From: Algoriphagus lutimaris
Lineage (GTDB): Bacteria > Bacteroidota > Bacteroidia > Cytophagales > Cyclobacteriaceae
Assembly (NCBI RefSeq): GCF_017051705.1
Contig: NZ_JAFIDJ010000001.1
Coordinates: forward strand, 2,261,786 to 2,325,785
Length of the DNA stretch: 64,000 bases
Direction of reading: 5' to 3'
Position numbers and translations under genes: made by a program. The notes under the pieces were generated by a model that worked only from the letters and a program-made list of their open reading frames with translations, ran no database searches and was not told where the DNA came from. Positions 1 through 64,000 of the stretch are shown here, piece by piece; position 1 is the first letter of the stretch, and each line of letters begins with the position of its first letter.

Positions 1-807
1 AAGGTAGAACCGCTCAACTATTTTCATTGGAAGAACTTATTGGAAACCGAACCATTCAAGGAAGTCACCTTGGAAGAAATGGGGTTTAAAAGTTCAGATA
101 AAAGTATACCTAGCTCCAATCCTGACGAAGAAATCATTAAACATTACGACCAAACCAGAAATTTTCCGGCCCTGGATGGCACTTCTCGTTTGGGTATCCA
201 TCTCAGGTTTGGGACCATTTCCATCCGTAAGTTAGCACTGAAAGCAAACGAACTCAACGAAACCTATCTCAATGAGTTGATTTGGAGGGAATTCTATATG
301 ATGATTCTGTATTATAATCCGCATGTGGTGGACAAGGCTTTCAAACCTGCCTATGACAGGATCCCATGGAGAAACAATAAAGAGGAATTTGATGCTTGGT
401 GTCATGGCAAAACCGGCTATCCGATAGTTGATGCTGGAATGCGGCAACTCAACCAAACCGGATATATGCACAATCGGGTGAGAATGATTGTTGCTTCTTT
501 CTTGACAAAACATCTTTTAATTGATTGGAGATGGGGAGAGGCCTATTTTGCCAAGAAATTACTCGACTACGATTTGTCTGCAAATAATGGAGGATGGCAG
601 TGGGCAGCAGGCACTGGAACTGACGCTCAACCCTATTTCAGGGTATTTAATCCAGCATCCCAAACTGAGAAATTTGACAAAGAGTTGAAGTATGTGAAAA
701 AATGGGTTCCAGAATTAGGAACTGAAAAGTACCCAAATCCAATTGTAGATCATAAATTCGCAAGACAAAGAGCGTTGGACACGTATAAACAAGCCTTGGA
801 TAGATGA
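1..807 (+). CDS. phr: Deoxyribodipyrimidine photolyase/cryptochrome, C-terminal part (5' truncated by window edge)
   Basis: The reading frame is open from base 1, so this is the last 268 codons of a gene that begins outside the window. The fragment is the FAD-binding helical domain of the class I photolyase/cryptochrome family: it shows WREFY, the [12 protein letters not shown] block, HNRVRM, and the [14 protein letters not shown] segment followed by PYFRVFNP, which line the FAD pocket and electron-transfer path. Such enzymes repair cyclobutane pyrimidine dimers with blue light in the cytoplasm. The stop TGA overlaps the next ATG as ATGA, so the Smr gene is probably translationally coupled. 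A CPD photolyase is more likely than a sensory cryptochrome, but the antenna domain is not visible. Confidence 0.93.
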
Positions 808-1754
808 ATATTGGAGATAAAGTAAGATTAATCAAAGGGACAGAAGAAGGAATCATTCGAAAAATTTCATCCAGTGGAAGAGTTGAAATTGAAATTGAAG
901 ATGGCTTTATCATTCCCGCCTTAAAAAATGAAGTGGTAGTAATTCATGCCACCGAGAAAAGTTATTTCGGTGAACAGGAAAGTAAGTCGAAAGAGCAGGA
1001 AGCTCCCCTTCCCCTTTCAGCACCAAAAGACCAAGGTTTGTACCTTGCCTTCATTCCTATCAATGACCAAAGTTTAAGTCTTTATCTCATTAATGATAGT
1101 AAAAAGCCCTATTTGGCACACGTCTCCGAAGTTTTTGGAAATAACCACCGGACCTTGATGGCTGGAACTTTAGGGGTAGGTGAATCCAAAAAAATTGATG
1201 ATCGCCTCTTAAAAGAAATGGATGAATGGCCTTCCTTTTTACTGCGCTTTATTCCTATTCAAAACAAGTTGGAAACCGCATTGCCTGCTTTTGAAAGGCA
1301 ATTGAAAATGAAGCCAACTCAATTCTTTAAGCATTTAAGTAAGGCACCTTTGCTTGGAAAAAGTGCCTATGTATTTTCCTTAGAACAAACCACCAAAGAG
1401 CTAGATATACGGGCTTTGAATCAAGAACTTGAAAGCCTTCAACCTAAAGCCCGAGCGATTCCTACCAAAAAGCCACCAAAGTCAGTGGATTTGCATATTG
1501 AGGAGCTGACCCCTAATCATCAAGGAATGAGTAATTCAGCCATGCTGAAGCTTCAATTAGAGGTGTTTGAAAAGAATTTAGATCAGGCAATTGCCAGTGG
1601 AATGGATGAAATCACCTTTATCCATGGTTTAGGAAATGGAGTTTTGAGAAAAGAAATTCATCGTCATTTGAGTCAATTAGGAAATATTAAGTACTTTCAA
1701 GACACTCAGAAAGACCAATGGGGTTACGGTGCCACCTTGGTGAAAATTTCTTAA
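804..1754 (+). CDS. DUF2027 / Smr-domain protein (Smr/MutS family)
   Basis: A 316-residue protein with an N-terminal DUF2027-like small beta domain (about residues 1-50, beginning [12 protein letters not shown]) and a C-terminal Smr domain (about 225-316) carrying the DLH motif and the [12 protein letters not shown] loop typical of Smr endonuclease-like domains. Smr domains bind or cut nucleic acids; this standalone Bacteroidota form has no assigned substrate. The ATG lies inside the photolyase stop (ATGA), which fixes the start. Pairing with a photolyase hints at a DNA-damage context, but that is inference. The next gene follows after 3 bases. Confidence 0.85.
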
Positions 1755-1757
1755 ATC

Positions 1758-2588
1758 ATGCAGACGAAGGTCTCCCCGATTTTTCAAGTTTTTGAACGCC
1801 AGCATTCCGATGCAAAAGGCCTCTTTTTGGCATTGGGGAAGCAGATTAAATCCAAGAAAGCAATTGAATTACTTGCCAAAATGGAATTCATGGAGCTTTA
1901 TTGTAATCTGCTCGGGAAAATCCACTTTGAAAAAGAAAGCTTGAAATTTGATATCTTTTCTCCTTTCAAGAAGTTTCAGAAAAATCTAAGGAAGATTCAT
2001 CATTTCAAATTGGTGGAAAGAAATATCCTGGATCGAGAAAAAAAGACCAAACAAACCTTTAACAGCTATCATCTTTATTTAGATAAGCAAAAAAAGAAAC
2101 TCTATAATGAATCATTCGATTTAGTGGTAGGAAGTACCTTAAAGAGTTGGGATGAACTTTACCAAAATGCGCAACATGCTAGCAAAGGTCTGAAACCTTT
2201 AGCTATCAACTCCGCGATCAACCAAATCATTCAAGAGGAACTCGACTTTATCAAGTTGGATCTTAAAGCAAGTTTGGACAGTAAAGCCCTTAAAGAAATA
2301 TTTGATGCGCTTAAGACCATCATCATGTTGGAAAACTTACTGATCCATTTAGGCTTTAACCCTATTTTTGTTCCAAGTATTCATGAAGAAATCAATTTGC
2401 TCAAGAATAGTTTAAAACCTTGGTACTCCAACCAATTGTGCCTGCAGTCTCTCACACATTTTTTAGCGGAAAAAGAAAATGCCTCAAAAAAATACCTGGA
2501 TTGGACCAATGAATTAACGGTTCAAAAGAAATTGCTTTCCTCCCAAGCGGAAAAACAAGCACATCTGCTTTTTGATAAATTGGTCTAA
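1758..2588 (+). CDS. Uncharacterised helical, lysine-rich protein
   Basis: I do not recognise this 276-residue protein. It is highly basic, predicted mostly alpha-helical, has no signal peptide, membrane segment or cysteine motif, and several regularly spaced Lys/His/Arg residues reminiscent of the polyphosphate-binding CHAD fold, but the match is too weak to name it. It starts three bases after the Smr gene stop, so it is the third gene of the photolyase-Smr transcript. No terminator is obvious after it. Confidence 0.7.
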   Translation: MQTKVSPIFQVFERQHSDAKGLFLALGKQIKSKKAIELLAKMEFMELYCNLLGKIHFEKESLKFDIFSPFKKFQKNLRKIHHFKLVERNILDREKKTKQTFNSYHLYLDKQKKKLYNESFDLVVGSTLKSWDELYQNAQHASKGLKPLAINSAINQIIQEELDFIKLDLKASLDSKALKEIFDALKTIIMLENLLIHLGFNPIFVPSIHEEINLLKNSLKPWYSNQLCLQSLTHFLAEKENASKKYLDWTNELTVQKKLLSSQAEKQAHLLFDKLV

Positions 2589-2732
2589 TTCTTATTTTGC
2601 TTAAAAGTTATAAACCTTCCTTCATTTTTCAGGAAGCGGAGTAACCTGAATCTTTTCTATTGTTCAACTCATTTTATATCGAAACAATAGGCCATTGATT
2701 GTCCCTCATTGTTTCAGTCTTCCTTTTTAAAT

Positions 2733-3944
2733 ATGAATTCAATTCTATGGGAACGTTTTTTACAAGACACTTCCAAATTAGCCAAACCGGCACAAGCCAA
2801 ACAACTAATTTCAGAATCAGAAATTGATTCCATTCAGGAGTTGTTGATTGAAGTATTGAGAGGATTCTTAGCCAAGCATGACATTCACATAGGCCTTAAA
2901 GTCTACATCAATAAAGAACTCAGGCATGAATATCTTGAAAAAATGATTGCCCAACCTCCTTGCAAAGGACAAAGCCTTGAAGGATGGTCAAAAGAGATCT
3001 TTGGAGATCAAAAATTCGGAATGATCTTGATTGGTTTGGAGGAATATAGCAATGCTTTTGCAGAAAAAGCAGCGGAAATTGTAAGGCCACTTTTGCAACA
3101 AGCAGGAATGCCTTTGAATGGACTTTCCTTTCTTTTTTTCATGGGGAATTATGGTTTCACTCCTTTTGGGATACATAAAGAGTCCACCGGAGAAGATGGA
3201 ATTCTTTTTCATTTAGGCCCAGGACAAAAAAACTTCTACACTTGGGACGATCCAAAATACAATGGAATTGCACATAACTCGGAAGTATTTCACAACATTC
3301 AGGAGATGATGGATTCAGGCGAGGAATACCAATTGAAACCCGGAGACGCCATGTTTATTCCGCACTATGTATACCATGTGGCTGACACCCCTGATTTTTC
3401 AATGAGTTTCGTTTTGGACTATATCAACCCACCTTTAGATCAATTTGAAAACGAACTCCTACAACTTGCGGCCGAAGAAAACTTCCAGCAGCATGATAGT
3501 TTTGGTACGCCTGTTCAGTTAGAAGAACCTACTGGCTCATTGAGAGATAGAATTGACGTTGAATCCATTGGGAAAAAGCTGAAGATGGCTTTTGTACGTA
3601 AAATCACTGCTCTAAAAAGTAATGGGGGGATCCGAAGAAAATCGAATTTAAGCCAAAAGCAAATACCCATATCAGGAAATTTCAGAATCCAAGGAAAAAA
3701 GATTTTCCCTATCCTATTAGATGAAACAGATCCTGGACGAATTTTATTATTTGCCCGAGGTCACCGTATCCCTGTCAAAAAGACCCCTGGCCTATCTGTA
3801 TTTGTTGAAAAACTAAATTCTGGAGACCAATTGTCTTTTCATGCCATTCAAGAACTTTTATCAACCAATTGGGACCTGGTTGACCTTTATGGTTTAATTC
3901 AAGATTTATTAAACACGGAAGCTATTCAGTTGGACTCTTTTTAA
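2733..3944 (+). CDS. JmjC-like Fe(II)/2-oxoglutarate oxygenase (cupin), ribosomal-oxygenase type
   Basis: A 403-residue cytoplasmic protein. The middle part is a double-stranded beta-helix with an HxE facial-triad start in FGIHKES (His about 148, Glu about 150) and the distal His in PHYVYHVADTPDFS (about 215). This arrangement, plus a roughly 150-residue C-terminal helical/winged-helix part, resembles bacterial JmjC ribosomal oxygenases such as YcfD, which hydroxylate a ribosomal protein arginine. A TTG 24 bases upstream is in frame, but the ATG at 2733 gives a normal N terminus. Substrate is unknown; HxE instead of the more usual HxD is a point of interest. Confidence 0.75.
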   Translation: MNSILWERFLQDTSKLAKPAQAKQLISESEIDSIQELLIEVLRGFLAKHDIHIGLKVYINKELRHEYLEKMIAQPPCKGQSLEGWSKEIFGDQKFGMILIGLEEYSNAFAEKAAEIVRPLLQQAGMPLNGLSFLFFMGNYGFTPFGIHKESTGEDGILFHLGPGQKNFYTWDDPKYNGIAHNSEVFHNIQEMMDSGEEYQLKPGDAMFIPHYVYHVADTPDFSMSFVLDYINPPLDQFENELLQLAAEENFQQHDSFGTPVQLEEPTGSLRDRIDVESIGKKLKMAFVRKITALKSNGGIRRKSNLSQKQIPISGNFRIQGKKIFPILLDETDPGRILLFARGHRIPVKKTPGLSVFVEKLNSGDQLSFHAIQELLSTNWDLVDLYGLIQDLLNTEAIQLDSF

Positions 3945-4114
3945 AACAAAAAAACAAATAGCCTGTATGACTAAATTCATTTATGATTTCTTGAATATAC
4001 AAGTGATAACCTTACTATTAAAACTATCGTTATAAAGAGTCCTGTTCAATAATATTAAACTATATCTTCAAAATACACCTTTAACTATTTTTTTTTCATT
4101 AGGACACTCCTTCA

Positions 4115-4597
4115 ATGAATTCCCACTCGATTCCAGGTAATAAAAAAGGTCGTCAGGCAAATCAATGGACCAAAGTCCTATTGGCTATCTATCTACTTGT
4201 TTTGGTTTGGATTATCCTATTCAAACTTGGAGAGGGGTTTTCTTATATGGAAAAAAGAAGTCTGAACCTCATTCCATTTATAACGCTCTATTTGAGCAAA
4301 ATGGAAGTCCTTTTAAATGTGGTGATTTTTATTCCTCTAGGCACCTATACAGCCACATTGATGAAATCATGGAGTTTTTCAAAGCAGCTGTTTTCCATTT
4401 TCCTGCTTAGCCTCCTCTTTGAAAGCCTACAGATCATTTTAAAAATCGGGACTTTTGACGTTACTGATTTGATTACCAATACAATAGGCGGATGGATTGG
4501 ATACCTATTATATCAACTAATCCTTCAAGTATTAAAAGATTGTTTCCTATTCCTCAAAGTGCCATTGACGGCGCTTCCAATGTGGAAGGATTCTTAG
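4115..4597 (+). CDS. VanZ-like family membrane protein
   Basis: A 160-residue integral membrane protein with about four hydrophobic segments (near residues 22-40, 62-80, 88-108, 122-142). The blocks SLNLIPF, NVVIFIPLG and the FDVTDLITNTIGGWIGY segment are the hallmark of the VanZ-like family, in which the last block is the most conserved. VanZ itself contributes to low-level teicoplanin resistance in enterococci, but most relatives have no known function and resistance should not be assumed here. A strong hairpin terminator follows at 4643-4672. Confidence 0.82.
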   Translation: MNSHSIPGNKKGRQANQWTKVLLAIYLLVLVWIILFKLGEGFSYMEKRSLNLIPFITLYLSKMEVLLNVVIFIPLGTYTATLMKSWSFSKQLFSIFLLSLLFESLQIILKIGTFDVTDLITNTIGGWIGYLLYQLILQVLKDCFLFLKVPLTALPMWKDS

Positions 4598-4636
4598 TAC
4601 AGAATCCTGGTTATTAATAGCCAAACAACCTAAATC

Positions 4637-4672
4637 AAAAAAGGCAGCAAATTGAAATTTGCTGCCTTTTTT
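4637..4672. terminator. Bidirectional intrinsic terminator
   Basis: A perfect 10-bp stem (ggcagcaaat / atttgctgcc, 4643-4652 and 4657-4666) with loop tgaa is flanked by six A on the left and six T on the right, so it can stop transcription from both sides. It follows the VanZ-like gene. Confidence 0.9.
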
Positions 4673-4740
4673 CGTACCTCTTTGTTATTGAAACTTAAAG
4701 ATGACTGAAATTAGAAAGTAGGAATATTGAATACTTTTTG

Positions 4741-4768
4741 AAAAAAAACCAGCCTTCACGGCTGGTTT
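4741..4768 (-). terminator. Intrinsic terminator of the cystathionine synthase/lyase gene
   Basis: A 9-bp stem (aaaccagcc / ggctggttt, 4746-4754 and 4760-4768) with a 5-base loop is followed, on the minus strand, by a T run (eight A at 4741-4748). It lies 22 bases past the stop of the minus-strand gene. Confidence 0.88.
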
Positions 4769-4790
4769 CAATTTATATCAAAACACTAAA

Positions 4791-5936
4791 TCAAATCTTT
4801 GATAAGGCATTTGCCAAATCCTGCTTGAGATCCTCGGCATCCTCCACACCCACACTCAATCGGATTAGAGAATCCACCAAACCCACTTTTTCTCGCTCTT
4901 CCTTAGGGATACTTGCATGAGTCATGGAAGCAGGATGGCCACATAAAGACTCCACTCCACCCAAGGATTCTGCCAAAGCAAAAAGATGGAAATTCTCCAT
5001 GACGGTTATCGCATCTTCTTGCTTATTTCCCTTCAAAGTAAAGGAAATCATGCCTCCAAAATCGCGCATTTGCTTTTTGGCTATCTCATGATTTGGATGA
5101 TCCTCAAAACCAGGCCAGTAGACTTTTTCCACTTTCGGATGGTTTTTCAAGTAGGCCGCAATAGTCTTTCCATTTTGGCTATGTCTCTCCATTCTTAGAT
5201 GGAGGGTTTTAATCCCTCTAAGCACCAAGAAACAATCCTGAGGGCCTGGAGTAGCCCCACATGCATTTTGGATAAAAACTAGCTTGGATGCAAGTTCGTC
5301 GTCATTCAAGACCAAGGCACCCATGACCACATCGGAATGTCCTCCCAGGTATTTGGTCACGGAATGCATCACGATATCTGCTCCCTGATCCAAGGGGTTT
5401 TGTAAGTAGGGAGAAGCAAAGGTATTGTCAACTGCTAGCAAAACTCCATGTTCCTTCGCAACTTCAGCGACTCCAGCCACATCAATAATATTCATCATAG
5501 GGTTGGTCGGAGTTTCCACCCAGATCATCTTTGTATTTTCATTGATATAAGTGGCAATGGATTTTGGATCGCCCATAGGTACAAAGTGGAATTTGATTCC
5601 ATACCGCTCAAATACTTTAGTAAATAAGCGATAAGTACCTCCGTACAGATCATTGGTAGAAATGATCTCGTCTCCCGGATTAAACAACTTCACCACCGCA
5701 TCGATCGCTCCCAAACCAGAGGAGAAACAGATCCCATGTTTTCCATTCTCTAAAGCAGCTAGGTTATCCTGTAGGGCAGTTCGGGTTGGATTATGGGTTC
5801 GCGAATATTCATAGCCCTGATGATCTCCTGGAGATCGCTGCACATAAGTGGATGTCTGATAAATTGGAGTCATGATCGCTCCGGTACTTGGATCTGGTGC
5901 TATTCCTGCATGGATGGCTTTGGTTCCAAATTTCAT
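4791..5936 (-). CDS. Cystathionine gamma-synthase / gamma-lyase (PLP, Cys/Met metabolism)
   Basis: A 381-residue PLP enzyme of the Cys/Met metabolism family with the full set of marks: YEYSRTHNPTR near residue 42, the SSGLGAID phosphate-binding block, ETPTNP, DNTFASPY, and the Schiff-base lysine Lys195 in SVTKYLGGH. It transfers or eliminates at the gamma carbon of homoserine esters or cystathionine in the cytoplasm. Synthase (MetB) and lyase (CGL) cannot be separated by eye; no neighbouring met or cys gene helps. Single-gene transcript with its own terminator at 4741-4768. Confidence 0.92.
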   Translation of the reverse strand: MKFGTKAIHAGIAPDPSTGAIMTPIYQTSTYVQRSPGDHQGYEYSRTHNPTRTALQDNLAALENGKHGICFSSGLGAIDAVVKLFNPGDEIISTNDLYGGTYRLFTKVFERYGIKFHFVPMGDPKSIATYINENTKMIWVETPTNPMMNIIDVAGVAEVAKEHGVLLAVDNTFASPYLQNPLDQGADIVMHSVTKYLGGHSDVVMGALVLNDDELASKLVFIQNACGATPGPQDCFLVLRGIKTLHLRMERHSQNGKTIAAYLKNHPKVEKVYWPGFEDHPNHEIAKKQMRDFGGMISFTLKGNKQEDAITVMENFHLFALAESLGGVESLCGHPASMTHASIPKEEREKVGLVDSLIRLSVGVEDAEDLKQDLANALSKI

Positions 5937-6066
5937 ATGCTTATGGGTTTAATTCTTATCAATTAGTTTTTTAGGGAAATCTTTTTAATTGGTAGGGTGT
6001 TTTTGGCTTTTGCTCACTAAACTTGTAGGCTCTTGGAAGAAACTTCTTCCTGAAGGCCAATCAAAG

Positions 6067-6762
6067 ATGACAAAAAAGGGCAGTATTTTCAAAACTATTT
6101 CCTCCTACTTGGGAGATCATCCCACAGGAATACTTGCTTGGCTATGGGTTACTTCTATGCCCCTTATAGGCAGTGCTGTTTTTGCAGTGAATTATGATTT
6201 TCTTGAACAATACAATCTCATCACTGGAATTGATTACTTGATCTATTCCTTGATTGGGGCACTGATCATGGGCTTAGCTTTACTACCAACCACATTGATC
6301 GCCCTGGCTTCCGGATTTTATTTTGGCTGGGTATCATTACCTTTTTTGATTTTGGGATACTCCCTCGCTTCTGTAATAGGTTATGGTATTGGGAAATTCA
6401 TCAATATGGAACTCACAGAACAAGTCTTTAAGAAAAACCCAAAGTTTCATGCGGAAGTAGAAGCCCGGAAAGCAAAAGAAGGTTCCTTGGTATTTTTTGT
6501 GCGTATCAGCCCTGTAGTACCCTTTTCTATTTCCAATTTCCTCTTCGCCTCCATGAATGTGAGCCTAGCAAAAGTATTGATATTCGGAATTCCTGGTATG
6601 CTTACCCGAACAGTGATCGCTTTTACTGCCGGAGTATTGGCCAGCTCCTATTTGGCAGCAAAACAATCCATGAACTCACCTCTACAATGGGGAATCGGCT
6701 TAGTATTGTTGATCATTGGAGGAATGGGAATTTATGGGTATGTGAGAAAGAGGAAGAAGTGA
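6067..6762 (+). CDS. TVP38/TMEM64 (VTT domain) membrane protein
   Basis: A 231-residue membrane protein of the VTT/DedA-like family, related to putative lipid scramblases. It has about five hydrophobic segments, the LASGFYFGW turn, the GYGIGKF block and the characteristic FFVRISPVVPFSISNFLFA re-entrant segment. The frame extends upstream to a TTG, but ATG at 6067 is preferred because the extra 26 residues are not hydrophobic in a sensible pattern. Divergent from the PLP enzyme gene; no operon partner. Confidence 0.85.
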   Translation: MTKKGSIFKTISSYLGDHPTGILAWLWVTSMPLIGSAVFAVNYDFLEQYNLITGIDYLIYSLIGALIMGLALLPTTLIALASGFYFGWVSLPFLILGYSLASVIGYGIGKFINMELTEQVFKKNPKFHAEVEARKAKEGSLVFFVRISPVVPFSISNFLFASMNVSLAKVLIFGIPGMLTRTVIAFTAGVLASSYLAAKQSMNSPLQWGIGLVLLIIGGMGIYGYVRKRKK

Positions 6763-7113
6763 ACAGTGTTCAGTAGGCAGTTTTTCAGAATACCTAATTG
6801 AATTATTGTTCCTTTAGACTTCAATGGGATCAAAGATTTTAGCCATGAGGAAGCTTGCAGCGGAGTCCATGGTAAAAAAAGATCATAAACCTTTTCCTCC
6901 AACCCTAACACTTAATAGGAAAAATCAAGTAATTGTAGAAGGCCGAAGACGAATTGTTTTGCTGTGTAAATAGCGCTCGGAATAATCAATGAGAAGTGTT
7001 CAATGAACAGACGCAGTTTTCAATAGTCCGTATGTCGATTCTAAATCTAGTTTTCAATTGAAATGAAATCAGCTTCCCTTTGGAGAAACCTACCACTATA
7101 GGCGTCAACTTTA
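6763..7113. other. Intergenic region, 351 bases
   Basis: Lies between the VTT gene and the 3' end of porU. It holds one small open frame (6824-6973) and two loosely similar stretches (around 6768-6788 and 6988-7020) that share gtgttca and cagttttca pieces. No clear terminator for either neighbouring gene was found. Confidence 0.6.
6824..6973 (+). CDS. Possible small basic protein (49 residues)
   Basis: An ATG-to-TAG frame of 49 codons rich in Lys and Arg, with no signal peptide or recognisable motif. It could be a real small gene, since it fills an otherwise empty gap, or a chance frame. No ribosome-binding or promoter signal supports it. Confidence 0.2.
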   Translation: MGSKILAMRKLAAESMVKKDHKPFPPTLTLNRKNQVIVEGRRRIVLLCK

Positions 7114-10100
7114 TCAACGTAATAAATACATCTTCCCATAACCTTTCTTAAAGGCTTTATCTCCAGCAGTGGGACGATGCTCCATGAACTGTCCATTTTT
7201 TCGAACCAATACCCGATAAATATATACACCATTGGCCAATTGGTCTCCAAACTCATCTTTTCCGTCCCAGGCATACTCAGTCAAGTTATTCCCGATACGA
7301 ATCGGTCCCAATTCATTTTGTAAGATTTCCCTTACCACTTTCCCCGTGACAGTCATAATCTGAATTTTAATCTCATCTGGAACTTCAGACCCAGTCACAG
7401 TAAATACAAACCTGACGCTGGTGCTGAAAGGATTAGGATAAGGGTAAAAATTGGTAATCTGAGACTCATTGACCACTTCAAAAGTAATTTCGTAGGGTTG
7501 AGGAGAATCCTCATTCTGGATTTTCAAGGTATAGATTCCATCCTCCAAAGGACCCGGCAAGAAGGAGACTTTAAACCTGGAATCCTCTGAAGCTGGAGTC
7601 CAAGTTAAGTTGGGGTTTGAAAAGTTCACCCTCGCAAATTCACAACCTTCACAGTTCTGTTTCAAGAAAATATCCATTCCCACGGTATCTTTCTTATAAA
7701 GCAAGGTCTGGTCATTCACCAACTGAGCGGTCACCATCACAGTAGGAGAAACAATATCACCATCCATGATATAAATCCCATCGAAGTTCACATCTAATAA
7801 GGAACTGGTTTCATCCGCCTCTACCAAAACATAGGTTCCAAAGTCTATTTGGTTGTTTCTAAAAGTCTGTTCCTGTTGAATTCTAGGATTGGCAAATACC
7901 TCCAATTCATTTTCTCCTGCTTTTCCAATGGAATTAAACTCAATACTAAATTCAATGGATTCCCCAGCTTTTAATGCAGGGAACTTCTTAGTTAAACTCT
8001 CCACCTTTTTAGAACTCAGATTGGTCCATTTCCAATCCACCTGAATCGAGTCCATGAAGTTGTATTTTGATACATTTTTGAAAATCAAGTCCACCGTTGC
8101 TTGTTCACCTTCTTTCAAAGACAGCTGATCTCTGGAATTTTTCACAAACAAGGCGCCTTCGGGAACTCCCGAATAATTCACTTGCCACCTATCTAATTGA
8201 GCCGGAGCAGTGGATTCAGGATCATCCATAGCATACCGTAATCTCAAATAAGGATAGGTAGTGGAGTTGATAAAGCTAAGATCCAATTCCTGATCCAATA
8301 CTTGAGCCACGATCACCTCTTCTTGTCCATCTGCCTTTACCCCAATGATATCAAAATAGGTATTTTCCTCTTCATTGATCCAATTTCTGGCTTTGACATG
8401 TTGGAAAAACCGCTCCCAATTGCTGGCGGGCCCCACTCTTGGAGTCAGAATCACCCCAGAAGTAATGTACCCTTCTAGTTCCGTATCAAAAGAAAGGGTT
8501 TGTTGGTTAGGTGGGAACTCCTGATTGGTATCTCCAACAATTTCTATTGCCTCACCTGGTGCCATTCCTTTTTGACCATACAGGATATAAGGATCTCCTG
8601 TACTGAGATTTCTGAGCGTAGCTTCATTGGCTCCAAATTTCTTTAACAAAGCATAGGCTTCATCTGGCCAAGCATCAAAGGTGACATTACCTACAGAGAA
8701 AATGACTACATAATCTCCATCTTTCACCCCATTCACATATTGCTCCAAAAACGTCTGACCTGGAGTCGTAATCCAGGAATTCTGAACGCTCTGGATCACC
8801 TGAGGCACTCGACCACAAGCTCTAGGATCTAAAATATCGAAGCCTGGAACCGGAATAGATAAATAAGGAGTCAACGTTTTTTGGTCAAAGGCAACCATCC
8901 CCAGCGAACCATTGGGACAAAGTCGGCTATTGGCATTATTGACATTGTCAATGATTTGAGGAACCTGATCCAAGTAGAATTGGGTGTTTTTGTAGCTCAA
9001 GGTATCTACCCCTGCTCCAACGGTGAATACCTCAAAGCCGAGTTTTTTATCCAAATATTTCCATTCTGTTCTTTGGGTATTCAGCTCCAGATTTGTCAAT
9101 TGATTTTCCTCCAATTGGTCATTGGTGCGCTGGGTCCAGCCTTTTGCTCCATTTGGAATCAAAGTAAAGCTGGAAGTTGTCCAGGAATCCGTTTCTCCTA
9201 GTTGAGGTTCTTGAAATTTCGTTCTCCAATAATAGGTTGCAGAATCTATATTCGACAACAAAGCAACTGGCCATTCCACCAATCCAGAAGTAGTAATCCT
9301 GATTTCCTTTCGATAGGCTGAATTGAAATTCGCTGCCGAATCCAATTGAAGAATGATGGTTCTATCCTTTTTAGGATTTCCAGGAATCTGAGCTATTAAA
9401 TTCACATTGGATTCAGAAACTATTCCGTAGTCTAGGGGGAACAGATTCAAAGTACCACTCAAAGGAATAAACTCAGTGATGGAAACAGAATTATTGGCAA
9501 AAGTCATTTCAGGGATAGATTTCGCAGGGTTTACCTCCAAAGTAAAGGTGTTATCTCCTGCAGCATTCAGTCCAATGTTCGGTACCGAAAATTCCAAGGT
9601 ATCTTTTCTGGAGATATAGGAAATTTCTTCAGGGTCAAAGGCTATTTCCGTTCCATCTGGTAATTTTCGCTTAATTCTAAAGGCAACAGAATCAGTATTC
9701 ACAATGCCAATATTTCGAATTACAAAGGTCAATTTGATACTATCCGATAAGGCATTTAGTGGCGACTCATCAAAGCTTTCAAAGAATACTTCTGTTTCAT
9801 CTAAAGAATAATCTGCTTTGTCTGCAGGAAACATTCGAGTCCCCGGATCTCCAAGCAAAACCATTTGTTCCATATGGGAATAACTTAGAGGCACTAATCC
9901 AAAATTCTCCACAAAATCCACTTCTGCCAGTCTCTTGACTTCTCCTACTGTCTTGTAGATACTCGAACTATCCGCAAAAGCCCTAGAATAAAAGGCATTT
10001 GAATATCGATTGAGGATGACATCCACTCCCACAGAGGTATTGGCCATAATATTAGAAGCCCCTTTTTCTGGAGTAATGATCCAATCCTCCCCTTGAGTAT

Positions 10101-12147
10101 AAGTAGTACCAAAGGCACTTCCATAATCACAACCATTGAAAAGCATCACTGGGTATTTCCCCTTATTCTGATAATTTAAGGTTGGATCGGAGGCAAACCC
10201 TATTTCAATGTCTATTACCGTTGGCGCCCCATGGCCAAAAAATGTCACCAAAGATCGGCCTTCATTGAGATCACCAGTAATGTCAATCAGTTCAATTGTG
10301 GAATTGGACCGCTTTCTATAGGTACTCACATTTCCACCTAAATACAATCCTTCTGCAATGGTTTTATAACCATTGAGGTAATTGAAATACCTGTTTAATT
10401 CAAACTCGGATACCCCGCCACTCAAATGAATCAATTCCTTTTGCCAAGGTGCAGTCACACCCAACGCATCTTTTTCAATGGCCTTATCCAAGTAATCCGC
10501 TAAATGCTGTGAGTTTTTCGCGGGGATCCTTCCTACAGCCATTGCCGGTGTATCCGGGCTGCCAGGATCTAAACCTACCACATAATTATTATCAGAGATC
10601 GGATATCCTCCAGGAGGAATGAGATTTTGAAACGTAAAAGCACTTGGGTTATTTCTGTAAAAATAAGTGACTCCTCCCTGTCTAGCTGTAGAATACATGG
10701 TCAAGGATCTTCCTGCCAACAATAAGTGACTTGGTTTGTGTACAGGATAATAGGTATTTAAAAATTCAAATAGAGCTGTAGGCGATTCCTCTCCATATGC
10801 AAATTGATTATACAAATCCTCTATGAAGACAGTCATGGTTTTAAAACCTCCTCCTAATGGAGAAGCCCGATGTGCCGCATAGGCCTGTAAAGGATTCTCA
10901 TATTGATTGGCAGACTTTTCCAAAATATGATGCCCCACCAGAATATAATCTGCTTCCTGGGCCAGATAATTCTTGAACTGTACCGGTTCTAGTTTAGAGA
11001 CCCGAAGAATAGTCTCTTCATTTTGAATCCAAATTTTGCTGCTATCGGAAGATACGGAAGCTCTGAAACTGAGTTGATTCTCTGAGTTAGATAGTATTAC
11101 TTTCTGAGGCATTCGATAGTTGGAAATTTCAATAGCCTCGTAACTGCTATTTAATTGAGAAATTGAGATCTGCTGATTTCCAGGAGGTACAAGGAATAGT
11201 TTAGAAGAAAAATCTCCTTGCACCACTCTTTCCTGAAAAGTTACTTTGGTGTAAGCCACAGAAACATTATCTGCTGCCTCTGTACCTGTTGATTGGACAC
11301 TAATTACGATACTTCCATCGGCGTTAAAGTCGCCCATAGTCAGAGGTAATGTCAATTGAGGGTATTCATACCCATAGAAATTCTGGGTTTGAACCAAACG
11401 CTGGGAAGCAGCAGTAGGTCCCACGGAAATTCTTGTACTATGATTGTGCAAGGAGCGTCCCACTAATCCAATTTCAAGTGTTCCTGGGCCAGAATTACTC
11501 GGATTACCTAAATCGGTCAACGTAAAATTACGGGTATTACCTTTCGTAATAATCGAACTCATCCATCCTTGACCCTGATCATAAATGGATAACCTAAAAT
11601 CAAAAGCATACCCGACCCCTAATGAATATTGCTCTCCATAGGCCATTAATTTTTCAGTACCAAAGCTGTTCAACTGAGCCATGTTGTTTTCAGGAGCAGG
11701 ACGTTCAGCCATTCGCAGTCCAAATTCACCTGGAGTGATAGTTAAGAAAAATGCGGTACTATCTGAATGCGTATTATAATAGGGGTTTGGGAGCCGGTCA
11801 AACTTAGTATACAGCAAAGAATCTAAAGTCCCATCATTTCTCAATCCATAAAAGTCCAAGTAATCTCCTGAATCAAAGCTTCCATCCTCTTGTCCGACCA
11901 AAGAGACGGCCACTTCTTTTCCCCGATGATAAAGCCGGATTGTTCTTGGATCAATCGCATTCACATTTACTCCATTAGCAGCTAAGACTTCAGAAGTGAT
12001 TCTATAAATGCCATCTTTTGCTGTCAGGATTTTATAATAGGTCTGATTGTATGCATACCAATTGGATTGCTGCGCTTGGATAAGGTAACTGAAGAACAGA
12101 AAGCCAAGGAATAAGAAGCACGTTTTCAAATTTTTCATCAATCCCAT
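7114..12147 (-). CDS. porU: PorU-family type IX secretion sortase (C25 gingipain-like peptidase), long form
   Basis: A 1677-residue secreted protein. Residues 1-25 are a signal peptide ending near QAQQ. The central part is a gingipain-type C25 cysteine peptidase with catalytic His in FFGHGAP (about 640) and Cys in FNGCDYGS (about 672). CARDB-like beta domains follow (about 800-890 and 1330-1430), and the last ~95 residues are a type IX sorting domain (YPYPNPF, then WDGKDEFGDQLANGVYIYR). PorU cleaves sorting domains from cargo and attaches it to A-LPS at the cell surface. The start may be 12147 or the ATG at 12138, which overlaps the porV stop as TGATG. It is several hundred residues longer than P. 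gingivalis PorU (about 1160), so a PorU2-like paralogue is possible. Confidence 0.85.
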   Translation of the reverse strand: MGLMKNLKTCFLFLGFLFFSYLIQAQQSNWYAYNQTYYKILTAKDGIYRITSEVLAANGVNVNAIDPRTIRLYHRGKEVAVSLVGQEDGSFDSGDYLDFYGLRNDGTLDSLLYTKFDRLPNPYYNTHSDSTAFFLTITPGEFGLRMAERPAPENNMAQLNSFGTEKLMAYGEQYSLGVGYAFDFRLSIYDQGQGWMSSIITKGNTRNFTLTDLGNPSNSGPGTLEIGLVGRSLHNHSTRISVGPTAASQRLVQTQNFYGYEYPQLTLPLTMGDFNADGSIVISVQSTGTEAADNVSVAYTKVTFQERVVQGDFSSKLFLVPPGNQQISISQLNSSYEAIEISNYRMPQKVILSNSENQLSFRASVSSDSSKIWIQNEETILRVSKLEPVQFKNYLAQEADYILVGHHILEKSANQYENPLQAYAAHRASPLGGGFKTMTVFIEDLYNQFAYGEESPTALFEFLNTYYPVHKPSHLLLAGRSLTMYSTARQGGVTYFYRNNPSAFTFQNLIPPGGYPISDNNYVVGLDPGSPDTPAMAVGRIPAKNSQHLADYLDKAIEKDALGVTAPWQKELIHLSGGVSEFELNRYFNYLNGYKTIAEGLYLGGNVSTYRKRSNSTIELIDITGDLNEGRSLVTFFGHGAPTVIDIEIGFASDPTLNYQNKGKYPVMLFNGCDYGSAFGTTYTQGEDWIITPEKGASNIMANTSVGVDVILNRYSNAFYSRAFADSSSIYKTVGEVKRLAEVDFVENFGLVPLSYSHMEQMVLLGDPGTRMFPADKADYSLDETEVFFESFDESPLNALSDSIKLTFVIRNIGIVNTDSVAFRIKRKLPDGTEIAFDPEEISYISRKDTLEFSVPNIGLNAAGDNTFTLEVNPAKSIPEMTFANNSVSITEFIPLSGTLNLFPLDYGIVSESNVNLIAQIPGNPKKDRTIILQLDSAANFNSAYRKEIRITTSGLVEWPVALLSNIDSATYYWRTKFQEPQLGETDSWTTSSFTLIPNGAKGWTQRTNDQLEENQLTNLELNTQRTEWKYLDKKLGFEVFTVGAGVDTLSYKNTQFYLDQVPQIIDNVNNANSRLCPNGSLGMVAFDQKTLTPYLSIPVPGFDILDPRACGRVPQVIQSVQNSWITTPGQTFLEQYVNGVKDGDYVVIFSVGNVTFDAWPDEAYALLKKFGANEATLRNLSTGDPYILYGQKGMAPGEAIEIVGDTNQEFPPNQQTLSFDTELEGYITSGVILTPRVGPASNWERFFQHVKARNWINEEENTYFDIIGVKADGQEEVIVAQVLDQELDLSFINSTTYPYLRLRYAMDDPESTAPAQLDRWQVNYSGVPEGALFVKNSRDQLSLKEGEQATVDLIFKNVSKYNFMDSIQVDWKWTNLSSKKVESLTKKFPALKAGESIEFSIEFNSIGKAGENELEVFANPRIQQEQTFRNNQIDFGTYVLVEADETSSLLDVNFDGIYIMDGDIVSPTVMVTAQLVNDQTLLYKKDTVGMDIFLKQNCEGCEFARVNFSNPNLTWTPASEDSRFKVSFLPGPLEDGIYTLKIQNEDSPQPYEITFEVVNESQITNFYPYPNPFSTSVRFVFTVTGSEVPDEIKIQIMTVTGKVVREILQNELGPIRIGNNLTEYAWDGKDEFGDQLANGVYIYRVLVRKNGQFMEHRPTAGDKAFKKGYGKMYLLR

Positions 12148-13265
12148 CCTTTAAATTTCCTGAATTCCGAGTCCAATTTTTCCAAACTTACTTTCACGCT
12201 AAAAACATGAGAATAGGGTGTTTCGGAAACATTCCCAATATCTGAAAGGGCATAGTCAATTTGGAACTTCTCACTCAAAACCACTCCTACTCCCATACTT
12301 GGTTGCATATTCAAGGATTCTTTACCTTCAAAATCTTTGATGTATTGAAAATTTCCAATACCTGCTCTCAGATAGGCTATTCGTTGAAATCCTGCTTCAA
12401 CTCCTAGTTTGGGATCAATGCTAAATACCGAATTATGAATCAGGGTATTTCTATTTCCATCAAAGGTCATATCCAAATCCGCTACGGTCAACAAGCTAAA
12501 ATTGGTGCCCAAGTTCCAATCATAGGCAATGCTTCCGATGGCTCTTGGAAGCGTGAGTTCTACGGAGTTTATAGGTATTTCATTATCAGTCTGAGAATAG
12601 ATGTCTCGAACCAACTCCGCATCATGAGACCAAGCATTGAAGGTGGTAGTAATATCCCTTACCATTAAACCTAAAGTCAATTTCTTATGGGTGTAGATTC
12701 CTCCCACATCTAAACCAAAGCCCCAAGCCTGGGCAAACTTCCCAACATTCCTATGAACGACTTTGGCATTTGCTCCTACTTTAAACTTATCCGAAAGATC
12801 CCGAGCATAACTCAGCAGCATGGCATAATCTGCTGCATTAAAAAACTGGATGTTGTTATAATTTAGTGCCCCATTCGCATCATACAAAAATCTTGTATCT
12901 GGAATGTCGTCCACACCAAATCTGATCAGTGAAATAGCTACTTGACTTTCATTTTTAATAGGTGTAGAGAAACCCAAGTAATCATATTGGGCCACGCCGG
13001 CAAAATATTCGGAGTGCATTAATGTAAATTCATATTTGTGCTGAATACCCATCAGGGCTGCAGGGTTCCAGTAGGCAGATGTAACATCTCGGGAGGCTGC
13101 CACCTGGGCTCCACCCATTCCCAAGGCCCTTGCTCCCACACCAATACTTAAAAATTCATTGGAATATTTAGGTGCAATGGATTGCGAAAAACCAACCCTG
13201 ATACTGAAAAGCATCAGTGAAGGCAAGAAAATTAGAACACCTATTAAAAGTCTAGTGATTTTCAC
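12138..13265 (-). CDS. porV: PorV/PorQ-family outer membrane beta-barrel, partner of PorU
   Basis: A 375-residue FadL-like barrel. It begins with a GTG codon at 13265 and a signal peptide cut near FSQS; the next in-frame ATG would destroy the signal. The GVGARALGMGGAQVA segment followed by TSAYWNPAALMG is the fingerprint of the PorV/PorQ family. PorV takes cargo from the SprA/Sov translocon to the PorU attachment complex. It overlaps porU by up to 10 bases, so the two are co-translated, as expected for partners. Without the other secretion genes here I cannot say whether this is canonical PorV or a paralogue. Confidence 0.85.
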   Translation of the reverse strand: MKITRLLIGVLIFLPSLMLFSIRVGFSQSIAPKYSNEFLSIGVGARALGMGGAQVAASRDVTSAYWNPAALMGIQHKYEFTLMHSEYFAGVAQYDYLGFSTPIKNESQVAISLIRFGVDDIPDTRFLYDANGALNYNNIQFFNAADYAMLLSYARDLSDKFKVGANAKVVHRNVGKFAQAWGFGLDVGGIYTHKKLTLGLMVRDITTTFNAWSHDAELVRDIYSQTDNEIPINSVELTLPRAIGSIAYDWNLGTNFSLLTVADLDMTFDGNRNTLIHNSVFSIDPKLGVEAGFQRIAYLRAGIGNFQYIKDFEGKESLNMQPSMGVGVVLSEKFQIDYALSDIGNVSETPYSHVFSVKVSLEKLDSEFRKFKGWD

Positions 13266-13620
13266 AAAACCAAAATAAAGTAAATATCTAAGTCGTTAAT
13301 AGTACTTGGCTTTTTTCTTTTAAAGAATCGCCACACTGTACGCCATCGTACATATTTCTGTTCACTATGTTGCAGTTTTTTCGGCAGAAATAAAATGTTA
13401 CACTTTTGCTCCTATTTTTTTTTAAAGAATTTAAAAATCAAAAAAGTGCAAATAAAGGCTCTATGGTAGGATTATTCCGGATTTGGCATACCAAATCAGC
13501 TTTCTATAGCAAGGAATTAGGTTATACAAGGTAGCTTAGAAAAGATTGGTATCATTTTTCTATCAAATGAGGAAACGGAAATCAAATTTTCCAAAAGCAA
13601 GGAAAAAAAATCACCTTACT
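13266..13620. other. Divergent promoter region of porV and the PadR-PspC operon
   Basis: A 355-base gap between divergent genes. It contains a 16-bp interrupted palindrome TGTACG-ccat-CGTACA at 13337-13352, about 72 bases upstream of the porV GTG, and several A/T tracts. The frame of the PadR gene stays open back to a TTG near 13546, but the extension is lysine-rich and unlikely to be translated. Confidence 0.6.
13337..13352. promoter_or_regulatory. Palindromic operator candidate upstream of porV
   Basis: The sequence TGTACGccatCGTACA is a perfect 6+6 inverted repeat with a 4-base spacer. Position fits an operator for porV; it resembles but does not match the ATGT-N8-ACAT pattern reported for PadR regulators, one of which is encoded next door. 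Confidence 0.35.
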
Positions 13621-13950
13621 ATGAATGTCGCCAACACACAGATTCAAATGCGCAAAGGGCTCTTAGAGTTTTGCGTTTTGCACATTATCTCCCGGGGTGA
13701 AGTATATACTTCAGACTTGATCGATGAACTTACTCAAGTTCAGATGATCGTCGTAGAAGGCACACTTTATCCCCTACTCAACAGACTTAAGTCTGCTTCA
13801 TTAGTTCAATACCGCTGGGTTGAATCTGAATCGGGACCTCCTCGAAAATATTATTCCATTACCGAGGAAGGTAAAGAATTTCTAGGTACGCTTTCAGAAA
13901 CCTGGACATCGTTAGTCAATTCCACGCAAGAAATCACCTCTAAGAATTGA
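13621..13950 (+). CDS. PadR-family transcriptional regulator
   Basis: A 109-residue winged-helix repressor. It shows the PadR pattern MRKGLLEFCVLHIIS, then YTSDLIDEL, VVEGTLYPLLNRL and GPPRKYYSITEEGKEFL. The ATG at 13621 matches the usual family N terminus. In Bacteroidota such genes commonly precede pspC-like genes and are thought to control them. It is followed after 4 bases by a 22-codon open frame and then by the PspC gene, so all three probably share one transcript ended by the terminator at 16028. Confidence 0.9.
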   Translation: MNVANTQIQMRKGLLEFCVLHIISRGEVYTSDLIDELTQVQMIVVEGTLYPLLNRLKSASLVQYRWVESESGPPRKYYSITEEGKEFLGTLSETWTSLVNSTQEITSKN

Positions 13951-13954
13951 ACCT

Positions 13955-14023
13955 ATGAAATTGAGAAGCACATTCCAGAATCTGGCAAAGTTCCTTACAG
14001 GCGGACATGTGGCAACCCTCTAA
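13955..14023 (+). CDS. Possible 22-residue peptide between padR and pspC
   Basis: An ATG-to-TAA frame starting 4 bases after the PadR stop and ending 12 bases before the PspC start, which is textbook operon spacing. The peptide is mixed hydrophobic and basic (MKLRSTFQNLAKFLTGG at its start) and could form a short amphipathic helix, fitting a membrane-stress operon. It may equally be a decayed remnant or chance. Confidence 0.3.
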   Translation: MKLRSTFQNLAKFLTGGHVATL

Positions 14024-14035
14024 ATTGAACAACAC

Positions 14036-15991
14036 ATGAAAAAGACAATAAGCATTAACATCAGTGGAATACTCTTCCACATTGAAGAAGACGGATACGA
14101 TACGCTTCGGAAATACCTCGATGCGATCAATAAGCATTTCTCTTCCTATAAAGACAATCATGAGATCATCTCCGATATCGAAAATCGGATCGCTGAGATT
14201 TTCTTGTCTAACCTCAAAAACAACAAGCAGGTAATCACCGCAGAAAATGTGGATAAGCTCATTGAAAAAATGGGAACCATAGCTGATTTTGCTACCGTGG
14301 AGGAAGAAAAATTGGAAGAGGAATATGAACAGCAAGCCAATCCCAAAGAAGAAGACTACTACAAATATGTCACCCCTCAACAAGGAGAAAAAGGAGGATA
14401 TAAAAAATTAGTTCGGCTTGAAAACAAGAAGATTATTGGAGGTGTCTGTGCAGGAATCGCCCAGTATTTTGCCATAGATCCTCTATGGACCCGGTTGATT
14501 GCGATCTTGATTTTGTTCAGTGGCAACGTCCGATTAAACCCAGGTCTATTCGACATCATGCCATTTGACAACTTTAGGTTCAACTTCAGTTTTGGCTTTA
14601 TTGCTGTGGTGGCTTATATCGTACTTTGGGTCATTTTACCTGTTTCATATGAAGTAAAAGAGGATAAAAACATCAAAAAACTTTATCGAAATCCTGATGA
14701 TAAAGTCCTAGGTGGAGTCGCTTCAGGTTTAGCAGCATACTTTGGTATAGAAGTAATTTGGACCAGACTTGCTTTCGTATTATTGATTTTGGCGGGAGGA
14801 TCCGGATTCTTGATTTACTTGGTACTTTGGATAATCACCCCTGTGGCCAGTTCAATTACCGAACGAATCCAGATGAAAGGTGGTGAAATTACATTGGATA
14901 ATATAGATACTACGGTAAAGGAAAGCCAAAACCCTATCCCTCCTATTCCTGAATCAAATACCAGAAAGATTTTACTAACTCCATTTAGAATTATTGGCCA
15001 GGTGATTGAAGCGATCGGAAAAGCTCTTGGACCGGTGGGTAGAGCAGTTTTAACGGTAATTCGGGTACTATTTGGACTCTTCGTATTCTTCTTGGGTATT
15101 TTGATTACTATCGCACCATTGATCGCATTGGGAGTTTATTTTGGAATCTTCACCAATGACGATTATGTAATGATAATGGATAATTTCCCAATTGAATTGT
15201 TCTCTAATCTTGTTCCAGTTTGGTTGGTAGTAGCAGCTTCTTTCTTATTGATTATTCCTGGCATTATCCTATTGCTTTTAGGTTTAAGTGTGCTAGCTAA
15301 GAAAAGTATCATTGGAGGAAGATTCGGATTGGTTGCTTTAGGTCTTTGGTTATTGTGTATTGGAATTTGTGGGTTCCAGATTCCTAGAATTGTAGCATTG
15401 TTCAAATCTGAAAACTGGTTTAAGAGTGAAGAAGTGGTTCCAGTTACCGAGGGCACGATGATTTTAAACCTAAACCCTATCAGTGAAGAAGCTACATTCA
15501 ACCGGGTAAGCTTAAGGCTGGAAGGGACTTCAGACTCTCTGGTAACCTTAACAAAAGATGCCTTCTCTAGAGGAAAATCTAAAGCTGAGGCCATGGAAAA
15601 TGCAGAGCAAATTGTGTACACCTACACAGTAAGAGATTCTGTAGTAACGTTTGACGAAGGTTTTGATGTAAATTCAATTGGGAATTTTAGAGACCAAAAA
15701 ATCAATTTGGTGCTGAATGTTCCTTATGAAAAACCATTTATCATGGAGCGATCACTTCTTGAAATCATCCGTAACACCATCTATAGAAATGGTTATAGAT
15801 CCTCGCAGGTAAATCAGCGAAATGTCTGGGTATTTAATGAAGCTGGACTAGTCTGCGTTACTTGTAGTGACGAAAACGAGGAGGATGAAGATGACGCGGG
15901 AGAAGTGTTTATGGATTCGCTTTCCAGAGCTCAGTTGGATAGTATCAGCAAGGCAAAATACTTACAAAAAGCAGATAGCGTTTCTCAATAA
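14036..15991 (+). CDS. PspC-domain membrane protein (two PspC domains)
   Basis: A 651-residue inner-membrane protein. Residues 1-100 are a soluble helical domain typical of the Bacteroidota version; two PspC domains follow (about 122-205 and 216-278), each with the GGVCAGIAQYF or GGVASGLAAYFG turn and a membrane segment. Further hydrophobic segments lie near 335-370 and 390-445, and the tail is acidic and Ser/Asp rich. PspC proteins take part in envelope-stress sensing. It is the last gene of the PadR operon; an intrinsic terminator follows. Confidence 0.9.
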   Translation: MKKTISINISGILFHIEEDGYDTLRKYLDAINKHFSSYKDNHEIISDIENRIAEIFLSNLKNNKQVITAENVDKLIEKMGTIADFATVEEEKLEEEYEQQANPKEEDYYKYVTPQQGEKGGYKKLVRLENKKIIGGVCAGIAQYFAIDPLWTRLIAILILFSGNVRLNPGLFDIMPFDNFRFNFSFGFIAVVAYIVLWVILPVSYEVKEDKNIKKLYRNPDDKVLGGVASGLAAYFGIEVIWTRLAFVLLILAGGSGFLIYLVLWIITPVASSITERIQMKGGEITLDNIDTTVKESQNPIPPIPESNTRKILLTPFRIIGQVIEAIGKALGPVGRAVLTVIRVLFGLFVFFLGILITIAPLIALGVYFGIFTNDDYVMIMDNFPIELFSNLVPVWLVVAASFLLIIPGIILLLLGLSVLAKKSIIGGRFGLVALGLWLLCIGICGFQIPRIVALFKSENWFKSEEVVPVTEGTMILNLNPISEEATFNRVSLRLEGTSDSLVTLTKDAFSRGKSKAEAMENAEQIVYTYTVRDSVVTFDEGFDVNSIGNFRDQKINLVLNVPYEKPFIMERSLLEIIRNTIYRNGYRSSQVNQRNVWVFNEAGLVCVTCSDENEEDEDDAGEVFMDSLSRAQLDSISKAKYLQKADSVSQ

Positions 15992-16027
15992 GTGCAACGG
16001 GTTTCAAAAACTCGGTTTTAAAATATG

Positions 16028-16057
16028 AGAGGTATCCAATTGGATGCCTCTTTTTTT
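16028..16057 (+). terminator. Intrinsic terminator of the PadR-PspC operon
   Basis: An 11-bp stem with one G-U pair (agaggtatcca / tggatgcctct, 16028-16038 and 16041-16051) is followed by seven T. It also argues that the next gene starts at 16088, because an earlier in-frame ATG at 16025 would place the terminator inside the coding region. Confidence 0.88.
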
Positions 16058-16087
16058 GTAACTTCTATTTTCAAAAACCCAATAACA

Positions 16088-17488
16088 ATGGATGTTACAG
16101 TAAAATTTTTGGGAGGGGCTGGGGCAGTCACCGGATCCAAATACCTAATTGACCTAGGAGAATTTGAATTTTTGGTGGATTGCGGACTATACCAAGGAAA
16201 TCGAGAGCTTCGAGACCGAAACTGGGATAAATTCCCTATGCCTCCTATGGAGATGGAAGCCATTGTACTTACTCATGCACATCTAGACCATATTGGCTAT
16301 TTACCCAAGTTAGTCAAGCAGGGTTTTTCTGGTCCAATCTATTGCACGGAAGCAACCGCTGAGTTAGCCAAAATCTTATTATTGGATTCCGGTAAGCTAC
16401 AAGAGGAGGAAGCGGAATATGCAAGAAAAAAGGGCTATTCAAAACATGATAATCCACAACCTCTTTACACGCAAGAGGATGCGGAAGCAGTTTTCCCAAA
16501 ATTAGTACCTCAAGAATTTGAGCGTCCTTTTTCTATACACCCTGATGTAACGGTCACCTATTACCATGCAGGACATATTTTAGGAGCATCAATTGTAAAA
16601 ATAGTAGTTAAAGGAAAAGAACAGGAAAAGAAATTGGTGTTCTCCGGAGACTTGGGTAGATACCATGATCCGATTTTATATCCACCATCACGGATACCGA
16701 AAGCCGACATTTTGTGGATTGAATCTACGTATGGAGATCGGGTCAGCCCTCCTGTCAAGCCTGAAGACGAATTAGGTAGAGCAATTAGGGATACTTTTGA
16801 TCGAGGAGGACTGGTGATTATTCCGGCTTTTGCTGTGGGAAGAACCCAAATGGTGATGTACTACTTATTCCAGCTTATGGAAAAAGGAAAAATCCCTAAA
16901 GCCCCTATTTTTCTGGATTCTCCGATGGCCATCAATGCGACTAAACTCTATCTCGACTTCAAAAATGATCATCAATTGTCTGCCGTTTTAGAAGAGGATG
17001 GAAATCATCCATTTGATCACTCTCAACTTCATTATTTCCAGAAACAAGAGCAATCCAGATCACTCAATGAGTACCGTGGGAATGCTATTATTATTTCCGC
17101 CAGTGGAATGGCCACTGGAGGAAGAGTACTTCACCATCTCTTTCATCATTTACCTGAAGAAAAGAATGGGGTGATATTTGTAGGATACCAAGCGGAAGGC
17201 ACCCGAGGAAGAAGATTATTGGATGGAGAGCCGGAAATACGGATTTATGGTAGAGAAGTACCGGTAAAAGCCAAAATCTATCAAATTGATGGTCTCTCAG
17301 CACATGCAGACCAAAATGAATTGATGGATTGGGCAGAAGGTTTTATCGAAAAACCCAAAATCGCTTTCATCATTCATGGTGAAGAAAAAAGTGCCAGTAC
17401 CTTGGGTCAGAAACTCCATGACGAATTGGGATGGCAAACCATCCTTCCTCAGTATTTGGAATCGTTTCTGCTGTTTGAAAATATTTGA
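16088..17488 (+). CDS. MBL-fold beta-CASP ribonuclease-like protein
   Basis: A 466-residue cytoplasmic metallo-beta-lactamase-fold protein. Metal motifs are visible: THAHLDHIGYLP near residue 62, YHAGHILGASI, FSGDLGRYHDP; then the beta-CASP region with SPMAINATKLY and SASGMATGGRVLHHL, and a C-terminal DGLSAHADQNEL His motif and IIHGEE. This is the CPSF73/YSH1-like family, which cuts RNA in well-studied members. The start at 16088 avoids an overlap with the preceding terminator. A lipoprotein gene follows after 28 bases. Confidence 0.9.
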   Translation: MDVTVKFLGGAGAVTGSKYLIDLGEFEFLVDCGLYQGNRELRDRNWDKFPMPPMEMEAIVLTHAHLDHIGYLPKLVKQGFSGPIYCTEATAELAKILLLDSGKLQEEEAEYARKKGYSKHDNPQPLYTQEDAEAVFPKLVPQEFERPFSIHPDVTVTYYHAGHILGASIVKIVVKGKEQEKKLVFSGDLGRYHDPILYPPSRIPKADILWIESTYGDRVSPPVKPEDELGRAIRDTFDRGGLVIIPAFAVGRTQMVMYYLFQLMEKGKIPKAPIFLDSPMAINATKLYLDFKNDHQLSAVLEEDGNHPFDHSQLHYFQKQEQSRSLNEYRGNAIIISASGMATGGRVLHHLFHHLPEEKNGVIFVGYQAEGTRGRRLLDGEPEIRIYGREVPVKAKIYQIDGLSAHADQNELMDWAEGFIEKPKIAFIIHGEEKSASTLGQKLHDELGWQTILPQYLESFLLFENI

Positions 17489-17516
17489 AAACTAAATTTG
17501 AAGACCTATTATTAAA

Positions 17517-17975
17517 ATGAAAAAGTTAGTAAAAACACTCTCCTTCTTTCTTCCCATACTGCTGCTTTTCCAGTGTAAACCATACCAGCCAGAAGGTCAA
17601 GGGATCATAGGAACTATCACCTGGATTGAAGGGAATCAAATGCCTATGATCCAGGATGGAGAGAATCCCGAAAAAGGGGTAAAAAAGGTAGAGAGAACCC
17701 TCCATATTTTCCCATTGACTAATATTTCTGATGTAAAAGTAGAAGAAGGTTTAATCACTTCCATTCCTTCGACCAAGATCAAAGAAGTAAAAACTGATGG
17801 GACAGGGAAATATGCGGTGGACCTAAGTCCAGGAAGATACACTGTCCTGACTGTAGAAGAAAATGGTTTATTCGCCAGCATCTTCGATGGAGAAGGAAAT
17901 ATTCAACCAGTTACTGTGAAGGAAAATGAATGGACCTTATTGGATATCCTCATTAATTACAAAGCATTTTACTAA
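17517..17975 (+). CDS. Lipoprotein with carboxypeptidase-regulatory-like fold
   Basis: A 152-residue protein with a lipoprotein signal ending LLLFQC (lipidated Cys at about 20). The remainder looks like one seven-stranded beta sandwich of the CarboxypepD_reg/transthyretin type, with the GKYAVDLSPGRYTVLTVEENG turn. It would sit on the outer or inner membrane facing the periplasm. Function unknown; probably co-transcribed with the upstream nuclease gene. Confidence 0.78.
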   Translation: MKKLVKTLSFFLPILLLFQCKPYQPEGQGIIGTITWIEGNQMPMIQDGENPEKGVKKVERTLHIFPLTNISDVKVEEGLITSIPSTKIKEVKTDGTGKYAVDLSPGRYTVLTVEENGLFASIFDGEGNIQPVTVKENEWTLLDILINYKAFY

Positions 17976-18039
17976 AAGACTGTATTTATCCCTAACTTAA
18001 ATATGAAATATTAAAACTTATAATTATTTGTAAATCAAT

Positions 18040-18055
18040 ATTTTACGAGTAAAAT
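18040..18055. promoter_or_regulatory. Palindrome upstream of the ECF sigma operon
   Basis: A perfect 16-bp inverted repeat, ATTTTAC-GA-GTAAAAT, lies 91 bases before the sigma gene ATG in an otherwise very AT-rich 170-base promoter region. AT-rich palindromes occur by chance more often than mixed ones. Confidence 0.3.
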
Positions 18056-18146
18056 TATAAAGAAATCAAAAAAAATTTATTTTTTTCACCCACTGAAGCA
18101 ACCATTCTTTTAAGCTTTGCATCTACTTAATTGAAAGCCACTAGTA

Positions 18147-18716
18147 ATGTTCAGCAGAACCGATTTTTCTACCGAGACAAGAGTAATACAAGGGTGCCTA
18201 AAAGGTGATCGGTCCGCCCAGCGGCACCTGTATGATTCGTATTCGGGAAAATTTCTGGCCATCTGCATCCGGTATTTAAAAGACCGGGAACATGCGGAAG
18301 ATGTGATGATTGAAGGATTCATGAAAATTTTTGATAAGCTACCCCAATTTCAGAACAAGGGAAGTTTCGAAGGTTGGATGAAACGAATCATAGTCACTCA
18401 GGCTCTCATGACATTGAGGAGTAACAGACACCTAATGATGGAAGTGAACATGGAAAATGAAGCGGAATTTCAGGATCAAAATTATGAACTCAATCATTTG
18501 GAGACTGAAGAACTCATGGAAATGGTTCAAAGTTTACCCGTAGGATATAGAACTGTATTTAACCTGTATGCAATAGAAGGTTATTCCCACAAGGAAATAT
18601 CTGAATTACTTGGAATCAGCGAAAGCACCTCCAAGTCGCAGCTTAACAGAGCCCGAAATGTCTTAAAAGAAAAAATTGCCTGTCTAATACCAAACGAAAG
18701 GAGAAACAATGGCTAA
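18147..18716 (+). CDS. ECF-type RNA polymerase sigma factor
   Basis: A 189-residue sigma-70 family protein with only regions 2 and 4. Region 2 shows YLKDREHAEDVMIEGFMKIFDKL and GWMKRI; region 4 shows LPVGYRTVFNLYAIEGYSHKEISELLGISESTSKSQLNRAR. It directs RNA polymerase to a limited set of promoters, usually its own operon. Its stop overlaps the next ATG by 8 bases. The operon has the sigma, membrane-anchored partner and envelope target genes in one run, as in many Bacteroidota. Confidence 0.93.
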   Translation: MFSRTDFSTETRVIQGCLKGDRSAQRHLYDSYSGKFLAICIRYLKDREHAEDVMIEGFMKIFDKLPQFQNKGSFEGWMKRIIVTQALMTLRSNRHLMMEVNMENEAEFQDQNYELNHLETEELMEMVQSLPVGYRTVFNLYAIEGYSHKEISELLGISESTSKSQLNRARNVLKEKIACLIPNERRNNG

Positions 18717-19509
18717 TTTATCACAAAAGTTGGACAAGATTTTCAAGGAAAAACTGGACCAACACGAAGTCAAACCCAGTGCATTAGCTTGGGAGAGATT
18801 AGAAAAAGAGCTTCCTAAAGAACCTAAATCCAATCGAGGATTCTGGTGGGCGGCGGCTGCTTCCGTGGTGATCTTATTATCAGCCGGGTATTTCTTTTAT
18901 CCTTCTGAAACTAATGACAATTCCGATGATTTCCTGGCTACAAACCAAGAAGTAATCTCTCCTGATAAATCAGACATGCGCAATACAGAAACTCCATTTT
19001 CTGAAGAGTTACCTACAGAAATCGAATTTGAGCAAGAGGAGTCATCTGCTCCTGCAGTAATCAAGGAAGAGTCAAAAACAGAAATTACAAAAAACAAACC
19101 ATCAAATACTCAGCCGGCAATTACGGAGACAACTACTCAAAATCTGATTGCGATGACCGAAACGCGAGAAGAGGAAATAGCTGTTCCTGAAGTAATTGCA
19201 CCTGACGAGAAGCCAGTATTGAAGCCAATGGTAGAACCAGAAATGGAGCTCCCTGATTTGGATATCAAGAAGGCAGTAGCAGAGGAAAAGACAATGACCG
19301 AAGAAGCCCCTGCATACAGCGTTAAAATTTTCTCCTCAGGGTTGAAGGAAGAACCCAAAGACAAAAACCTGATTGCTGAAATTGGCAAAACAGTGAATGA
19401 AGTCGGCGGATTATTGGGTAAAGTAGACCAGGGATTTGCAGACTTGCAAGATGCCAAAAACAACCTATTCACCAATCTTACTTCTAAAAAAGAACGAGCT
19501 GACAAATAA
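18709..19509 (+). CDS. Single-pass membrane protein, probable anti-sigma partner
   Basis: A 266-residue protein with a ~40-residue cytoplasmic N terminus, one membrane segment (about 46-65, FWWAAAASVVILLSAGYFF) and a long acidic, low-complexity periplasmic part rich in Glu, Pro and Thr. No zinc anti-sigma motif (HxxxCxxC) is present, so the anti-sigma role rests on position: it overlaps the ECF sigma gene by 8 bases and has the right topology. Confidence 0.7.
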   Translation: MANLSQKLDKIFKEKLDQHEVKPSALAWERLEKELPKEPKSNRGFWWAAAASVVILLSAGYFFYPSETNDNSDDFLATNQEVISPDKSDMRNTETPFSEELPTEIEFEQEESSAPAVIKEESKTEITKNKPSNTQPAITETTTQNLIAMTETREEEIAVPEVIAPDEKPVLKPMVEPEMELPDLDIKKAVAEEKTMTEEAPAYSVKIFSSGLKEEPKDKNLIAEIGKTVNEVGGLLGKVDQGFADLQDAKNNLFTNLTSKKERADK

Positions 19510-19539
19510 AAAATCGCCACAAGAAATCGAAATCTAATC

Positions 19540-20580
19540 ATGAAAAAATATCTTTTATTATTCTGCCTGATGGCACTGGTTCAAATTGGTATCGCCAGTA
19601 CCATGCCATCAAATGACACCTACAAGACTGTGATGAGCGACAGTGTAGTCATAGAATTTGGAAAGTCAGGAAAAGTAGTCATCCTCGTGGATAGCAAAGA
19701 GGACTTTGAAAAGCTTAAACTGATGAATATCAACCAGATCATTCGAGAATTGGATCTGGAAGAAAATGAAGATTCTGGAGAATTGACCATCGTTGAAATC
19801 AAAAAGAAAGATGGTACAACCAAAGAAGTAGTAAAAGTGAGGGAGGACTGGGAAGAAACCGAAGTCTATATAGGTGGAATGCGAATCCTAGTGGATGAGT
19901 CAGGAGCGAATACCAAAGTACGTGTTGAATCCGGAATGAAGAAAAACAATGACCCTCCATTTCGCACCTACTTTAATGTAGACTTAGGAGTCAATAACTA
20001 CCTAAATGGAGATGGAAAATTCCCTACCTCTGACAATCCATATTCAGTAAAAGGCTGGGGAAGCTGGAATATCGGAATCAATTGGATGGCAGCCCAAAGA
20101 ATTTCAAAAGGTTTTTATTGGGACTTTGGACTGGGTTTTAACTTCTACAATTTCAAATTTGAAAATCGGGATTTTCAAGCTGTAAGAGGGGATGATATGA
20201 TTGACTTCGTACAACGAACCGATGTAGACGGCTTTAAAAGCAAAATCTCTGCTTCCTACATCATGGCAATGACCATGCTTGAGCTGGATTTTGGGAAAAT
20301 GAACGATAATGGAAGAAAAGGATTGAGAATCGCTGCTGGACCTTATGCAGGCTATCGTTTAGGAGGACAATCCAAATATGTCTACAGAGAACTGGGAGGT
20401 TCTGGCCGTAAAAAGGACAAACAAAACACCGGACTATACTTGAATAACTTCAGGTACGGAATCAGAGGAGAACTAGGTGTTGGTCGAGTTAAATTCTTCA
20501 CCAATTACGACTTAAATACTCTTTTCCAAGATGAAAAAGGCCCTGAGTTGAACCCCATCACTTTCGGCATAGTATTCTAA
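19540..20580 (+). CDS. Outer membrane beta-barrel protein
   Basis: A 346-residue protein with a signal peptide (cut near residue 20). Residues 30-125 are an acidic/lysine-rich soluble part; the C-terminal ~210 residues alternate in the barrel manner (YWDFGLGFNFYNFKFEN, GLRIAAGPYAGYRLGG, GIRGELGVGRVKFFTNYDLNTLF). The C-terminal barrel closely resembles the next gene product, so the two are paralogues. Third gene of the ECF operon, 30 bases after the anti-sigma-like gene. Exact function unknown. Confidence 0.78.
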   Translation: MKKYLLLFCLMALVQIGIASTMPSNDTYKTVMSDSVVIEFGKSGKVVILVDSKEDFEKLKLMNINQIIRELDLEENEDSGELTIVEIKKKDGTTKEVVKVREDWEETEVYIGGMRILVDESGANTKVRVESGMKKNNDPPFRTYFNVDLGVNNYLNGDGKFPTSDNPYSVKGWGSWNIGINWMAAQRISKGFYWDFGLGFNFYNFKFENRDFQAVRGDDMIDFVQRTDVDGFKSKISASYIMAMTMLELDFGKMNDNGRKGLRIAAGPYAGYRLGGQSKYVYRELGGSGRKKDKQNTGLYLNNFRYGIRGELGVGRVKFFTNYDLNTLFQDEKGPELNPITFGIVF

Positions 20581-20585
20581 TCAAC

Positions 20586-20604
20586 AGGGCTTCGGCCCTA
20601 TTTT
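20586..20604 (+). terminator. Small UUCG-loop hairpin between the two barrel genes
   Basis: Stem agggc/gccct with a ttcg tetraloop (20586-20599) is followed by a short T run. The stem is only 5 bp, so it is better seen as a partial terminator or an mRNA processing/stability element inside the operon than as a full stop. Confidence 0.5.
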
Positions 20605-20620
20605 CTAACCACTTTTGAAA

Positions 20621-21424
20621 ATGAAAAACCAACTACTACTATTATTACTATTCGTTTTTTCGATAAGTACTTCTTTTGCACAAAACAAACCGGATACGGT
20701 AATTTATACCAAAGACAAAGTCATTAACGTCTTTGGCAGCTCCTGGAGATATTATAAAAATGAGGACAACAAGTGGATTTTGGAGGTCGAAGAGGATGAT
20801 GAAATTAAAATCAAAGAAAGGTATCAATCCAGAAACCGAAACTTTAGAGCTGATTTTAATACTGAATTAGGTATCAATTTGGTGAATCCTTCCGGAGAGA
20901 TGCCGGATGTGAAGCCTTGGGGATCCTGGTATTATGCCATCAATTTTGAAGGAACCTATAAACCATCCAGAAACTTCCACCTTCTTTCAAGCATTGGCGT
21001 CAGCTGGTACAACTTCAAGCTTGAGGATAGAAGTCTGATCGCCCTGAAAAACCCAGATGGCATTACTTGGGAGGAATTCGAAGGAGGCATCGGGACCAAA
21101 TCAAAAATTTCCGCCTCCTATGCAAACTTCACATTGGTACCCACCATTTTAACCAATAACCATAAGCTAAGACTTGGATTAGGGGGATATGCAGGTTTGA
21201 GAATTGGAGGAAGAGGGAAGTTTGTATACAATGACGAAAATGGAGATAAACAAAAGCAGTTTGAAAAATCAAATATGTATGTTGAAAACTTTCGCTATGG
21301 AGCCAGAGGGGAAGTAGGAGTTGGAGATATCACACTCTTTTTTAACTACGATTTAAACAATCTATTTCAGGAAAATCTAGGCCCTGAGGTAAATGCCATG
21401 AGCTTTGGAATTACAATAAGATAA
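20621..21424 (+). CDS. Outer membrane beta-barrel protein, paralogue of the preceding gene
   Basis: A 267-residue protein with a signal peptide (MKNQLLLLLLFVFSISTSFAQ). The barrel part mirrors the preceding protein block by block: WGSWYYAINFEGTY, FHLLSSIGVSWYNFKLEDRS, KISASYANFTLVPT, LGGYAGLRIGGRGKFVY and NFRYGARGEVGVGDITLFFNYDLNNLFQ. The ATG at 20621 is used rather than the TTG two codons before. The pair looks like a tandem duplication with divergence of the N-terminal soluble part. Confidence 0.78.
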   Translation: MKNQLLLLLLFVFSISTSFAQNKPDTVIYTKDKVINVFGSSWRYYKNEDNKWILEVEEDDEIKIKERYQSRNRNFRADFNTELGINLVNPSGEMPDVKPWGSWYYAINFEGTYKPSRNFHLLSSIGVSWYNFKLEDRSLIALKNPDGITWEEFEGGIGTKSKISASYANFTLVPTILTNNHKLRLGLGGYAGLRIGGRGKFVYNDENGDKQKQFEKSNMYVENFRYGARGEVGVGDITLFFNYDLNNLFQENLGPEVNAMSFGITIR

Positions 21425-21435
21425 TCAATTAAACT

Positions 21436-22362
21436 ATGAAAAATCTCTTCAAAATAAGTCCCATACTGGTAGCCTTACTTTTGTTTGCTACAGTCGGTTT
21501 TGCACAAAAAGTCCTTGTTGATGCCAATAAGTCCTACTCTAATATCAGCAAGATAGAGGTAAGTGGTGGTTGGCTTGATGTCTCTTACGATGGAGGCTCT
21601 GGTGCTGATGTGAAAGTAGAAGCCTACCTGGAGTCAAATGACGAAGACCAGGACATCATTTTTGTGACCGTAGGTAACGTATTAAAAATCTCCTACGAGC
21701 GTAGCAATAATAGCTCTTGGGGGAATAATAGAAACAAAGGATTCATTAAAATCAATGGTCCAATGGCCATGGCCTTGGATATTAAAAACAGCTCAGGAAC
21801 CATTTCTGTAGATGGTATAACCAATGATGAAACCATTCTAAGAGTTAGCTCTGGAAAAATTTCTGCCTCTAATATCAATGGTGATTTGAGTGTGAAGGCC
21901 AGTTCAGGGTCTTTGTATATTGATGAAGTTGATGGAGATGTGGAAGCAAGTGTAACTTCAGGAAATGCAGACATCACACATGTCACAGGAAATGTAGATT
22001 ATGGTTCTACCAGCGGTTCCTTAGAAGCTGATACGATTGGCGGAGAATTAAGTGCCTCCTTGACTTCAGGAAATGCCAAACTAAGCAACATTGGATATTT
22101 AGGAGAGTTGAAATTTACATCCGGAAATATCAGAGCTACCAACGCAGGTCTGAATGGCAACACCCGGTTTAATGGAACATCAGGTTCCTTTAGAATTCAG
22201 ACTCCATCTGACTTAAAATCTCTCAACTTCTCATTAAGAGCTTCCTCTGGAAATCTTAAAGTAGGAGGAATCAATACAGGTAGAAATCTAGAAATAGACA
22301 ATGGTTCTTCTGATTGGGTCAAAGGCTCTATTTCTTCCGGAAATATCATTATAGAAAACTAA
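21436..22362 (+). CDS. DUF4097-family secreted protein (beta-strand repeat)
   Basis: A 308-residue exported protein (signal cut near GFAQK). The body is a run of short repeats of the type ssGxixxxxxxGdxxxxxtSGxixxxxvxGxv, which is the DUF4097 / putative auto-transporter adhesin head fold, a right-handed beta solenoid. Such proteins are frequent last genes of ECF-sigma operons. Ends with the strong terminator at 22381. Confidence 0.85.
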   Translation: MKNLFKISPILVALLLFATVGFAQKVLVDANKSYSNISKIEVSGGWLDVSYDGGSGADVKVEAYLESNDEDQDIIFVTVGNVLKISYERSNNSSWGNNRNKGFIKINGPMAMALDIKNSSGTISVDGITNDETILRVSSGKISASNINGDLSVKASSGSLYIDEVDGDVEASVTSGNADITHVTGNVDYGSTSGSLEADTIGGELSASLTSGNAKLSNIGYLGELKFTSGNIRATNAGLNGNTRFNGTSGSFRIQTPSDLKSLNFSLRASSGNLKVGGINTGRNLEIDNGSSDWVKGSISSGNIIIEN

Positions 22363-22380
22363 ACCAACTTCTTTCAACTA

Positions 22381-22413
22381 AAACGCCAATCTAGTTTAGA
22401 TTGGCGTTTTTTT
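22381..22413. terminator. Strong bidirectional terminator
   Basis: A perfect 13-bp stem (aaacgccaatcta / tagattggcgttt, 22381-22393 and 22397-22409) with loop gtt and a T run. It separates the plus-strand ECF operon from the convergent minus-strand pair ending at 22415. Confidence 0.93.
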
Positions 22414-22414
22414 A

Positions 22415-22903
22415 TTACTCAGGTCTTGAGGCTTGATGAATCAAATCCCGATCCTCTTTTTTCAATTTCATTAATCTACCCATTCGATCCGGAGTAGGCT
22501 TTGCTAAAGAAAAGAAAACCAAGGTTCCAGCAAAAAGAATTATAAAGTAAGGGTTACCATAGAATAGTAAACCTAAGGTAGCCACCAGCGAGCTGATGAA
22601 TAATATATAAAATCGCTCTTTCGTGGCCTTGGAATATACCTTCACTTTATCTACTAAATCTCCCTTTTTGAAAGATTCTTTCAGCTTCCTATGAAACAAT
22701 AAGTATTGAACCAGGAGCAAGGCTGTACCAGTTCCAGACAAAATCCCGTTAAGGAAGCCTGGAAGCTCAGGGAGGCCCCAGTCCAGATTCCCAGAATTAT
22801 AGTACAGGTAAATCATTCCAAATAGCGGTAAAGCAATCAACATGAGGATCAACACTAACTGCTCCAGACTTTTATAGATTTTCCGGATTTCTTCGATTTC
22901 CAT
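22415..22903 (-). CDS. Uncharacterised membrane protein (four segments)
   Basis: A 162-residue protein with hydrophobic segments near residues 17-33, 50-70, 97-115 and 117-133, separated by charged loops. No family recognised with certainty; the length and topology resemble small Bacteroidota inner-membrane proteins of unknown function. The ATG at 22903 leaves 13 bases after the ferredoxin reductase stop, so the two genes are probably one transcript. Confidence 0.7.
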   Translation of the reverse strand: MEIEEIRKIYKSLEQLVLILMLIALPLFGMIYLYYNSGNLDWGLPELPGFLNGILSGTGTALLLVQYLLFHRKLKESFKKGDLVDKVKVYSKATKERFYILFISSLVATLGLLFYGNPYFIILFAGTLVFFSLAKPTPDRMGRLMKLKKEDRDLIHQASRPE

Positions 22904-22916
22904 AAATTGATTGGAA

Positions 22917-24011
22917 TTACTCAATACGGACTTTTACGTCATCTGTCATAGGTCTTCCTACGCAGCAAAGAACGTAACCAGCATCAATCTCATTTTGGCT
23001 TAGCCCCGAATCCTCATCCATTTTCACTTCACCACTGATCAATTTACCTCGACAAGCGGTGCAAAGACCGCTTTGGCAACTGAAAGGCATATTTAAATTT
23101 TGATCCAAGCCTGCTTCCAAAATGGTTTTATCTGGAGTGACTGTCACCAAATGCTCCTCTCCTTCCAACAGGACTGTTACATCTCTTGTCAGTCCGCCTG
23201 CAGATGCTGCCGCCTCATGTGCTGCTTCAGCTGCTGCAGAGAAAAAGCTTTCCTTGTGGATTTTTTCGCTAGCTACTTGTTGGGACGACAGTACCCCCAA
23301 GGTAGTCTCCAAAATCCCTTCTGGTCCACATATAAAGTATTCCGTTTGAAATTCTGATTCAGATTCGGCAGTACTTACCAATCCTTTTAAGGTTTCACTA
23401 GACAATCTACCTTTCAGTCCAGTCCAAGCTTCAGTAGGTTGGCTTAGGTTATGAATGACTTTCAGATGATCTGCATATTTATGCTCCAATTCATCCAATT
23501 CCTTCTTAAAAATGATGTGCTCTTCATGCCGACTGCAATACAATAAAGTCACTTTGGAGTTGGGCTCATTGACCAAAACAGATTTCATAATTCCCATTAT
23601 AGGGGTAATTCCACTTCCACCAGCTACCAAAAAGAAATGCTTTTGATTTTTGGAATGAAAGTCCGTGGTAAAATTACCCAAGGGTTTGATGACATTGATC
23701 GTTTTTCCAGGATGGATTTTCTCATTCAAAAAATTTGAAAACAGCCCTCCAGGCACCCTCTTAACAGAAATACCAGGGAATGGATCCATATAAGGGGAGG
23801 TACAAAGACTATATGACCTACGTTGTTCTTTTCCCTCAAACTCCATTACCAAAGTCAAAAACTGACCTGGCTTGTACTCCAAATAAGGTTCAGGTTGTTC
23901 AAAATAAATACTAACGGTATCAGCTGTTTCTTTTACTACCTCCCTCACTTTCAAAGGCAGGAAAGTTTGTTTCTTCGCTACCTCTTTCTTTTTCTTAAAT
24001 AAATTGAACAT
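22917..24011 (-). CDS. Ferredoxin-NAD(P)H reductase-like flavoprotein with 2Fe-2S domain (PaaE/HmpX type)
   Basis: A 364-residue electron-transfer protein. The FAD domain has RRSYSLCTSP, the NAD(P) domain GGSGITPIMG and FICGPEG, and the C-terminal plant-type ferredoxin domain CQSGLCTAC with a final Cys in YVLCC. It passes electrons from NAD(P)H through FAD to the 2Fe-2S centre and on to a partner such as an oxygenase. The frame is open 30 codons further upstream, but MFNLFKKKKEV at 24011 is the likely start. No oxygenase partner is adjacent. Confidence 0.9.
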   Translation of the reverse strand: MFNLFKKKKEVAKKQTFLPLKVREVVKETADTVSIYFEQPEPYLEYKPGQFLTLVMEFEGKEQRRSYSLCTSPYMDPFPGISVKRVPGGLFSNFLNEKIHPGKTINVIKPLGNFTTDFHSKNQKHFFLVAGGSGITPIMGIMKSVLVNEPNSKVTLLYCSRHEEHIIFKKELDELEHKYADHLKVIHNLSQPTEAWTGLKGRLSSETLKGLVSTAESESEFQTEYFICGPEGILETTLGVLSSQQVASEKIHKESFFSAAAEAAHEAAASAGGLTRDVTVLLEGEEHLVTVTPDKTILEAGLDQNLNMPFSCQSGLCTACRGKLISGEVKMDEDSGLSQNEIDAGYVLCCVGRPMTDDVKVRIE

Positions 24012-24230
24012 CCTTGTATTAAACTTTTTAGGTATTTTTTTTATGACTGCAAAATTAACTTCTCCTCCCAAATAATTGCTTTGAATAAGGATAAATTCCA
24101 TTGGTTAACCTGATTTCTTGACCTGAGGTTCGGAAAAACCCAACAAAACTTCTGAAATCGAAGGATGAAGGTCAATGATTTGGAGGCAAAAAGCTAAATT
24201 GCAGGCTCCAAAAACAAACGGAATAGTCCA

Positions 24231-25574
24231 ATGGAATTAAATGCGTTGACAGCGGTAACATCTGTAGATGGCCGTTATGCCGGCAAAACCGCCCCTTTAA
24301 GAGCTTATTTTTCAGAATTTGCACTTATCAAAAACCGAGTTCATGTAGAGGTAGAATATTTCATAGCGCTCTGCGAATTGCCTTTGCCACAACTCAAAGA
24401 CTTCGACCATGCATTGTTTTCAGACTTGAGATTGATTGTGGATCATTTCTCCATAGAAGATGCTGAAAAAATCAAAGCCACTGAACGAATCACTAATCAT
24501 GATGTAAAAGCAGTGGAATATTTCCTCAAAGAGAAATTTGATGAGTTGGGTTTGGAAGCTCAAAAGGAATTCATCCATTTTGGATTGACTTCCCAGGATA
24601 TCAATAATACTTCTACCCCATTGATGCTTAAAACCGGGATGACAGAAGTCATCTACCCTCAATTGGAAGCGGTTTTGCTCAAATTGGAGGAAAAAGCTGA
24701 GAAATGGAAGTCCATTCCTATGCTGGCTAAGACACATGGCCAACCAGCCTCTCCTACCCGATTGGGAAAAGAGATCAATGTGTTTGTAGTGAGAATAGAA
24801 AAACAATTAGAGTTACTGAACCAAATACCTTACACGGCTAAGTTTGGTGGTGCCACCGGAAATATGAATGCGCACCAAGTAGCATATCCGGAAGTGGCTT
24901 GGAATGAGTTTGCCGTTCACTTTGTCAAAAACCATCTTGGATTGGTTCGTAGTTTCCCTACTACTCAGATTGAACATTACGATAACTTAGCTGCCCATTT
25001 TGATGGTTTGAAGAGAATCAACACCATTTTGCTTGACTTGGCAAAAGATATCTGGCAGTACGTCGCGATGAATTACTTTAAGCAAAAAATCAAAGCAGGG
25101 GAAATCGGTTCTTCAGCAATGCCACATAAAGTAAACCCGATTGATTTTGAAAACGCAGAAGGAAACTTAGGAATTGCAAATGCACTTTTGGAACACTTGG
25201 CTGCCAAACTTCCAATTAGTAGACTTCAGCGGGATTTAACAGATAGTACTGTTTTGAGAGTCATAGGTGTACCTTTAGCACATATGGTTATTGCTTTAGA
25301 ATCCTTAGCCAAAGGCCTGGATAAATTGGAATTGAACGAAGCAGCAATTCATGCCGACTTGGAAGATAACTGGGCAGTAGTGGCAGAAGCCATTCAGACC
25401 GTTTTGAGAAGAGAAGCTTTCCCTAAACCTTATGAAGCTTTGAAAGACTTGACAAGAACGAATACCAAAATCACCGAAAGTTCCATTAGGGAGTTCATTT
25501 CAAATCTTCCAATTTCAGATGAATTAAAGGCTGAATTGAATCAGATTACTCCATTTAATTATACTGGAATTTAA
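24231..25574 (+). CDS. purB: Adenylosuccinate lyase
   Basis: A 447-residue enzyme of the fumarase/aspartase superfamily with the signature GSSAMPHKVNPIDFEN (flexible catalytic loop), plus THGQPASPT and TSQDINNTS. It catalyses two steps: release of fumarate from SAICAR and from adenylosuccinate in purine synthesis. The length and these blocks match the E. coli-type PurB. Single-gene unit with its own terminator. Confidence 0.96.
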   Translation: MELNALTAVTSVDGRYAGKTAPLRAYFSEFALIKNRVHVEVEYFIALCELPLPQLKDFDHALFSDLRLIVDHFSIEDAEKIKATERITNHDVKAVEYFLKEKFDELGLEAQKEFIHFGLTSQDINNTSTPLMLKTGMTEVIYPQLEAVLLKLEEKAEKWKSIPMLAKTHGQPASPTRLGKEINVFVVRIEKQLELLNQIPYTAKFGGATGNMNAHQVAYPEVAWNEFAVHFVKNHLGLVRSFPTTQIEHYDNLAAHFDGLKRINTILLDLAKDIWQYVAMNYFKQKIKAGEIGSSAMPHKVNPIDFENAEGNLGIANALLEHLAAKLPISRLQRDLTDSTVLRVIGVPLAHMVIALESLAKGLDKLELNEAAIHADLEDNWAVVAEAIQTVLRREAFPKPYEALKDLTRTNTKITESSIREFISNLPISDELKAELNQITPFNYTGI

Positions 25575-25599
25575 ACAGAACTTGATATAGGAAATCCTA

Positions 25600-25629
25600 A
25601 AAACCGAGCCAGAAATGTCTCGGTTTTTT
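25600..25629 (+). terminator. Intrinsic terminator of purB
   Basis: Stem aaaaccgag / ctcggtttt (25600-25608 and 25619-25627) with a 10-base loop and a T run. Confidence 0.85.
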
Positions 25630-25680
25630 TATGGTTTTTCTTCCAATTCCTTAAATTAAATCATTCAACTCCTGCCTCAT

Positions 25681-26130
25681 ATGATCCACGTTCATCGGAC
25701 TGACTCCTCTAACCCTAACTTCCAAGATTTAGTCCGGAAATTAGATGCCTACTTAGCCCGAATCGATGGAGAGGAAAATGCATTTTACGCACAATACAAT
25801 AAAATAGACTTGCTTAAACATGCGGTCGTACTTTCAGAAAGTAAAATTCCCGTAGCCTGCGGGGCTATCAAAGAATGGGATGCAGACTCCATAGAGGTAA
25901 AGAGAATGTATACTGATGTTTCCGCGAGAGGAAAAGGATATGCAAAAAGAATCTTGTCGGAATTAGAAAAATGGGCAAAGGAGATGGGATATAAATCCTG
26001 TGTATTGGAAACAGGAAAGCGTCAACCCGATGCAATTGCACTTTATGAATCTTCTGGATACCAACTCATCCCAAATTATGGTCAATATCAAGGAGTTGAA
26101 AACAGCGTCTGTTTTAGAAAAATGCTATAA
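25681..26130 (+). CDS. GNAT-family N-acetyltransferase
   Basis: A 149-residue single-domain acetyltransferase. Strand 4 and the acetyl-CoA loop read EVKRMYTDVSARGKGYAKRILSELEKWA, followed by CVLETGKRQPDAIALYESSGYQ, typical of small-molecule or amino-acid GNATs close to the YesJ-like type. Cytoplasmic; substrate unknown. Stands alone between purB and a broken DUF1801 gene. Confidence 0.88.
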   Translation: MIHVHRTDSSNPNFQDLVRKLDAYLARIDGEENAFYAQYNKIDLLKHAVVLSESKIPVACGAIKEWDADSIEVKRMYTDVSARGKGYAKRILSELEKWAKEMGYKSCVLETGKRQPDAIALYESSGYQLIPNYGQYQGVENSVCFRKML

Positions 26131-26177
26131 GAAGAGTTTGGAGTAAATTCATCCGGTTTCAAATAAAAAGAAGAGCA

Positions 26178-26519
26178 ATGCATGAACTCCTAGAACAATT
26201 TGAATCAATCAGAGCCTAACAAAAGTTGTTTTTGACCTTGCGAAGCTTCATTCTAAGTTTGGATAAGGTTGTGACAGAAACTGTGAAATACGGAATACCC
26301 TATTTCTGCTATTTATGGAAAAATAAACAGAGGAAGCATCCCCATTTGCTCTTTATTGAAGGAAATTTCCTACGTCAACTAAAATTTGAAAAAGACACTC
26401 GATCAAGAATGAAGGCCTTCATGGTGGATCCCATAGAAGATTTACCCTTGGGAACAATTTATCTGTTATTGATAGATGCATTAGACTTATATAAGTCTGG
26501 AGAAACAAAAATCAATTAG
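26178..26519 (+). pseudogene. DUF1801-family protein with an in-frame stop at codon 14
   Basis: From the ATG at 26178 the frame reads MHELLEQFESIRA, then TAA (26217-26219), then continues in the same frame as QKLFLTLRSFILSLD...ETVKYGIPYFCYLW...FIEGNFL...RMKAFMV, which is a typical DUF1801 domain. The residues on both sides of the stop fit the family, so a single CAA-to-TAA type change probably broke the gene. A restart at TTG 26226 could still make a nearly complete domain of about 97 residues. DUF1801 function is poorly known. Confidence 0.7.
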
Positions 26520-26592
26520 ACTTCATTTCTTTTTACCTAATTTAGATAAGCAGAAAATCAAGCCATTATTTTTTTGTAGTAAAAGAAAAGCC

Positions 26593-27255
26593 ATGTACAA
26601 CGTCATAATCACTGGTTCCACAGGAATGATCGGAAAAGGGGCCCTACTCGAATGTTTAAAAAGTGAAGAAATTCAAGAGGTGCTATTGATAAACAGGAGT
26701 CCAATTGAGATATCCTCCCCAAAAATCAAAGAATTACTGCTGCAGGACTTTACTCAAATCCACGATTATTCGGAACAGTTAATAGACTATGATGCCTGCT
26801 TTCACTGCATGGGTGTATCCGCGGTAGGCATGTCAGAAGATAAATACCACCAATTGACTTTTGGGGTTTCCAAATTTTTAGCTGACACCCTTTATGAGTT
26901 AAACCCTGATCTTGTTTTTTGCTATGTTTCTGGTAAAGGTACTGACTCTACAGAAGAAGGACGTAGCATGTGGGCAAGAGTCAAAGGAAAAACTGAAAAT
27001 TATATTTTATCCTTGGGGTTTAAAAAAGCCTTTATGTTCAGGCCTGGTTTTGTTTTACCCGAAGATGGCATCAAATCAAAGACTAAACTCTACAATACCA
27101 TCTATGTTTTATTGACTCCTTTTTACTCCTGGATAAAGAATTCCAAAAACGTAACCACCACCAGAAAGATTGGTAAGGCCATGATCAATACACTAACCAA
27201 ACAATTTTCCAAATCCCTATTAGAAAACAAGGACATCAACAAACTTGCTGAATAA
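26593..27255 (+). CDS. NAD(P)-binding Rossmann protein, TIP30/epimerase-like
   Basis: A 220-residue short-chain, epimerase-like protein beginning MYNVIITGSTGMIGKGALLECL with the GxxGxxG nucleotide-binding loop. YVSGKGTDSTEEG and WARVKGKTENYILSLGF supply the catalytic Ser and Lys regions in the HTATIP2/TIP30-like pattern; the classic YxxxK is replaced. RPGFVLPEDG is typical of that group. Substrate unknown. Confidence 0.82.
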   Translation: MYNVIITGSTGMIGKGALLECLKSEEIQEVLLINRSPIEISSPKIKELLLQDFTQIHDYSEQLIDYDACFHCMGVSAVGMSEDKYHQLTFGVSKFLADTLYELNPDLVFCYVSGKGTDSTEEGRSMWARVKGKTENYILSLGFKKAFMFRPGFVLPEDGIKSKTKLYNTIYVLLTPFYSWIKNSKNVTTTRKIGKAMINTLTKQFSKSLLENKDINKLAE

Positions 27256-27335
27256 ATACGCATATCAGATCAAGTAAATTATATTTATAGAACTATCTTA
27301 AAACGTAGTGATACTTTTATTAAAAACCATTACTC

Positions 27336-27980
27336 ATGAATCTTTACAAACAAATTTTTGAGAATAACCAGAAATGGGTTGAATCTAAACTTGCATTAGA
27401 CGAAAATTATTTTCAAAACTTATCTAAAGGACAAAGTCCAGAAATATTATATATAGGTTGTAGTGATAGTAGGGTCACAGCAGAAGAAATGACTGGCATT
27501 GAACCAGGGCAAATGTTTGTACATAGAAACGTGGCGAATTTGGTTCCTAATAATGATGGAAACTCTGCTTCAGTAATAGAGTATGCTATTTCCCATTTAA
27601 AAGTTAGGCATATCGCTGTTTGTGGCCATTATTTTTGCGGAGGGGTAAAAGCGGCCATGCAGGCCCAAGATTTGGGGATCTTGAACCCATGGCTAAGAAA
27701 TATTCGAGATGTGTATAGAACTCATAGAGAGGAATTAAATAACATTGAAGACGAGGATGCCCGATACAAAAGACTGGTAGAACTTAATGTACAAGAACAA
27801 TGTATCAATGTGGTGAAAATGGCTTCTTGGCAAAAAAGATTCATAACAGAGGGGCTGCCACATGTGCATGGATGGGTTTTCGACATTCAAACGGGCAAAT
27901 TGATCGATCTAAATATTGACATCTCCACAATAGTAAAAGGTATTCAGGAAATCTATGATTTAGGTACTACTGAAATTTAA
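27336..27980 (+). CDS. Beta-class carbonic anhydrase
   Basis: A 214-residue zinc enzyme converting CO2 and bicarbonate. Zinc ligands and the catalytic dyad are visible: Cys42-Ser-Asp44-Ser-Arg46 in YIGCSDSRVTAEE, then His98 and Cys101 in CGHYFCGGVKAAM. GHYFCGG and the HVHGWVFDIQTGKL end match the plant/bacterial beta class. Cytoplasmic. Single gene with no close partner. Confidence 0.95.
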   Translation: MNLYKQIFENNQKWVESKLALDENYFQNLSKGQSPEILYIGCSDSRVTAEEMTGIEPGQMFVHRNVANLVPNNDGNSASVIEYAISHLKVRHIAVCGHYFCGGVKAAMQAQDLGILNPWLRNIRDVYRTHREELNNIEDEDARYKRLVELNVQEQCINVVKMASWQKRFITEGLPHVHGWVFDIQTGKLIDLNIDISTIVKGIQEIYDLGTTEI

Positions 27981-28038
27981 GACTAGGAAACAATTTTAAT
28001 TTGATTTTCCATCCAAGGTTTGTGTAAACATTGAGCTT

Positions 28039-28968
28039 TTAAGCCTTGGGCAAAAAAATCTCTGCCATCATACAGCGAGCACTTCCTCCCCCTAATTTTT
28101 CAATGGTAGGAATAGAAGGACTGATGATGGTAGTGTATTTTTCAATCATCTGAATTTGCCCCACATTCAAGGAATCAAAAGCAGTCTGTGACATCACAGT
28201 AAATTTCTCTCCTCCTTCATTGGTCACTTCCAGCATATTTCCGGCAAAATTAAACTTCTGTTTAGCTGTAATAGGGATCACTTTTTTTCCTGCTTTGGTC
28301 AAGGCTTTTTGAACGCCCTGCTTTTCAGATGCTTTTGGAATACTATCCAAACATACCACTGCTAGATCCTTGCCCACATGCATCATCACATTCGTATGAT
28401 AAATAGGACTTTTAACCCCATCAATTTCTTGAACTGAGTTAAAACCTATTAGGTCATACCCCAAAATATCCGCTACATAATTGAGTGGAACGGGATGGGT
28501 CCGTTCAGAGTAGCAAGCAAAAATGGTTTTACTATCATGATCCAGGACCATGCTTCCCGTCCCTTCCAAAAATTGATCATCCTCTTCAAAAAAACTCAAA
28601 TCCAATATCTCTGAAATTTGATATCCCTTTTGAATCAGCATTTCCACCAAGTCCTTTCTCCTTTCCAAACGCCTATTTGGGGAAAACATGGGATATAGAA
28701 TCAGTTTTCCATCAGGATGTGTACTAAACCAATTGTTGGGAAATACTGCATCTGTTTTAATTGGCTGCTCTGTATCTTCCAATACCTCGACATTCACCCC
28801 TTGATCTCTCAGCTGTTCCACAAACCTATCAAATTCTTGTTTTGCCAACTCCCGGATTTCACCTTTTTCACGCTGGTCTTTCTGTTGATAAAAATTGGTA
28901 TCAGCAGTCTCCTCATTAAAACCAAAATTGGCCGGTCGGACCATCAAGATATTAGGTGATGTTTGCAT
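28039..28968 (-). CDS. ctlX: Amidinotransferase-fold hydrolase, CtlX-like (citrulline utilisation)
   Basis: A 309-residue protein of the arginine deiminase / dimethylargininase superfamily. MVRPANFGFNEETA at the start, TDAVFPNNWFSTHPDG, EGTGSMVLDH, YHTNVMMHVG and the C-terminal GGGSARCMMAEIFLP (nucleophile Cys) are those of the CtlX group, linked to citrulline breakdown. The ATG at 28968 is used rather than a TTG nine bases before. It begins 5 bases after the propeller gene stop, so the two are probably co-transcribed. The exact substrate here is inferred from family only. Confidence 0.85.
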   Translation of the reverse strand: MQTSPNILMVRPANFGFNEETADTNFYQQKDQREKGEIRELAKQEFDRFVEQLRDQGVNVEVLEDTEQPIKTDAVFPNNWFSTHPDGKLILYPMFSPNRRLERRKDLVEMLIQKGYQISEILDLSFFEEDDQFLEGTGSMVLDHDSKTIFACYSERTHPVPLNYVADILGYDLIGFNSVQEIDGVKSPIYHTNVMMHVGKDLAVVCLDSIPKASEKQGVQKALTKAGKKVIPITAKQKFNFAGNMLEVTNEGGEKFTVMSQTAFDSLNVGQIQMIEKYTTIISPSIPTIEKLGGGSARCMMAEIFLPKA

Positions 28969-28973
28969 AGAAA

Positions 28974-29840
28974 TCAATTTTTGGGATACCTGTAGAGTAC
29001 GGGTTGAATACCAAACCGAACTTCAGAAAGAGTAAAGAAGCTATTCCCTTCAGGAGAAAAACCAATGGCTTCCCCTTGGGGTTCCGGAACATAAGGAACA
29101 ATGACTGGGGCTCGCGATAGTGCTTCCACTACCGACTCTCCTTTCTTTCTCTTCCAATAGAATACCTCAAGGTAGTTCTTTATTATGATTTGACTCCCAT
29201 CTTGAGAAATATCCCCTGCTACTGAGCTGGTTATAGGAAGCTTCATCAGTTCTTCCAACTCAGTACTTCCTGATTGAAATTTCTCTGCGGGAAGCCTGAA
29301 TAGGGTATTTTCTTTATCTCTTTTGGATAGAATAAAAATATCTCCTGAAATTGGGTCTACCATCAATGTTTCTGCATCCATCGCTCCATTGGGATAGGTT
29401 AAGTCTATTCGCTCTGGGGTTATTTTTACAGAGCCCTTCGAACGTATCGGTTCAGCAAACCTGTAAATTCTAATGGACTCATACTGAGCTACATTATCCC
29501 CTATTTCTGCCACATAGACGTTACTTTCTCCATATTTCCCTGGTCCTACGGCGATATCTTCCCAATCTCGATTAGTAGCTCCCAATAGTTCCACATCCCC
29601 TAATACATTCCCCAAGGAATCAAGCATATAGACTTTTGGCTCACCTCCACTATCATTGTGTACATAAATAATTCCAGGTCGGCTTTTACCAAAAGCCAAC
29701 CCACTAACCTCATTCAAAATTTGGGAGTCTATGGTTTTGACAGGAATTCCTGCCGAAAAAACAGAATCTATAGAAGCATCTTGAGCAAACACCTGTAAAC
29801 CAGATGCAAGCCCCAGAAAAGTAAGAAGAACGGATTTCAT
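28974..29840 (-). CDS. Secreted beta-propeller protein
   Basis: A 288-residue exported protein; MKSVLLTFLGLASGLQVFAQ is a signal peptide, which favours the ATG at 29840 over an earlier one. The body shows repeated four-stranded blades (GIIYVHNDSGGEPKVYMLD, NVYVAEIGDN, DAETLMVDPISGDIFILSKR, FSPEGNSFFTLSE), as in SdiA-regulated or esterase-like phytase propellers. Likely periplasmic or surface. Function unknown. Confidence 0.75.
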   Translation of the reverse strand: MKSVLLTFLGLASGLQVFAQDASIDSVFSAGIPVKTIDSQILNEVSGLAFGKSRPGIIYVHNDSGGEPKVYMLDSLGNVLGDVELLGATNRDWEDIAVGPGKYGESNVYVAEIGDNVAQYESIRIYRFAEPIRSKGSVKITPERIDLTYPNGAMDAETLMVDPISGDIFILSKRDKENTLFRLPAEKFQSGSTELEELMKLPITSSVAGDISQDGSQIIIKNYLEVFYWKRKKGESVVEALSRAPVIVPYVPEPQGEAIGFSPEGNSFFTLSEVRFGIQPVLYRYPKN

Positions 29841-29990
29841 ATTGTTTACATAGAAGAACCCAAAAATAAGGAAAATCAACTCCCAAACTAGGTATTGATA
29901 CGGCTCAAGTAGGAGGTTAACGAATAGATAATACTTGTCATTATTTCCGTTACCCAGATTAAAAAGAGAAATATTAGGACAATAAAAAAA

Positions 29991-30050
29991 GGCTGTCCCA
30001 TCATTATTTTTCTATCGAAATGTAAACGAATAGAAAATGATGAGACAGCC
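29991..30050 (-). terminator. Long hairpin terminator of the molybdenum hydroxylase operon
   Basis: Arms ggctgtcccatcatta (29991 on) and aatgatgagacagcc (ending 30050) pair with a bulge; on the minus strand the hairpin is followed by a T run (seven A at 29984-29990). It sits 14 bases past the stop of the large-subunit gene. Confidence 0.85.
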
Positions 30051-30064
30051 TCTTCAGTATAAAT

Positions 30065-32344
30065 TTAAACCTTGAATGGCAACTTATAAATTCGTTGTCC
30101 ATTCATCTGATACATGGCATTGGCAAGCGCCGGAATAAACGGCGGAACAGGAGGCTCTCCTACTCCGGTTGGTTTAATTTGGCTTTTTACGATATGGACA
30201 TGTATTTTTTTCGGGGCAGCAGGCATCCGAATAATCTGATAGGTATCGAAGTTATTTTGCTGTACTTGTCCATTTTCTAATGTGATTTCTGAAGTGGTAG
30301 CCAAACTGGTTGCAAATTGAGCGCCACCCTCAAACTGAGATCGGATTCGATCCGTATTGACAGCTACCCCACAATCCACCACGTAATGCACTTCAGGAAT
30401 CAGAATTTTTCCGTCTGCACCCTTTTCCAATAGGACCACACATCCCACATAAGTCAAGAAACTCTTGTGTGCTGCAAAACCCATAATTTTTCCTGCTGCT
30501 TTATTCGCATCCCAATTAGACTTTTCTCTCAAGGTTCGAATGACATTTTTCATTCGTCCCGTGTTCCAAGGATAATTATCTATGCTTTCCCCATAATTCC
30601 CATATTCTCCTCCTACCATCTCTGACTGGAAAGTGATATCCCGATCTTCACCTAGCAGCTCCAAGGCATTTTCTAATGGATCTTTCCCTCTCGCTTCTGC
30701 AATTTCATCCAACATCGTATGAATGGCAAAAGCATGGTGAATATTACTTACCGATCGAAGCCAGCCTACTCTGGTATTTCCTGTAGACTCATGCGTTTCC
30801 ACTCGGATATTCGGAACATTAAATGGAAAATCAACGCATCCTAGTCCCATTTCTCCATCAGAAGGATGCAATTCCTCCTTGCTACTGGTTGAACCAATTG
30901 CTGGGAAAACGGTATGGTGATTCCATCCTGTCAGGCCTCCACTAGAATCCAAGGTTGCAATAATCCGCTGGGCACTATGGGAATGAAAAAAGTCAAAATG
31001 AAGATCATCATCACGTGTCCATTGAACTCGAACCGGCCCATTGGCTGCTTTGGAAATCAAAGCTGCTTCCACTACAAAGTCTGGCTTGGATTTCCTTCCA
31101 AAGCCTCCACCCAATAGTGTCACATTCACCTTGACCTGACTTACATCTACTCCTAAAGCTCCTGCCACTGCTCCCCTTGCCCATTGCGGGTGTTGAGTTG
31201 GCGCCCACACTTCGCAGGATCCATCGGGTTTTACATGAGCGATGGCTGCTGGTGGCTCGATGGTAGCATGCGCATAAAACGGAGCCTCATAAGTGCGTTC
31301 TATTTTTCTGGAAGCGGATCGGTTTGCCGAATCAAAATTCCCTCTTTCTCTTCTTACTTTTCCATTGCTCCGAGTACTTTGAAGCATTTCTGCCAGCTGT
31401 TTTTTGGAACTATAATCTTTATTTTCTCCAAGGTCCCATTCTATTTCCAGCGCATCTCTCCCTTTGATAGCAGACCAGGTATTCTCAGCGATCACCGCAA
31501 TTCCTTCTAAAGCCTTATCCAAACCAGGAGGATTTCCAGATCCTTCAATCTTTACTACTTGAACGACACCTGGAACAGCCAATGCTTTTTCATCATTATA
31601 GGAAACCACTTTCGCGCCTATTACTGGAGTTCTTCGGACTACAGCAATTTTCATGTCCGGAAGATCCACATCAGCCCCAAAAACCGCCTTGCCCATGGCA
31701 ATATTTTTCAAATCGTAAATCGGCACATCCGTCCCGATCAATTTATAGCTGGAAAGTTCTCTCAGAGTAATGCTTTCCGGATCCGGTACAGGGGTATCCT
31801 TTAATTTACCCACTAAGTCCCCAAACGCGATTTCTTTTCCGTCTCCGATGACTTTCCCATCACGGGTATCACACTGGGAAGGATCCACTCCCCAATCCGC
31901 AGCAGCGGCAGCGATCAGCATATGTCTGGCTGTGGCCCCCGCTTTTCGCATGGGTTCAAAAAACATCCGAACAGAGAATGAACCATCGGTATTCTGATTT
32001 CCGTATTTCTCTTCATCCCCTTCCGCTTGAACAATTTTGATGGTGGACCAGTCTGCCCCAAGTTCATCAGCCACAATTTGTGGAAGGGACGTTCGAATAC
32101 CTGTCCCCATCTCAGATCGGTGGGCGACTAAGGTAACTTGATTAGTTGAATCAATGGAGAGATAAACATTGGGTGCAAACGTCACTAATTCACCTTTTGG
32201 TCCTGAACATTGGAAGTTGACACCAAGGATAAGTCCCCCGGTAGCAAGGGACCCTAATTTCAAAAAATCTCTTCGGGAGGGAACAAAAACCTTGCTTTTA
32301 TCCTGCCCTTTTTTCTTTTGTATAAATGGAATATTTGGAAGCAT
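30065..32344 (-). CDS. Molybdenum hydroxylase large subunit (isoquinoline 1-oxidoreductase beta-type)
   Basis: A 759-residue xanthine-dehydrogenase-family molybdopterin subunit. It begins with a Tat-like signal SRRDFLKLGSLATGG and GVNFQC that may be lipidated. Visible cofactor regions are RTSLPQIVADELG, LGGGFGRKSKPDF, and the C-terminal PTGVGEPPVPPFIPALANAM, which carries the catalytic Glu. Length and order match IorB-like enzymes that hydroxylate N-heterocycles or aldehydes at the periplasmic side. It works with the 2Fe-2S subunit encoded 24 bases upstream. Substrate unknown. Confidence 0.9.
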   Translation of the reverse strand: MLPNIPFIQKKKGQDKSKVFVPSRRDFLKLGSLATGGLILGVNFQCSGPKGELVTFAPNVYLSIDSTNQVTLVAHRSEMGTGIRTSLPQIVADELGADWSTIKIVQAEGDEEKYGNQNTDGSFSVRMFFEPMRKAGATARHMLIAAAAADWGVDPSQCDTRDGKVIGDGKEIAFGDLVGKLKDTPVPDPESITLRELSSYKLIGTDVPIYDLKNIAMGKAVFGADVDLPDMKIAVVRRTPVIGAKVVSYNDEKALAVPGVVQVVKIEGSGNPPGLDKALEGIAVIAENTWSAIKGRDALEIEWDLGENKDYSSKKQLAEMLQSTRSNGKVRRERGNFDSANRSASRKIERTYEAPFYAHATIEPPAAIAHVKPDGSCEVWAPTQHPQWARGAVAGALGVDVSQVKVNVTLLGGGFGRKSKPDFVVEAALISKAANGPVRVQWTRDDDLHFDFFHSHSAQRIIATLDSSGGLTGWNHHTVFPAIGSTSSKEELHPSDGEMGLGCVDFPFNVPNIRVETHESTGNTRVGWLRSVSNIHHAFAIHTMLDEIAEARGKDPLENALELLGEDRDITFQSEMVGGEYGNYGESIDNYPWNTGRMKNVIRTLREKSNWDANKAAGKIMGFAAHKSFLTYVGCVVLLEKGADGKILIPEVHYVVDCGVAVNTDRIRSQFEGGAQFATSLATTSEITLENGQVQQNNFDTYQIIRMPAAPKKIHVHIVKSQIKPTGVGEPPVPPFIPALANAMYQMNGQRIYKLPFKV

Positions 32345-32368
32345 GAGATTGGGTTTTATTTGGGTGTT

Positions 32369-32827
32369 TTATAAGGACTTAGATGCAGTGACAATCGCAT
32401 CTTTGATGCGATTATAAGTGCCACAACGACATAGATTTCCAGCCATAGCTTGTTCGATTTCTTCCTCACTTGGACTGGCATTGGAGTTCAGTAAAGCAGC
32501 AGCATTCATAATCTGTCCTGATTGACAATAGCCGCATTGCGGAACAATATGTTCTACCCAAGCCTTTTGAACAGGATGATCTCCGTTTTCAGAAAGCCCC
32601 TCAATCGTTGTTATTTCACCTGTACCTACTGCAGAAATCGGCAGGGAACAAGACCGAACAGCATTACCATCCAAATGGACTGTGCAGGCACCGCAGAATG
32701 ATTGTCCACAACCAAATTTGGTTCCTTTCATTTTTAAAAGGTCACGAATCACCCAGAGTAAAGGCATATCCTCTAATGCCTCGACCTCCTTAGATTCGCC
32801 GTTAATTTTCAATGTATAATTTGGCAT
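32369..32827 (-). CDS. 2Fe-2S subunit of molybdenum hydroxylase (IorA-like)
   Basis: A 152-residue iron-sulfur protein with two clusters: [15 protein letters not shown] with the following CSLP for the plant-type cluster, and [11 protein letters not shown] plus [11 protein letters not shown] for the helical cluster. It passes electrons from the molybdenum site of its partner. First gene of a two-gene operon with the large subunit. No signal peptide, so it would be exported by hitch-hiking on the Tat signal of the partner. Confidence 0.93.
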
Positions 32828-32877
32828 TCTTTTATGGGGTTTTGGTTTATTTCTTGATTAAGTTAACTTTTCTGAAA

Positions 32878-34167
32878 TCATGCTCCAATTAAATTCCACT
32901 TTTCCCGGTAAGGTCTAAATAGCAATTGGTTAGCTTGGGAATGATTCTTAAACATTTCCTTTTTCGCATTCCATTTTAGTTCTTCTTTGAGCTTAAAGGA
33001 AATCAGAGCCAAATGCATGGGCATGGTCATATTTCGGGCATATTCCAAATAGGATTCCGGTTGAGTTCTGGATTTTACAGCATCAATAAAATTCTGCTGG
33101 TGTCCCGGTGATCGAACTATGGTTTTCGGAATTTCAGGAATATCTTCCATTACTTTTCCGTCAATTCTTATTTCCCTTCTGCTGTAGTCACAAACCAAGG
33201 TTCCTTTTGTGCCTTCAAAATAAGCTCCTATCCCTCTCCCGGCCGCTCCCGGAACATCAGGGGGAGCAGAAGTCCAATGCAGGTCCAGTTTTTTAAATTT
33301 AAAGTCCACGTCTATCCATTTGGGAGTATCTCCAACTCCGTCCGAAACTTCGCCATTTGCCGAGATCTTTTTTAGCCCGGATGGAGCAATGGACCACCAA
33401 ACAATGTCTGCGATATGACACCAGAAATCCTGAAATACCCCTCCGGAATATTCCATAAAATAGCGATAGGAAAAATGACATTTCTCGGGAGCATACTCGG
33501 CATAGGGGGCGGGACCTAGCCACATGTCCCAATTCAAATGAGATGGAGGAGCCTGAAAATTCAGTTTTTCAATCAACGGGGGCTCTCCCGTTTTCCATAG
33601 ACGCACGGTTTTAATTTTACCCAAGACCCCAGATTGAATTATTTCAGCTACTCGGTGGTAATTATCTCCGGCATGGATTTGGGTTCCCAATTGAAAAATC
33701 CTTCCTGTATCTTTTTGGGAAGCTAACATCAAATCACCTTCCCTTTTAGCATAAGAAAGAGGTTTCTCACTGTAAACATCCTTTCCTGCCTGAAAAGCCA
33801 AAATGGTAATCTGGGCATGCCAATGATCTGGTGTGGCAATGGTGACTGCATCTACATCTGATCTCTCCAGCACTTTTCGGAAATCCGAATACAATTGTGC
33901 TTTTGTATCAGGGTGAATCGCTTTCAACTTCTCCAAGGCTTCTTGTGCATGTGTGTCATCTACATCACATAAGGCTACAACTTCCACCTCAGGCAAATTG
34001 GCAAACCAGTTTAAATGATTCAAGCCCATTCCTCCTAATCCAATATGGGCTACTCTGACTTTATCGGAAGGTGCTGCTTTCGTCCCTTGGAATGGTAAAA
34101 ATTGAAGACCTAGCGTGGTCAAAGCAGAATAGCGGACAAACTCTCTGCGATTTAATGATTTTTTCAT
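32878..34167 (-). CDS. Gfo/Idh/MocA-family oxidoreductase, exported
   Basis: A 429-residue NAD(P)-dependent oxidoreductase. A Tat-type signal NRREFVRYSALTTLGLQF precedes VRVAHIGLGGMGLNHLNWF (GxGxxG). TPDHWHAQI and SEKPLSYAKREGD are family marks; the C-terminal part has the PF19051-like GFO/IDH/MocA C-terminal domain. Start chosen at 34167 because upstream residues are not signal-like. It lies just upstream of the molybdenum hydroxylase pair on the same strand (50 bases), possibly one operon. Substrate, usually a sugar derivative, is unknown. Confidence 0.88.
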   Translation of the reverse strand: MKKSLNRREFVRYSALTTLGLQFLPFQGTKAAPSDKVRVAHIGLGGMGLNHLNWFANLPEVEVVALCDVDDTHAQEALEKLKAIHPDTKAQLYSDFRKVLERSDVDAVTIATPDHWHAQITILAFQAGKDVYSEKPLSYAKREGDLMLASQKDTGRIFQLGTQIHAGDNYHRVAEIIQSGVLGKIKTVRLWKTGEPPLIEKLNFQAPPSHLNWDMWLGPAPYAEYAPEKCHFSYRYFMEYSGGVFQDFWCHIADIVWWSIAPSGLKKISANGEVSDGVGDTPKWIDVDFKFKKLDLHWTSAPPDVPGAAGRGIGAYFEGTKGTLVCDYSRREIRIDGKVMEDIPEIPKTIVRSPGHQQNFIDAVKSRTQPESYLEYARNMTMPMHLALISFKLKEELKWNAKKEMFKNHSQANQLLFRPYREKWNLIGA

Positions 34168-34338
34168 GTAGTGCGATCTTGGGTAAAAATTAAAGCTATT
34201 TAAATTACAAAATAGGATTGGAATTCCTCTCCTGTCCCGCAAAAACCTTTTTTGAAGTTTTTTTTAAAAAATAAGTAACTGATTGTGAAGCGAAAAAGTA
34301 AATGAGTGAAATATTAAGTAAGATTTTTTAGAAATGGG

Positions 34339-34370
34339 TTTGGAATAAATAATATAGCCTCCTACATTTG
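34339..34370 (+). promoter_or_regulatory. Bacteroidota-type promoter of tRNA-Asn
   Basis: TTTG at 34339-34342 and TACATTTG at 34363-34370 match the -33 TTTG and -7 TAnnTTTG elements of Bacteroidota promoters with a 20-base gap. The tRNA begins 41 bases after the -7 box. Confidence 0.75.
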
Positions 34371-34411
34371 CAACACCAATTCGGAAAACGATCCGAAAAG
34401 AAACACAAAAT

Positions 34412-34485
34412 TCCTCCTTAGCTCAGTTGGTTAGAGCATCTGACTGTTAATCAGAGGGTCCTTGGTTCGAGCCCAAGAGGAGGAG
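34412..34485 (+). tRNA. tRNA-Asn (anticodon GTT)
   Basis: A complete cloverleaf: acceptor tcctcct / aggagga, D arm gctc...gagc, anticodon arm tctga-ctGTTaa-tcaga, T arm cttgg-ttcgagc-ccaag, discriminator G. The CCA end is not fully encoded (ca follows). The anticodon GTT reads Asn codons. It has its own promoter and a hairpin terminator with a GAAA loop directly after it. Its 3' end is repeated at 51596 and 52131. Confidence 0.97.
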
Positions 34486-34604
34486 CAAAACCTGATACGA
34501 AAGTGTCAGGTTTTTTTGTTTTAAGGTATATCCGGCTTTTCTTGTGGTAAAAAGATTCTTGTACACAGTGGTTTTCGGGACGAGTCCAACTTTTCTTCGC
34601 CAGA
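34478..34604 (+). repeat. Repeat copy A: tRNA-Asn 3' end, terminator and downstream flank
   Basis: The acceptor 3' arm plus terminator is repeated at 51596. The first 19 bases (aggaggagcaaaacctgat) are identical; similarity goes on through the hairpin and the TTTTAAGG and GGCTTTTCTT pieces and is still visible at the GGACGAG word near 34576. Possible attachment-site remnant. Confidence 0.8.
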
Positions 34605-34903
34605 TAAAAAAGAGTAGAAAGTTTATAAAATCAATTTGCTAGAATTTGATTACAAGAAGTTTCACTGCTTTGATTAAACAATTCTAGATTTGCATTTCCC
34701 CCAAACTTATATTTTAGGTTTTGCATTTTTTAAAAGGATAAATGGCTTTCAAATCTTATATTAGAATAACTATTAAATTAACCTAAACCTTTAAATAGAA
34801 GGTTGCTTTTTTTGATTTTGATGGAAGCTTGTTCCGGCAGGCGATTTAACTTTTTATCCCAATGAGATCCATTCATTAGAGGATTTTGAAAATAGATAGC
34901 CCT
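34486..34903. other. Non-coding region after tRNA-Asn, 418 bases
   Basis: Contains the tRNA terminator and repeat flank. A weak 6-bp hairpin with T run (aacctt / aaggtt, 34786-34804) precedes the META lipoprotein remnant. No gene recognised. Confidence 0.6.
34488..34517 (+). terminator. Intrinsic terminator of tRNA-Asn
   Basis: Stem aaacctgatac / gtgtcaggttt (34488-34498 and 34503-34513, one G-U pair), GAAA tetraloop, seven T. Confidence 0.9.
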
Positions 34904-35679
34904 ATGAAAACCCATAGAAAAATAAAAAACTATATAATTGGACCTATTAGTCTTTTGATTTCAATTCTTCTTCTTTCCTCCTGTATGGATAAGGAAAGCC
35001 CTGAGCAAGAGGAGATCACAATTGAAGAGGAAATTTTTGGGTATATAGCTATTCCTTTAATGCGTACGATAATCAATTACCTTGTGATACACCCGATAAC
35101 AGACATGCATTCTGCCTAGGTATTTCATTTAATGAAGAATTTGACTATGATATTTCTACTCTAGCATGGATCTCTCCTGAAATCGAGGGGTATACCAGGA
35201 AATCAAATTTTATTCAAAAAATTCATGTAATTAAAACTGAAGATTCAAAATCAGGCCAAATCAAAAGAAAACTCGTTCAAGTTTTGGAGGAAGAAAGAGA
35301 TTACATTGATTTACTTGGTGGCGACTTGAATTTTACTGTAGGGTCGAATTCTACTGGGGGATGGAATGTGATTCGATATCAAAATGAAGACCTTCCAAAT
35401 CCAAGTTTTCCAAATGGGAAAATAATTTTCATACACCCTTCCACTAGAAAAGCAATCTCCACAGATGGATGTAATTCAATCACTCTTGAACTAAAAAAGG
35501 TAGGTTCTAACCAAATCATTTCATTTGGCAACCTTATTTCTACTCTAATAGCCTGCCCTGATGTTCAAAATGATATCCCTTTCCCTGGATTGTTCAATCA
35601 ATTTAAAAGAGAGGGGGATTCTTTATTCTTTTACAATGATTCAGGAGAGGAAGTTGCTGTATGGAGAAAAGTGAATTAA
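34904..35679 (+). pseudogene. META-domain lipoprotein, frameshifted
   Basis: The N-terminal part (MKTHRKIKNYIIGP, lipobox LLLSSC) ends soon after residue 45 in its own frame, while the +1-related frame from about 35041 stays open through an in-frame run to 35679 and ends with a META/HslJ-like block (STDGCNSITLELKKVG, then STLIACP and DSLFFYN). The two frames overlap only in 35026-35118, so one base was lost or gained there, most likely in the ttttt-ggg run at 35034-35041. META proteins are periplasmic lipoproteins of poorly known role. Confidence 0.7.
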
Positions 35680-36045
35680 CATGGGAGAATTTACTTAATC
35701 TTGGCAGGAACCTTATAAAAGATCAATCTCCACATATTCAGGACTTTTCTTAGGATTCTTTTGACGACATTAATAAAAAAACATCTTCCTCAAGCATTTA
35801 GTGATTAATATCAAGAAACTAAAGTTGAATTTCTATTGTGCCCCTTCTGATTAAATTCACTCTTACAGGATGTACTTCTGCAGGACAATCTGTAGGGGAC
35901 CAATTCCTATTCAATTTTTTTTAAACAAGGTATTTGTACAGTAGCAACTTTATAAAACTCCACCTCAGCTGTTGAGACTTATCTGTACACATTAATTGTT
36001 TTTAGATAATTTAAAACTCACCGAAAATTTAATCAGAATTATTTT
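35680..36045. other. Non-coding region, 366 bases
   Basis: No open frame of note. A short stretch near 35840-35920 translated on the plus strand resembles the end of a lipoprotein signal (LTGC) but is interrupted by stops. AT-rich; no clear terminator. Confidence 0.5.
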
Positions 36046-37143
36046 CTATTTATTGAGTTCAATATCTTTTGCAAAAGACGCTAAACCTATTAGGTCATAT
36101 AACTTTTTTAAATCTCCCTGTATCATTGATACAGCACCATGACTAATTAGTAATGATCTAGAAACAGATTGTTTATTTTCTTTAATAATTTGTTTTAGTG
36201 CTGCTTTGGAATCCTCTTTACCTTTTGTTTCGTAGGTAAATAAGACTTTAACAGCATTTTCTTCCGCAGTGATGGCCCTATTTTTCGGCTTGTACCCTAA
36301 TTGCTTGACCATAGCTTCTGAAATTGCCCATACCGACCATGGATTTTGGCCAGTAATTAAATTATTATCGTGACTTATTCTTTCAAGGTACATGATGCCT
36401 TCATTAAATATGGCCCCTTGAGAAATTAGTTTGTCTTGTAATAAAAAAGGGAAAACAGATTCTGCATTTGGAATTAACAATAACTCTTCCTTATTGGTAA
36501 AGCTACTGACCTGCTTATTTTTTAAAAATGGTTGTCCATCGTCTAAGGTAACATTTACAAAGGCTGCAGGGCCATGACAGACTGCTCCGATAACTTTGTT
36601 ATTCTTATGGAAATCTTTTATCAAAGCATGTATAAATCTATTATTTGGAAAATCAAACATCGCTCCTTTCCCTCCGACAAAATAAACAGCTTCATATGTT
36701 TCAGGTTTTACATCTTTTAATAAAAGGCTATTATTGGTTTTGGATTGCGCAATAGAATCATTCAAAAATGCATAATCGAATATCCCCATATCATCATCAT
36801 CTAACACTACGGGTGGTTTACCTCCTAAAGGACTTGCTATATCAACATCAAAACCATTGGCTTTAAAAACATAGTAAGCTCTTGCTAATTCTGTTAGTTC
36901 GTATCCTGTGCCTTTACCACTTGTGCCCATGGTATCTGTGCTGGTTACAACAGCTAGTATTTTCCCCCGATAACCTGGTACATCTTTAGTGATGTAAGTG
37001 ATATCACTTGCTTGACTATTAACTAAGGCACCATCTTCTTCCGGTAAAAGACTCGCGATATATATACCAATAGAGATAAGTATAGCCACAATGAGAGTTA
37101 CAGTGGTCAGTGTCCATTTAATAATTGGATATTTTTTAAACAT
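36046..37143 (-). CDS. Membrane-anchored DJ-1/PfpI-family protein
   Basis: A 365-residue protein with one N-terminal membrane segment (about 11-30) and a DJ-1/PfpI class I glutamine-amidotransferase-like domain (about 60-285). The nucleophile elbow is AVCHGPAA (Cys189, His190) and the acidic partner is Glu82 in GYELTELARAYYVF, as in Hsp31-like chaperones/glyoxalase III. About 70 residues follow with no recognised domain. The anchoring to the membrane is less usual for this family. Single-gene unit. Confidence 0.85.
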   Translation of the reverse strand: MFKKYPIIKWTLTTVTLIVAILISIGIYIASLLPEEDGALVNSQASDITYITKDVPGYRGKILAVVTSTDTMGTSGKGTGYELTELARAYYVFKANGFDVDIASPLGGKPPVVLDDDDMGIFDYAFLNDSIAQSKTNNSLLLKDVKPETYEAVYFVGGKGAMFDFPNNRFIHALIKDFHKNNKVIGAVCHGPAAFVNVTLDDGQPFLKNKQVSSFTNKEELLLIPNAESVFPFLLQDKLISQGAIFNEGIMYLERISHDNNLITGQNPWSVWAISEAMVKQLGYKPKNRAITAEENAVKVLFTYETKGKEDSKAALKQIIKENKQSVSRSLLISHGAVSMIQGDLKKLYDLIGLASFAKDIELNK

Positions 37144-37344
37144 AATTTCTTTTTTAATTCATTTATCAAGTAAAGTTGAATCATACTTAAGGTTGCTACA
37201 GGGTTGACAATTCACCATGGTTATCATATATAGGCTCTTAAAAAACCATTTAATCTGTCTTATTTTTCAATATCTACTCAATAAAACGAGCTAAACATAT
37301 TGTCTAATCATAGGTAGCAGTTCCATAAACGAGTATCCTGAGTG

Positions 37345-38004
37345 TTAGCGATTGAGTTCAAACCAAGTAGTCTTATCACCAACTTTGATTTCAAAACTTA
37401 ACCCACAGGGGGTTGAGGGTATTTGTGTGGGGTACCAATTCCGTCCCTCTTTAGAAATAACAAGTAGACCGGATTCCTCACCCAAGGCCAAGAAATCAGA
37501 ATCTTTTGGTCCCTTGGGAAAATAATTAATCCCTGAATCGGCAATGATTTTTTCAGCCATTTCCAAAGGGTAATCAGTGACAATTCCTATTTCATTTATA
37601 CACATTATGTTTTGGGTTGAAAAATCTCCGATTATTTCATTTTGGAGATCCATCCGACAAATGACTTCCAAAATATTCCCCTGGTCATCTTTGAAATAGA
37701 CCGACTTTGCCTTCCAGTTTTCAAAACACACTATAGGACCTGAGTCTGAGATCAGCATTTTAACCCCTCTATCATTTAACCATTGAATAGCCAATTCAAT
37801 GGATTGAATCGGGATAAGGAAGGCAAAATGATATTGGGGAGAGGATCCCTCTGACGCTTTCTTAAATACCAATTCAGAAGATCCAACTTGGAAACCTACT
37901 TGATTCATGTTTCGGAAAAGAAGCTTAAAACCAAGTCTCTCTTGATAGAACCTTTGGGTTTCATCCAAATTTTTACTTTGCAATACAAGTTTTAAAATAT
38001 CCAT
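37345..38004 (-). CDS. VOC-family (glyoxalase/bleomycin resistance/dioxygenase) protein
   Basis: A 219-residue protein with a VOC beta-alpha module in residues 1-120 (LDETQRFYQERLGFKLLFR, YHFAFLIP, YFKDDQGNILEVI) and a degenerate second module. VOC metal ligands are His and Glu at the ends of these strands. ATG at 38004 is used; the frame extends to a TTG inside the preceding stop region. Last gene of the five-gene cyclase operon. Could be lyase, dioxygenase or binding protein; not decided. Confidence 0.78.
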   Translation of the reverse strand: MDILKLVLQSKNLDETQRFYQERLGFKLLFRNMNQVGFQVGSSELVFKKASEGSSPQYHFAFLIPIQSIELAIQWLNDRGVKMLISDSGPIVCFENWKAKSVYFKDDQGNILEVICRMDLQNEIIGDFSTQNIMCINEIGIVTDYPLEMAEKIIADSGINYFPKGPKDSDFLALGEESGLLVISKEGRNWYPTQIPSTPCGLSFEIKVGDKTTWFELNR

Positions 38005-38018
38005 TACTTCCCCTTTCT

Positions 38019-38651
38019 TCAAATGAGTTCAAATAGCTCTTCACTACTTCTCCGAACTTTCTTACGAAAATGTGCCGAATCATCTAAGGCGCGAAATCCT
38101 ATCGGAGCAACTAATACAGCATGTAATCCCTGGTCATTTAAGCCCAAAATTTCATCATATTTATCTGGCTCAAATCCTTCCATCGGACAAGCGTCAAGTT
38201 TAAGTTCTGCCGCAGCAATTAGGAGATTATTCATTGCTAAATAGCATTGTTTCTCTGACCAGGACTGTCTTTCTCCTTCACCCATGGCTGAAATGCCTTC
38301 CTTAATACTTTTTCCATAGGCAAGAATCCCGGCTTTTTTAGATTCTTCCACTCCTTCTTGTAAGAGGTTGATATATGAATCGACACCTTCATTAAAGTTT
38401 TGGTTGTAACTACAGAACACGAACAAATGGGATGCATCCGTGATTTGCGATTGGTCCCAAGAAGCTTTCCTAAGCAGTTTTTTCATTTTAGGATCTTCAA
38501 TTATCAAAACCTTATACAATTGAAGCCCATAAGAGGAGACCGAAAGTCGAACAGCCTCTTTAAGCAGTTCCAAATGAGTTGAATTAATTTTTTTCTTTGA
38601 ATCAAATTTTTTGGTGGCATAGCGCCAGTTCAATGTTTCTATCAATTTCAT
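38019..38651 (-). CDS. Nitroreductase-family NAD(P)H oxidoreductase
   Basis: A 210-residue FMN enzyme. The start ETLNWRYATKKFD carries the FMN phosphate-binding Arg, and LRLSVSSYGLQ, ACPMEGFEPDKYDEILGL and GFRALDDSAHFRKKVRR match NfsB-like family members. They reduce quinones or nitro compounds. It begins 13 bases after the GNAT gene and ends 14 bases before the VOC gene. Confidence 0.9.
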   Translation of the reverse strand: MKLIETLNWRYATKKFDSKKKINSTHLELLKEAVRLSVSSYGLQLYKVLIIEDPKMKKLLRKASWDQSQITDASHLFVFCSYNQNFNEGVDSYINLLQEGVEESKKAGILAYGKSIKEGISAMGEGERQSWSEKQCYLAMNNLLIAAAELKLDACPMEGFEPDKYDEILGLNDQGLHAVLVAPIGFRALDDSAHFRKKVRRSSEELFELI

Positions 38652-38664
38652 TTCTTTTTCTTTT

Positions 38665-39384
38665 TTAGTTTTTATAAAATCTGATCTTAAAATCTGACCG
38701 AAAGCCGTATTTCAAATACAATCCCAAGCCCATGGCTGAGGCTTGTAGGATTGCAGTGGTCGCCCCGGCTTTTTTTACCTTTGAAAGAGTGGCTTCGAAT
38801 AAGTGATTTGCCAAACCCTTTCCTCGAAAAGAGGGAGCCACTCCAATTGAATAAATTCCTGATACACCCCTGGAATCTTGAAAGACCATACTGGTTCCTA
38901 TAGGATTATCTTCAAATGAAGCGGTGTAAAAACTCACTTTTTCTCCGAGGGCTATCACTGTGGAAGGAGGAATTTCATACCCAAAGGAATGGAAGAAGAC
39001 CTGTGACCAAATCAAAGCTTGTTTCGGCGTTTTTACCAGTTGCAGTTGAATTGGCAGAGTGGTTTGGGAGGAAAAAGAAGCTAGATCACAGGACATCCCA
39101 ACCAATTCAGAAGACGAATGAAAACCAAATTCGGCAAGTAAGTCTTCTTGGATTTCCTTTTCCCAAACAGCCAAACTACAGGGCTTTCCCTTTGACAGAG
39201 ATTGAACAGCTAAAAGCTTTTTAGAATTCAATGAGCCAGTAATCCATACCTTATCTGGCCAATCACCCTGGCTTCCAAGGCTGACAAATACCTCATTCTC
39301 TGAAATGAATTTACCGGCTAAGAGTCCACCTACTTTCCAAAGATCTGTGAGGTTATGTACGTTTGAGTGTTTCAATAATTCCAT
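38665..39384 (-). CDS. GNAT-family acetyltransferase, two-lobed
   Basis: A 239-residue protein. Only the C-terminal lobe (about 140-235) is a clear GNAT: GVSGIYSIGVAPSFRGKGLANHLFEATLSKVKKAGATTAILQASAMGLGLYLKYGF holds the acetyl-CoA loop. The N-terminal lobe is a degenerate GNAT fold, as in eukaryote-like or Mec-17-like tandem GNATs. It stands in the middle of the five-gene operon. Substrate unknown. Confidence 0.82.
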   Translation of the reverse strand: MELLKHSNVHNLTDLWKVGGLLAGKFISENEVFVSLGSQGDWPDKVWITGSLNSKKLLAVQSLSKGKPCSLAVWEKEIQEDLLAEFGFHSSSELVGMSCDLASFSSQTTLPIQLQLVKTPKQALIWSQVFFHSFGYEIPPSTVIALGEKVSFYTASFEDNPIGTSMVFQDSRGVSGIYSIGVAPSFRGKGLANHLFEATLSKVKKAGATTAILQASAMGLGLYLKYGFRSDFKIRFYKN

Positions 39385-39391
39385 AGCTCTT

Positions 39392-39838
39392 TTAGGATTT
39401 TATTAGCAACACCGAAACAATCATCAGAGAGATTCCCATCATTCTTTTGAAAGTGATGGGCTCAATAGGCAATCCAAACCATCCATAGTGACTGGCTAAT
39501 CCCGCAAAAATTAATTGACCGCTTAGACCAAATGCGACCGTAGTAGAAATACCAATTCTCGGAATCACATAGTAAAAAGAAGCGATTGCAAGAAAGCTTA
39601 GAACTCCTCCCAAAAAAAATAAGTACAAAGGAATGGTCTGAATTTTTTCCAGAATTGCCATATTCTCTTTTGCAAGAAGCAAAACCAAAATGGCAAGCGA
39701 GGCACTGACTAAAAGGCTTATAGAAGAAGCTACTAATGCATTATCCAACCTAACTCCAAGCTGGGCATTTAAACTGCCCTGCAGGACAATCAATATTCCG
39801 ACTCCAAAGGCCGCTACCATCAAATGAAGGTTTTCCAT
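39392..39838 (-). CDS. YdcZ/DUF606-type DMT transporter
   Basis: A 148-residue membrane protein with five hydrophobic segments. QGSLNAQLGVRLDNALVASSISLLVSASLA and GGVLSFLAIASFYYVIPRIGISTTVAFGLSGQL are the marks of the DMT YdcZ family, usually exporters or importers of small molecules working as dimers. ATG at 39838 is used; the cyclase stop ends 11 bases before. Operon context suggests transport of the pathway compound. Confidence 0.85.
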   Translation of the reverse strand: MENLHLMVAAFGVGILIVLQGSLNAQLGVRLDNALVASSISLLVSASLAILVLLLAKENMAILEKIQTIPLYLFFLGGVLSFLAIASFYYVIPRIGISTTVAFGLSGQLIFAGLASHYGWFGLPIEPITFKRMMGISLMIVSVLLIKS

Positions 39839-39849
39839 GACCAAAAGAT

Positions 39850-40833
39850 TCAATTGATAGGTATGGCTATTGGACGCATAGGAGCCGCGGAAGCACCCCG
39901 TAACTTCAGCGAACTACCTATAAAAGCAAATTCATAAACCCCATCATGAGCTAAACTCTCCAGATTCATCTGCTCCATAAACATCACGCCTTTCTCTGCA
40001 AGCAAATAGGTATGGACAGGTACCCAATTGTCCTCCCGCTCAGGAGGGAAAGCTTCGAAACTTAAATTATCCGCACCCAAAAGCATAATTTGCTGCTCCT
40101 CCACCAACCATTTAACCGCGTCTAGGTTGATCCCCGGATAGTTATCCAAGTACTGATCTGCATGCTCATAATGCCTTGCCTGCCCTGTTCGAATGAGGAC
40201 TATATCCCCCTTCTGTAGTTTTGTTTTTTGCCTTTCTAGAGCTGATTTTAAATCAGAAGAGTTGATTCGATAATTTTCCGGCAGCTGATCGACCTCTTTC
40301 AAAGCTAAGATGTCAATTAAAACACCCCTTCCAATTATGGGAGGAATGGTTTCTGCACCTGTTTTTTTCCAGCCTTTATCCCCCAAATACTCATCAGCTG
40401 AAAAACCATTCCAGATTTTACCATTCAACCCAAAATGATTCAATGCATCAATATGGGTTCCCATGTGGGTATACATGGAAATGGCATCCCCAGTATAGCT
40501 GACTTTGGCATTCATCCCCTCTCCCATCCCATTGGGATTGTCAATGAGCGTACCTTTTGGAGTGTGGGTCATCCAGAATTGATAGGCAGGATCTCCCAAG
40601 GCATGAAAGCTGGGCATCCCCACGAAATATTCCACACTTAAGTCATAGATTTTTCCTGATCTAACATGGCTTAATACCTCTAATCGGCTCTGATCGCTCA
40701 TCAAGTTTAGCGTACCAATTTCATCATTGGGCCCCCAAGGGCTTTTTCCAACTTTCTCAGTTGACATGACCTGTGAAAGGCCAAACCCTGCCTGACAAGT
40801 CAGAAAATAGGAAATGAACATCCATTTTTTCAT
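39850..40833 (-). CDS. Cyclase-family hydrolase (kynurenine-formamidase-like), exported
   Basis: A 327-residue protein with a signal peptide (MKKWMFISYFLTCQAGFGLS). The metal motif HMGTHIDALNHFG is the HxGTHxDxPxH site of cyclase/KynB enzymes; PIIGRGVLIDI, GDIVLIRTG and LLGADNLSFEAFP support the family. It may open or hydrolyse an amide or lactone ring in the periplasm. First gene of the five-gene operon (37345-40833), divergent from the Crp/Fnr regulator; operator candidates lie in the 101-base gap. Confidence 0.88.
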   Translation of the reverse strand: MKKWMFISYFLTCQAGFGLSQVMSTEKVGKSPWGPNDEIGTLNLMSDQSRLEVLSHVRSGKIYDLSVEYFVGMPSFHALGDPAYQFWMTHTPKGTLIDNPNGMGEGMNAKVSYTGDAISMYTHMGTHIDALNHFGLNGKIWNGFSADEYLGDKGWKKTGAETIPPIIGRGVLIDILALKEVDQLPENYRINSSDLKSALERQKTKLQKGDIVLIRTGQARHYEHADQYLDNYPGINLDAVKWLVEEQQIMLLGADNLSFEAFPPEREDNWVPVHTYLLAEKGVMFMEQMNLESLAHDGVYEFAFIGSSLKLRGASAAPMRPIAIPIN

Positions 40834-40859
40834 GATATTATATTTTTTTGGTTTATAAT

Positions 40860-40874
40860 GACCTTTCAAAGGTC
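40860..40874. promoter_or_regulatory. Palindrome in the cyclase-crp divergent promoter
   Basis: GACCTTTCAAAGGTC is a perfect 7+1+7 inverted repeat between the divergent genes, 27 bases upstream of the cyclase ATG. A second interrupted palindrome TTAAGT-n5-ACTTAA (40907-40923) overlaps the shared motif at 40919. Confidence 0.4.
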
Positions 40875-40918
40875 CGCCAATTACAATCCCTGTCGAATGA
40901 CTTGGATTAAGTCTTTCA

Positions 40919-40934
40919 CTTAACCTAGATCAAG
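40919..40934 (+). promoter_or_regulatory. Shared 15-bp operator motif, copy 1
   Basis: CTTAACCTAGATCAAG directly abuts the ATG of the Crp/Fnr gene (40935) and lies 86 bases upstream of the cyclase start. It is an imperfect palindrome (12 of 16 positions) and matches three other intergenic copies. Confidence 0.5.
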
Positions 40935-41513
40935 ATGAATCCTGAACTCCTATGGCAAAGTCTGGAGAAATATATCTCACTCTCTGAGTCTGAAAAGGCA
41001 TTGATCCTATCCAAACTCAGCACCCGCAACTTCAAAAAAGGTCAGTTTTTGGTTTTTGCAGGCGGCAAAAGTAAAGTGACCAATTTCGTCATTGAAGGGT
41101 CTGTAATGGCTTATTTTACCGATACCAAAGGGCTGGATCATATCATCCAATTTGCCTTTGAAGGTTGGTGGATTAGTGATTTGAAGAGTTTTATCACCCA
41201 GAAAGAAGCCATTCTCAATGTTCAGGCCTTGGAAGAGAGCACTGTTTTGGAACTATCCTTCGAGGACCTAGAAGAACTATATGGTCAAATCCCTCAATTG
41301 GAACGATTTTTCAGGGTCATCACTCAGCGTGCTTTTGTGGCCTTTCAAGAGCGAATTTTGGAAACCATCAGTCAATCTGCCGAAGAACGATACCGTGCAT
41401 TCCATGATAAATTCAGAAAGTACGAAACCCGTATTCCTCAGAAACTGATTGCCTCTTATTTGGGAGTCACTCCAGAGTTTTTCAGCCGAATGAAAAAGAA
41501 AATGGAATGGTAA
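40935..41513 (+). CDS. Crp/Fnr-family transcriptional regulator
   Basis: A 192-residue cNMP-binding-fold regulator. The N-terminal effector domain reads LSTRNFKKGQFLVFAGGKSKVTNFVIEGSV and the C terminus is a short helix-turn-helix IPQKLIASYLGVTPEFFSRMKKK. No FNR cysteine cluster and no full cAMP site are present, as is usual in the Bacteroidota group. The start is preceded at once by a palindromic motif, so it may repress itself and the divergent cyclase operon. Confidence 0.88.
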   Translation: MNPELLWQSLEKYISLSESEKALILSKLSTRNFKKGQFLVFAGGKSKVTNFVIEGSVMAYFTDTKGLDHIIQFAFEGWWISDLKSFITQKEAILNVQALEESTVLELSFEDLEELYGQIPQLERFFRVITQRAFVAFQERILETISQSAEERYRAFHDKFRKYETRIPQKLIASYLGVTPEFFSRMKKKMEW

Positions 41514-41521
41514 TCCACTCT

Positions 41522-41983
41522 CTACCAAAATTCCGTGATCCTAAAAATCTTTTCATCCTTAAATTCAAATACTGCCATTTCACCATCTTCCTTGTGAGGA
41601 TTTGGGTTGGTTTTAGATATAAATTTCTTACTGACAGCAAGAGCATTTTTTCCTGATATAACCGAAAACACATGGATATCATAAATTTTCCCATCGTATC
41701 CTCCTGATTCCAAATTTCGGCGATATCCATTGTACAAATCTTCTCTGGTATACACTCCGCCATATTCCTGATGAACATAGGTGAAGTCTTCAGAAAACAA
41801 TTGGAATAATCTATCAACATCCTTTATATCAGATTCTTTACTGAAAATTTTCAGATTGAGCTGATAATACTGATTTAGCAATTCTTCCTGTTGAGATCTT
41901 TCATTGCTTTCAGTTTGTTTTTGGGGTTTCATATCCAAAAACCCCAAATTCAGCAAAAAAGCGATGGTTAAAGCTATTTTCAT
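41522..41983 (-). CDS. Secreted SnoaL/DUF4440-like (NTF2 fold) protein
   Basis: A 153-residue exported protein (signal about 1-18). The body reads EELLNQYYQLNLKIFSKESDIKDVDRLFQLFSEDFTYVHQEYGGVYTREDLYNGY, the small NTF2-like fold with a pocket, as in SnoaL and DUF4440 proteins. It lies between two Crp/Fnr genes, ends 8 bases after the first, and is convergent with it. Function unknown. Confidence 0.72.
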   Translation of the reverse strand: MKIALTIAFLLNLGFLDMKPQKQTESNERSQQEELLNQYYQLNLKIFSKESDIKDVDRLFQLFSEDFTYVHQEYGGVYTREDLYNGYRRNLESGGYDGKIYDIHVFSVISGKNALAVSKKFISKTNPNPHKEDGEMAVFEFKDEKIFRITEFW

Positions 41984-42014
41984 TTCATGTACTATTTATT
42001 GTGTGATGGAATAA

Positions 42015-42029
42015 GGTTCTAATCGAACC
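42015..42029. promoter_or_regulatory. Palindrome upstream of the second Crp/Fnr gene
   Basis: GGTTC-taatc-GAACC lies 61 bases before the regulator ATG and 32 bases from the divergent SnoaL-like gene start. Candidate operator for either. Confidence 0.3.
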
Positions 42030-42089
42030 CCATTTGTATAAAATCAAAGTTTAACCTTCCCATATCTTTGAAAATGGTTATTTTCGGCA

Positions 42090-42662
42090 ATGGTCACGAG
42101 AAGTTCAGCCCTTTTTGATATTCCTTTAACTGATGAAGAAGCTCAATTGATTGATGAGTTGATCCCCATTAAAACCTTCAAAAAAGGAACCATTCTTTTA
42201 AAAGAAGGCCAGGTGGCCAGAGAATCCTATTTCAATCTCAAAGGTCTGGTCCGCTTGTATTACTTGATAGAAGGAGAGGAAAAGACCATTCACTTTTATG
42301 AGGAGTTTCAGCCTATTGCCTCACTTTCCAGCTATTTGAATAAGACTCCGGCCAATCATTATCTCGAATGTGTAGAAGACACCACGTTGACCATTCTGAG
42401 TTACGACAGTGAACAGGAATTGATCAAGAAAGTACCAGTTTTTGAATCGGTTTGTCGGGTATCCATAGAGCAGGAATTTGGGAAAAACCAACAAATGCTT
42501 GCCGATTACATGATCAAATCACCAGAGAAACGCTATCTGGAACTTCAAGAAAATCAACCGGAACTACTAAATCGAGTTCCTCAATACATTCTAGCTTCTT
42601 ACCTTGGAGTAAAACCTGAATCACTTAGCCGAATTCGGAAAAGATTGGCGACCAAAACCTGA
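42090..42662 (+). CDS. Crp/Fnr-family transcriptional regulator, second copy
   Basis: A 190-residue regulator with the cyclic-nucleotide fold (PIKTFKKGTILLKEGQVARESYFNLKGLVRLYYLIEGEEKTIHFYEEF) and a C-terminal helix-turn-helix YILASYLGVKPESLSRIRKRL. It is the Bacteroidota-type Crp/Fnr without metal cysteines and is only loosely similar to the neighbour at 40935. Its stop directly abuts the stop of the convergent alcohol dehydrogenase remnant with no gap. Confidence 0.9.
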   Translation: MVTRSSALFDIPLTDEEAQLIDELIPIKTFKKGTILLKEGQVARESYFNLKGLVRLYYLIEGEEKTIHFYEEFQPIASLSSYLNKTPANHYLECVEDTTLTILSYDSEQELIKKVPVFESVCRVSIEQEFGKNQQMLADYMIKSPEKRYLELQENQPELLNRVPQYILASYLGVKPESLSRIRKRLATKT

Positions 42663-43621
42663 TTAAGCAACCAAAATACCCACATTGCCAGCTTTTTTAC
42701 CCTTTTCTACATAGGCATGGGCAGCCGGAATTTCATAGAATGAATAAACTCGATCTAAGTAAGGTTTAATTTTTTTTGCCTCCAAAAGATACTGAATCAC
42801 TATTAAGTCAGACTTCTTTTGGTCTGCTATTCCTACTAGGATCTGCTCCTTTTTACCCTGAAATTTTTGAATCATCAGATCCAGATAATCAGACAAAGAG
42901 GCATCATTGGAAAGATACATACCATTGTTTTTCAATAAATGCTTGATTTCCCTGAAGGAAGTCTTGCCCACCGCATTAATGATCAGGTCAAATTTTTCAG
43001 ACACCTTGGTAAAATCCTCTTTATCATAGCTAATTACTTGATCTGCCCCCATTTTTTTACCCAAATCGCATTTTTTGAACTGCACACACCCACCACATAA
43101 GCTTGCTTAACTTTTGCCAACTGGAGCATAGCTGAACCCACAGATCCAGACACTCCATGAATCAGTACTTTCATTCCGGGTTTAAGATTTGATTTTTGAA
43201 GAAAATGGTATGCCGAAAGGAATCCAACAGGTACTACTGCAGCTTCTTCAAAACTTAACCCCTTCGGGATTTTTGCCACAGGCATATCCCTATCCACAGC
43301 TACATATTCGGCGTAGGTTCCAGAGCTCATCCCTAAACTGCCAAAAATTTTATCTCCAACTTTGAACTCAGTTACTTCATTCCCAACTTCCTCTACAATT
43401 CCTGAGAATTCGTGACCTAAAAGAGGATTTTTAGGTTTAAACAGTCCCGCAAAAAAGCGGATCGGAAGCGGTTTTCCACTGCGGATTCTCCAATCTCCTG
43501 CCGTGACGGAAGTGGCGTGGATTTTCACCAAAAGCTCATTGGCTTTTGGCTCAGGTTTTTCCAGCGTATCGGGACTCAACACAGTCGGTTCCCCATATCT
43601 TTTGAAGGTAAATGCTTTCAT
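42663..43621 (-). pseudogene. MDR-family NAD(P)-dependent alcohol dehydrogenase/quinone oxidoreductase, frameshifted
   Basis: Residues 1-186 (MKAFTFKRYGEPTVLS..., GHEFSGIVEEVG, GVSGSVGSAMLQLAKV, VVGVCSSK) lie in one frame and the rest (CDLGKKMGADQVISYDKEDF to GNVGILVA) in another. Inserting one A in the six-A run (plus strand T at 43071-43076) restores a normal ~320-residue medium-chain reductase. It is either a pseudogene or a base-calling error. A copy of the shared operator lies at 43677, 56 bases upstream of the ATG, so it belonged to the local regulon. Confidence 0.8.
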
Positions 43622-43676
43622 TTTCAAACACTTTTGATTTACACTTCAAAAGTAAAACCCACTTCTCTCCCAAAAA

Positions 43677-43691
43677 TTGACCTTGGTTAAG
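43677..43691 (+). promoter_or_regulatory. Shared 15-bp operator motif, copy 2
   Basis: TTGACCTTGGTTAAG, 55 bases before the dehydrogenase ATG; reads CTTAACC toward the gene, the same orientation as the other copies. Confidence 0.5.
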
Positions 43692-43728
43692 AAGTGGATT
43701 TCTACACTAAAAGAATTAAATCAGGACT

Positions 43729-44162
43729 CTAGTGCCAAATGCAAAATAGGAAAAGGTTTGCCTGTGGATCCAATTCAGAACGCCCGATTACCTTAAACCC
43801 ACAGTGCAAATAAAATCCCAAAGCCTGCTCGTTCAGCTCATTGACGTCTAATTTCTCTACTCCCATTTCATTAATAGCATATTCTAGGCAAAGTCTTCCC
43901 AGTCCTTTGCCAAAAGCATCCGAATGTAAAAACAACATCTCCAAATTTCCTTCAGCCACTCCTAAAAAGCCTAAGATTTGACCTTTTGAATCACGAACAA
44001 CCCTAAATCCACCGCATAAAAATAAGTGTCTAAGATCAAGGGTTTGAAGTATGCAATATCCTCTTCTGAGAGAAAACCATGGGTTTTCCTTACTGAATCC
44101 TCCCAAATCTCTACCAAAATTGGAAAGAAAGAGGGATCACATGTTTCTAGTGAATAATTCAC
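43729..44162 (-). pseudogene. GNAT acetyltransferase, frameshifted
   Basis: MNYSLETCDPSFFPILVEIWEDSVRKTHGFLSEED... in the first frame runs to TYFYAVDL, then the second frame goes on with RVVRDSKGQILGFLGVAEGNLEMLFLHSDAFGKGLGRLCLEYAINEMGVEKLDVNELNEQALGFYLHCGF. One extra T in the run at plus-strand 44005-44007 restores a normal ~144-residue GNAT. It begins 15 bases after the serine hydrolase gene, so it is the last gene of that operon. Confidence 0.78.
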
Positions 44163-44177
44163 TTTGCAGGGATTTTA

Positions 44178-45260
44178 TTAAAATTCGTCTAAAGCCAGTT
44201 TGGCAATTTCCCGGGTGATCACCGTAGGAGAGTTACAATCGCAATTACTCAAGCCTACTACATAAATATCCTGATCTGGCAGATAAACTCCCATAGATTT
44301 AAATCCAAAGACGCTACCCCCATGTTCTCTGACCGGAACTCCTTCGAAATCTTTGAGGTGCCAGCCATACCCATAAGTCAAGATCTCCCCATTAGATAAA
44401 GTGCCCGGAGCAAAAGCCTTTTGAAGGGTTTCTTGCTTTAGAAGCACATCCGTATTCAAGGCATTTTGCCAAATCAACAGATCATCAACGGTAGACATCA
44501 ACGAACCAGAGGCATAGGGAATGGTCAGGCTCACCCACATTTTATTAGTATATCCATTCCGATCGTGATAACCATAGGCACGCATTTTCACCAATTCCCG
44601 ATCGGAAGCATAGCGGGAATTCCTCATTCCCAATATTTGAAAAATTCGCTGCTCTATAAAATCCTCATAGCTCATACCTGAAACTAGCTCCATCACATAG
44701 CCCAAAACCACATAACCTGAATTATTGTATTCAAATTTTTCCCCCGGAAGAAAATCCACAGGTTCATCCTTGAAAAAATCAACCATCTCCTTCGGACTTT
44801 GATCAGTTCTGGCAATCGACATAATAGATCTCATTTTTGTGAAATCCTTGATTCCAGATGTATGATTCAATAAATGTTGAATGGTCAACTTTTCCCCCTG
44901 GACAGGAAAATCAGGGATGTACTTTCTCACATCATCCTCTATGCTGAGCTTTCCTTCTTCTTCCAGAATCAATATACCTACTGCAGTAAACTGCTTGGTC
45001 ATGGACCCGATCTGAAAAACATTTTCAGGAACCATTGCTACATCCAATTCCAAATTGGACATACCAAAGGCTTTTCGGTATACAGGATTACCATCTTTTG
45101 CTACCATAAAAACCGCTCCCGGTCCTTCCGATTCAAACATCTCTTTCAAAAGACTGTCAATTTTTGTTTCCAAGGATTGTGCTTGAAGGGATTCGTTTAG
45201 TAGTAAAGAACAAGTCCAAATAGTCAAAAAGGCTAAACAGAATTTTCTAAATGTGTGCAT
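44178..45260 (-). CDS. Secreted serine hydrolase (beta-lactamase/DD-peptidase family, class C-like)
   Basis: A 360-residue exported protein (signal about 1-28). The catalytic set of the beta-lactamase-related family is complete: SMTK (Ser86, Lys89), YNN (Tyr178, Asn180) and HGG near 315. Most such proteins are peptidases or esterases, so antibiotic resistance should not be inferred. Third gene of an operon of two serine hydrolases around an amidohydrolase; 13 bases after the amidohydrolase gene. Confidence 0.88.
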   Translation of the reverse strand: MHTFRKFCLAFLTIWTCSLLLNESLQAQSLETKIDSLLKEMFESEGPGAVFMVAKDGNPVYRKAFGMSNLELDVAMVPENVFQIGSMTKQFTAVGILILEEEGKLSIEDDVRKYIPDFPVQGEKLTIQHLLNHTSGIKDFTKMRSIMSIARTDQSPKEMVDFFKDEPVDFLPGEKFEYNNSGYVVLGYVMELVSGMSYEDFIEQRIFQILGMRNSRYASDRELVKMRAYGYHDRNGYTNKMWVSLTIPYASGSLMSTVDDLLIWQNALNTDVLLKQETLQKAFAPGTLSNGEILTYGYGWHLKDFEGVPVREHGGSVFGFKSMGVYLPDQDIYVVGLSNCDCNSPTVITREIAKLALDEF

Positions 45261-45273
45261 TTTTATTTTTGGT

Positions 45274-46623
45274 TTAGTTTTTATTCAAATCTGATAAAGC
45301 ATTGATTTCCAACACATCTCCCAATAGGGAATCCAAAGCGGCCCGATCAAAAAGTCTCCCATTTAAGATAACTGCTGATATTTCCTGAGTAGCTCGGATA
45401 TCTTCCAAGGGATTGGAATTCAGAAGGACGAGGTTAGCATTTTTTCCAGGAGAAATTGTCCCTTCAAGAGCCTGAGTTCCTAAGTATCGGGCTGGACTTA
45501 CCGTGGCAGCTTTCAAAATCTCAATTGGTTCCATCCCCAAGTCTTGTAATAGCTCCATTTCTTCATGAACCGAAAAGCCTGGAACCACTAAGCCAAAGGT
45601 GTCGGAACCAATCATAAGCGGTACACCTGCATCAGAAAGTTGGAGTGTAAAACCCTTCATCCACTCTAGCCATTCGCTTAATAATAATTCGGCATCTTTA
45701 CCGTAAAGCACCTTCCCCTTCAAGTCTTTTCGATACGGATTTTCATCCGAAAGCCAATAATTACGATCACCCGAAAGCATGTATTTTGCATAATCCGCTT
45801 CTCCTAACTTCTTGAATTCAGAATCATTGAGATAATGGATAATCCGTTCGAATACCTTTAATGTAGGTACTATGGTAATCCCACTGGTTTTAATTTCCTC
45901 TACCACTGAGGTCATAAAATTCTCGTCATTTCGTTGTGTTTCCCCAAAGAGATATACAAATTCCTCCACATGTTCGATGGACTTCATTCTTAGGGAATAA
46001 TCTAAACCCATTGCTCTTTGTGCATGCCCGATGACTGAAAGCCCTTCTTTTTCGGCTTCCTCCAAAAGACCTTGGTAGATATTTTCCGGAAGATTGTCAG
46101 CGATTTTCAGGAAATCATATCCCTTTTCCACATTGCTTTGGACCATTTCTCTCGCTTCCTCCTCACTTTGCAGCATGGAGGAATTCAAGTAAGGCCCTGT
46201 TGTGAAATATCTGGGCCCCAGAATTTCACCCGAATTAATTTTCTCTCGGATACCCACCTGATCCTGCCAGTCATATTCTGCCATATTCCGGACTGTGGTC
46301 ACCCCATTGGCTAGTAAAAGATTTAGATCTCGTTCGATCCCTCCTTGAGGATTTCTCCAATGAAAGTGCATCTCGTGAAATCCTGGTATCATAAATTTTC
46401 CCTGAGCATCCACTACTTGGTATAAATCCGATTTCGGATTATTGGATGCAGCTTGAATACTCAGAATTTTCCCATTTGCAATTAATACTTGTTGGTCTTT
46501 CAATATCTCTTTGGAGGTCATACTAATCACATTTACATGATTAACCAACAGTGTATCCGCATATTGATTAACAGGAACCCCATTCAGAAAAGGCCATAGA
46601 ATCCCCAGCATGAATAATTTCAT
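45274..46623 (-). CDS. Amidohydrolase-family protein (imidazolonepropionase-like), secreted
   Basis: A 449-residue metal-dependent hydrolase with a short signal peptide (cut near GVPVNQ). Metal ligands are visible: HEMHFHWR (HxH), VIGHAQRAM, SIEHVEEF and GSDTFG; the C-terminal part GTISPGKNANLVLLNSNPLEDI is the usual return beta sheet. Such enzymes cleave amides or dipeptides, for example prolidase-like ones. It is enclosed between two serine hydrolase genes in one operon, which suggests joint breakdown of one peptide or amide substrate. Confidence 0.88.
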   Translation of the reverse strand: MKLFMLGILWPFLNGVPVNQYADTLLVNHVNVISMTSKEILKDQQVLIANGKILSIQAASNNPKSDLYQVVDAQGKFMIPGFHEMHFHWRNPQGGIERDLNLLLANGVTTVRNMAEYDWQDQVGIREKINSGEILGPRYFTTGPYLNSSMLQSEEEAREMVQSNVEKGYDFLKIADNLPENIYQGLLEEAEKEGLSVIGHAQRAMGLDYSLRMKSIEHVEEFVYLFGETQRNDENFMTSVVEEIKTSGITIVPTLKVFERIIHYLNDSEFKKLGEADYAKYMLSGDRNYWLSDENPYRKDLKGKVLYGKDAELLLSEWLEWMKGFTLQLSDAGVPLMIGSDTFGLVVPGFSVHEEMELLQDLGMEPIEILKAATVSPARYLGTQALEGTISPGKNANLVLLNSNPLEDIRATQEISAVILNGRLFDRAALDSLLGDVLEINALSDLNKN

Positions 46624-46654
46624 TTTATTTTTGATTTGATATGTTGTTAGGAAA

Positions 46655-48322
46655 TTAGTTAAGGCGTGAAAGCTTCAAGTTTTTAACCCGCCCATTCGAC
46701 AGCATTACTTCTGCTGCTTTTCCTTCTGGATTAAGGACAAATTCAACGGAAAACACTGGCCAAGCCCCACGAAACGCATTAGCGGTCATTCTTTCCAAAG
46801 GAATTTCACCATGTCGTGGATGGTAGACCATTAAATTCTCTTCATTAATTTTGAACCAATAAGAAGCCTGTAATTCCACACTGTAATACTCCCCTTCCAA
46901 ATCCATCAGGTCTGATGCCGAAAAGGAATTTTCTCCAAGTGGAACCCAGATATTTACAATGCCTTCCTTTGAAAGCAATTTGGCGCTGCTTACTACTCCA
47001 TTCTGAACCTCAAAGCTCAATTTTCGCCCGTCTGACTCTAAAACAGAAAATTCTCCGTTCCCCAAATGCAGAAGTATACGTTCCAAAGTCCCAATCTTTG
47101 CAATGAGCTTCTGTTCCTTTTCGAGGATTTGGATAACCTGCTTATCATAAGTATCCCAGTAACTCCCTTCAAGAAGATTTGCTTGAATAGGTTCAATATT
47201 TTTTACCTCTGCTTTATCAGATGAGATCGGGCTGATGGAGGTTACAGGCTTATTCAAAATAATTTCAGAAATTCCATTGAGTTTCTGTCCTAAATTGGAA
47301 GAACTGAAGTTGGAAAGGATCGAAATGCTCAGTTTCAAGTCTGGAAAAGTAGCAATCTGAGCTCGAAAACCACCGATTGATCCAGAATGATGGATTCTTC
47401 TCTGTCCACCAAATTGATCTACAATTAAACCGAAAGCATAATTGCCAGCCTGACCATTGGAATAAAGACCAATTTCCTTCATCTGCTCAAATGCATTTTC
47501 CCAGCCAGGTTTGGGTTTATAAAGGTTTTTTGCCCAAATGAGTAAATCTTCCGAGGAAGAATGGATATTTCCTGCACCGGTATAGTTCCAATAATCCAAT
47601 GCTCTTTCAAAAATTCTATCGTGACTGTGGTAATAGGAAGACGCATTGCCAGGAACTATGCGGGTATAATTATCCTCGACATAGGTATGCTCCAACCCAA
47701 GAGGTTCAAAAACCTCGCTTGCCATCCATTCAGCAAATGACTTCCCAGAAAGTCGCTCTACGACCATAGCCATCAGCACATAGCCTGTATTGCAATATCC
47801 ATATCGTTCTCCAACCGGATAATTCAGATCCTTTTGCAAGGTCACAAATCGGAATACATCTTCATTGGATCGGACATCATCCCCTCTCCATCCTGCCAAA
47901 CCCAACAAATCATGAACACTTCTCAAACCACTGGTGTGATAGATTAAATGTCGAAAATTAATCGGTTGCCTAAAATCAGGAATTTCAGGCAGGTATTCAT
48001 TGACCTCATCATCCAAGGAAAGAAGTCCCTTTTCTGCCATTCGCACGATTGCCATAGCCGTGAACTGTTTTGATACGGAGGCGATATTAAATAAGGTACT
48101 TGGGGTATTTGGAACTCCAAAATCCAAACTTGCAAGACCAAAAGCTTTAGAATAAATCATTTCCCCATCCTCCATAACACCCACTGACCCTCCAGGCATT
48201 CCCGGCTGATTCCACTCCTGAAATATAGAATCTAGTAGCGCTTCCTTTTCTGGACTCAACTGTGCATAGGAAATCCCAATAGCACTTATATATAAGGTAA
48301 CGATGAAAATGAGTTTTTTCAT
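46655..48322 (-). CDS. Secreted serine hydrolase with C-terminal DUF3471-like domain
   Basis: A 555-residue exported protein (signal about 1-20). The beta-lactamase-like domain has SVSK (Ser82, Lys85), YCNTGY (YxN) and HHSGSIGG (HxG); the ~150 C-terminal residues form lipocalin-like or DUF3471-type strands. ATG at 48322 gives a normal signal; an ATG ten codons earlier is also possible. First gene of the operon to 43729, with the shared operator 71 bases upstream. Confidence 0.87.
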   Translation of the reverse strand: MKKLIFIVTLYISAIGISYAQLSPEKEALLDSIFQEWNQPGMPGGSVGVMEDGEMIYSKAFGLASLDFGVPNTPSTLFNIASVSKQFTAMAIVRMAEKGLLSLDDEVNEYLPEIPDFRQPINFRHLIYHTSGLRSVHDLLGLAGWRGDDVRSNEDVFRFVTLQKDLNYPVGERYGYCNTGYVLMAMVVERLSGKSFAEWMASEVFEPLGLEHTYVEDNYTRIVPGNASSYYHSHDRIFERALDYWNYTGAGNIHSSSEDLLIWAKNLYKPKPGWENAFEQMKEIGLYSNGQAGNYAFGLIVDQFGGQRRIHHSGSIGGFRAQIATFPDLKLSISILSNFSSSNLGQKLNGISEIILNKPVTSISPISSDKAEVKNIEPIQANLLEGSYWDTYDKQVIQILEKEQKLIAKIGTLERILLHLGNGEFSVLESDGRKLSFEVQNGVVSSAKLLSKEGIVNIWVPLGENSFSASDLMDLEGEYYSVELQASYWFKINEENLMVYHPRHGEIPLERMTANAFRGAWPVFSVEFVLNPEGKAAEVMLSNGRVKNLKLSRLN

Positions 48323-48392
48323 AAACTTTCGCTGACTTGACCTTTTGATCATTATTTCAATTCAAATTTAAGATACCCAATTTCCTTTGACA

Positions 48393-48407
48393 TTGACTTA
48401 GGTTAAG
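48393..48407 (+). promoter_or_regulatory. Shared 15-bp operator motif, copy 3
   Basis: TTGACTTAGGTTAAG upstream of the serine hydrolase operon; with copy 4 it forms a perfect 11-bp inverted repeat, GGTTAAGAATT (48401-48411) and AATTCTTAACC (48440-48450). Confidence 0.5.
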
Positions 48408-48443
48408 AATTCATTTTTCTCTGATTTCTTGACGTTTTAAATT

Positions 48444-48458
48444 CTTAACCCAGATCAA
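48444..48458 (+). promoter_or_regulatory. Shared 15-bp operator motif, copy 4
   Basis: CTTAACCCAGATCAA, 47 bases before the DUF4386 ATG; mirror image of copy 3 in the same divergent promoter. Confidence 0.5.
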
Positions 48459-48505
48459 TTTTCAGCCTTTTTTTCCGCCTTAGGTTTGTGGAAAATTAGG
48501 ATAAA

Positions 48506-49195
48506 ATGAAAAATCTCATAGTTCAAAGCGACCGAAACCTGATTCTGGGGCTGACAGGCTTACTTTATTTACTAGTGATTGTTTGCGGACTTTCCAGTGA
48601 ACTGGGATTTCGGGAAGTTTTATTCCTGCCAGAAGATATCCAGCAGACGATGGAAAACATCCAAGAAAACCTGAACCTACTTCGACTTGGAGTCTCCCTA
48701 GACATGGTAATGGTATTGGCTGATATCGGTTTAGCCTGGTTCTTCTTCATCTTATTTCGGGAGAACTTTCCAAGATTATCCTATTTAGCTTCTTTTTTAA
48801 GACTGTTGCAGGCGGCAATTATTGGAATCAACCTGATCCATCTATTACAAATCCCAACCCTACTCCAGTTATTTTCTGATGTTGATGAATCCCTATTTGT
48901 AGCCCGACAAATAGGCTATCTGATTGAATCCCATCGCCTAGGCTATTTACTAAGCGCGATTCCTTTTGGGATGAGCTGTGTGACTTTGGGGTACATGATG
49001 TACAAATCCGGCTGGTTTTCACGACTTCTTGGAGCCATGGTATTGGTTGCGGGATTTTCCTATTTGATTGATTCCTTCACCAATATCCTTTTGCCAAAAT
49101 ATGCTAATTACAGTGATATTCTGGTATTGGCAACAGCCGTGATTACAGAATTATCTCTATGTATATATCTGATTTTTAAAGGAGTAAAACAATAA
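48506..49195 (+). CDS. DUF4386 family membrane protein
   Basis: A 229-residue protein with six hydrophobic segments (about 14-32, 50-72, 84-104, 134-155, 165-185, 200-222). NLILGLTGLLYLLVIVCGL at the start and YMMYKSGWFSRLLGAMVLVAGFSYLIDSF in the second half are typical of DUF4386. Function unknown. Divergent from the serine hydrolase operon and sharing its paired operator; the tautomerase gene follows after 27 bases. Confidence 0.85.
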   Translation: MKNLIVQSDRNLILGLTGLLYLLVIVCGLSSELGFREVLFLPEDIQQTMENIQENLNLLRLGVSLDMVMVLADIGLAWFFFILFRENFPRLSYLASFLRLLQAAIIGINLIHLLQIPTLLQLFSDVDESLFVARQIGYLIESHRLGYLLSAIPFGMSCVTLGYMMYKSGWFSRLLGAMVLVAGFSYLIDSFTNILLPKYANYSDILVLATAVITELSLCIYLIFKGVKQ

Positions 49196-49222
49196 ATACT
49201 GATCTGTCAAAAAAAATAAATT

Positions 49223-49570
49223 ATGCCGCATTTTATTATTGAGTGCTCAGATGTGCTTTTAGATAAGCACTCCTCAGAAAAAATCATGAAAAAGGTTTAT
49301 GAAGCTGCTATATCTTCCAACCTTTTCAAGCCGGAAGAAATTAAAGTCAGAATAAGACCCTATCGAAACTTCTATGGAACATTTTCTCCAATAGAATTCA
49401 TCCATGTATTTGGAAATATCATGGAAGGTCGAAACCAGGTTCAAAAAAATACTCTTTCTAAAAATATTGTAACTGGTCTAAATCAACTATTTCCTGAAGT
49501 CTCCATTATCTCTATGAATATTAGAGATTTCGATAGGACGGGATATTTTAATAAACAAATGCTCCCCTAA
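49223..49570 (+). CDS. Tautomerase-superfamily protein (5-carboxymethyl-2-hydroxymuconate isomerase type)
   Basis: A 115-residue protein beginning Met-Pro-His: after Met removal Pro1 would be the catalytic base of the tautomerase superfamily. PHFIIECSDVLL, RIRPY and VFGNIMEGR fit the CHMI (HpaF) family that isomerises an intermediate of homoprotocatechuate breakdown. No other hpa gene is near, so the role here is uncertain. 27 bases after DUF4386. Confidence 0.8.
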   Translation: MPHFIIECSDVLLDKHSSEKIMKKVYEAAISSNLFKPEEIKVRIRPYRNFYGTFSPIEFIHVFGNIMEGRNQVQKNTLSKNIVTGLNQLFPEVSIISMNIRDFDRTGYFNKQMLP

Positions 49571-49757
49571 GAAAATACACACACTTTGATTTTTCAGAAA
49601 GTCAAAGAAAAATCAACTCTGAACTAGGGATCGTTTCTAACCAAAAATGATCCATTTCCAGAAAAAGCAGCAGAAAAGTCTTTCCTGCGAATTTAAAGGT
49701 ATTTCAGAATCTTAAAGAATTACAAAACCAACTATTAATTACTTAAACACAAAAAAA

Positions 49758-50051
49758 ATGAGAAAAATCATTTCAACTTTCGCCCTGGTTCTAGCCACTT
49801 CTCTTCTCTTAAGTTCATGCCACACCTATACGGTAACTGTAGGAGAAGGCTCCCAAACCGGAATCGAGTACAAGGAAAAAAACCATTACCTGATTGAGGG
49901 ATTGGCCGCTTTAAAAGTATCTGACCCTGTGAAAATGGCTCATGGAGCAAAGGATTATGAGGTAACAATAAAGCACACATTTGTGGATGGATTGATCCAT
50001 GTATTGACTTTCGGAGTTTATGCGCCCACAACCACCATTGTGAGAAAATAA
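49758..50051 (+). CDS. Bor-family lipoprotein
   Basis: A 97-residue lipoprotein (MRKIISTFALVLATSLLLSSC; lipid Cys 21). The remainder, with HTFVDGLIHVLTFGVYAPTTTIVRK, is the Bor family, named after the lambda-prophage surface protein. The Bor link fits an accessory or mobile-DNA segment, but such genes also occur alone in chromosomes. A hairpin terminator follows. Confidence 0.82.
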   Translation: MRKIISTFALVLATSLLLSSCHTYTVTVGEGSQTGIEYKEKNHYLIEGLAALKVSDPVKMAHGAKDYEVTIKHTFVDGLIHVLTFGVYAPTTTIVRK

Positions 50052-50381
50052 AGCCGCAATGATTTAATCCATGTAATAGGTATCCGCATTCGATTATGTG
50101 GATACCTTTTCCTCATCTTATTCGCAATGGTAAAGAGAGGAAGCTCCTTGACCGTGCGGACTAAAAATCATATCGACTTCCCAATTCTATGGATAGAATT
50201 TAGGGTTTTGGGTCAAACAATACACAATCGTAAAGAAAATTTGACTACTCCCAAAAGGGTATTGAAGCATTGCCGTTGAAAAGAAAAAAATTAAACATCC
50301 GTACTAAACCAAAGGAATTTGAGATTTAAACCTAAATCCCATACACTATAAAGAAGCTTTGTGAAATAAAAACTACTCAAA
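50052..50381. other. Non-coding region, 330 bases, with terminator
   Basis: Holds the terminator at 50078-50110. The remaining ~270 bases show no frame or repeat. A TTG start gene follows. Confidence 0.6.
50078..50110 (+). terminator. Intrinsic terminator of the Bor-like gene
   Basis: A 12-bp stem with one G-U pair (aggtatccgcat / atgtggatacct, 50078-50089 and 50096-50107) and a T run. Confidence 0.87.
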
Positions 50382-51272
50382 TTGAAAAACAGTATTCCTT
50401 ATACCCTATTAATAGCAATTGTACTATTCACATACGCTTGCAAAACTGAGACCTCAGAAGGTAGTCAGGCTGATTCCTCTACTGAAAAAAACCTATACTT
50501 TGGATATAAACCACCAGGTTTAATCCCCGAAGTTTTTGTTCCTAAAAATCAAACTACTGAAGATTGGAAATTGGGAAATCCAGACCAGTTGGACATGAAT
50601 GAGTTTTATTTCACTTACACTGGAAACAACCCTTTTGAGGATCCTGTAATTGTTTACCGAAATGAAGGAAGCTATTACAGGGTCAATAAATACAACTTTA
50701 AACATAATCCTGGCGATAGTAATATCTTATATTCAAGATGGAACTACATTGAACGCACTGATTCTGGTTGGTCAAAAATGAAAAGCTTAGGTCCCATGTT
50801 TGAAAGAGAAGACTGGGGGATTATGGTCATGTCGGTATCTGCTAAAGGTACTCTTGTTTTTGATGACTATAAAAGCAATGATGTAATCAGAATGTCACGG
50901 ATTATAAACGGTAAGCGGGAAGAACCCAAGTTACTTAATGATCAAATTAATACAGGAAAATGGACTGCTCATCCATTCATCGCACCTGATGAATCCTTCT
51001 TAATATGGGGCAGCGAGCGAGCTGAAGGATACGGATTGTCTGATAATTATATCAGTTTTCGACAACATGATGGTTCTTGGGGTCAGGCCATTAATATGGG
51101 CGATCAGATAAATTCAGAACTGGTAGAAAATGGTGCTCGATTAACACCTGATGGAAAATATTTACTTTTTGGGAGATCTGAAGAAAAAGAAGGAGAGGAT
51201 GGAAAAAAATATTGGGTAACGACCAACTATTGGGTTGATGCCCAAATTATTGAAACTCTCAGGCCTCAATAA
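50382..51272 (+). CDS. PD40 beta-propeller-like lipoprotein (TTG start)
   Basis: A 296-residue lipoprotein: signal KNSIPYTLLIAIVLFTYAC with the lipid Cys at 20. The body has WD40-like PD40/TolB repeats (GIMVMSVSAKGTLVFDDYKSND, TAHPFIAPDESFLIWGSERAEG, NGARLTPDGKYLLFGRSEE). No ATG lies in frame upstream of the signal, and the next one is ~70 codons in, so the TTG at 50382 is the only start that keeps the signal. Last gene before the tRNA-end repeat copy B. Function unknown. Confidence 0.8.
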   Translation: MKNSIPYTLLIAIVLFTYACKTETSEGSQADSSTEKNLYFGYKPPGLIPEVFVPKNQTTEDWKLGNPDQLDMNEFYFTYTGNNPFEDPVIVYRNEGSYYRVNKYNFKHNPGDSNILYSRWNYIERTDSGWSKMKSLGPMFEREDWGIMVMSVSAKGTLVFDDYKSNDVIRMSRIINGKREEPKLLNDQINTGKWTAHPFIAPDESFLIWGSERAEGYGLSDNYISFRQHDGSWGQAINMGDQINSELVENGARLTPDGKYLLFGRSEEKEGEDGKKYWVTTNYWVDAQIIETLRPQ

Positions 51273-51775
51273 TCTTTCCGAAAAAAATTAACTGACAAAA
51301 TACATTCAATAAAACCTAAAAGAATTGCTTGTTTTAACCTGCTATGAAATTCCTTTCGGATTTTCAGTCTGGAGTGTATTTGAAGAACTTAATTGCAACC
51401 TGCGCAATTATCAAAGCTGAGCCCGTTTGAAGATAATAAAGAATTTTTAAACACCTTCTTAATAAGTGCAAAATTATACCAAAATCAAGGATGGTAGAAA
51501 CTCCCCTGATTTTAAATTATTTAACCATTTCAAATTGAGGATAATACTTCCTTTAACTTTAGAGGAATTGAACTTCGGTTGCAACTATCGTTGACAGGAG
51601 GAGCAAAACCTGATTCGAAAGTGTCAGGTTTTTTGTTTTAAGGCATTTCAGGCTTTTCTTGGGTTAATAGGACCTTGTCCTTGATGGATATCAGGACGAG
51701 ACAAAACTTCCTTCATCGTGGAGGAGAAGTCAAATCAATCCCATCCTCAAATCCATATAAGAATTAAGCGAATAA
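51273..51775. other. Non-coding region, 503 bases, containing repeat copy B
   Basis: No gene. Contains the tRNA-Asn 3' end/terminator repeat and its diverged flank (51596-51712). The ~300 bases before it hold no intact tRNA body, only frames broken by stops. Confidence 0.65.
51596..51712 (+). repeat. Repeat copy B: tRNA-Asn 3' end, terminator and flank
   Basis: aggaggagcaaaacctgat (51596-51614) is identical to 34478-34496; the hairpin with GAAA loop and T run follows (51606-51635), then TTTTAAGG and GGCTTTTCTT at matching distances and GGACGAG near 51694. The 5' body of a tRNA is absent. Confidence 0.8.
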
Positions 51776-52060
51776 TCATTTTGATACACTCAAAAGCCCA
51801 AGTAGGAGGAAAAAGAAAACACCAAAAAGGGAATAATAAAATAAATGATACAGTCTACCCACCTTTCCCTCATTCTTAATAGATATTTCTTTGTATAGAG
51901 GTAGGTATTTGAAAATCTTACCTTTCACAAAAAATCCTTTTCTAAACAGACTAACTGGGTGTCCATTATTGTTAAGGTAGTTCACAATGGAGTTGCTTAT
52001 AAATAAATTATACCACAACATTATTAAAGTAACAATCCCAAAAACAATAGCCATTTCCAT
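51776..52060 (-). CDS. Small membrane protein (two segments)
   Basis: A 94-residue protein with hydrophobic segments at about 1-25 and 72-92 and a basic middle loop. Not recognised. It lies between tRNA-end repeat copies B and C, in the opposite direction to the tRNA, so it may be cargo of a second small insertion. Confidence 0.6.
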   Translation of the reverse strand: MEMAIVFGIVTLIMLWYNLFISNSIVNYLNNNGHPVSLFRKGFFVKGKIFKYLPLYKEISIKNEGKVGRLYHLFYYSLFGVFFFLLLGLLSVSK

Positions 52061-52130
52061 TTTTGATTGATTCCCTTTTAAAGATACATTTTATTACTTT
52101 AATTCTCCTTTAACTGCAGCTTCCGACAAT

Positions 52131-52167
52131 AGGGGGAGTAAATCCTGATACGTAAGTGTCAGTTTTT
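52131..52167 (+). repeat. Repeat copy C: decayed tRNA-Asn 3' end and terminator
   Basis: agggggagtaaatcctgat-acg-t-aagtgtcag keeps the order and spacing of copy A (aggaggagc, cctgatacg, aagtgtcag) with several substitutions and shorter stems. Confidence 0.65.
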
Positions 52168-52188
52168 AAATATTAAAATCTGACACTT
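52154..52188 (-). terminator. Inverted repeat reused as terminator of the beta-helix gene
   Basis: aagtgtcag (52154-52162, part of repeat copy C) pairs with ctgacactt (52180-52188), which ends at the stop codon of the minus-strand gene. On the minus strand a short T-rich run lies within the loop, so termination strength is uncertain. Confidence 0.45.
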
Positions 52189-54557
52189 TAAAAAACTACC
52201 TCAACCAAAGCCTGATTCCTCCAAACTTTAAGTTCTATTCTTCCTTTCCAAAGATTCCCTTTCTCCAGTTTTCTAAGTGTTAACACCTTGTCCACTGGCT
52301 CTCCCCAGCACTCCAGAATCACATCTCCCACTTGAAACACATTTTGATCTTCTTCTTTGGAAACTCCCAAAACCAGCACTCCCGAAATTTCATTGACCCC
52401 TGCAGCCGATTGTTCGCCCAAGGTCTCCATATTCTTGACCTTAAATCCTCGCCACTCTTCAATTTCAACTATTCCATCTAAGCGCTCTATAAACAAATCC
52501 GGTATTTTTGGTGAATCAGCCAAATCCTGAAGCTTCTTAGAGGCTACTCCAAACTGATCCATTGGAAAATTCTCAAAGCCAATTGACACTAGGACAGGAG
52601 ATCTTTCTTCTATCCTAAAATCTCCCTCCTTCGGATTTATAAAACCAAGGTCTCCATACTCCGCGCTTTGCTCCACTCCGAATTCCCTGCTTTTCATCAA
52701 ATCCATTTCCGAGGTGAAAAAATTCTCATCCACCTTATCTCCCCAAAAGGTTACCCCGATCTGCTTATGCGAAGTCATCACGATATTTCTGGCAAACACA
52801 TCATGGCTATTTTCAAACCAAACATGGGGATGGAAACCATTATTCAAGGTGATATTATTATATACGGTTCTATAAAACCCTTCCCGAAGTTTTATCCCGC
52901 CACTTAAGCACAGGTTATTATAAATCTCATAATTGCTGGACCCATCGTCCAGATCAATATCCCAACCATGATCACAATGGAATCGGTTATTTCGTATTAT
53001 GGTGGTTTTGATGGCATCCAACTTAATCCAATCCGGATGTCTCTCAACAAGCTCATTCATAGTTCCCCTATTAGGATGCCAAAAGCGTTCTCTTCCCCAA
53101 GAATTAAAGGCCCCATGATCCCCAGTCTCCATCACGGTGTTGAATACATCATTAAATTCAATGATATGCCCTCCCCAAGCACCATCTCCAATATTAATCC
53201 CCGCCCGGGGAACATTGTAAATGGTGTTGTGAATGATATTCAAATCCATCGCCATCTGAATCTGTAAACCGGCCACCTGTTTTTCAATCAATCCGATGTT
53301 CCGGATCAGGTTATCAGCCACTAGTGAATTAGCAGGATATTCCTCCGTTTTAGGACCTGGAATGGTATCCATTTCTTCTTCTGGAACAAATTCATGGTAG
53401 TTAAAAGAAGGTGAACGAACCGCATTTGGACTCCCTACAAAGCTGATTGCACTCCCTCCTATTTCTTCGATCAAATTCCCTCGGATGGAGGCTTTTCGGT
53501 TATAGTTGCTTACAAAAACCGCGTTCCCACCTAAATCCTGAAAAGTATTGTTTTCAAGGTGAATGTTTTCTGTCCCATCGAGCAGTATTGCGCCATTTCT
53601 GTAAATGGTCCAATCACTCCGCATCAATGGTTCTTCGGTCTTCATGAATGTAGGAGCAGTTTGGGTAAATAGAATATCCTTTATCTGGATATGATAAACA
53701 GGATTATCTACATTTCCTTTGAAAGAAATCAAGTTTTCTAGGACTCCAACTTCTACGAGTTCGATGTCTTTAATCGTTTGTCCCTCCTCTGGAAAATAAT
53801 ACAACAAGCCCTTTTCTCGATCCAAATACCATTCTTTGGGATTGTCCAATTCCTCGAAAATATTCTCTACAAATCGAAATTTGGGATGCAATCCACTTTC
53901 CCGGTTATTCTGCCAGCCTCCTTCATAAATCAGGCTATCCTTCCCGACCTTTCTGATTATTTCATAATGCATCCCTCCCCATCTTCCTTGATGCAGCGCA
54001 TGGATATATCCACCTTTTGGGTCTTTCCAACTTGCAATCCGTTCTTTGGACAAGGCATCTTCCGCATACCCATGGAAAGGAAGGGTTTCTGTCTGATAAT
54101 TGGGATAACGAGCGCGAATCTGCTTTTTCCCATTGATATAAAGGGAAGAAAAATCCAATCCTTTGGGAACTTTGGCCACCCACAAAGAGTCTTGGCTTTT
54201 CCATGTTAAGTCCAGCGATCTCCCTCCACTAATGATCACTTTCTCCCCTTTTTTTGCTTGAATCATATAGGGAAATTCCTCCGAACCGGATTCACTGACA
54301 TCAAAAACCAAAGGTTCTTCCAGGTAATAAGTTCCACCATTAATCAATAAGGAAACTCCCTCCTCTGGGTTTTCCGCTTTTAACTTTTTGACCTGTTCCT
54401 TAGCATGCAAAATACTGGCAAAAGGCAATGCTTCTGTCCCAGGATTGCTATCCTTCCCATCTGTAGCAACATAATATTGGGTTTGAGCAGTACTGAAAAA
54501 TTGAAAGGCAAAAAATAAAAAGATGACAAAAGATGCTTTGATTAAAATCGTTCTCAT
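52188..54557 (-). CDS. Secreted right-handed beta-helix protein with C-terminal PDZ domain
   Basis: A 789-residue exported protein (signal about 1-25, ending AQTQYYVATDGKDSNPGT, the usual pectate-lyase-like start). The parallel beta-helix spans about 25-640, with repeated turns such as NIHLENNTFQDLGGNAVFVSN and DLNIIHNTIYNVPRAGINIGDG. About residues 700-789 are a PDZ domain (GVLVLGVSKEEDQNVFQVGDVILECWGEPVDKVLTLRKL). Beta-helix proteins of this kind usually act on polysaccharides; active-site residues are not clear by eye. The upstream 24 codons are not signal-like, so the ATG at 54557 is chosen. Confidence 0.82.
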   Translation of the reverse strand: MRTILIKASFVIFLFFAFQFFSTAQTQYYVATDGKDSNPGTEALPFASILHAKEQVKKLKAENPEEGVSLLINGGTYYLEEPLVFDVSESGSEEFPYMIQAKKGEKVIISGGRSLDLTWKSQDSLWVAKVPKGLDFSSLYINGKKQIRARYPNYQTETLPFHGYAEDALSKERIASWKDPKGGYIHALHQGRWGGMHYEIIRKVGKDSLIYEGGWQNNRESGLHPKFRFVENIFEELDNPKEWYLDREKGLLYYFPEEGQTIKDIELVEVGVLENLISFKGNVDNPVYHIQIKDILFTQTAPTFMKTEEPLMRSDWTIYRNGAILLDGTENIHLENNTFQDLGGNAVFVSNYNRKASIRGNLIEEIGGSAISFVGSPNAVRSPSFNYHEFVPEEEMDTIPGPKTEEYPANSLVADNLIRNIGLIEKQVAGLQIQMAMDLNIIHNTIYNVPRAGINIGDGAWGGHIIEFNDVFNTVMETGDHGAFNSWGRERFWHPNRGTMNELVERHPDWIKLDAIKTTIIRNNRFHCDHGWDIDLDDGSSNYEIYNNLCLSGGIKLREGFYRTVYNNITLNNGFHPHVWFENSHDVFARNIVMTSHKQIGVTFWGDKVDENFFTSEMDLMKSREFGVEQSAEYGDLGFINPKEGDFRIEERSPVLVSIGFENFPMDQFGVASKKLQDLADSPKIPDLFIERLDGIVEIEEWRGFKVKNMETLGEQSAAGVNEISGVLVLGVSKEEDQNVFQVGDVILECWGEPVDKVLTLRKLEKGNLWKGRIELKVWRNQALVEVVF

Positions 54558-54733
54558 AGGGATTTGCTGAATACAGCGCAAAATATTTCGATTTACTCCG
54601 GCAGCAAAAAAATACAGAAGTACTTTCATTTATTAACTCCTTTTTTACTACTTCCCTTGAGTAAAGCAAGCTATTTAGTTTCCCATTTATTGAAAAATGA
54701 AGTAGATTTCAATGAATTTTAATAAATACTATT

Positions 54734-55579
54734 TTGAAGTTTTTTCTAACCCTTGCCATTTGTTGTATCTCCCTTTTCACTCAAGCCCAAACTGTTTGCT
54801 CATTGGAGAGCAGGGAAAAACTGGAATTGTTTCTGGAGAAGCTTGCCGATAGCAACCTCTCTGGGAAGAGTCCAAATGAACTGAATACCATGATTGGGCA
54901 ATGGTTTCTGGAAACTCCTTATGTAGAAAAAACTCTGGAAGTACCTGGGTCTGAACAATTGGTCATCAACCTGATGGGAGTGGATTGCACCACCTTTTTG
55001 GAGACAGTGGTTACTCTAACCAGATTGGCAGAAAGCAACGAATTCACCTTTGAAGCATTCGAGCAAAACCTGGAAGTGCTCCGCTACCGGGAAGGCAAAA
55101 ACCAAGGCTATCCTTCTCGCCTTCACTATTTTTCGGATTGGATTTTTGACAACCAGCAAAAGGGAATTATTGCCGACGTGACAGAGAAAGTGGGAGGTGT
55201 CCCATATCCTAATCAGCCCACCTTTATGTCTGAAAATCCTCAATTTTATCCTCAGTTAAGTGATTCTAAAAACTTGGATGAAATCAAAATCACGGAAGGC
55301 ATGATTCAGAAAAGGGGGTATTATTTTATTCCAAAAACCGATATCAGCAGCTTAGAGAAGAATATCCAATCAGGGGATCTGATCGCCATCACGACTTCCA
55401 TGCCTAACCTGGACATTGTCCACACCGGTTTTGCTATTGAGAAAAATGGTAGAATCCATTTGCTTCATGCCAGCTCCAAAAACAAAGAAGTGGAGATATC
55501 TGAAAAACCCCTTAGCGACTACTTGGCGGAGAATAAATCCCAATCAGGGATCATAGTAGCAAGATTGGTAACCCCATAA
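54734..55579 (+). CDS. DUF1460 N-acetylmuramoyl-L-alanine amidase-like protein (TTG start)
   Basis: A 281-residue exported protein with signal MKFFLTLAICCISLFTQAQ. VINLMGVDCTTFLETVVTLTRLA carries the nucleophile Cys85 of DUF1460, an NlpC/P60-like fold; IVHTGFAI and LLHASSKNKEV supply the His and a supporting residue. The frame has a stop 21 bases upstream and no ATG, so TTG at 54734 is the start. Divergent from the beta-helix gene. Confidence 0.85.
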   Translation: MKFFLTLAICCISLFTQAQTVCSLESREKLELFLEKLADSNLSGKSPNELNTMIGQWFLETPYVEKTLEVPGSEQLVINLMGVDCTTFLETVVTLTRLAESNEFTFEAFEQNLEVLRYREGKNQGYPSRLHYFSDWIFDNQQKGIIADVTEKVGGVPYPNQPTFMSENPQFYPQLSDSKNLDEIKITEGMIQKRGYYFIPKTDISSLEKNIQSGDLIAITTSMPNLDIVHTGFAIEKNGRIHLLHASSKNKEVEISEKPLSDYLAENKSQSGIIVARLVTP

Positions 55580-55812
55580 AAAAGCCCTCCCCTCTGAGAA
55601 AATCCCATGCAGGTAGAGGCATGAAAAAAGGAATATATGTTCTAAAAATCTCATCCAATTTGGAGTTCCTGACTTCAAAATTACTGGTTCAATAAATGAG
55701 TTTTTACTTATGAAATCCTTTACTAAAATCCATAAAAAGAATTTCGTCTCGGCCCACAAAAAAATTTAACTCTTAGTCATCTAGGACTGAAATCTTCGAT
55801 AACTCCTTAATT

Positions 55813-55862
55813 ATAAACGCATTACAAAACATTTATTCGCATTACTTTATAGCGTTTATTCG
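55813..55862. promoter_or_regulatory. Repeat cluster upstream of amtB
   Basis: CGCATTAC occurs at 55818-55825 and 55838-55845, exactly 20 bases apart; TTTATTCG at 55832-55839 and 55855-55862; ATAAACGC (55813-55820) is the reverse complement of GCGTTTAT (55852-55859). The spacing suggests a regulator binding on one face of the helix. Confidence 0.4.
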
Positions 55863-55864
55863 AT

Positions 55865-55928
55865 AAATAATGGTTTTTAATTCTGTATTCATCAATTTAT
55901 TCAGAATAAAAAATTAAAACCATTATTT
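55865..55928 (+). promoter_or_regulatory. Large inverted repeat in the amtB leader
   Basis: aaataatgg...attctg (55865-55885) pairs with cagaat...ccattattt (55902-55928) and is followed by T at 55926-55930. It ends 7 bases before the amtB ATG, so it may act as an attenuator or block ribosome access. Confidence 0.45.
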
Positions 55929-55935
55929 TTGATCC

Positions 55936-57279
55936 ATGAATAAAACAGGTATGAAGTTCAAGTGGAAACTTGCCTTCTTGATTACAATTGCAGCACCGGT
56001 ACTGGGTTTATTTTGGAAGCATGCCGGCCCGGTATTAGAAAATTTCGGAACAGCAGAGGACTTAATATTTGCAGACATCGCCTGGCTTTTGACGGCCTCC
56101 TGTCTGGTACTATTGATGACCCCGGGTCTCTCCTTATTTTATGGGGGAATGGTAGGTAAGAAAAACCTGATTTCTACCATGCTTCAAAGCTTTATTTCTC
56201 TAGGAGTCGTGACGATGCTCTGGGTGGTCGTAGGATTTAGCCTTGCTTTTGGGGATCCAATCGGCATTACTATTGGAGGGGACACCTATGGAATCATTGG
56301 AAACCCTTTCCAATATTTATTCTTTGATCAAGTAGCCGAATTACCTCATAAAGCGTTAGGGAGCACCATTCCTTTTATCCTTTTTGCTTTGTTTCAAATG
56401 AAGTTTGCTGTGATAACCCCGGCAATTATCACAGGATCTTTTGCGGAACGAGTAAGATTTATTGGGTATCTTTTCTTTATAGGTATCTTCTGTATCTTCG
56501 TATATGCTCCACTTTGTCATATGGTTTGGCATCCAAATGGACTCATCGGCTCCTATTTTGGCGTGTTGGATTTTGCCGGAGGTACTGTCGTGCATATCAG
56601 CGCAGGGATGGCATCTTTGGCTGGAGCATTATTCTTAGGTAAAAGAAACAAACCCAGTCATGAACCTTCCAACATCACTTATGTTTTGCTTGGAACTGGA
56701 ATGCTTTGGTTTGGATGGTTTGGTTTCAATGCAGGTTCCTCCTTTGGAGCGAATGGAACTGCAGCCATTGCATTTGCAACGACGACCATTAGTTCCGCAA
56801 CTGCGATGATGACCTGGGTTTTATTTGACAGAATTCAGGGAAGGAAGATTTCAGCATTACAGGCTTGTATCGGTGCTGTGGTAGGCTTGGTCGTCATTAC
56901 CCCTGCTGCAGGTTACATCACTGTACCAGAAAGCTTCTTCTTCGGAGCAGTAGGTGCAATCGTTTCAAATCTTGCTATGAATGCAAAATTCCTAAAGAAA
57001 ATTGATGACACTTTGGATGTCTTCGCCTGCCATGGGATTGGAGGAATTATGGGAATGATTCTCACTGCCATTTTTGCTGGAAAAGAAGGTTCCAGCTTAC
57101 TCCATGGCGGAATCGGAGTGTTTGCTTCTCACATGGTAGTTTTAATTGGAGTATGTATTTTCTCCTTTGGAATGGGCTATTTGATTTTCTATGTGCTCAA
57201 TAAATTTATCACACTTCGTGTCCGAGAGGAATATGAGGAAATAGGTCTGGATATTTCCCAACATGGCGAGTCGATCTAA
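55936..57279 (+). CDS. amtB: Ammonium transporter
   Basis: A 447-residue membrane protein of the Amt/Rh family with about eleven segments. DIAWLLTASCLVLLMTPGLSLFYGGMVGKKN (family signature), the pore-lining twin His in TVVHISAGMASLAGALFLG and FACHGIGGIMG, and FGWFGFNAGSSFGANGTAAIA are clear. It imports ammonium. No glnK lies next to it, unlike in many bacteria. The leader carries repeats and a hairpin; a strong terminator follows. Confidence 0.95.
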   Translation: MNKTGMKFKWKLAFLITIAAPVLGLFWKHAGPVLENFGTAEDLIFADIAWLLTASCLVLLMTPGLSLFYGGMVGKKNLISTMLQSFISLGVVTMLWVVVGFSLAFGDPIGITIGGDTYGIIGNPFQYLFFDQVAELPHKALGSTIPFILFALFQMKFAVITPAIITGSFAERVRFIGYLFFIGIFCIFVYAPLCHMVWHPNGLIGSYFGVLDFAGGTVVHISAGMASLAGALFLGKRNKPSHEPSNITYVLLGTGMLWFGWFGFNAGSSFGANGTAAIAFATTTISSATAMMTWVLFDRIQGRKISALQACIGAVVGLVVITPAAGYITVPESFFFGAVGAIVSNLAMNAKFLKKIDDTLDVFACHGIGGIMGMILTAIFAGKEGSSLLHGGIGVFASHMVVLIGVCIFSFGMGYLIFYVLNKFITLRVREEYEEIGLDISQHGESI

Positions 57280-57296
57280 CAGATAGAAAGTCTTAA

Positions 57297-57332
57297 AAAA
57301 AGTGCCTCAAACATCCTATGAGGCACTTTTTT
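57297..57332 (+). terminator. Intrinsic terminator of amtB
   Basis: Stem aaagtgcctca / tgaggcacttt (57299-57309 and 57319-57329), 9-base loop, T run; preceded by A so that it may also serve the convergent cupin gene. Confidence 0.9.
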
Positions 57333-57363
57333 TATTTAAATTATTTTACAAATTACACAAATA

Positions 57364-57858
57364 TTACCTTCCAAAATCATCCTGAAGGCGAACAATATCA
57401 TCTTCATCTGATGGATTTCCTGCATCTGTATGTTGCCAGATTTCGGCCACCACTCCCCAATCCTTCAAGCCAATTAAGCGATGACGTTCTCCTTGTTGAA
57501 GCTTGATTTTATCTCCTTTTGATAAATTCTTGATTTCGCTTTCTTCATCCGTCAAACTCGTCGCCACAGCTACTTCCCCTTCAATACATCTCCAAATTTC
57601 AGCTCTTCGGAAATGATATTGCCAGCTCAATCTTTTTTCAGGAGCTACCAACAATATTTTTGGACTCAGTTTTTCTGAAATCTTCAAGGCTTCAAAATTC
57701 TCCTCTGGAAAAAATTCTTTGGCAAATTGTGCTGCTTGAGATTCGTCAATTACTAAAAATCCACCCCAAGGTCTTTCTCTATCCTCTTTTACAATGGTAA
57801 AACCTAATTGGGCCATTAAGCTCTCTGCTTTTTCAAAAACTTCTTTTTTTACTTTCAT
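57364..57858 (-). CDS. Cupin, mannose-6-phosphate isomerase type II-like
   Basis: A 164-residue protein. RPWGGFLVIDE at the start and SPKILLVAPEKRLSWQYHFRRAEIWRCIEGEVAVA (metal site) with LQQGERHRLIGLKDWGVVAEIWQH form the cupin of type II phosphomannose isomerases, without the nucleotidyltransferase part. Cytoplasmic. Whether it isomerises mannose-6-phosphate or another sugar phosphate is unknown. Confidence 0.82.
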   Translation of the reverse strand: MKVKKEVFEKAESLMAQLGFTIVKEDRERPWGGFLVIDESQAAQFAKEFFPEENFEALKISEKLSPKILLVAPEKRLSWQYHFRRAEIWRCIEGEVAVATSLTDEESEIKNLSKGDKIKLQQGERHRLIGLKDWGVVAEIWQHTDAGNPSDEDDIVRLQDDFGR

Positions 57859-58264
57859 TCAATTATTGATTTTCTATAAATCACCTATTTTTTAAATTTC
57901 AACCGATTTCTAAAGGAGTCACTCATCTCTTTCTACAGTTACCTAACACCTCTAAATCTCCGTTTAATCACCAATTCACTTACCAACACTAACTCGATTC
58001 AGTTTTAAAAATCATTTATTAATCCTAAAAAAATTGGATCAAGAGAATCGGAAAAGCAAGTGGCTACTTACTGGAAGTTTTTGAATTTCTTTGGTTGATG
58101 CCCACTAAGATCGTATATCCATCGATTAAATTCAAAAGGATTACTCACCAAATATGTAAGAATTTAAGGTGAATTCTGTATCTCAAGGGATTTCATATTA
58201 TCTTCCCATTTCTTCATTAGCTAAAAAGAACTCTTTTGATTTTTCACTTTTGATAATGAAAAGC

Positions 58265-58282
58265 TAACCATTAATTAACCAT
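58265..58282 (+). promoter_or_regulatory. PhoB-box-like direct repeat
   Basis: TAACCAT-TAAT-TAACCAT: two identical 7-mers separated by 4 AT bases, the geometry of PhoB boxes (7-4-7), 43 bases before the phospholipase C ATG. The sequence differs from the E. coli box. Confidence 0.5.
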
Positions 58283-58290
58283 TTATTTCT

Positions 58291-58306
58291 CGCCTTAAAT
58301 CAGGCG
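58291..58306. promoter_or_regulatory. Small palindrome before phospholipase C
   Basis: CGCCT-taaatc-AGGCG ends 18 bases before the ATG; candidate operator or leader hairpin. Confidence 0.35.
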
Positions 58307-58324
58307 CCCAAGTAATTTTCCACC

Positions 58325-60832
58325 ATGAAAGAATCAAGGAGAGAATTTCTCAAGAAGACGGCTCTATTGAGTGGAGCTGCGGGACTTTGGCAAGTATTAC
58401 CAAGTTCTATCGAAAAAGCATTAGCAATCAGTCCGGACCCAGGAACTACTTTTGAAGATGCTGAACATGTGGTCATGCTAATGCAGGAAAATCGATCTTT
58501 TGATCATTGTTTTGGTACACTTCGAGGGGTAAGAGGCTTCAATGACCCTAGAGCCATTTCCATTCCCGGAAAACTTCCTGTATGGATGCAAGCCGATAAT
58601 CAAGGCACCCACTTCCCTCCTTTCCGTTTGGATATTCAGGCTACTAAAGCCACTTGGATGCGTGATATCCCCCATTCTTGGGAGGACCAAGTAGATGCCA
58701 GAAACGATGGCAAATACAATGGTTGGATTGAAGCCAAAAGACCGGGGAGGGAAGAATTTAAAGAGGTCCCTTTAACCATGGGCTATTACACCAGAGAGGA
58801 TATCCCATTCTACTATGCATTGGCAGATGCCTTTACCGTTTTTGACCAGCATTTTTGTGCAGCATTGACTGGAACTACAACGAATAGAAGTTATTTCTGG
58901 ACTGGAAAAACCCATGGAGAGAAAGGAGATAAAGCCAAGGTTAGAAATGGAGAAGCCACCTACAGTAAAGAAGTAAATTGGACTACTTTTCCAGAAAGGC
59001 TAGAACAACTGGGAATCTCCTGGAAAGTATATCAAAATGAAATAAGCATTCCTTCCTTAGTAGAGGATTCCTCTTTATTGGCCAATTTCACCGACAATAA
59101 CTTGGAATGGTTTTCCCAATACCATGTGTTTTTCAGCCCTGGATATTACCAGTTTCTGGAGAAGCAACAACCGATCATTGAACAGGAATTAAGCAATTTT
59201 GAAAAGCATGGAATTCCTGAAGGTGCGAAGGAAGGTTATTTGGAAGAAATTGAGAAAAAGCGAGAAGAGCTGAAAACGATAAAGGAACACTTGGTCAAAT
59301 ACCATCCAGACAATTTTGAAAAGCTTTCTGAGTTTGAAAAAAGTATCCATCGAAAGGCATTTGCCAGAAATACAGGAGACAAGGATTTTCAAAAAATTGA
59401 ACGGATCAATTATTCGGAAAATGGAGAAGATCGAACCGTTTCAGTTCCTAAAGGTGATATCCTCTATCAATTCAGAAAAGATGTGAAAGAGGGGAATTTA
59501 CCTGCTGTTACCTGGCTGGTTGCCCCTCAAAAATTCTCTGATCACCCCAGTGCTCCATGGTATGGTGCTTGGTATGTATCTGAAGTAATGGACATCCTGA
59601 CCCAGGATCCTGAGGTCTGGAAAAAGACCATCTTTATTCTAAACTACGATGAAAATGACGGCTATTTTGATCATCAGCCTCCCTTTGTTGTTCCTGACCC
59701 AAAGAATCCAGAAGAAGGAATTATTTCAGATGGAGTGAGCACAGAGGGAGAATATGTCTATAAAGAAGAGGAGGCAAAAGCGGGATTTAAGGAGGAAGAT
59801 TGCAGAAGCAGCCCGGTAGGCTTAGGGTATAGAGTACCCCTTATTGTTGCTTCTCCATGGTCTCGAGGTGGCTATGTTAATTCTCAGGTATCAGACATTA
59901 CCTCCACCATCCAGTTTTTGGAGAAATTCCTAAGCAAAAAGTCAGGTAAAAAAGTCGAAGAGCCGAACATTTCAGGTTGGAGACGTATGGTTTCCGGGGA
60001 TTTGACTTCCGCTTTTAGACCCTATCATGGGGAACCACTAGAAAAGTTAAAGCCCATTGATCGAAATGAGTTTATGACACAAATTCATAAAGCTCAATTC
60101 AAGGCATTACCAGATAATTTTATGGCTATTCCTGCTTCAGAAGCAAAAAAATGGGATACCGCTCGATTACAAAAAGAAGGAAGTCTTCCTGCTCAGGAAA
60201 AAGGAAATAGACCTTCCAATCCTTTAAATTATGATCTTCGGGTCAATGGACATCTCAGCTCTGATAAAAAGGCTTTTCAGATTAGCTTTGAAGCGTCTCA
60301 TGAACTATTTGGAGAAAATTCCTGGGGCGCCCCTTTTCAAGTATATGCGCCAGGAAAATTCAGAAGCAAGGATTCCAAAAATTGGGAGGAAGCAAGAGTT
60401 TGGCACTTTGCAGTGAAAGCTGGTGACAAATTGGAATATGTTTGGCCTTTGACTGATTTTGAAGGCGCAAAATTCCACCTCAGAGTTTATGGACCCAATG
60501 GATTTTACAGAGAATATCAAGGATCCTCGTCTTCATCCATTGTAGAAATTGACATGCAACCCATTCAAATGGGTGGATCGATCAGTAGATCAGTGAACTT
60601 AAAATTGACCAGTCACTTAGGTCCTTCTGCCATTCAAATCGTAGAAAATAATTATCGAGAAGGAAATTATTCAATCTCATTGGCAAACGGAAAATCAATC
60701 CTCAAAGAATTAAATTTTGAATCTTCACAAGGATGGTATGATTTCACAGTTAAAGCTGATGGGCTGGAAAGCTCCTTTGCAGGAAGGCTGGAAAATGGAG
60801 AAGACAGTATATCGGATCCATTACTTTCCTAA
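58325..60832 (+). CDS. plcN: Phosphocholine-specific phospholipase C (Tat-exported, non-haemolytic type)
   Basis: An 835-residue exported enzyme. The Tat signal is SRREFLKKTALLSGAAGLWQV. The phosphoesterase domain (about 40-540) has MLMQENRSFDHCFGTLRGVRGFNDP, DAFTVFDQHFCAALTGTTTNR (catalytic Thr region), LNYDENDGYFDHQPP and GYRVPLIVASPWSRGG, as in acid-phosphatase-like PLCs. Two DUF756 domains follow (about 635-720 and 735-815). It cleaves phosphatidylcholine-type lipids and may release phosphate during starvation. A PhoB-like repeat stands 43 bases upstream. Confidence 0.93.
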   Translation: MKESRREFLKKTALLSGAAGLWQVLPSSIEKALAISPDPGTTFEDAEHVVMLMQENRSFDHCFGTLRGVRGFNDPRAISIPGKLPVWMQADNQGTHFPPFRLDIQATKATWMRDIPHSWEDQVDARNDGKYNGWIEAKRPGREEFKEVPLTMGYYTREDIPFYYALADAFTVFDQHFCAALTGTTTNRSYFWTGKTHGEKGDKAKVRNGEATYSKEVNWTTFPERLEQLGISWKVYQNEISIPSLVEDSSLLANFTDNNLEWFSQYHVFFSPGYYQFLEKQQPIIEQELSNFEKHGIPEGAKEGYLEEIEKKREELKTIKEHLVKYHPDNFEKLSEFEKSIHRKAFARNTGDKDFQKIERINYSENGEDRTVSVPKGDILYQFRKDVKEGNLPAVTWLVAPQKFSDHPSAPWYGAWYVSEVMDILTQDPEVWKKTIFILNYDENDGYFDHQPPFVVPDPKNPEEGIISDGVSTEGEYVYKEEEAKAGFKEEDCRSSPVGLGYRVPLIVASPWSRGGYVNSQVSDITSTIQFLEKFLSKKSGKKVEEPNISGWRRMVSGDLTSAFRPYHGEPLEKLKPIDRNEFMTQIHKAQFKALPDNFMAIPASEAKKWDTARLQKEGSLPAQEKGNRPSNPLNYDLRVNGHLSSDKKAFQISFEASHELFGENSWGAPFQVYAPGKFRSKDSKNWEEARVWHFAVKAGDKLEYVWPLTDFEGAKFHLRVYGPNGFYREYQGSSSSSIVEIDMQPIQMGGSISRSVNLKLTSHLGPSAIQIVENNYREGNYSISLANGKSILKELNFESSQGWYDFTVKADGLESSFAGRLENGEDSISDPLLS

Positions 60833-60870
60833 TTTGAAAACCACCAACCCTACCCCTAAAACCTGGTGAG

Positions 60871-60899
60871 TCATGAGGCTTTTTTTAATTGCCTCATGA
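60871..60899 (+). terminator. Weak hairpin after phospholipase C
   Basis: tcatgaggc / gcctcatga (60871-60879, 60891-60899) with a T-rich loop. The T run is inside the loop and not after it, so this may be an RNA stability element instead of a true terminator. Confidence 0.45.
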
Positions 60900-60923
60900 T
60901 TCTTTAATCTAGGGATTGATTTT

Positions 60924-60931
60924 TACATTTG
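60924..60931 (+). promoter_or_regulatory. -7 box TACATTTG five bases before the DUF6660 start
   Basis: Matches TAnnTTTG of Bacteroidota promoters; transcription would begin at or next to the ATG at 60936. No clear -33 TTTG is present. Confidence 0.35.
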
Positions 60932-60935
60932 AAGA

Positions 60936-61268
60936 ATGAAGGTTTTATCGGTTTTAATCGCTCTGTTCTCTTTTTGGCTGACGGGAATGCCTTGTTGCAG
61001 CGTGGAAAATAGCTGTGATACTACCGAGGTTAACCCAGAGTCAGTCTTTGGCTCAGAGGAAGACTGCGAGGATCATCTACCTTGTTCCCCATTCTATTCC
61101 TGTGGAACCTGTACTGGATTTTCCACAGAAAAATTCTCCTTCACAATACTTCCCATTTCCGAAGAAATCAAATCCGAACCCATCCATTTTTGGAAAGCTC
61201 TTATTTCGGAGCAACATAGCATGAGAATCGTAAAGCCACCGGGAGATCCAATCTCCTTACTCGCCTAG
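60936..61268 (+). CDS. DUF6660-like small Cys-rich exported protein
   Basis: A 110-residue protein with a signal peptide (MKVLSVLIALFSFWLTGMPC) followed by about eight Cys: CCSVENSC, EDCEDHLPCSPFYSCGTCTGF. Proteins of this shape are known just upstream of TonB receptor genes in Bacteroidota (DUF6660). Cys spacing suggests disulfides or metal binding in the periplasm. 46 bases before the receptor gene. Confidence 0.7.
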   Translation: MKVLSVLIALFSFWLTGMPCCSVENSCDTTEVNPESVFGSEEDCEDHLPCSPFYSCGTCTGFSTEKFSFTILPISEEIKSEPIHFWKALISEQHSMRIVKPPGDPISLLA

Positions 61269-61314
61269 CTCAAATGGAGCTCTTCTCGTCTAGTTACCAT
61301 TCGATCAATCAATC

Positions 61315-63489
61315 ATGCTAAAATATTTATTAGTAGGTATTCTCCTATTTACCTGTCGCCTTACCTATTCTCAAACCAACTACCAAGCTAAAATAAGTGA
61401 CAAAGACTCTGGTACTCCTTTGGTTGGAGCTACTATTTTGTTAAAAGAGATTTCACTTGGTGCTGTTTCTGATCGAAATGGTTTGACACTGCTTGAACAA
61501 GTTCCTGATGGCACCTATACCCTGGAAATCAGGTATCTGGGATATGAAACACTGCGAATAAAACGAACTTTTCCTGTTAGTCTTTCAGAGATACCAGAAG
61601 AATTTTCACTCGATCATTCTGAGGAAGAGATGGAAGAACTTATCGTTCAATCCAATCGAAGTTCCAGAGTAATAGAGGATGTTCCCACTAGGGTGGAAAT
61701 CATTGCAGGAGAAGAACTCTCAGAAAAAGGAAATATGAAACCTGGGGATATCCGGATGCTTCTCAATGAAAGTACGGGGATTCAAACCCAACAAACCTCA
61801 GCTACGAGTTACAACTCCAGCATTAGAATACAAGGTTTGGATGGAAAATACACCCAACTATTGAGAGATGGGCTTCCCTTATATGCAGGGTATTCTTCCG
61901 GATTAAGCCTGATGCAAATCGCACCATTGGACTTAGCTCAAGTAGAAGTGATCAAAGGAGCCTCTTCTACCCTATATGGAGGAGGAGCCATCGCTGGATT
62001 GGTCAATTTGATTTCCAAAAGCCCTCAGGAAGAACCCGAATTATCCGTAATGCTTAATGGTACTTCTGCACTAGGGTTGGACGCTAGTGCCTTTTATGCA
62101 ACAAAAAAAGGGAAAGTAGGAACAACGATTTTCACCTCCTACAACAAAGGAACTGCTTATGATCCTGCAGATATCGGATTGACTGCCATCCCAAAATTCG
62201 ACCGATGGACCATCAACCCAAAATTTTTCTGGGACATACATCCCAAATCAAGTTTAATCCTAGGATTGAACCTAATGAAGGAGGATAGATTGGGAGGAAA
62301 TTTAGATTTTATCAAAGGCAAAGAGGTGTCAAACCCTTATTTTGAAAAAAACACCACGGATCGTATTTCCACTAGCCTGAACTATCATCTTCAACTAAAT
62401 GAAGCAACTCAGTTTGAAGTAAAAAACAGTTACAGCTATTATGACAGAAGCATAGAAATCCCTGATTTCCTATTTTCCGGAAAGCAATATTCTTCACTCT
62501 CTGAAGTGAATATCAGCACCAAAGGAAACAAATCAGAATGGATTGGTGGATTGAATTTATGGACGGATCAATTCATACAAAAAGAAGGAAATGAGGGTTC
62601 TCCTCTTGATTACAATCTGAATACCTATGGGGCTTTTGTCCAAAACCTATGGAATGCATCTGAGCAATGGACTTTTGAAACAGGATTCAGGCTGGATTAT
62701 CAAAAAGAGTATGGAGTATTTCCCTTGCCGAAGCTCTCAGCCATGTTCAAACCTACCGATGCACTCACATTTCGACTTGGCGGCGGGTTGGGGTATAAAT
62801 CCCCAACCGTATTTACAGAAGATGCCGAGCGGATTCATTTCCAATATATTTCACCTATAGATCCCGGTCTTTTTGAAGCAGAAAAATCTTCTGGAGCCAA
62901 CCTAGACCTCAACTACAAAGTAGCTTTTGGAGAGGAACTATCTTTGGTAGTCAATACCCTTTTCTTTTATACCAGTATTAAAAATCCACTCTTGCTAACT
63001 CCAACAGGGAGTAATTATGAATTTCAACAACCCACTGGGAACATGAAGACCAAAGGCCTGGAGCTTAACATGAAATGGAATTACAAGGACTTCAAACTTT
63101 TTGTAGGATATACCTTTGCCGATGTCCATCAACAATACAATGACATCAAATCAACTTATCCCTTGGTGGCAAAACACCGCATCAACAATGTTTTAATGTA
63201 TGAAAAGCATGAAAATTTTTGGGTTGGACTGGAAGCATATTATTTCAGTCCTCAGCAACTAAATGATGGGATGGAGGGAAAATCCTATTGGATCGTGGGA
63301 TTAATGAGTGAAAAGAAATTTGGAGAATTTTTTTCCATATTTCTGAATTTTGAAAACTTTCTGGATACCCGCCAAACCAGGTTTGACACCATTTATACGG
63401 GTAGTATTTCCAATCCGGACTTCAGGGATATATATGCCCCTGTAGATGGATTCGTCATCAATGGAGGTGTCAAATTCCGACTTTTATAA
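61315..63489 (+). CDS. TonB-dependent outer membrane receptor with CarboxypepD_reg-like domain
   Basis: A 724-residue receptor. Signal about 1-20; a carboxypeptidase-regulatory-like domain (about 22-100, with VGATILLKEISLGAVSDRNG); a plug domain (about 110-230) with SSRVIEDVPTRVEIIAGEEL, RIQGLDGKYTQLLRDGLPLY and VIKGASSTLYGGGAIAGLVNL; and a ~22-strand barrel to the end (INGGVKFRLL). No SusD neighbour, so it imports a siderophore, cobalamin or metal complex rather than glycans. Paired with the DUF6660-like gene. Confidence 0.92.
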   Translation: MLKYLLVGILLFTCRLTYSQTNYQAKISDKDSGTPLVGATILLKEISLGAVSDRNGLTLLEQVPDGTYTLEIRYLGYETLRIKRTFPVSLSEIPEEFSLDHSEEEMEELIVQSNRSSRVIEDVPTRVEIIAGEELSEKGNMKPGDIRMLLNESTGIQTQQTSATSYNSSIRIQGLDGKYTQLLRDGLPLYAGYSSGLSLMQIAPLDLAQVEVIKGASSTLYGGGAIAGLVNLISKSPQEEPELSVMLNGTSALGLDASAFYATKKGKVGTTIFTSYNKGTAYDPADIGLTAIPKFDRWTINPKFFWDIHPKSSLILGLNLMKEDRLGGNLDFIKGKEVSNPYFEKNTTDRISTSLNYHLQLNEATQFEVKNSYSYYDRSIEIPDFLFSGKQYSSLSEVNISTKGNKSEWIGGLNLWTDQFIQKEGNEGSPLDYNLNTYGAFVQNLWNASEQWTFETGFRLDYQKEYGVFPLPKLSAMFKPTDALTFRLGGGLGYKSPTVFTEDAERIHFQYISPIDPGLFEAEKSSGANLDLNYKVAFGEELSLVVNTLFFYTSIKNPLLLTPTGSNYEFQQPTGNMKTKGLELNMKWNYKDFKLFVGYTFADVHQQYNDIKSTYPLVAKHRINNVLMYEKHENFWVGLEAYYFSPQQLNDGMEGKSYWIVGLMSEKKFGEFFSIFLNFENFLDTRQTRFDTIYTGSISNPDFRDIYAPVDGFVINGGVKFRLL

Positions 63490-63692
63490 AATATGAATCT
63501 CAAATCCAACAAAAAACGTGATAAAGATTAGTTCTTAGGGAATGTATGGCTTTGAATTTCATATCATTGTAGAAGTCTTTCATAGATTCTTTAATATCCA
63601 CATATATCGCTACCAAATTTTAGATTCTCTCGATATTTAATTGGATTTCAGTGGAGCTATGATTAGTTTTTGTTTTACGCTTCTTATAAACA

Positions 63693-64000
63693 ATGAATTC
63701 AGCTTTTCTTTCAAAAAAAGGCAGTGCGGCAGCCCAAAAACCCACAAGGGTTGACATGGACATTTATTTTAAAGCCATGAAAAACCGCTTCCACGCTCAA
63801 GACAATCCAGAAGGAGCATTCCCTATGAACGTGGCTGAGAATCATCTTTGTTGGGAAATGCTGAAAAATAGAATCCAAAAAGTAACCAGAGAAAAAAATA
63901 TTCCAAATTGGGTTGCGAGCTATGGGGATCCATCAGGTATCCCAAAATTCAAAGAGGCTACCGCCAATTTTTTATCCAAATTTTTAATTAAGGAGGAAGT
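63693..64000 (+). CDS. Class I/II aminotransferase (ACC synthase-like), 3' truncated by window edge
   Basis: The first ~102 codons are visible. NPEGAFPMNVAENHLCWEMLKNRIQ and ASYGDPSGIPKFKEATANF match the N terminus of PLP fold-type I aminotransferases of the ACC synthase/AspC-like group. The PLP lysine lies beyond the window. It starts 204 bases after the receptor gene. Confidence 0.85.
   Translation, partial: MNSAFLSKKGSAAAQKPTRVDMDIYFKAMKNRFHAQDNPEGAFPMNVAENHLCWEMLKNRIQKVTREKNIPNWVASYGDPSGIPKFKEATANFLSKFLIKEE

Follow-up and report, generated by a model that had tools for sequence, protein, structure and literature searches.

FNR is an oxygen-sensing Fe-S regulator with an N-terminal cysteine cluster. 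In E. coli its sites lie at −41.5 ± 4 in 19 of 23 activated promoters, and class II promoters carry TTGATnnnnATCAA at −41.5 (according to excerpts of PMC3688515). HcpR and HcpR2 of Bacteroides and others are likewise FNR-like and often stand beside a small set of targets; HcpR2 is described with the motif GTAACnnnnGTTAC and the target hcp, NssR of Campylobacter jejuni with the symmetric motif TTAACnnnnGTTAA and a globin gene as target, and part of the HcpR branch combines the motif TTGACnnnnGTCAA with Ser or Pro, not Arg, at position 180, which we counted as a likeness (excerpts of PMC1274295). By sequence, the closest solved relative of both proteins studied here is 3dn7, a Crp-like protein of Cytophaga hutchinsonii (E 6e-28 and 6e-35) and also the top fold match, for which the PDB offers a structure only, named just cyclic nucleotide binding regulatory protein.

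The island described here comes from an Algoriphagus bacterium of marine type and lies in a 64-kb window, the whole stretch of DNA that was analysed. Its operator dyads are likewise placed at −41.5, and the half-site TTAAC is common to its operator and that of NssR, but the second half is RTCAA. Unlike E. coli FNR, the regulator Crp2 is 190 aa long and has no cysteine among its first 30 residues, where the FNR cluster would be sought, and its predicted regulon comprises a few neighbouring genes, whereas that of FNR is global. The operator also differs from E. coli FNR sites in its left half TTAAC, its fixed orientation and its pairing with a Bacteroidota −7 box. In contrast to the target of HcpR2, none of the 10 island proteins scanned matched the hcp-like (hybrid cluster protein) family. 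Among the matches listed from the open-access literature, titles and abstract openings gave no account of this operator or of a local Crp/Fnr rule in Bacteroidota. The genes concerned are as follows.

39850..40833, minus strand: putative cyclase (PF04199, profile match), first gene of the operon linked to crp1
40935..41513, plus strand: crp1, 192-aa Crp/Fnr protein (cNMP_binding), the leading candidate for control of the cyclase operon and perhaps of its own gene
42090..42662, plus strand: crp2, 190-aa Crp/Fnr protein, the leading candidate for activating three class II promoters
42663..43621, minus strand: zinc-type dehydrogenase / quinone oxidoreductase, here in two overlapping frames (42663-43085 and 43034-43621)
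44178..45260, minus strand: another serine hydrolase, following the amidohydrolase on this strand
45274..46623, minus strand: amidohydrolase, second gene of the serine-hydrolase operon
46655..48352, minus strand: serine hydrolase with a beta-lactamase / D-aminopeptidase fold, heading its operon
48506..49195, plus strand: DUF4386 protein

The predicted control elements between them are these.

40867..40874, minus strand: −7 box GACCTTTG of the cyclase promoter, 22 nt past site I
40897..40910, minus strand: site I of the cyclase promoter, TTAATCCAAGTCAT, a degenerate, weaker copy 22 nt before GACCTTTG, overlooked in the first-pass annotation
40919..40933, plus strand: site II, CTTAACCTAGATCAA, the upstream site of the tandem at the cyclase promoter, separated from the ATG of crp1 by 1 nt
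43647..43654, minus strand: −7 box TACTTTTG of the dehydrogenase promoter, 22 nt past the operator
43677..43691, minus strand: dehydrogenase operator CTTAACCAAGGTCAA, included in an alignment of 8 orthologous promoters
48363..48370, minus strand: −7 box TAAATTTG of the serine-hydrolase operon promoter, 22 nt past the operator
48393..48407, minus strand: operator CTTAACCTAAGTCAA for the serine-hydrolase operon, its promoter aligned with 4 counterparts
48444..48458, plus strand: DUF4386 operator CTTAACCCAGATCAA, included in an alignment of 8 orthologous promoters
48481..48488, plus strand: −7 box TAGGTTTG of the DUF4386 promoter, 22 nt past the operator

The first-pass annotation had reported four copies of an imperfectly palindromic 15-mer, 0-86 nt from a start codon, and no other full match in the intergenic regions that it scanned by eye. 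The copies are exactly where it had put them, at 40919 (+), 43677 (−), 48393 (−) and 48444 (+), with gaps to the ATG of 1, 55, 40 (70 to a second ATG) and 47 nt; the window holds no further exact copy, and 100 dinucleotide shuffles of it produced none. In the genome-wide scan that it had proposed, seven exact 15-mers were found in 4.72 Mb, four of them inside the window; of the remaining three, two are internal to long open frames and the third overlaps a frame at its 3′ end. The four 15-mers are confirmed as real, and they probably mark a local regulon. With up to 3 mismatches the window gave 39 matches against 29.6 expected, so that only matches that are near-exact or tied to a −7 box are meaningful, and this search pattern was dropped as too loose. 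All four copies had also been said to read toward the gene downstream. This applies at 43677, 48393 and 48444, but on the best-supported reading the copy at 40919 faces the cyclase, not Crp1, as the upstream member of a tandem with 40897-40910.

A feature absent from that annotation is that the operators at 43677, 48393 and 48444 are followed, after exactly 22 nt, by TAnnTTTG, the Bacteroidota −7 box. This exact composite occurs three times in the genome, always in the island; allowing up to 3 mismatches added five genome matches, as many as in the reversed control (5), although one of the five in the genome is the cyclase promoter. In a flavobacterium the sigma-A −7 box spans −12 to −5 (excerpt of PMC9723704), which places the operator dyad at −41.5, the position of a class II activator. 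Counted from the start that this box implies, the dyad falls 41.5 bp upstream at all three promoters, the starts being those implied by sequence. In the promoter alignments, the bases between the box and the −7 element vary more than the box itself; the −7 box reads TAAACTTG in two of the eight orthologous DUF4386 promoters, and 2 of the 4 promoters matching the serine-hydrolase one stand ahead of an extra gene that comes before the hydrolase. Scans for E. coli-type promoters and terminators stayed at chance level.

The composite was then compared across related genomes. Within the genus, 22 exact composites were present in 10 of 73 genomes and none in the reversed control, and within the family Cyclobacteriaceae the composite with at most 1 mismatch occurred in 64 of 295 genomes (control, 5 matches). 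The spacers of 123 matches in these 295 genomes concentrated at 22 nt (66 matches) and 23 nt (12 matches; 78 of 123 together), with about 1.6 matches in each other bin, and just 2 of 44 matches to the flipped site had a spacer of 22 or 23. A Crp/Fnr gene was nearby at 76 of 82 on-spacing matches versus 1 of 45 off-spacing matches in the family, the three on-spacing matches of the own genome being left out of this count; the stretch fetched held no Crp/Fnr gene for the other 6, one of which sits 242 nt from a contig end. A phylum sample gave 24 composite matches in 18 of 395 genomes (control, 1), and of 21 composite loci from other genomes than this one, 9 had a Crp/Fnr gene within 1.5 kb. Because this linkage is weaker, the local rule is claimed for the family only.

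We examined which of the two regulators accompanies which sites. The exact 16-mer was found in all seven genus genomes with Crp2 and in 3 of the 66 without it, counts that take genomes as independent and ignore relatedness; the three genomes without Crp2 have one copy apiece, and 5 of the 24 copies in Crp2 genomes lie outside the island. Three of the seven (G198, G330 and G350) contain no Crp1 ortholog above 40% identity, and the Crp2 sites are still there. The DUF4386 gene occurs in the same 7 of 73 genomes as Crp2, and A. pacificus, from a separate collection, has the expected sites; A. marincola is among the species that carry the island. Crp2 proteins form two identity groups (90-94% and 75-77%), though these may go back to common ancestry or transfer. 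No site was seen at −41.5 of the −7-like box of crp2 itself, and therefore there is no sign of Crp2 autoregulation. Crp2 appears the likelier regulator of the dehydrogenase, serine-hydrolase and DUF4386 promoters.

The tandem sites adjoin crp1 in all 7 loci examined, two of which have no close Crp2, and a box occupies the site I position in all 7. In those two, G319 (where a search at E 1e-25 gave no Crp2) and G303 (whose best match to Crp2 is 43%), Crp1 and the tandem boxes persist in diverged form and the site I box is weak. The strict pattern missed both genomes, which at first suggested Crp2 as the owner of the cyclase/Crp1 sites; the idea was dropped on seeing the same tandem diverged there. 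From site II toward crp1, no TAnnTTTG was present at class II distance. The ends of the sites differ as well: in the window and loci L258-L265, TC...AAT was present in 23 of 23 Crp2-type sites and AAG after 6 of 6 site II copies; the sites at 43677, 48393 and 48444 end in AAT, that at 40919 in AAG. The best-supported reading makes 40919, together with 40897, a tandem control region facing the cyclase. The Crp1 and Crp2 operators are very alike, and the apparent split could reflect cross-talk.

Both proteins scored above the cut-off for PF00027, the N-terminal cyclic-nucleotide-binding-type beta barrel. The overall CRP/FNR fold, with dimer helix and C-terminal HTH, was also recognised; a Pfam HTH scan of the two gave no match at E 0.001. 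In the structure model of Crp2 the recognition helix would be the last element, with no strands predicted beyond residue 104. The E, S and R of the FNR-type E-xx-S-R recognition helix were found in 71, 72 and 71 of 73 strict-site regulators. A conserved cysteine was considered as sensor, and a Cys occurs at one alignment column in 24 of these 73, too few for a general mechanism. Crp1 reached 38.8 bits with the NCBIfam Fnr model (cut-off 228) and 36.5 bits with the CRP equivalog (cut-off 266), and Crp2 matched neither.

From what was computed directly, namely the sites, exact spacing, orientation, island-only exact composite, conservation, regulator co-occurrence and FNR-type recognition helix, we infer binding, activation and the assignment of protein to site. 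The island probably comprises two adjacent Crp/Fnr activators, each controlling only adjoining genes, Crp2 the class II trio and Crp1 the cyclase operon. A Crp2 dimer would bind the operator TCTTAACC-N-ARR-TCAAT, which is FNR-like, asymmetric and of fixed orientation, so that the RTCAA half lies closest to RNA polymerase, and, given a dyad 41.5 bp upstream of the implied start, would recruit the housekeeping polymerase as a class II activator to the dehydrogenase, the serine-hydrolase/amidohydrolase operon and DUF4386. Crp1 on site I (40897, −41.5) and the stronger site II (40919, 23 bp further up) would activate the cyclase operon; since site II touches the crp1 start codon, its occupancy may also limit crp1 expression.

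The first-pass annotation had suggested that one dimeric regulator, most simply the Crp/Fnr protein at 40935 or 42090, could control all four copies and also itself. A local regulon under an adjacent dimeric Crp/Fnr protein is well supported by the geometry, the island-only exact composite, the conservation and the linkage to Crp/Fnr genes, but a single regulator fits less well, since the class II trio tracks Crp2 and 40919/40897 track Crp1. That either protein serves all five sites as one regulon, with crp1 among its targets, is unlikely: one loose consensus does fit all five, site II and three others have a common 15-mer pattern, and the window, G307, G293, G240 and G018 hold both proteins and both site sets in one island, but Crp2 with its sites occurs without Crp1, Crp1 with its diverged boxes occurs without a close Crp2, and the site ends differ between the sets.

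It is highly unlikely that the sites belong to a wider regulon bound in trans by a different one of the genome's nine cNMP_binding proteins. The genome does have nine PF00027 matches and two more exact 16-mers outside the island, and the E-xx-S-R helix is common to most site-linked Crp/Fnr proteins examined; however, the exact composite is island-only, the 16-mer tracks Crp2 over 73 genomes, and elsewhere in the family the composite adjoins the local Crp/Fnr gene, whichever that is. If the sites were operators of a repressor, or a structural repeat with no regulatory role, their exact spacing of 22-23 nt from the −7 box, their fixed orientation and the more variable intervening bases would be poorly explained, and we give this reading very little credence, although site II abuts a start codon, where binding could block transcription.

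Beyond the two adjacent activators proposed here, we see about an even chance for a wider reading taken as a whole: in Cyclobacteriaceae, and probably in more Bacteroidota, a large class of Crp/Fnr paralogs that are short and apparently lack the wing would be local activators, each recognising an FNR-like box, asymmetric and of fixed orientation, at −41.5 of an adjoining gene; their targets would lean to quinone, aldehyde and aromatic detoxification (dehydrogenases, SDRs, pirin, LigB dioxygenase, DJ-1, DoxX, DUF4386), and the common trigger may be a reactive electrophile. In the survey of downstream genes, 3 of the 82 on-spacing matches were without a downstream frame and 79 distinct ones remained, 37 of which, with near-duplicates thinned out, were scanned together with the DUF4386 of the window. 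Bacteroidota genomes can hold many Crp/Fnr paralogs of unstudied target and signal. If the wider reading is true, a single rule would suffice to derive the regulon of each orphan regulator from sequence, and with the same spacing in many related bacteria this could extend to many unstudied regulators. One regulator, one oriented box, class II spacing and an adjoining gene would make testable regulator-promoter pairs, tie DUF4386, a family of unknown function, to a specific candidate activator, and predict a class of activator-dependent promoters, with a spacing rule that can be measured, in a phylum whose promoters are unlike those of E. coli.

The box was also sought beside other Crp/Fnr genes. 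It accompanied 100 of 120, but most of this sample had been chosen because the box was there, and the count says nothing on frequency. A motif-free palindrome test was weak (at most 46 sites per offset), with scores of at least 5 four times at offset 30 and once each at 28 and 29. In the relaxed box test that replaced it, covering loci L046-L093 without the strict motif, 20 of 64 pairs had spacers of 22-23.

The 15-mer imperfect palindrome (hereafter the box) reported by the first-pass annotation at 40919, 43677, 48393 and 48444 was exact at all four positions, and these copies are not expected by chance. This Algoriphagus-like genome (Cyclobacteriaceae, Bacteroidota; 4.72 Mb) contains seven exact copies, four of them in the window; among the other three, two fall inside long open reading frames and the third runs across the end of one. 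At three promoters of the island, the box is followed after exactly 22 nt by TAnnTTTG, the Bacteroidota −7 box.

Box and −7 box at the three island promoters:
43677, − strand, dehydrogenase promoter: TACTTTTG
48393, − strand, serine-hydrolase operon promoter: TAAATTTG
48444, + strand, DUF4386 promoter: TAGGTTTG

The start codons lie 25, 10 and 17 nt past the −7 box, respectively. Since the σA −7 box of a flavobacterium spans −12 to −5 (PMC9723704), the dyad centre is predicted at −41.5. This is the class II position: of 23 E. coli promoters that FNR activates and whose start is known, 19 have the FNR site there to within 4 nt (PMC3688515).

A whole-genome scan for box-N22-TAnnTTTG, allowing up to three mismatches, returned eight matches; the three exact ones were all in the island, and the cyclase promoter was among the five with three mismatches. 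The reversed-pattern control gave five matches in the same genome. We then scanned 295 Cyclobacteriaceae genomes for TTAACNNANRTCAA followed by TAnnTTTG with a spacer of 8 to 38 nt. The 123 matches comprised 66 at 22 nt, 12 at 23 nt, and 45 across the remaining 29 spacings, demonstrating that box-to-−7 spacing is a real constraint. With the box flipped, 44 matches were obtained, one at 22 nt and one at 23 nt; this near-absence at the preferred spacers indicates that the box is oriented, with its RTCAA half toward RNA polymerase. Among the 73 genomes of the genus, the 22-nt composite occurred 22 times in 10 genomes, and the reversed composite did not occur.

To examine linkage to regulators, a 47-sequence Crp/Fnr profile was run on stretches fetched around box matches. 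For on-spacing matches (spacer 22–23 nt; 75 of the 78 from the family, the own genome's three being left out, plus seven from the genus search), a Crp/Fnr gene was present within the stretch in 76 of 82, at ≤5 kb in 70 and at ≤1 kb in 63. Among all 45 off-spacing matches of the family scan, one had a Crp/Fnr gene, and that a weak hit. Many boxes lie directly 3′ of the regulator's stop codon, upstream of the next gene. Loci L046–L093 were retrieved with the Crp1 or Crp2 protein as query; those devoid of the strict motif contained 64 pairs of relaxed box and relaxed −7 box, of which 7 had a 22-nt and 13 a 23-nt spacer, compared with 1.6 for each of the other spacer bins. Judged from these associations, the boxes belong to Crp/Fnr genes in the family. 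The link is looser outside it: in a phylum sample the composite occurred in 18 of 395 genomes, with a Crp/Fnr gene at ≤1.5 kb at 9 of 21 loci (own genome left out). In 8 of the 12 composites lacking such a gene (L237, L244–L250, L254–L257) the right half reads ACATCAA; these composites may therefore be signs of a regulator that, in other families, does not act locally.

A single Crp/Fnr regulator had been proposed for all four sites. This survives for 43677, 48393 and 48444, whose predicted regulator is Crp2 (42090..42662, +); 40919, together with a degenerate copy at 40897–40910, is instead assigned to Crp1 (40935..41513, +), because the site ends differ and the paired arrangement is kept without a close Crp2. 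TC...AAT ends were found in 23/23 Crp2-type sites, and AAG follows the 40919-type site in 6/6 copies (window and L258–L265). Cross-binding between the two proteins may occur. The 40919 site lies 1 nt upstream of the crp1 ATG, and in the direction of crp1 no TAnnTTTG stands at the class II distance. It forms with the degenerate copy a tandem facing the cyclase gene, centres 23 bp apart, the inner copy being 22 nt upstream of GACCTTTG. The tandem is present in all seven Crp1 loci examined (window, G307, G293, G240, G018, G319, G303), a count that leaves out the more distant Crp1-like loci of G191 and G034. The boxes are diverged, and the inner one is weak, in G319, where Crp2 had no match at E 1e-25, and in G303, where its best match was 43%.

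Crp2 orthologs (at least 75% identity) occur in 7 of 73 genus genomes, exactly those with the DUF4386 gene. All seven carry the exact 16-mer CTTAACCNARRTCAAT, in 24 copies, 19 of them within the island; 3 of the 66 genomes without Crp2 have one copy each. Crp1 orthologs (at least 76% identity) occur in five; in three genomes (G198, G330, G350) Crp2 and the sites are kept and no Crp1 exceeds 40% identity. Fisher tests of site co-occurrence, uncorrected for kinship, gave p = 7e-8 for Crp2 and 9e-4 for Crp1. A. pacificus, which comes from a separate collection and is not one of the Crp2-matching genomes of the genus set, has sites at the dehydrogenase, DUF4386, cyclase and crp1 start. The closest Crp2 proteins among named records (8 loci) are those of A. 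marincola, A. pacificus, Algoriphagus sp. CAU 1675, A. formosus, A. faecimaris, Lunatimonas salinarum, A. zhangzhouensis and Algoriphagus sp. PAP.12. The crp2 upstream region has no box at −41.5 of the −7-like TATCTTTG. In G191, a composite (L163, 5001–5044) precedes a DUF4386-like gene in a stretch without a Crp/Fnr gene; a 60% identical Crp2-like gene (in L127) lies about 16 kb away, and the DUF4386-like gene is possibly its remote target.

Both regulators are Crp/Fnr proteins by domain match (Crp2 also by model and fold match), and neither comes near the family cut-offs for FNR or CRP. The first 30 residues of Crp2 contain no cysteine. CRP topology includes a C-terminal wing; the Crp2 model differs in that, with no strands beyond residue 104, it would lack this wing. 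Aligned to A. fischeri FNR, the Crp1 recognition helix fits E-xx-S-R; of 73 strict-site regulators, 71 have the E, 72 the S and 71 the R. The Pro-Glu of Crp2, which we take to be positions 180–181, would agree with the RTCAA half. A comparative study (PMC1274295) connects the residues at these two positions with particular motif bases; where residue 180 is Ser or Pro, the motif is TTGACnnnnGTCAA.

The dehydrogenase and DUF4386 genes diverge from a common promoter region, containing two sites 50–52 bp apart, in L. salinarum, A. pacificus, A. zhangzhouensis and strain PAP.12. A hydrolase/amidohydrolase block, whose DUF4386-side end carries the second box, separates the two genes in the window and its nearest relatives. 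We read this as a block that probably inserted into a two-gene regulon and was then captured by it. The dehydrogenase, itself a regulon target, is split in the window into two overlapping frames (42663–43621), and is a single 319-aa frame in relatives L111–L114; the cause is either a misassembly or a frameshift of recent origin. Starting at a TTG, the GNAT-like gene at 43729–44106 encodes 125 aa; its counterpart has 147 aa in L111/L112 and 72 aa in L113, and the gene may be decaying in some strains.

A Pfam scan of 37 of the 79 genes downstream of family matches, plus the window's DUF4386, identified zinc-type dehydrogenase (6), DUF4386 (5), SDR (4), pirin (2), and one each of LigB dioxygenase, DJ-1, DoxX and proline dehydrogenase. 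Nitroreductase-, glyoxalase- and DJ-1-like genes, named by inspection without family search, adjoin the cyclase. Together these genes suggest reactive carbonyl or quinone stress as a candidate signal. In four genus genomes (L117, L118, L119, L120) a box with class II spacing and then a pirin-like gene come immediately after a Crp/Fnr gene; Pfam identified pirin in both representatives scanned (L117, L119).

A second recurring box, TTAACATAGGTCAATTTT, was seen upstream of a small gene of 86–88 aa at L124, L125, L132, L134, L156, L157, L160, L165, L166 and L173 (variants in L132 and L160). A Crp/Fnr gene stands alongside in 9 of these 10 loci, the exception, L165, ending at a contig edge, and the Crp/Fnr gene and small gene are a candidate for a second widespread regulator-target pair.
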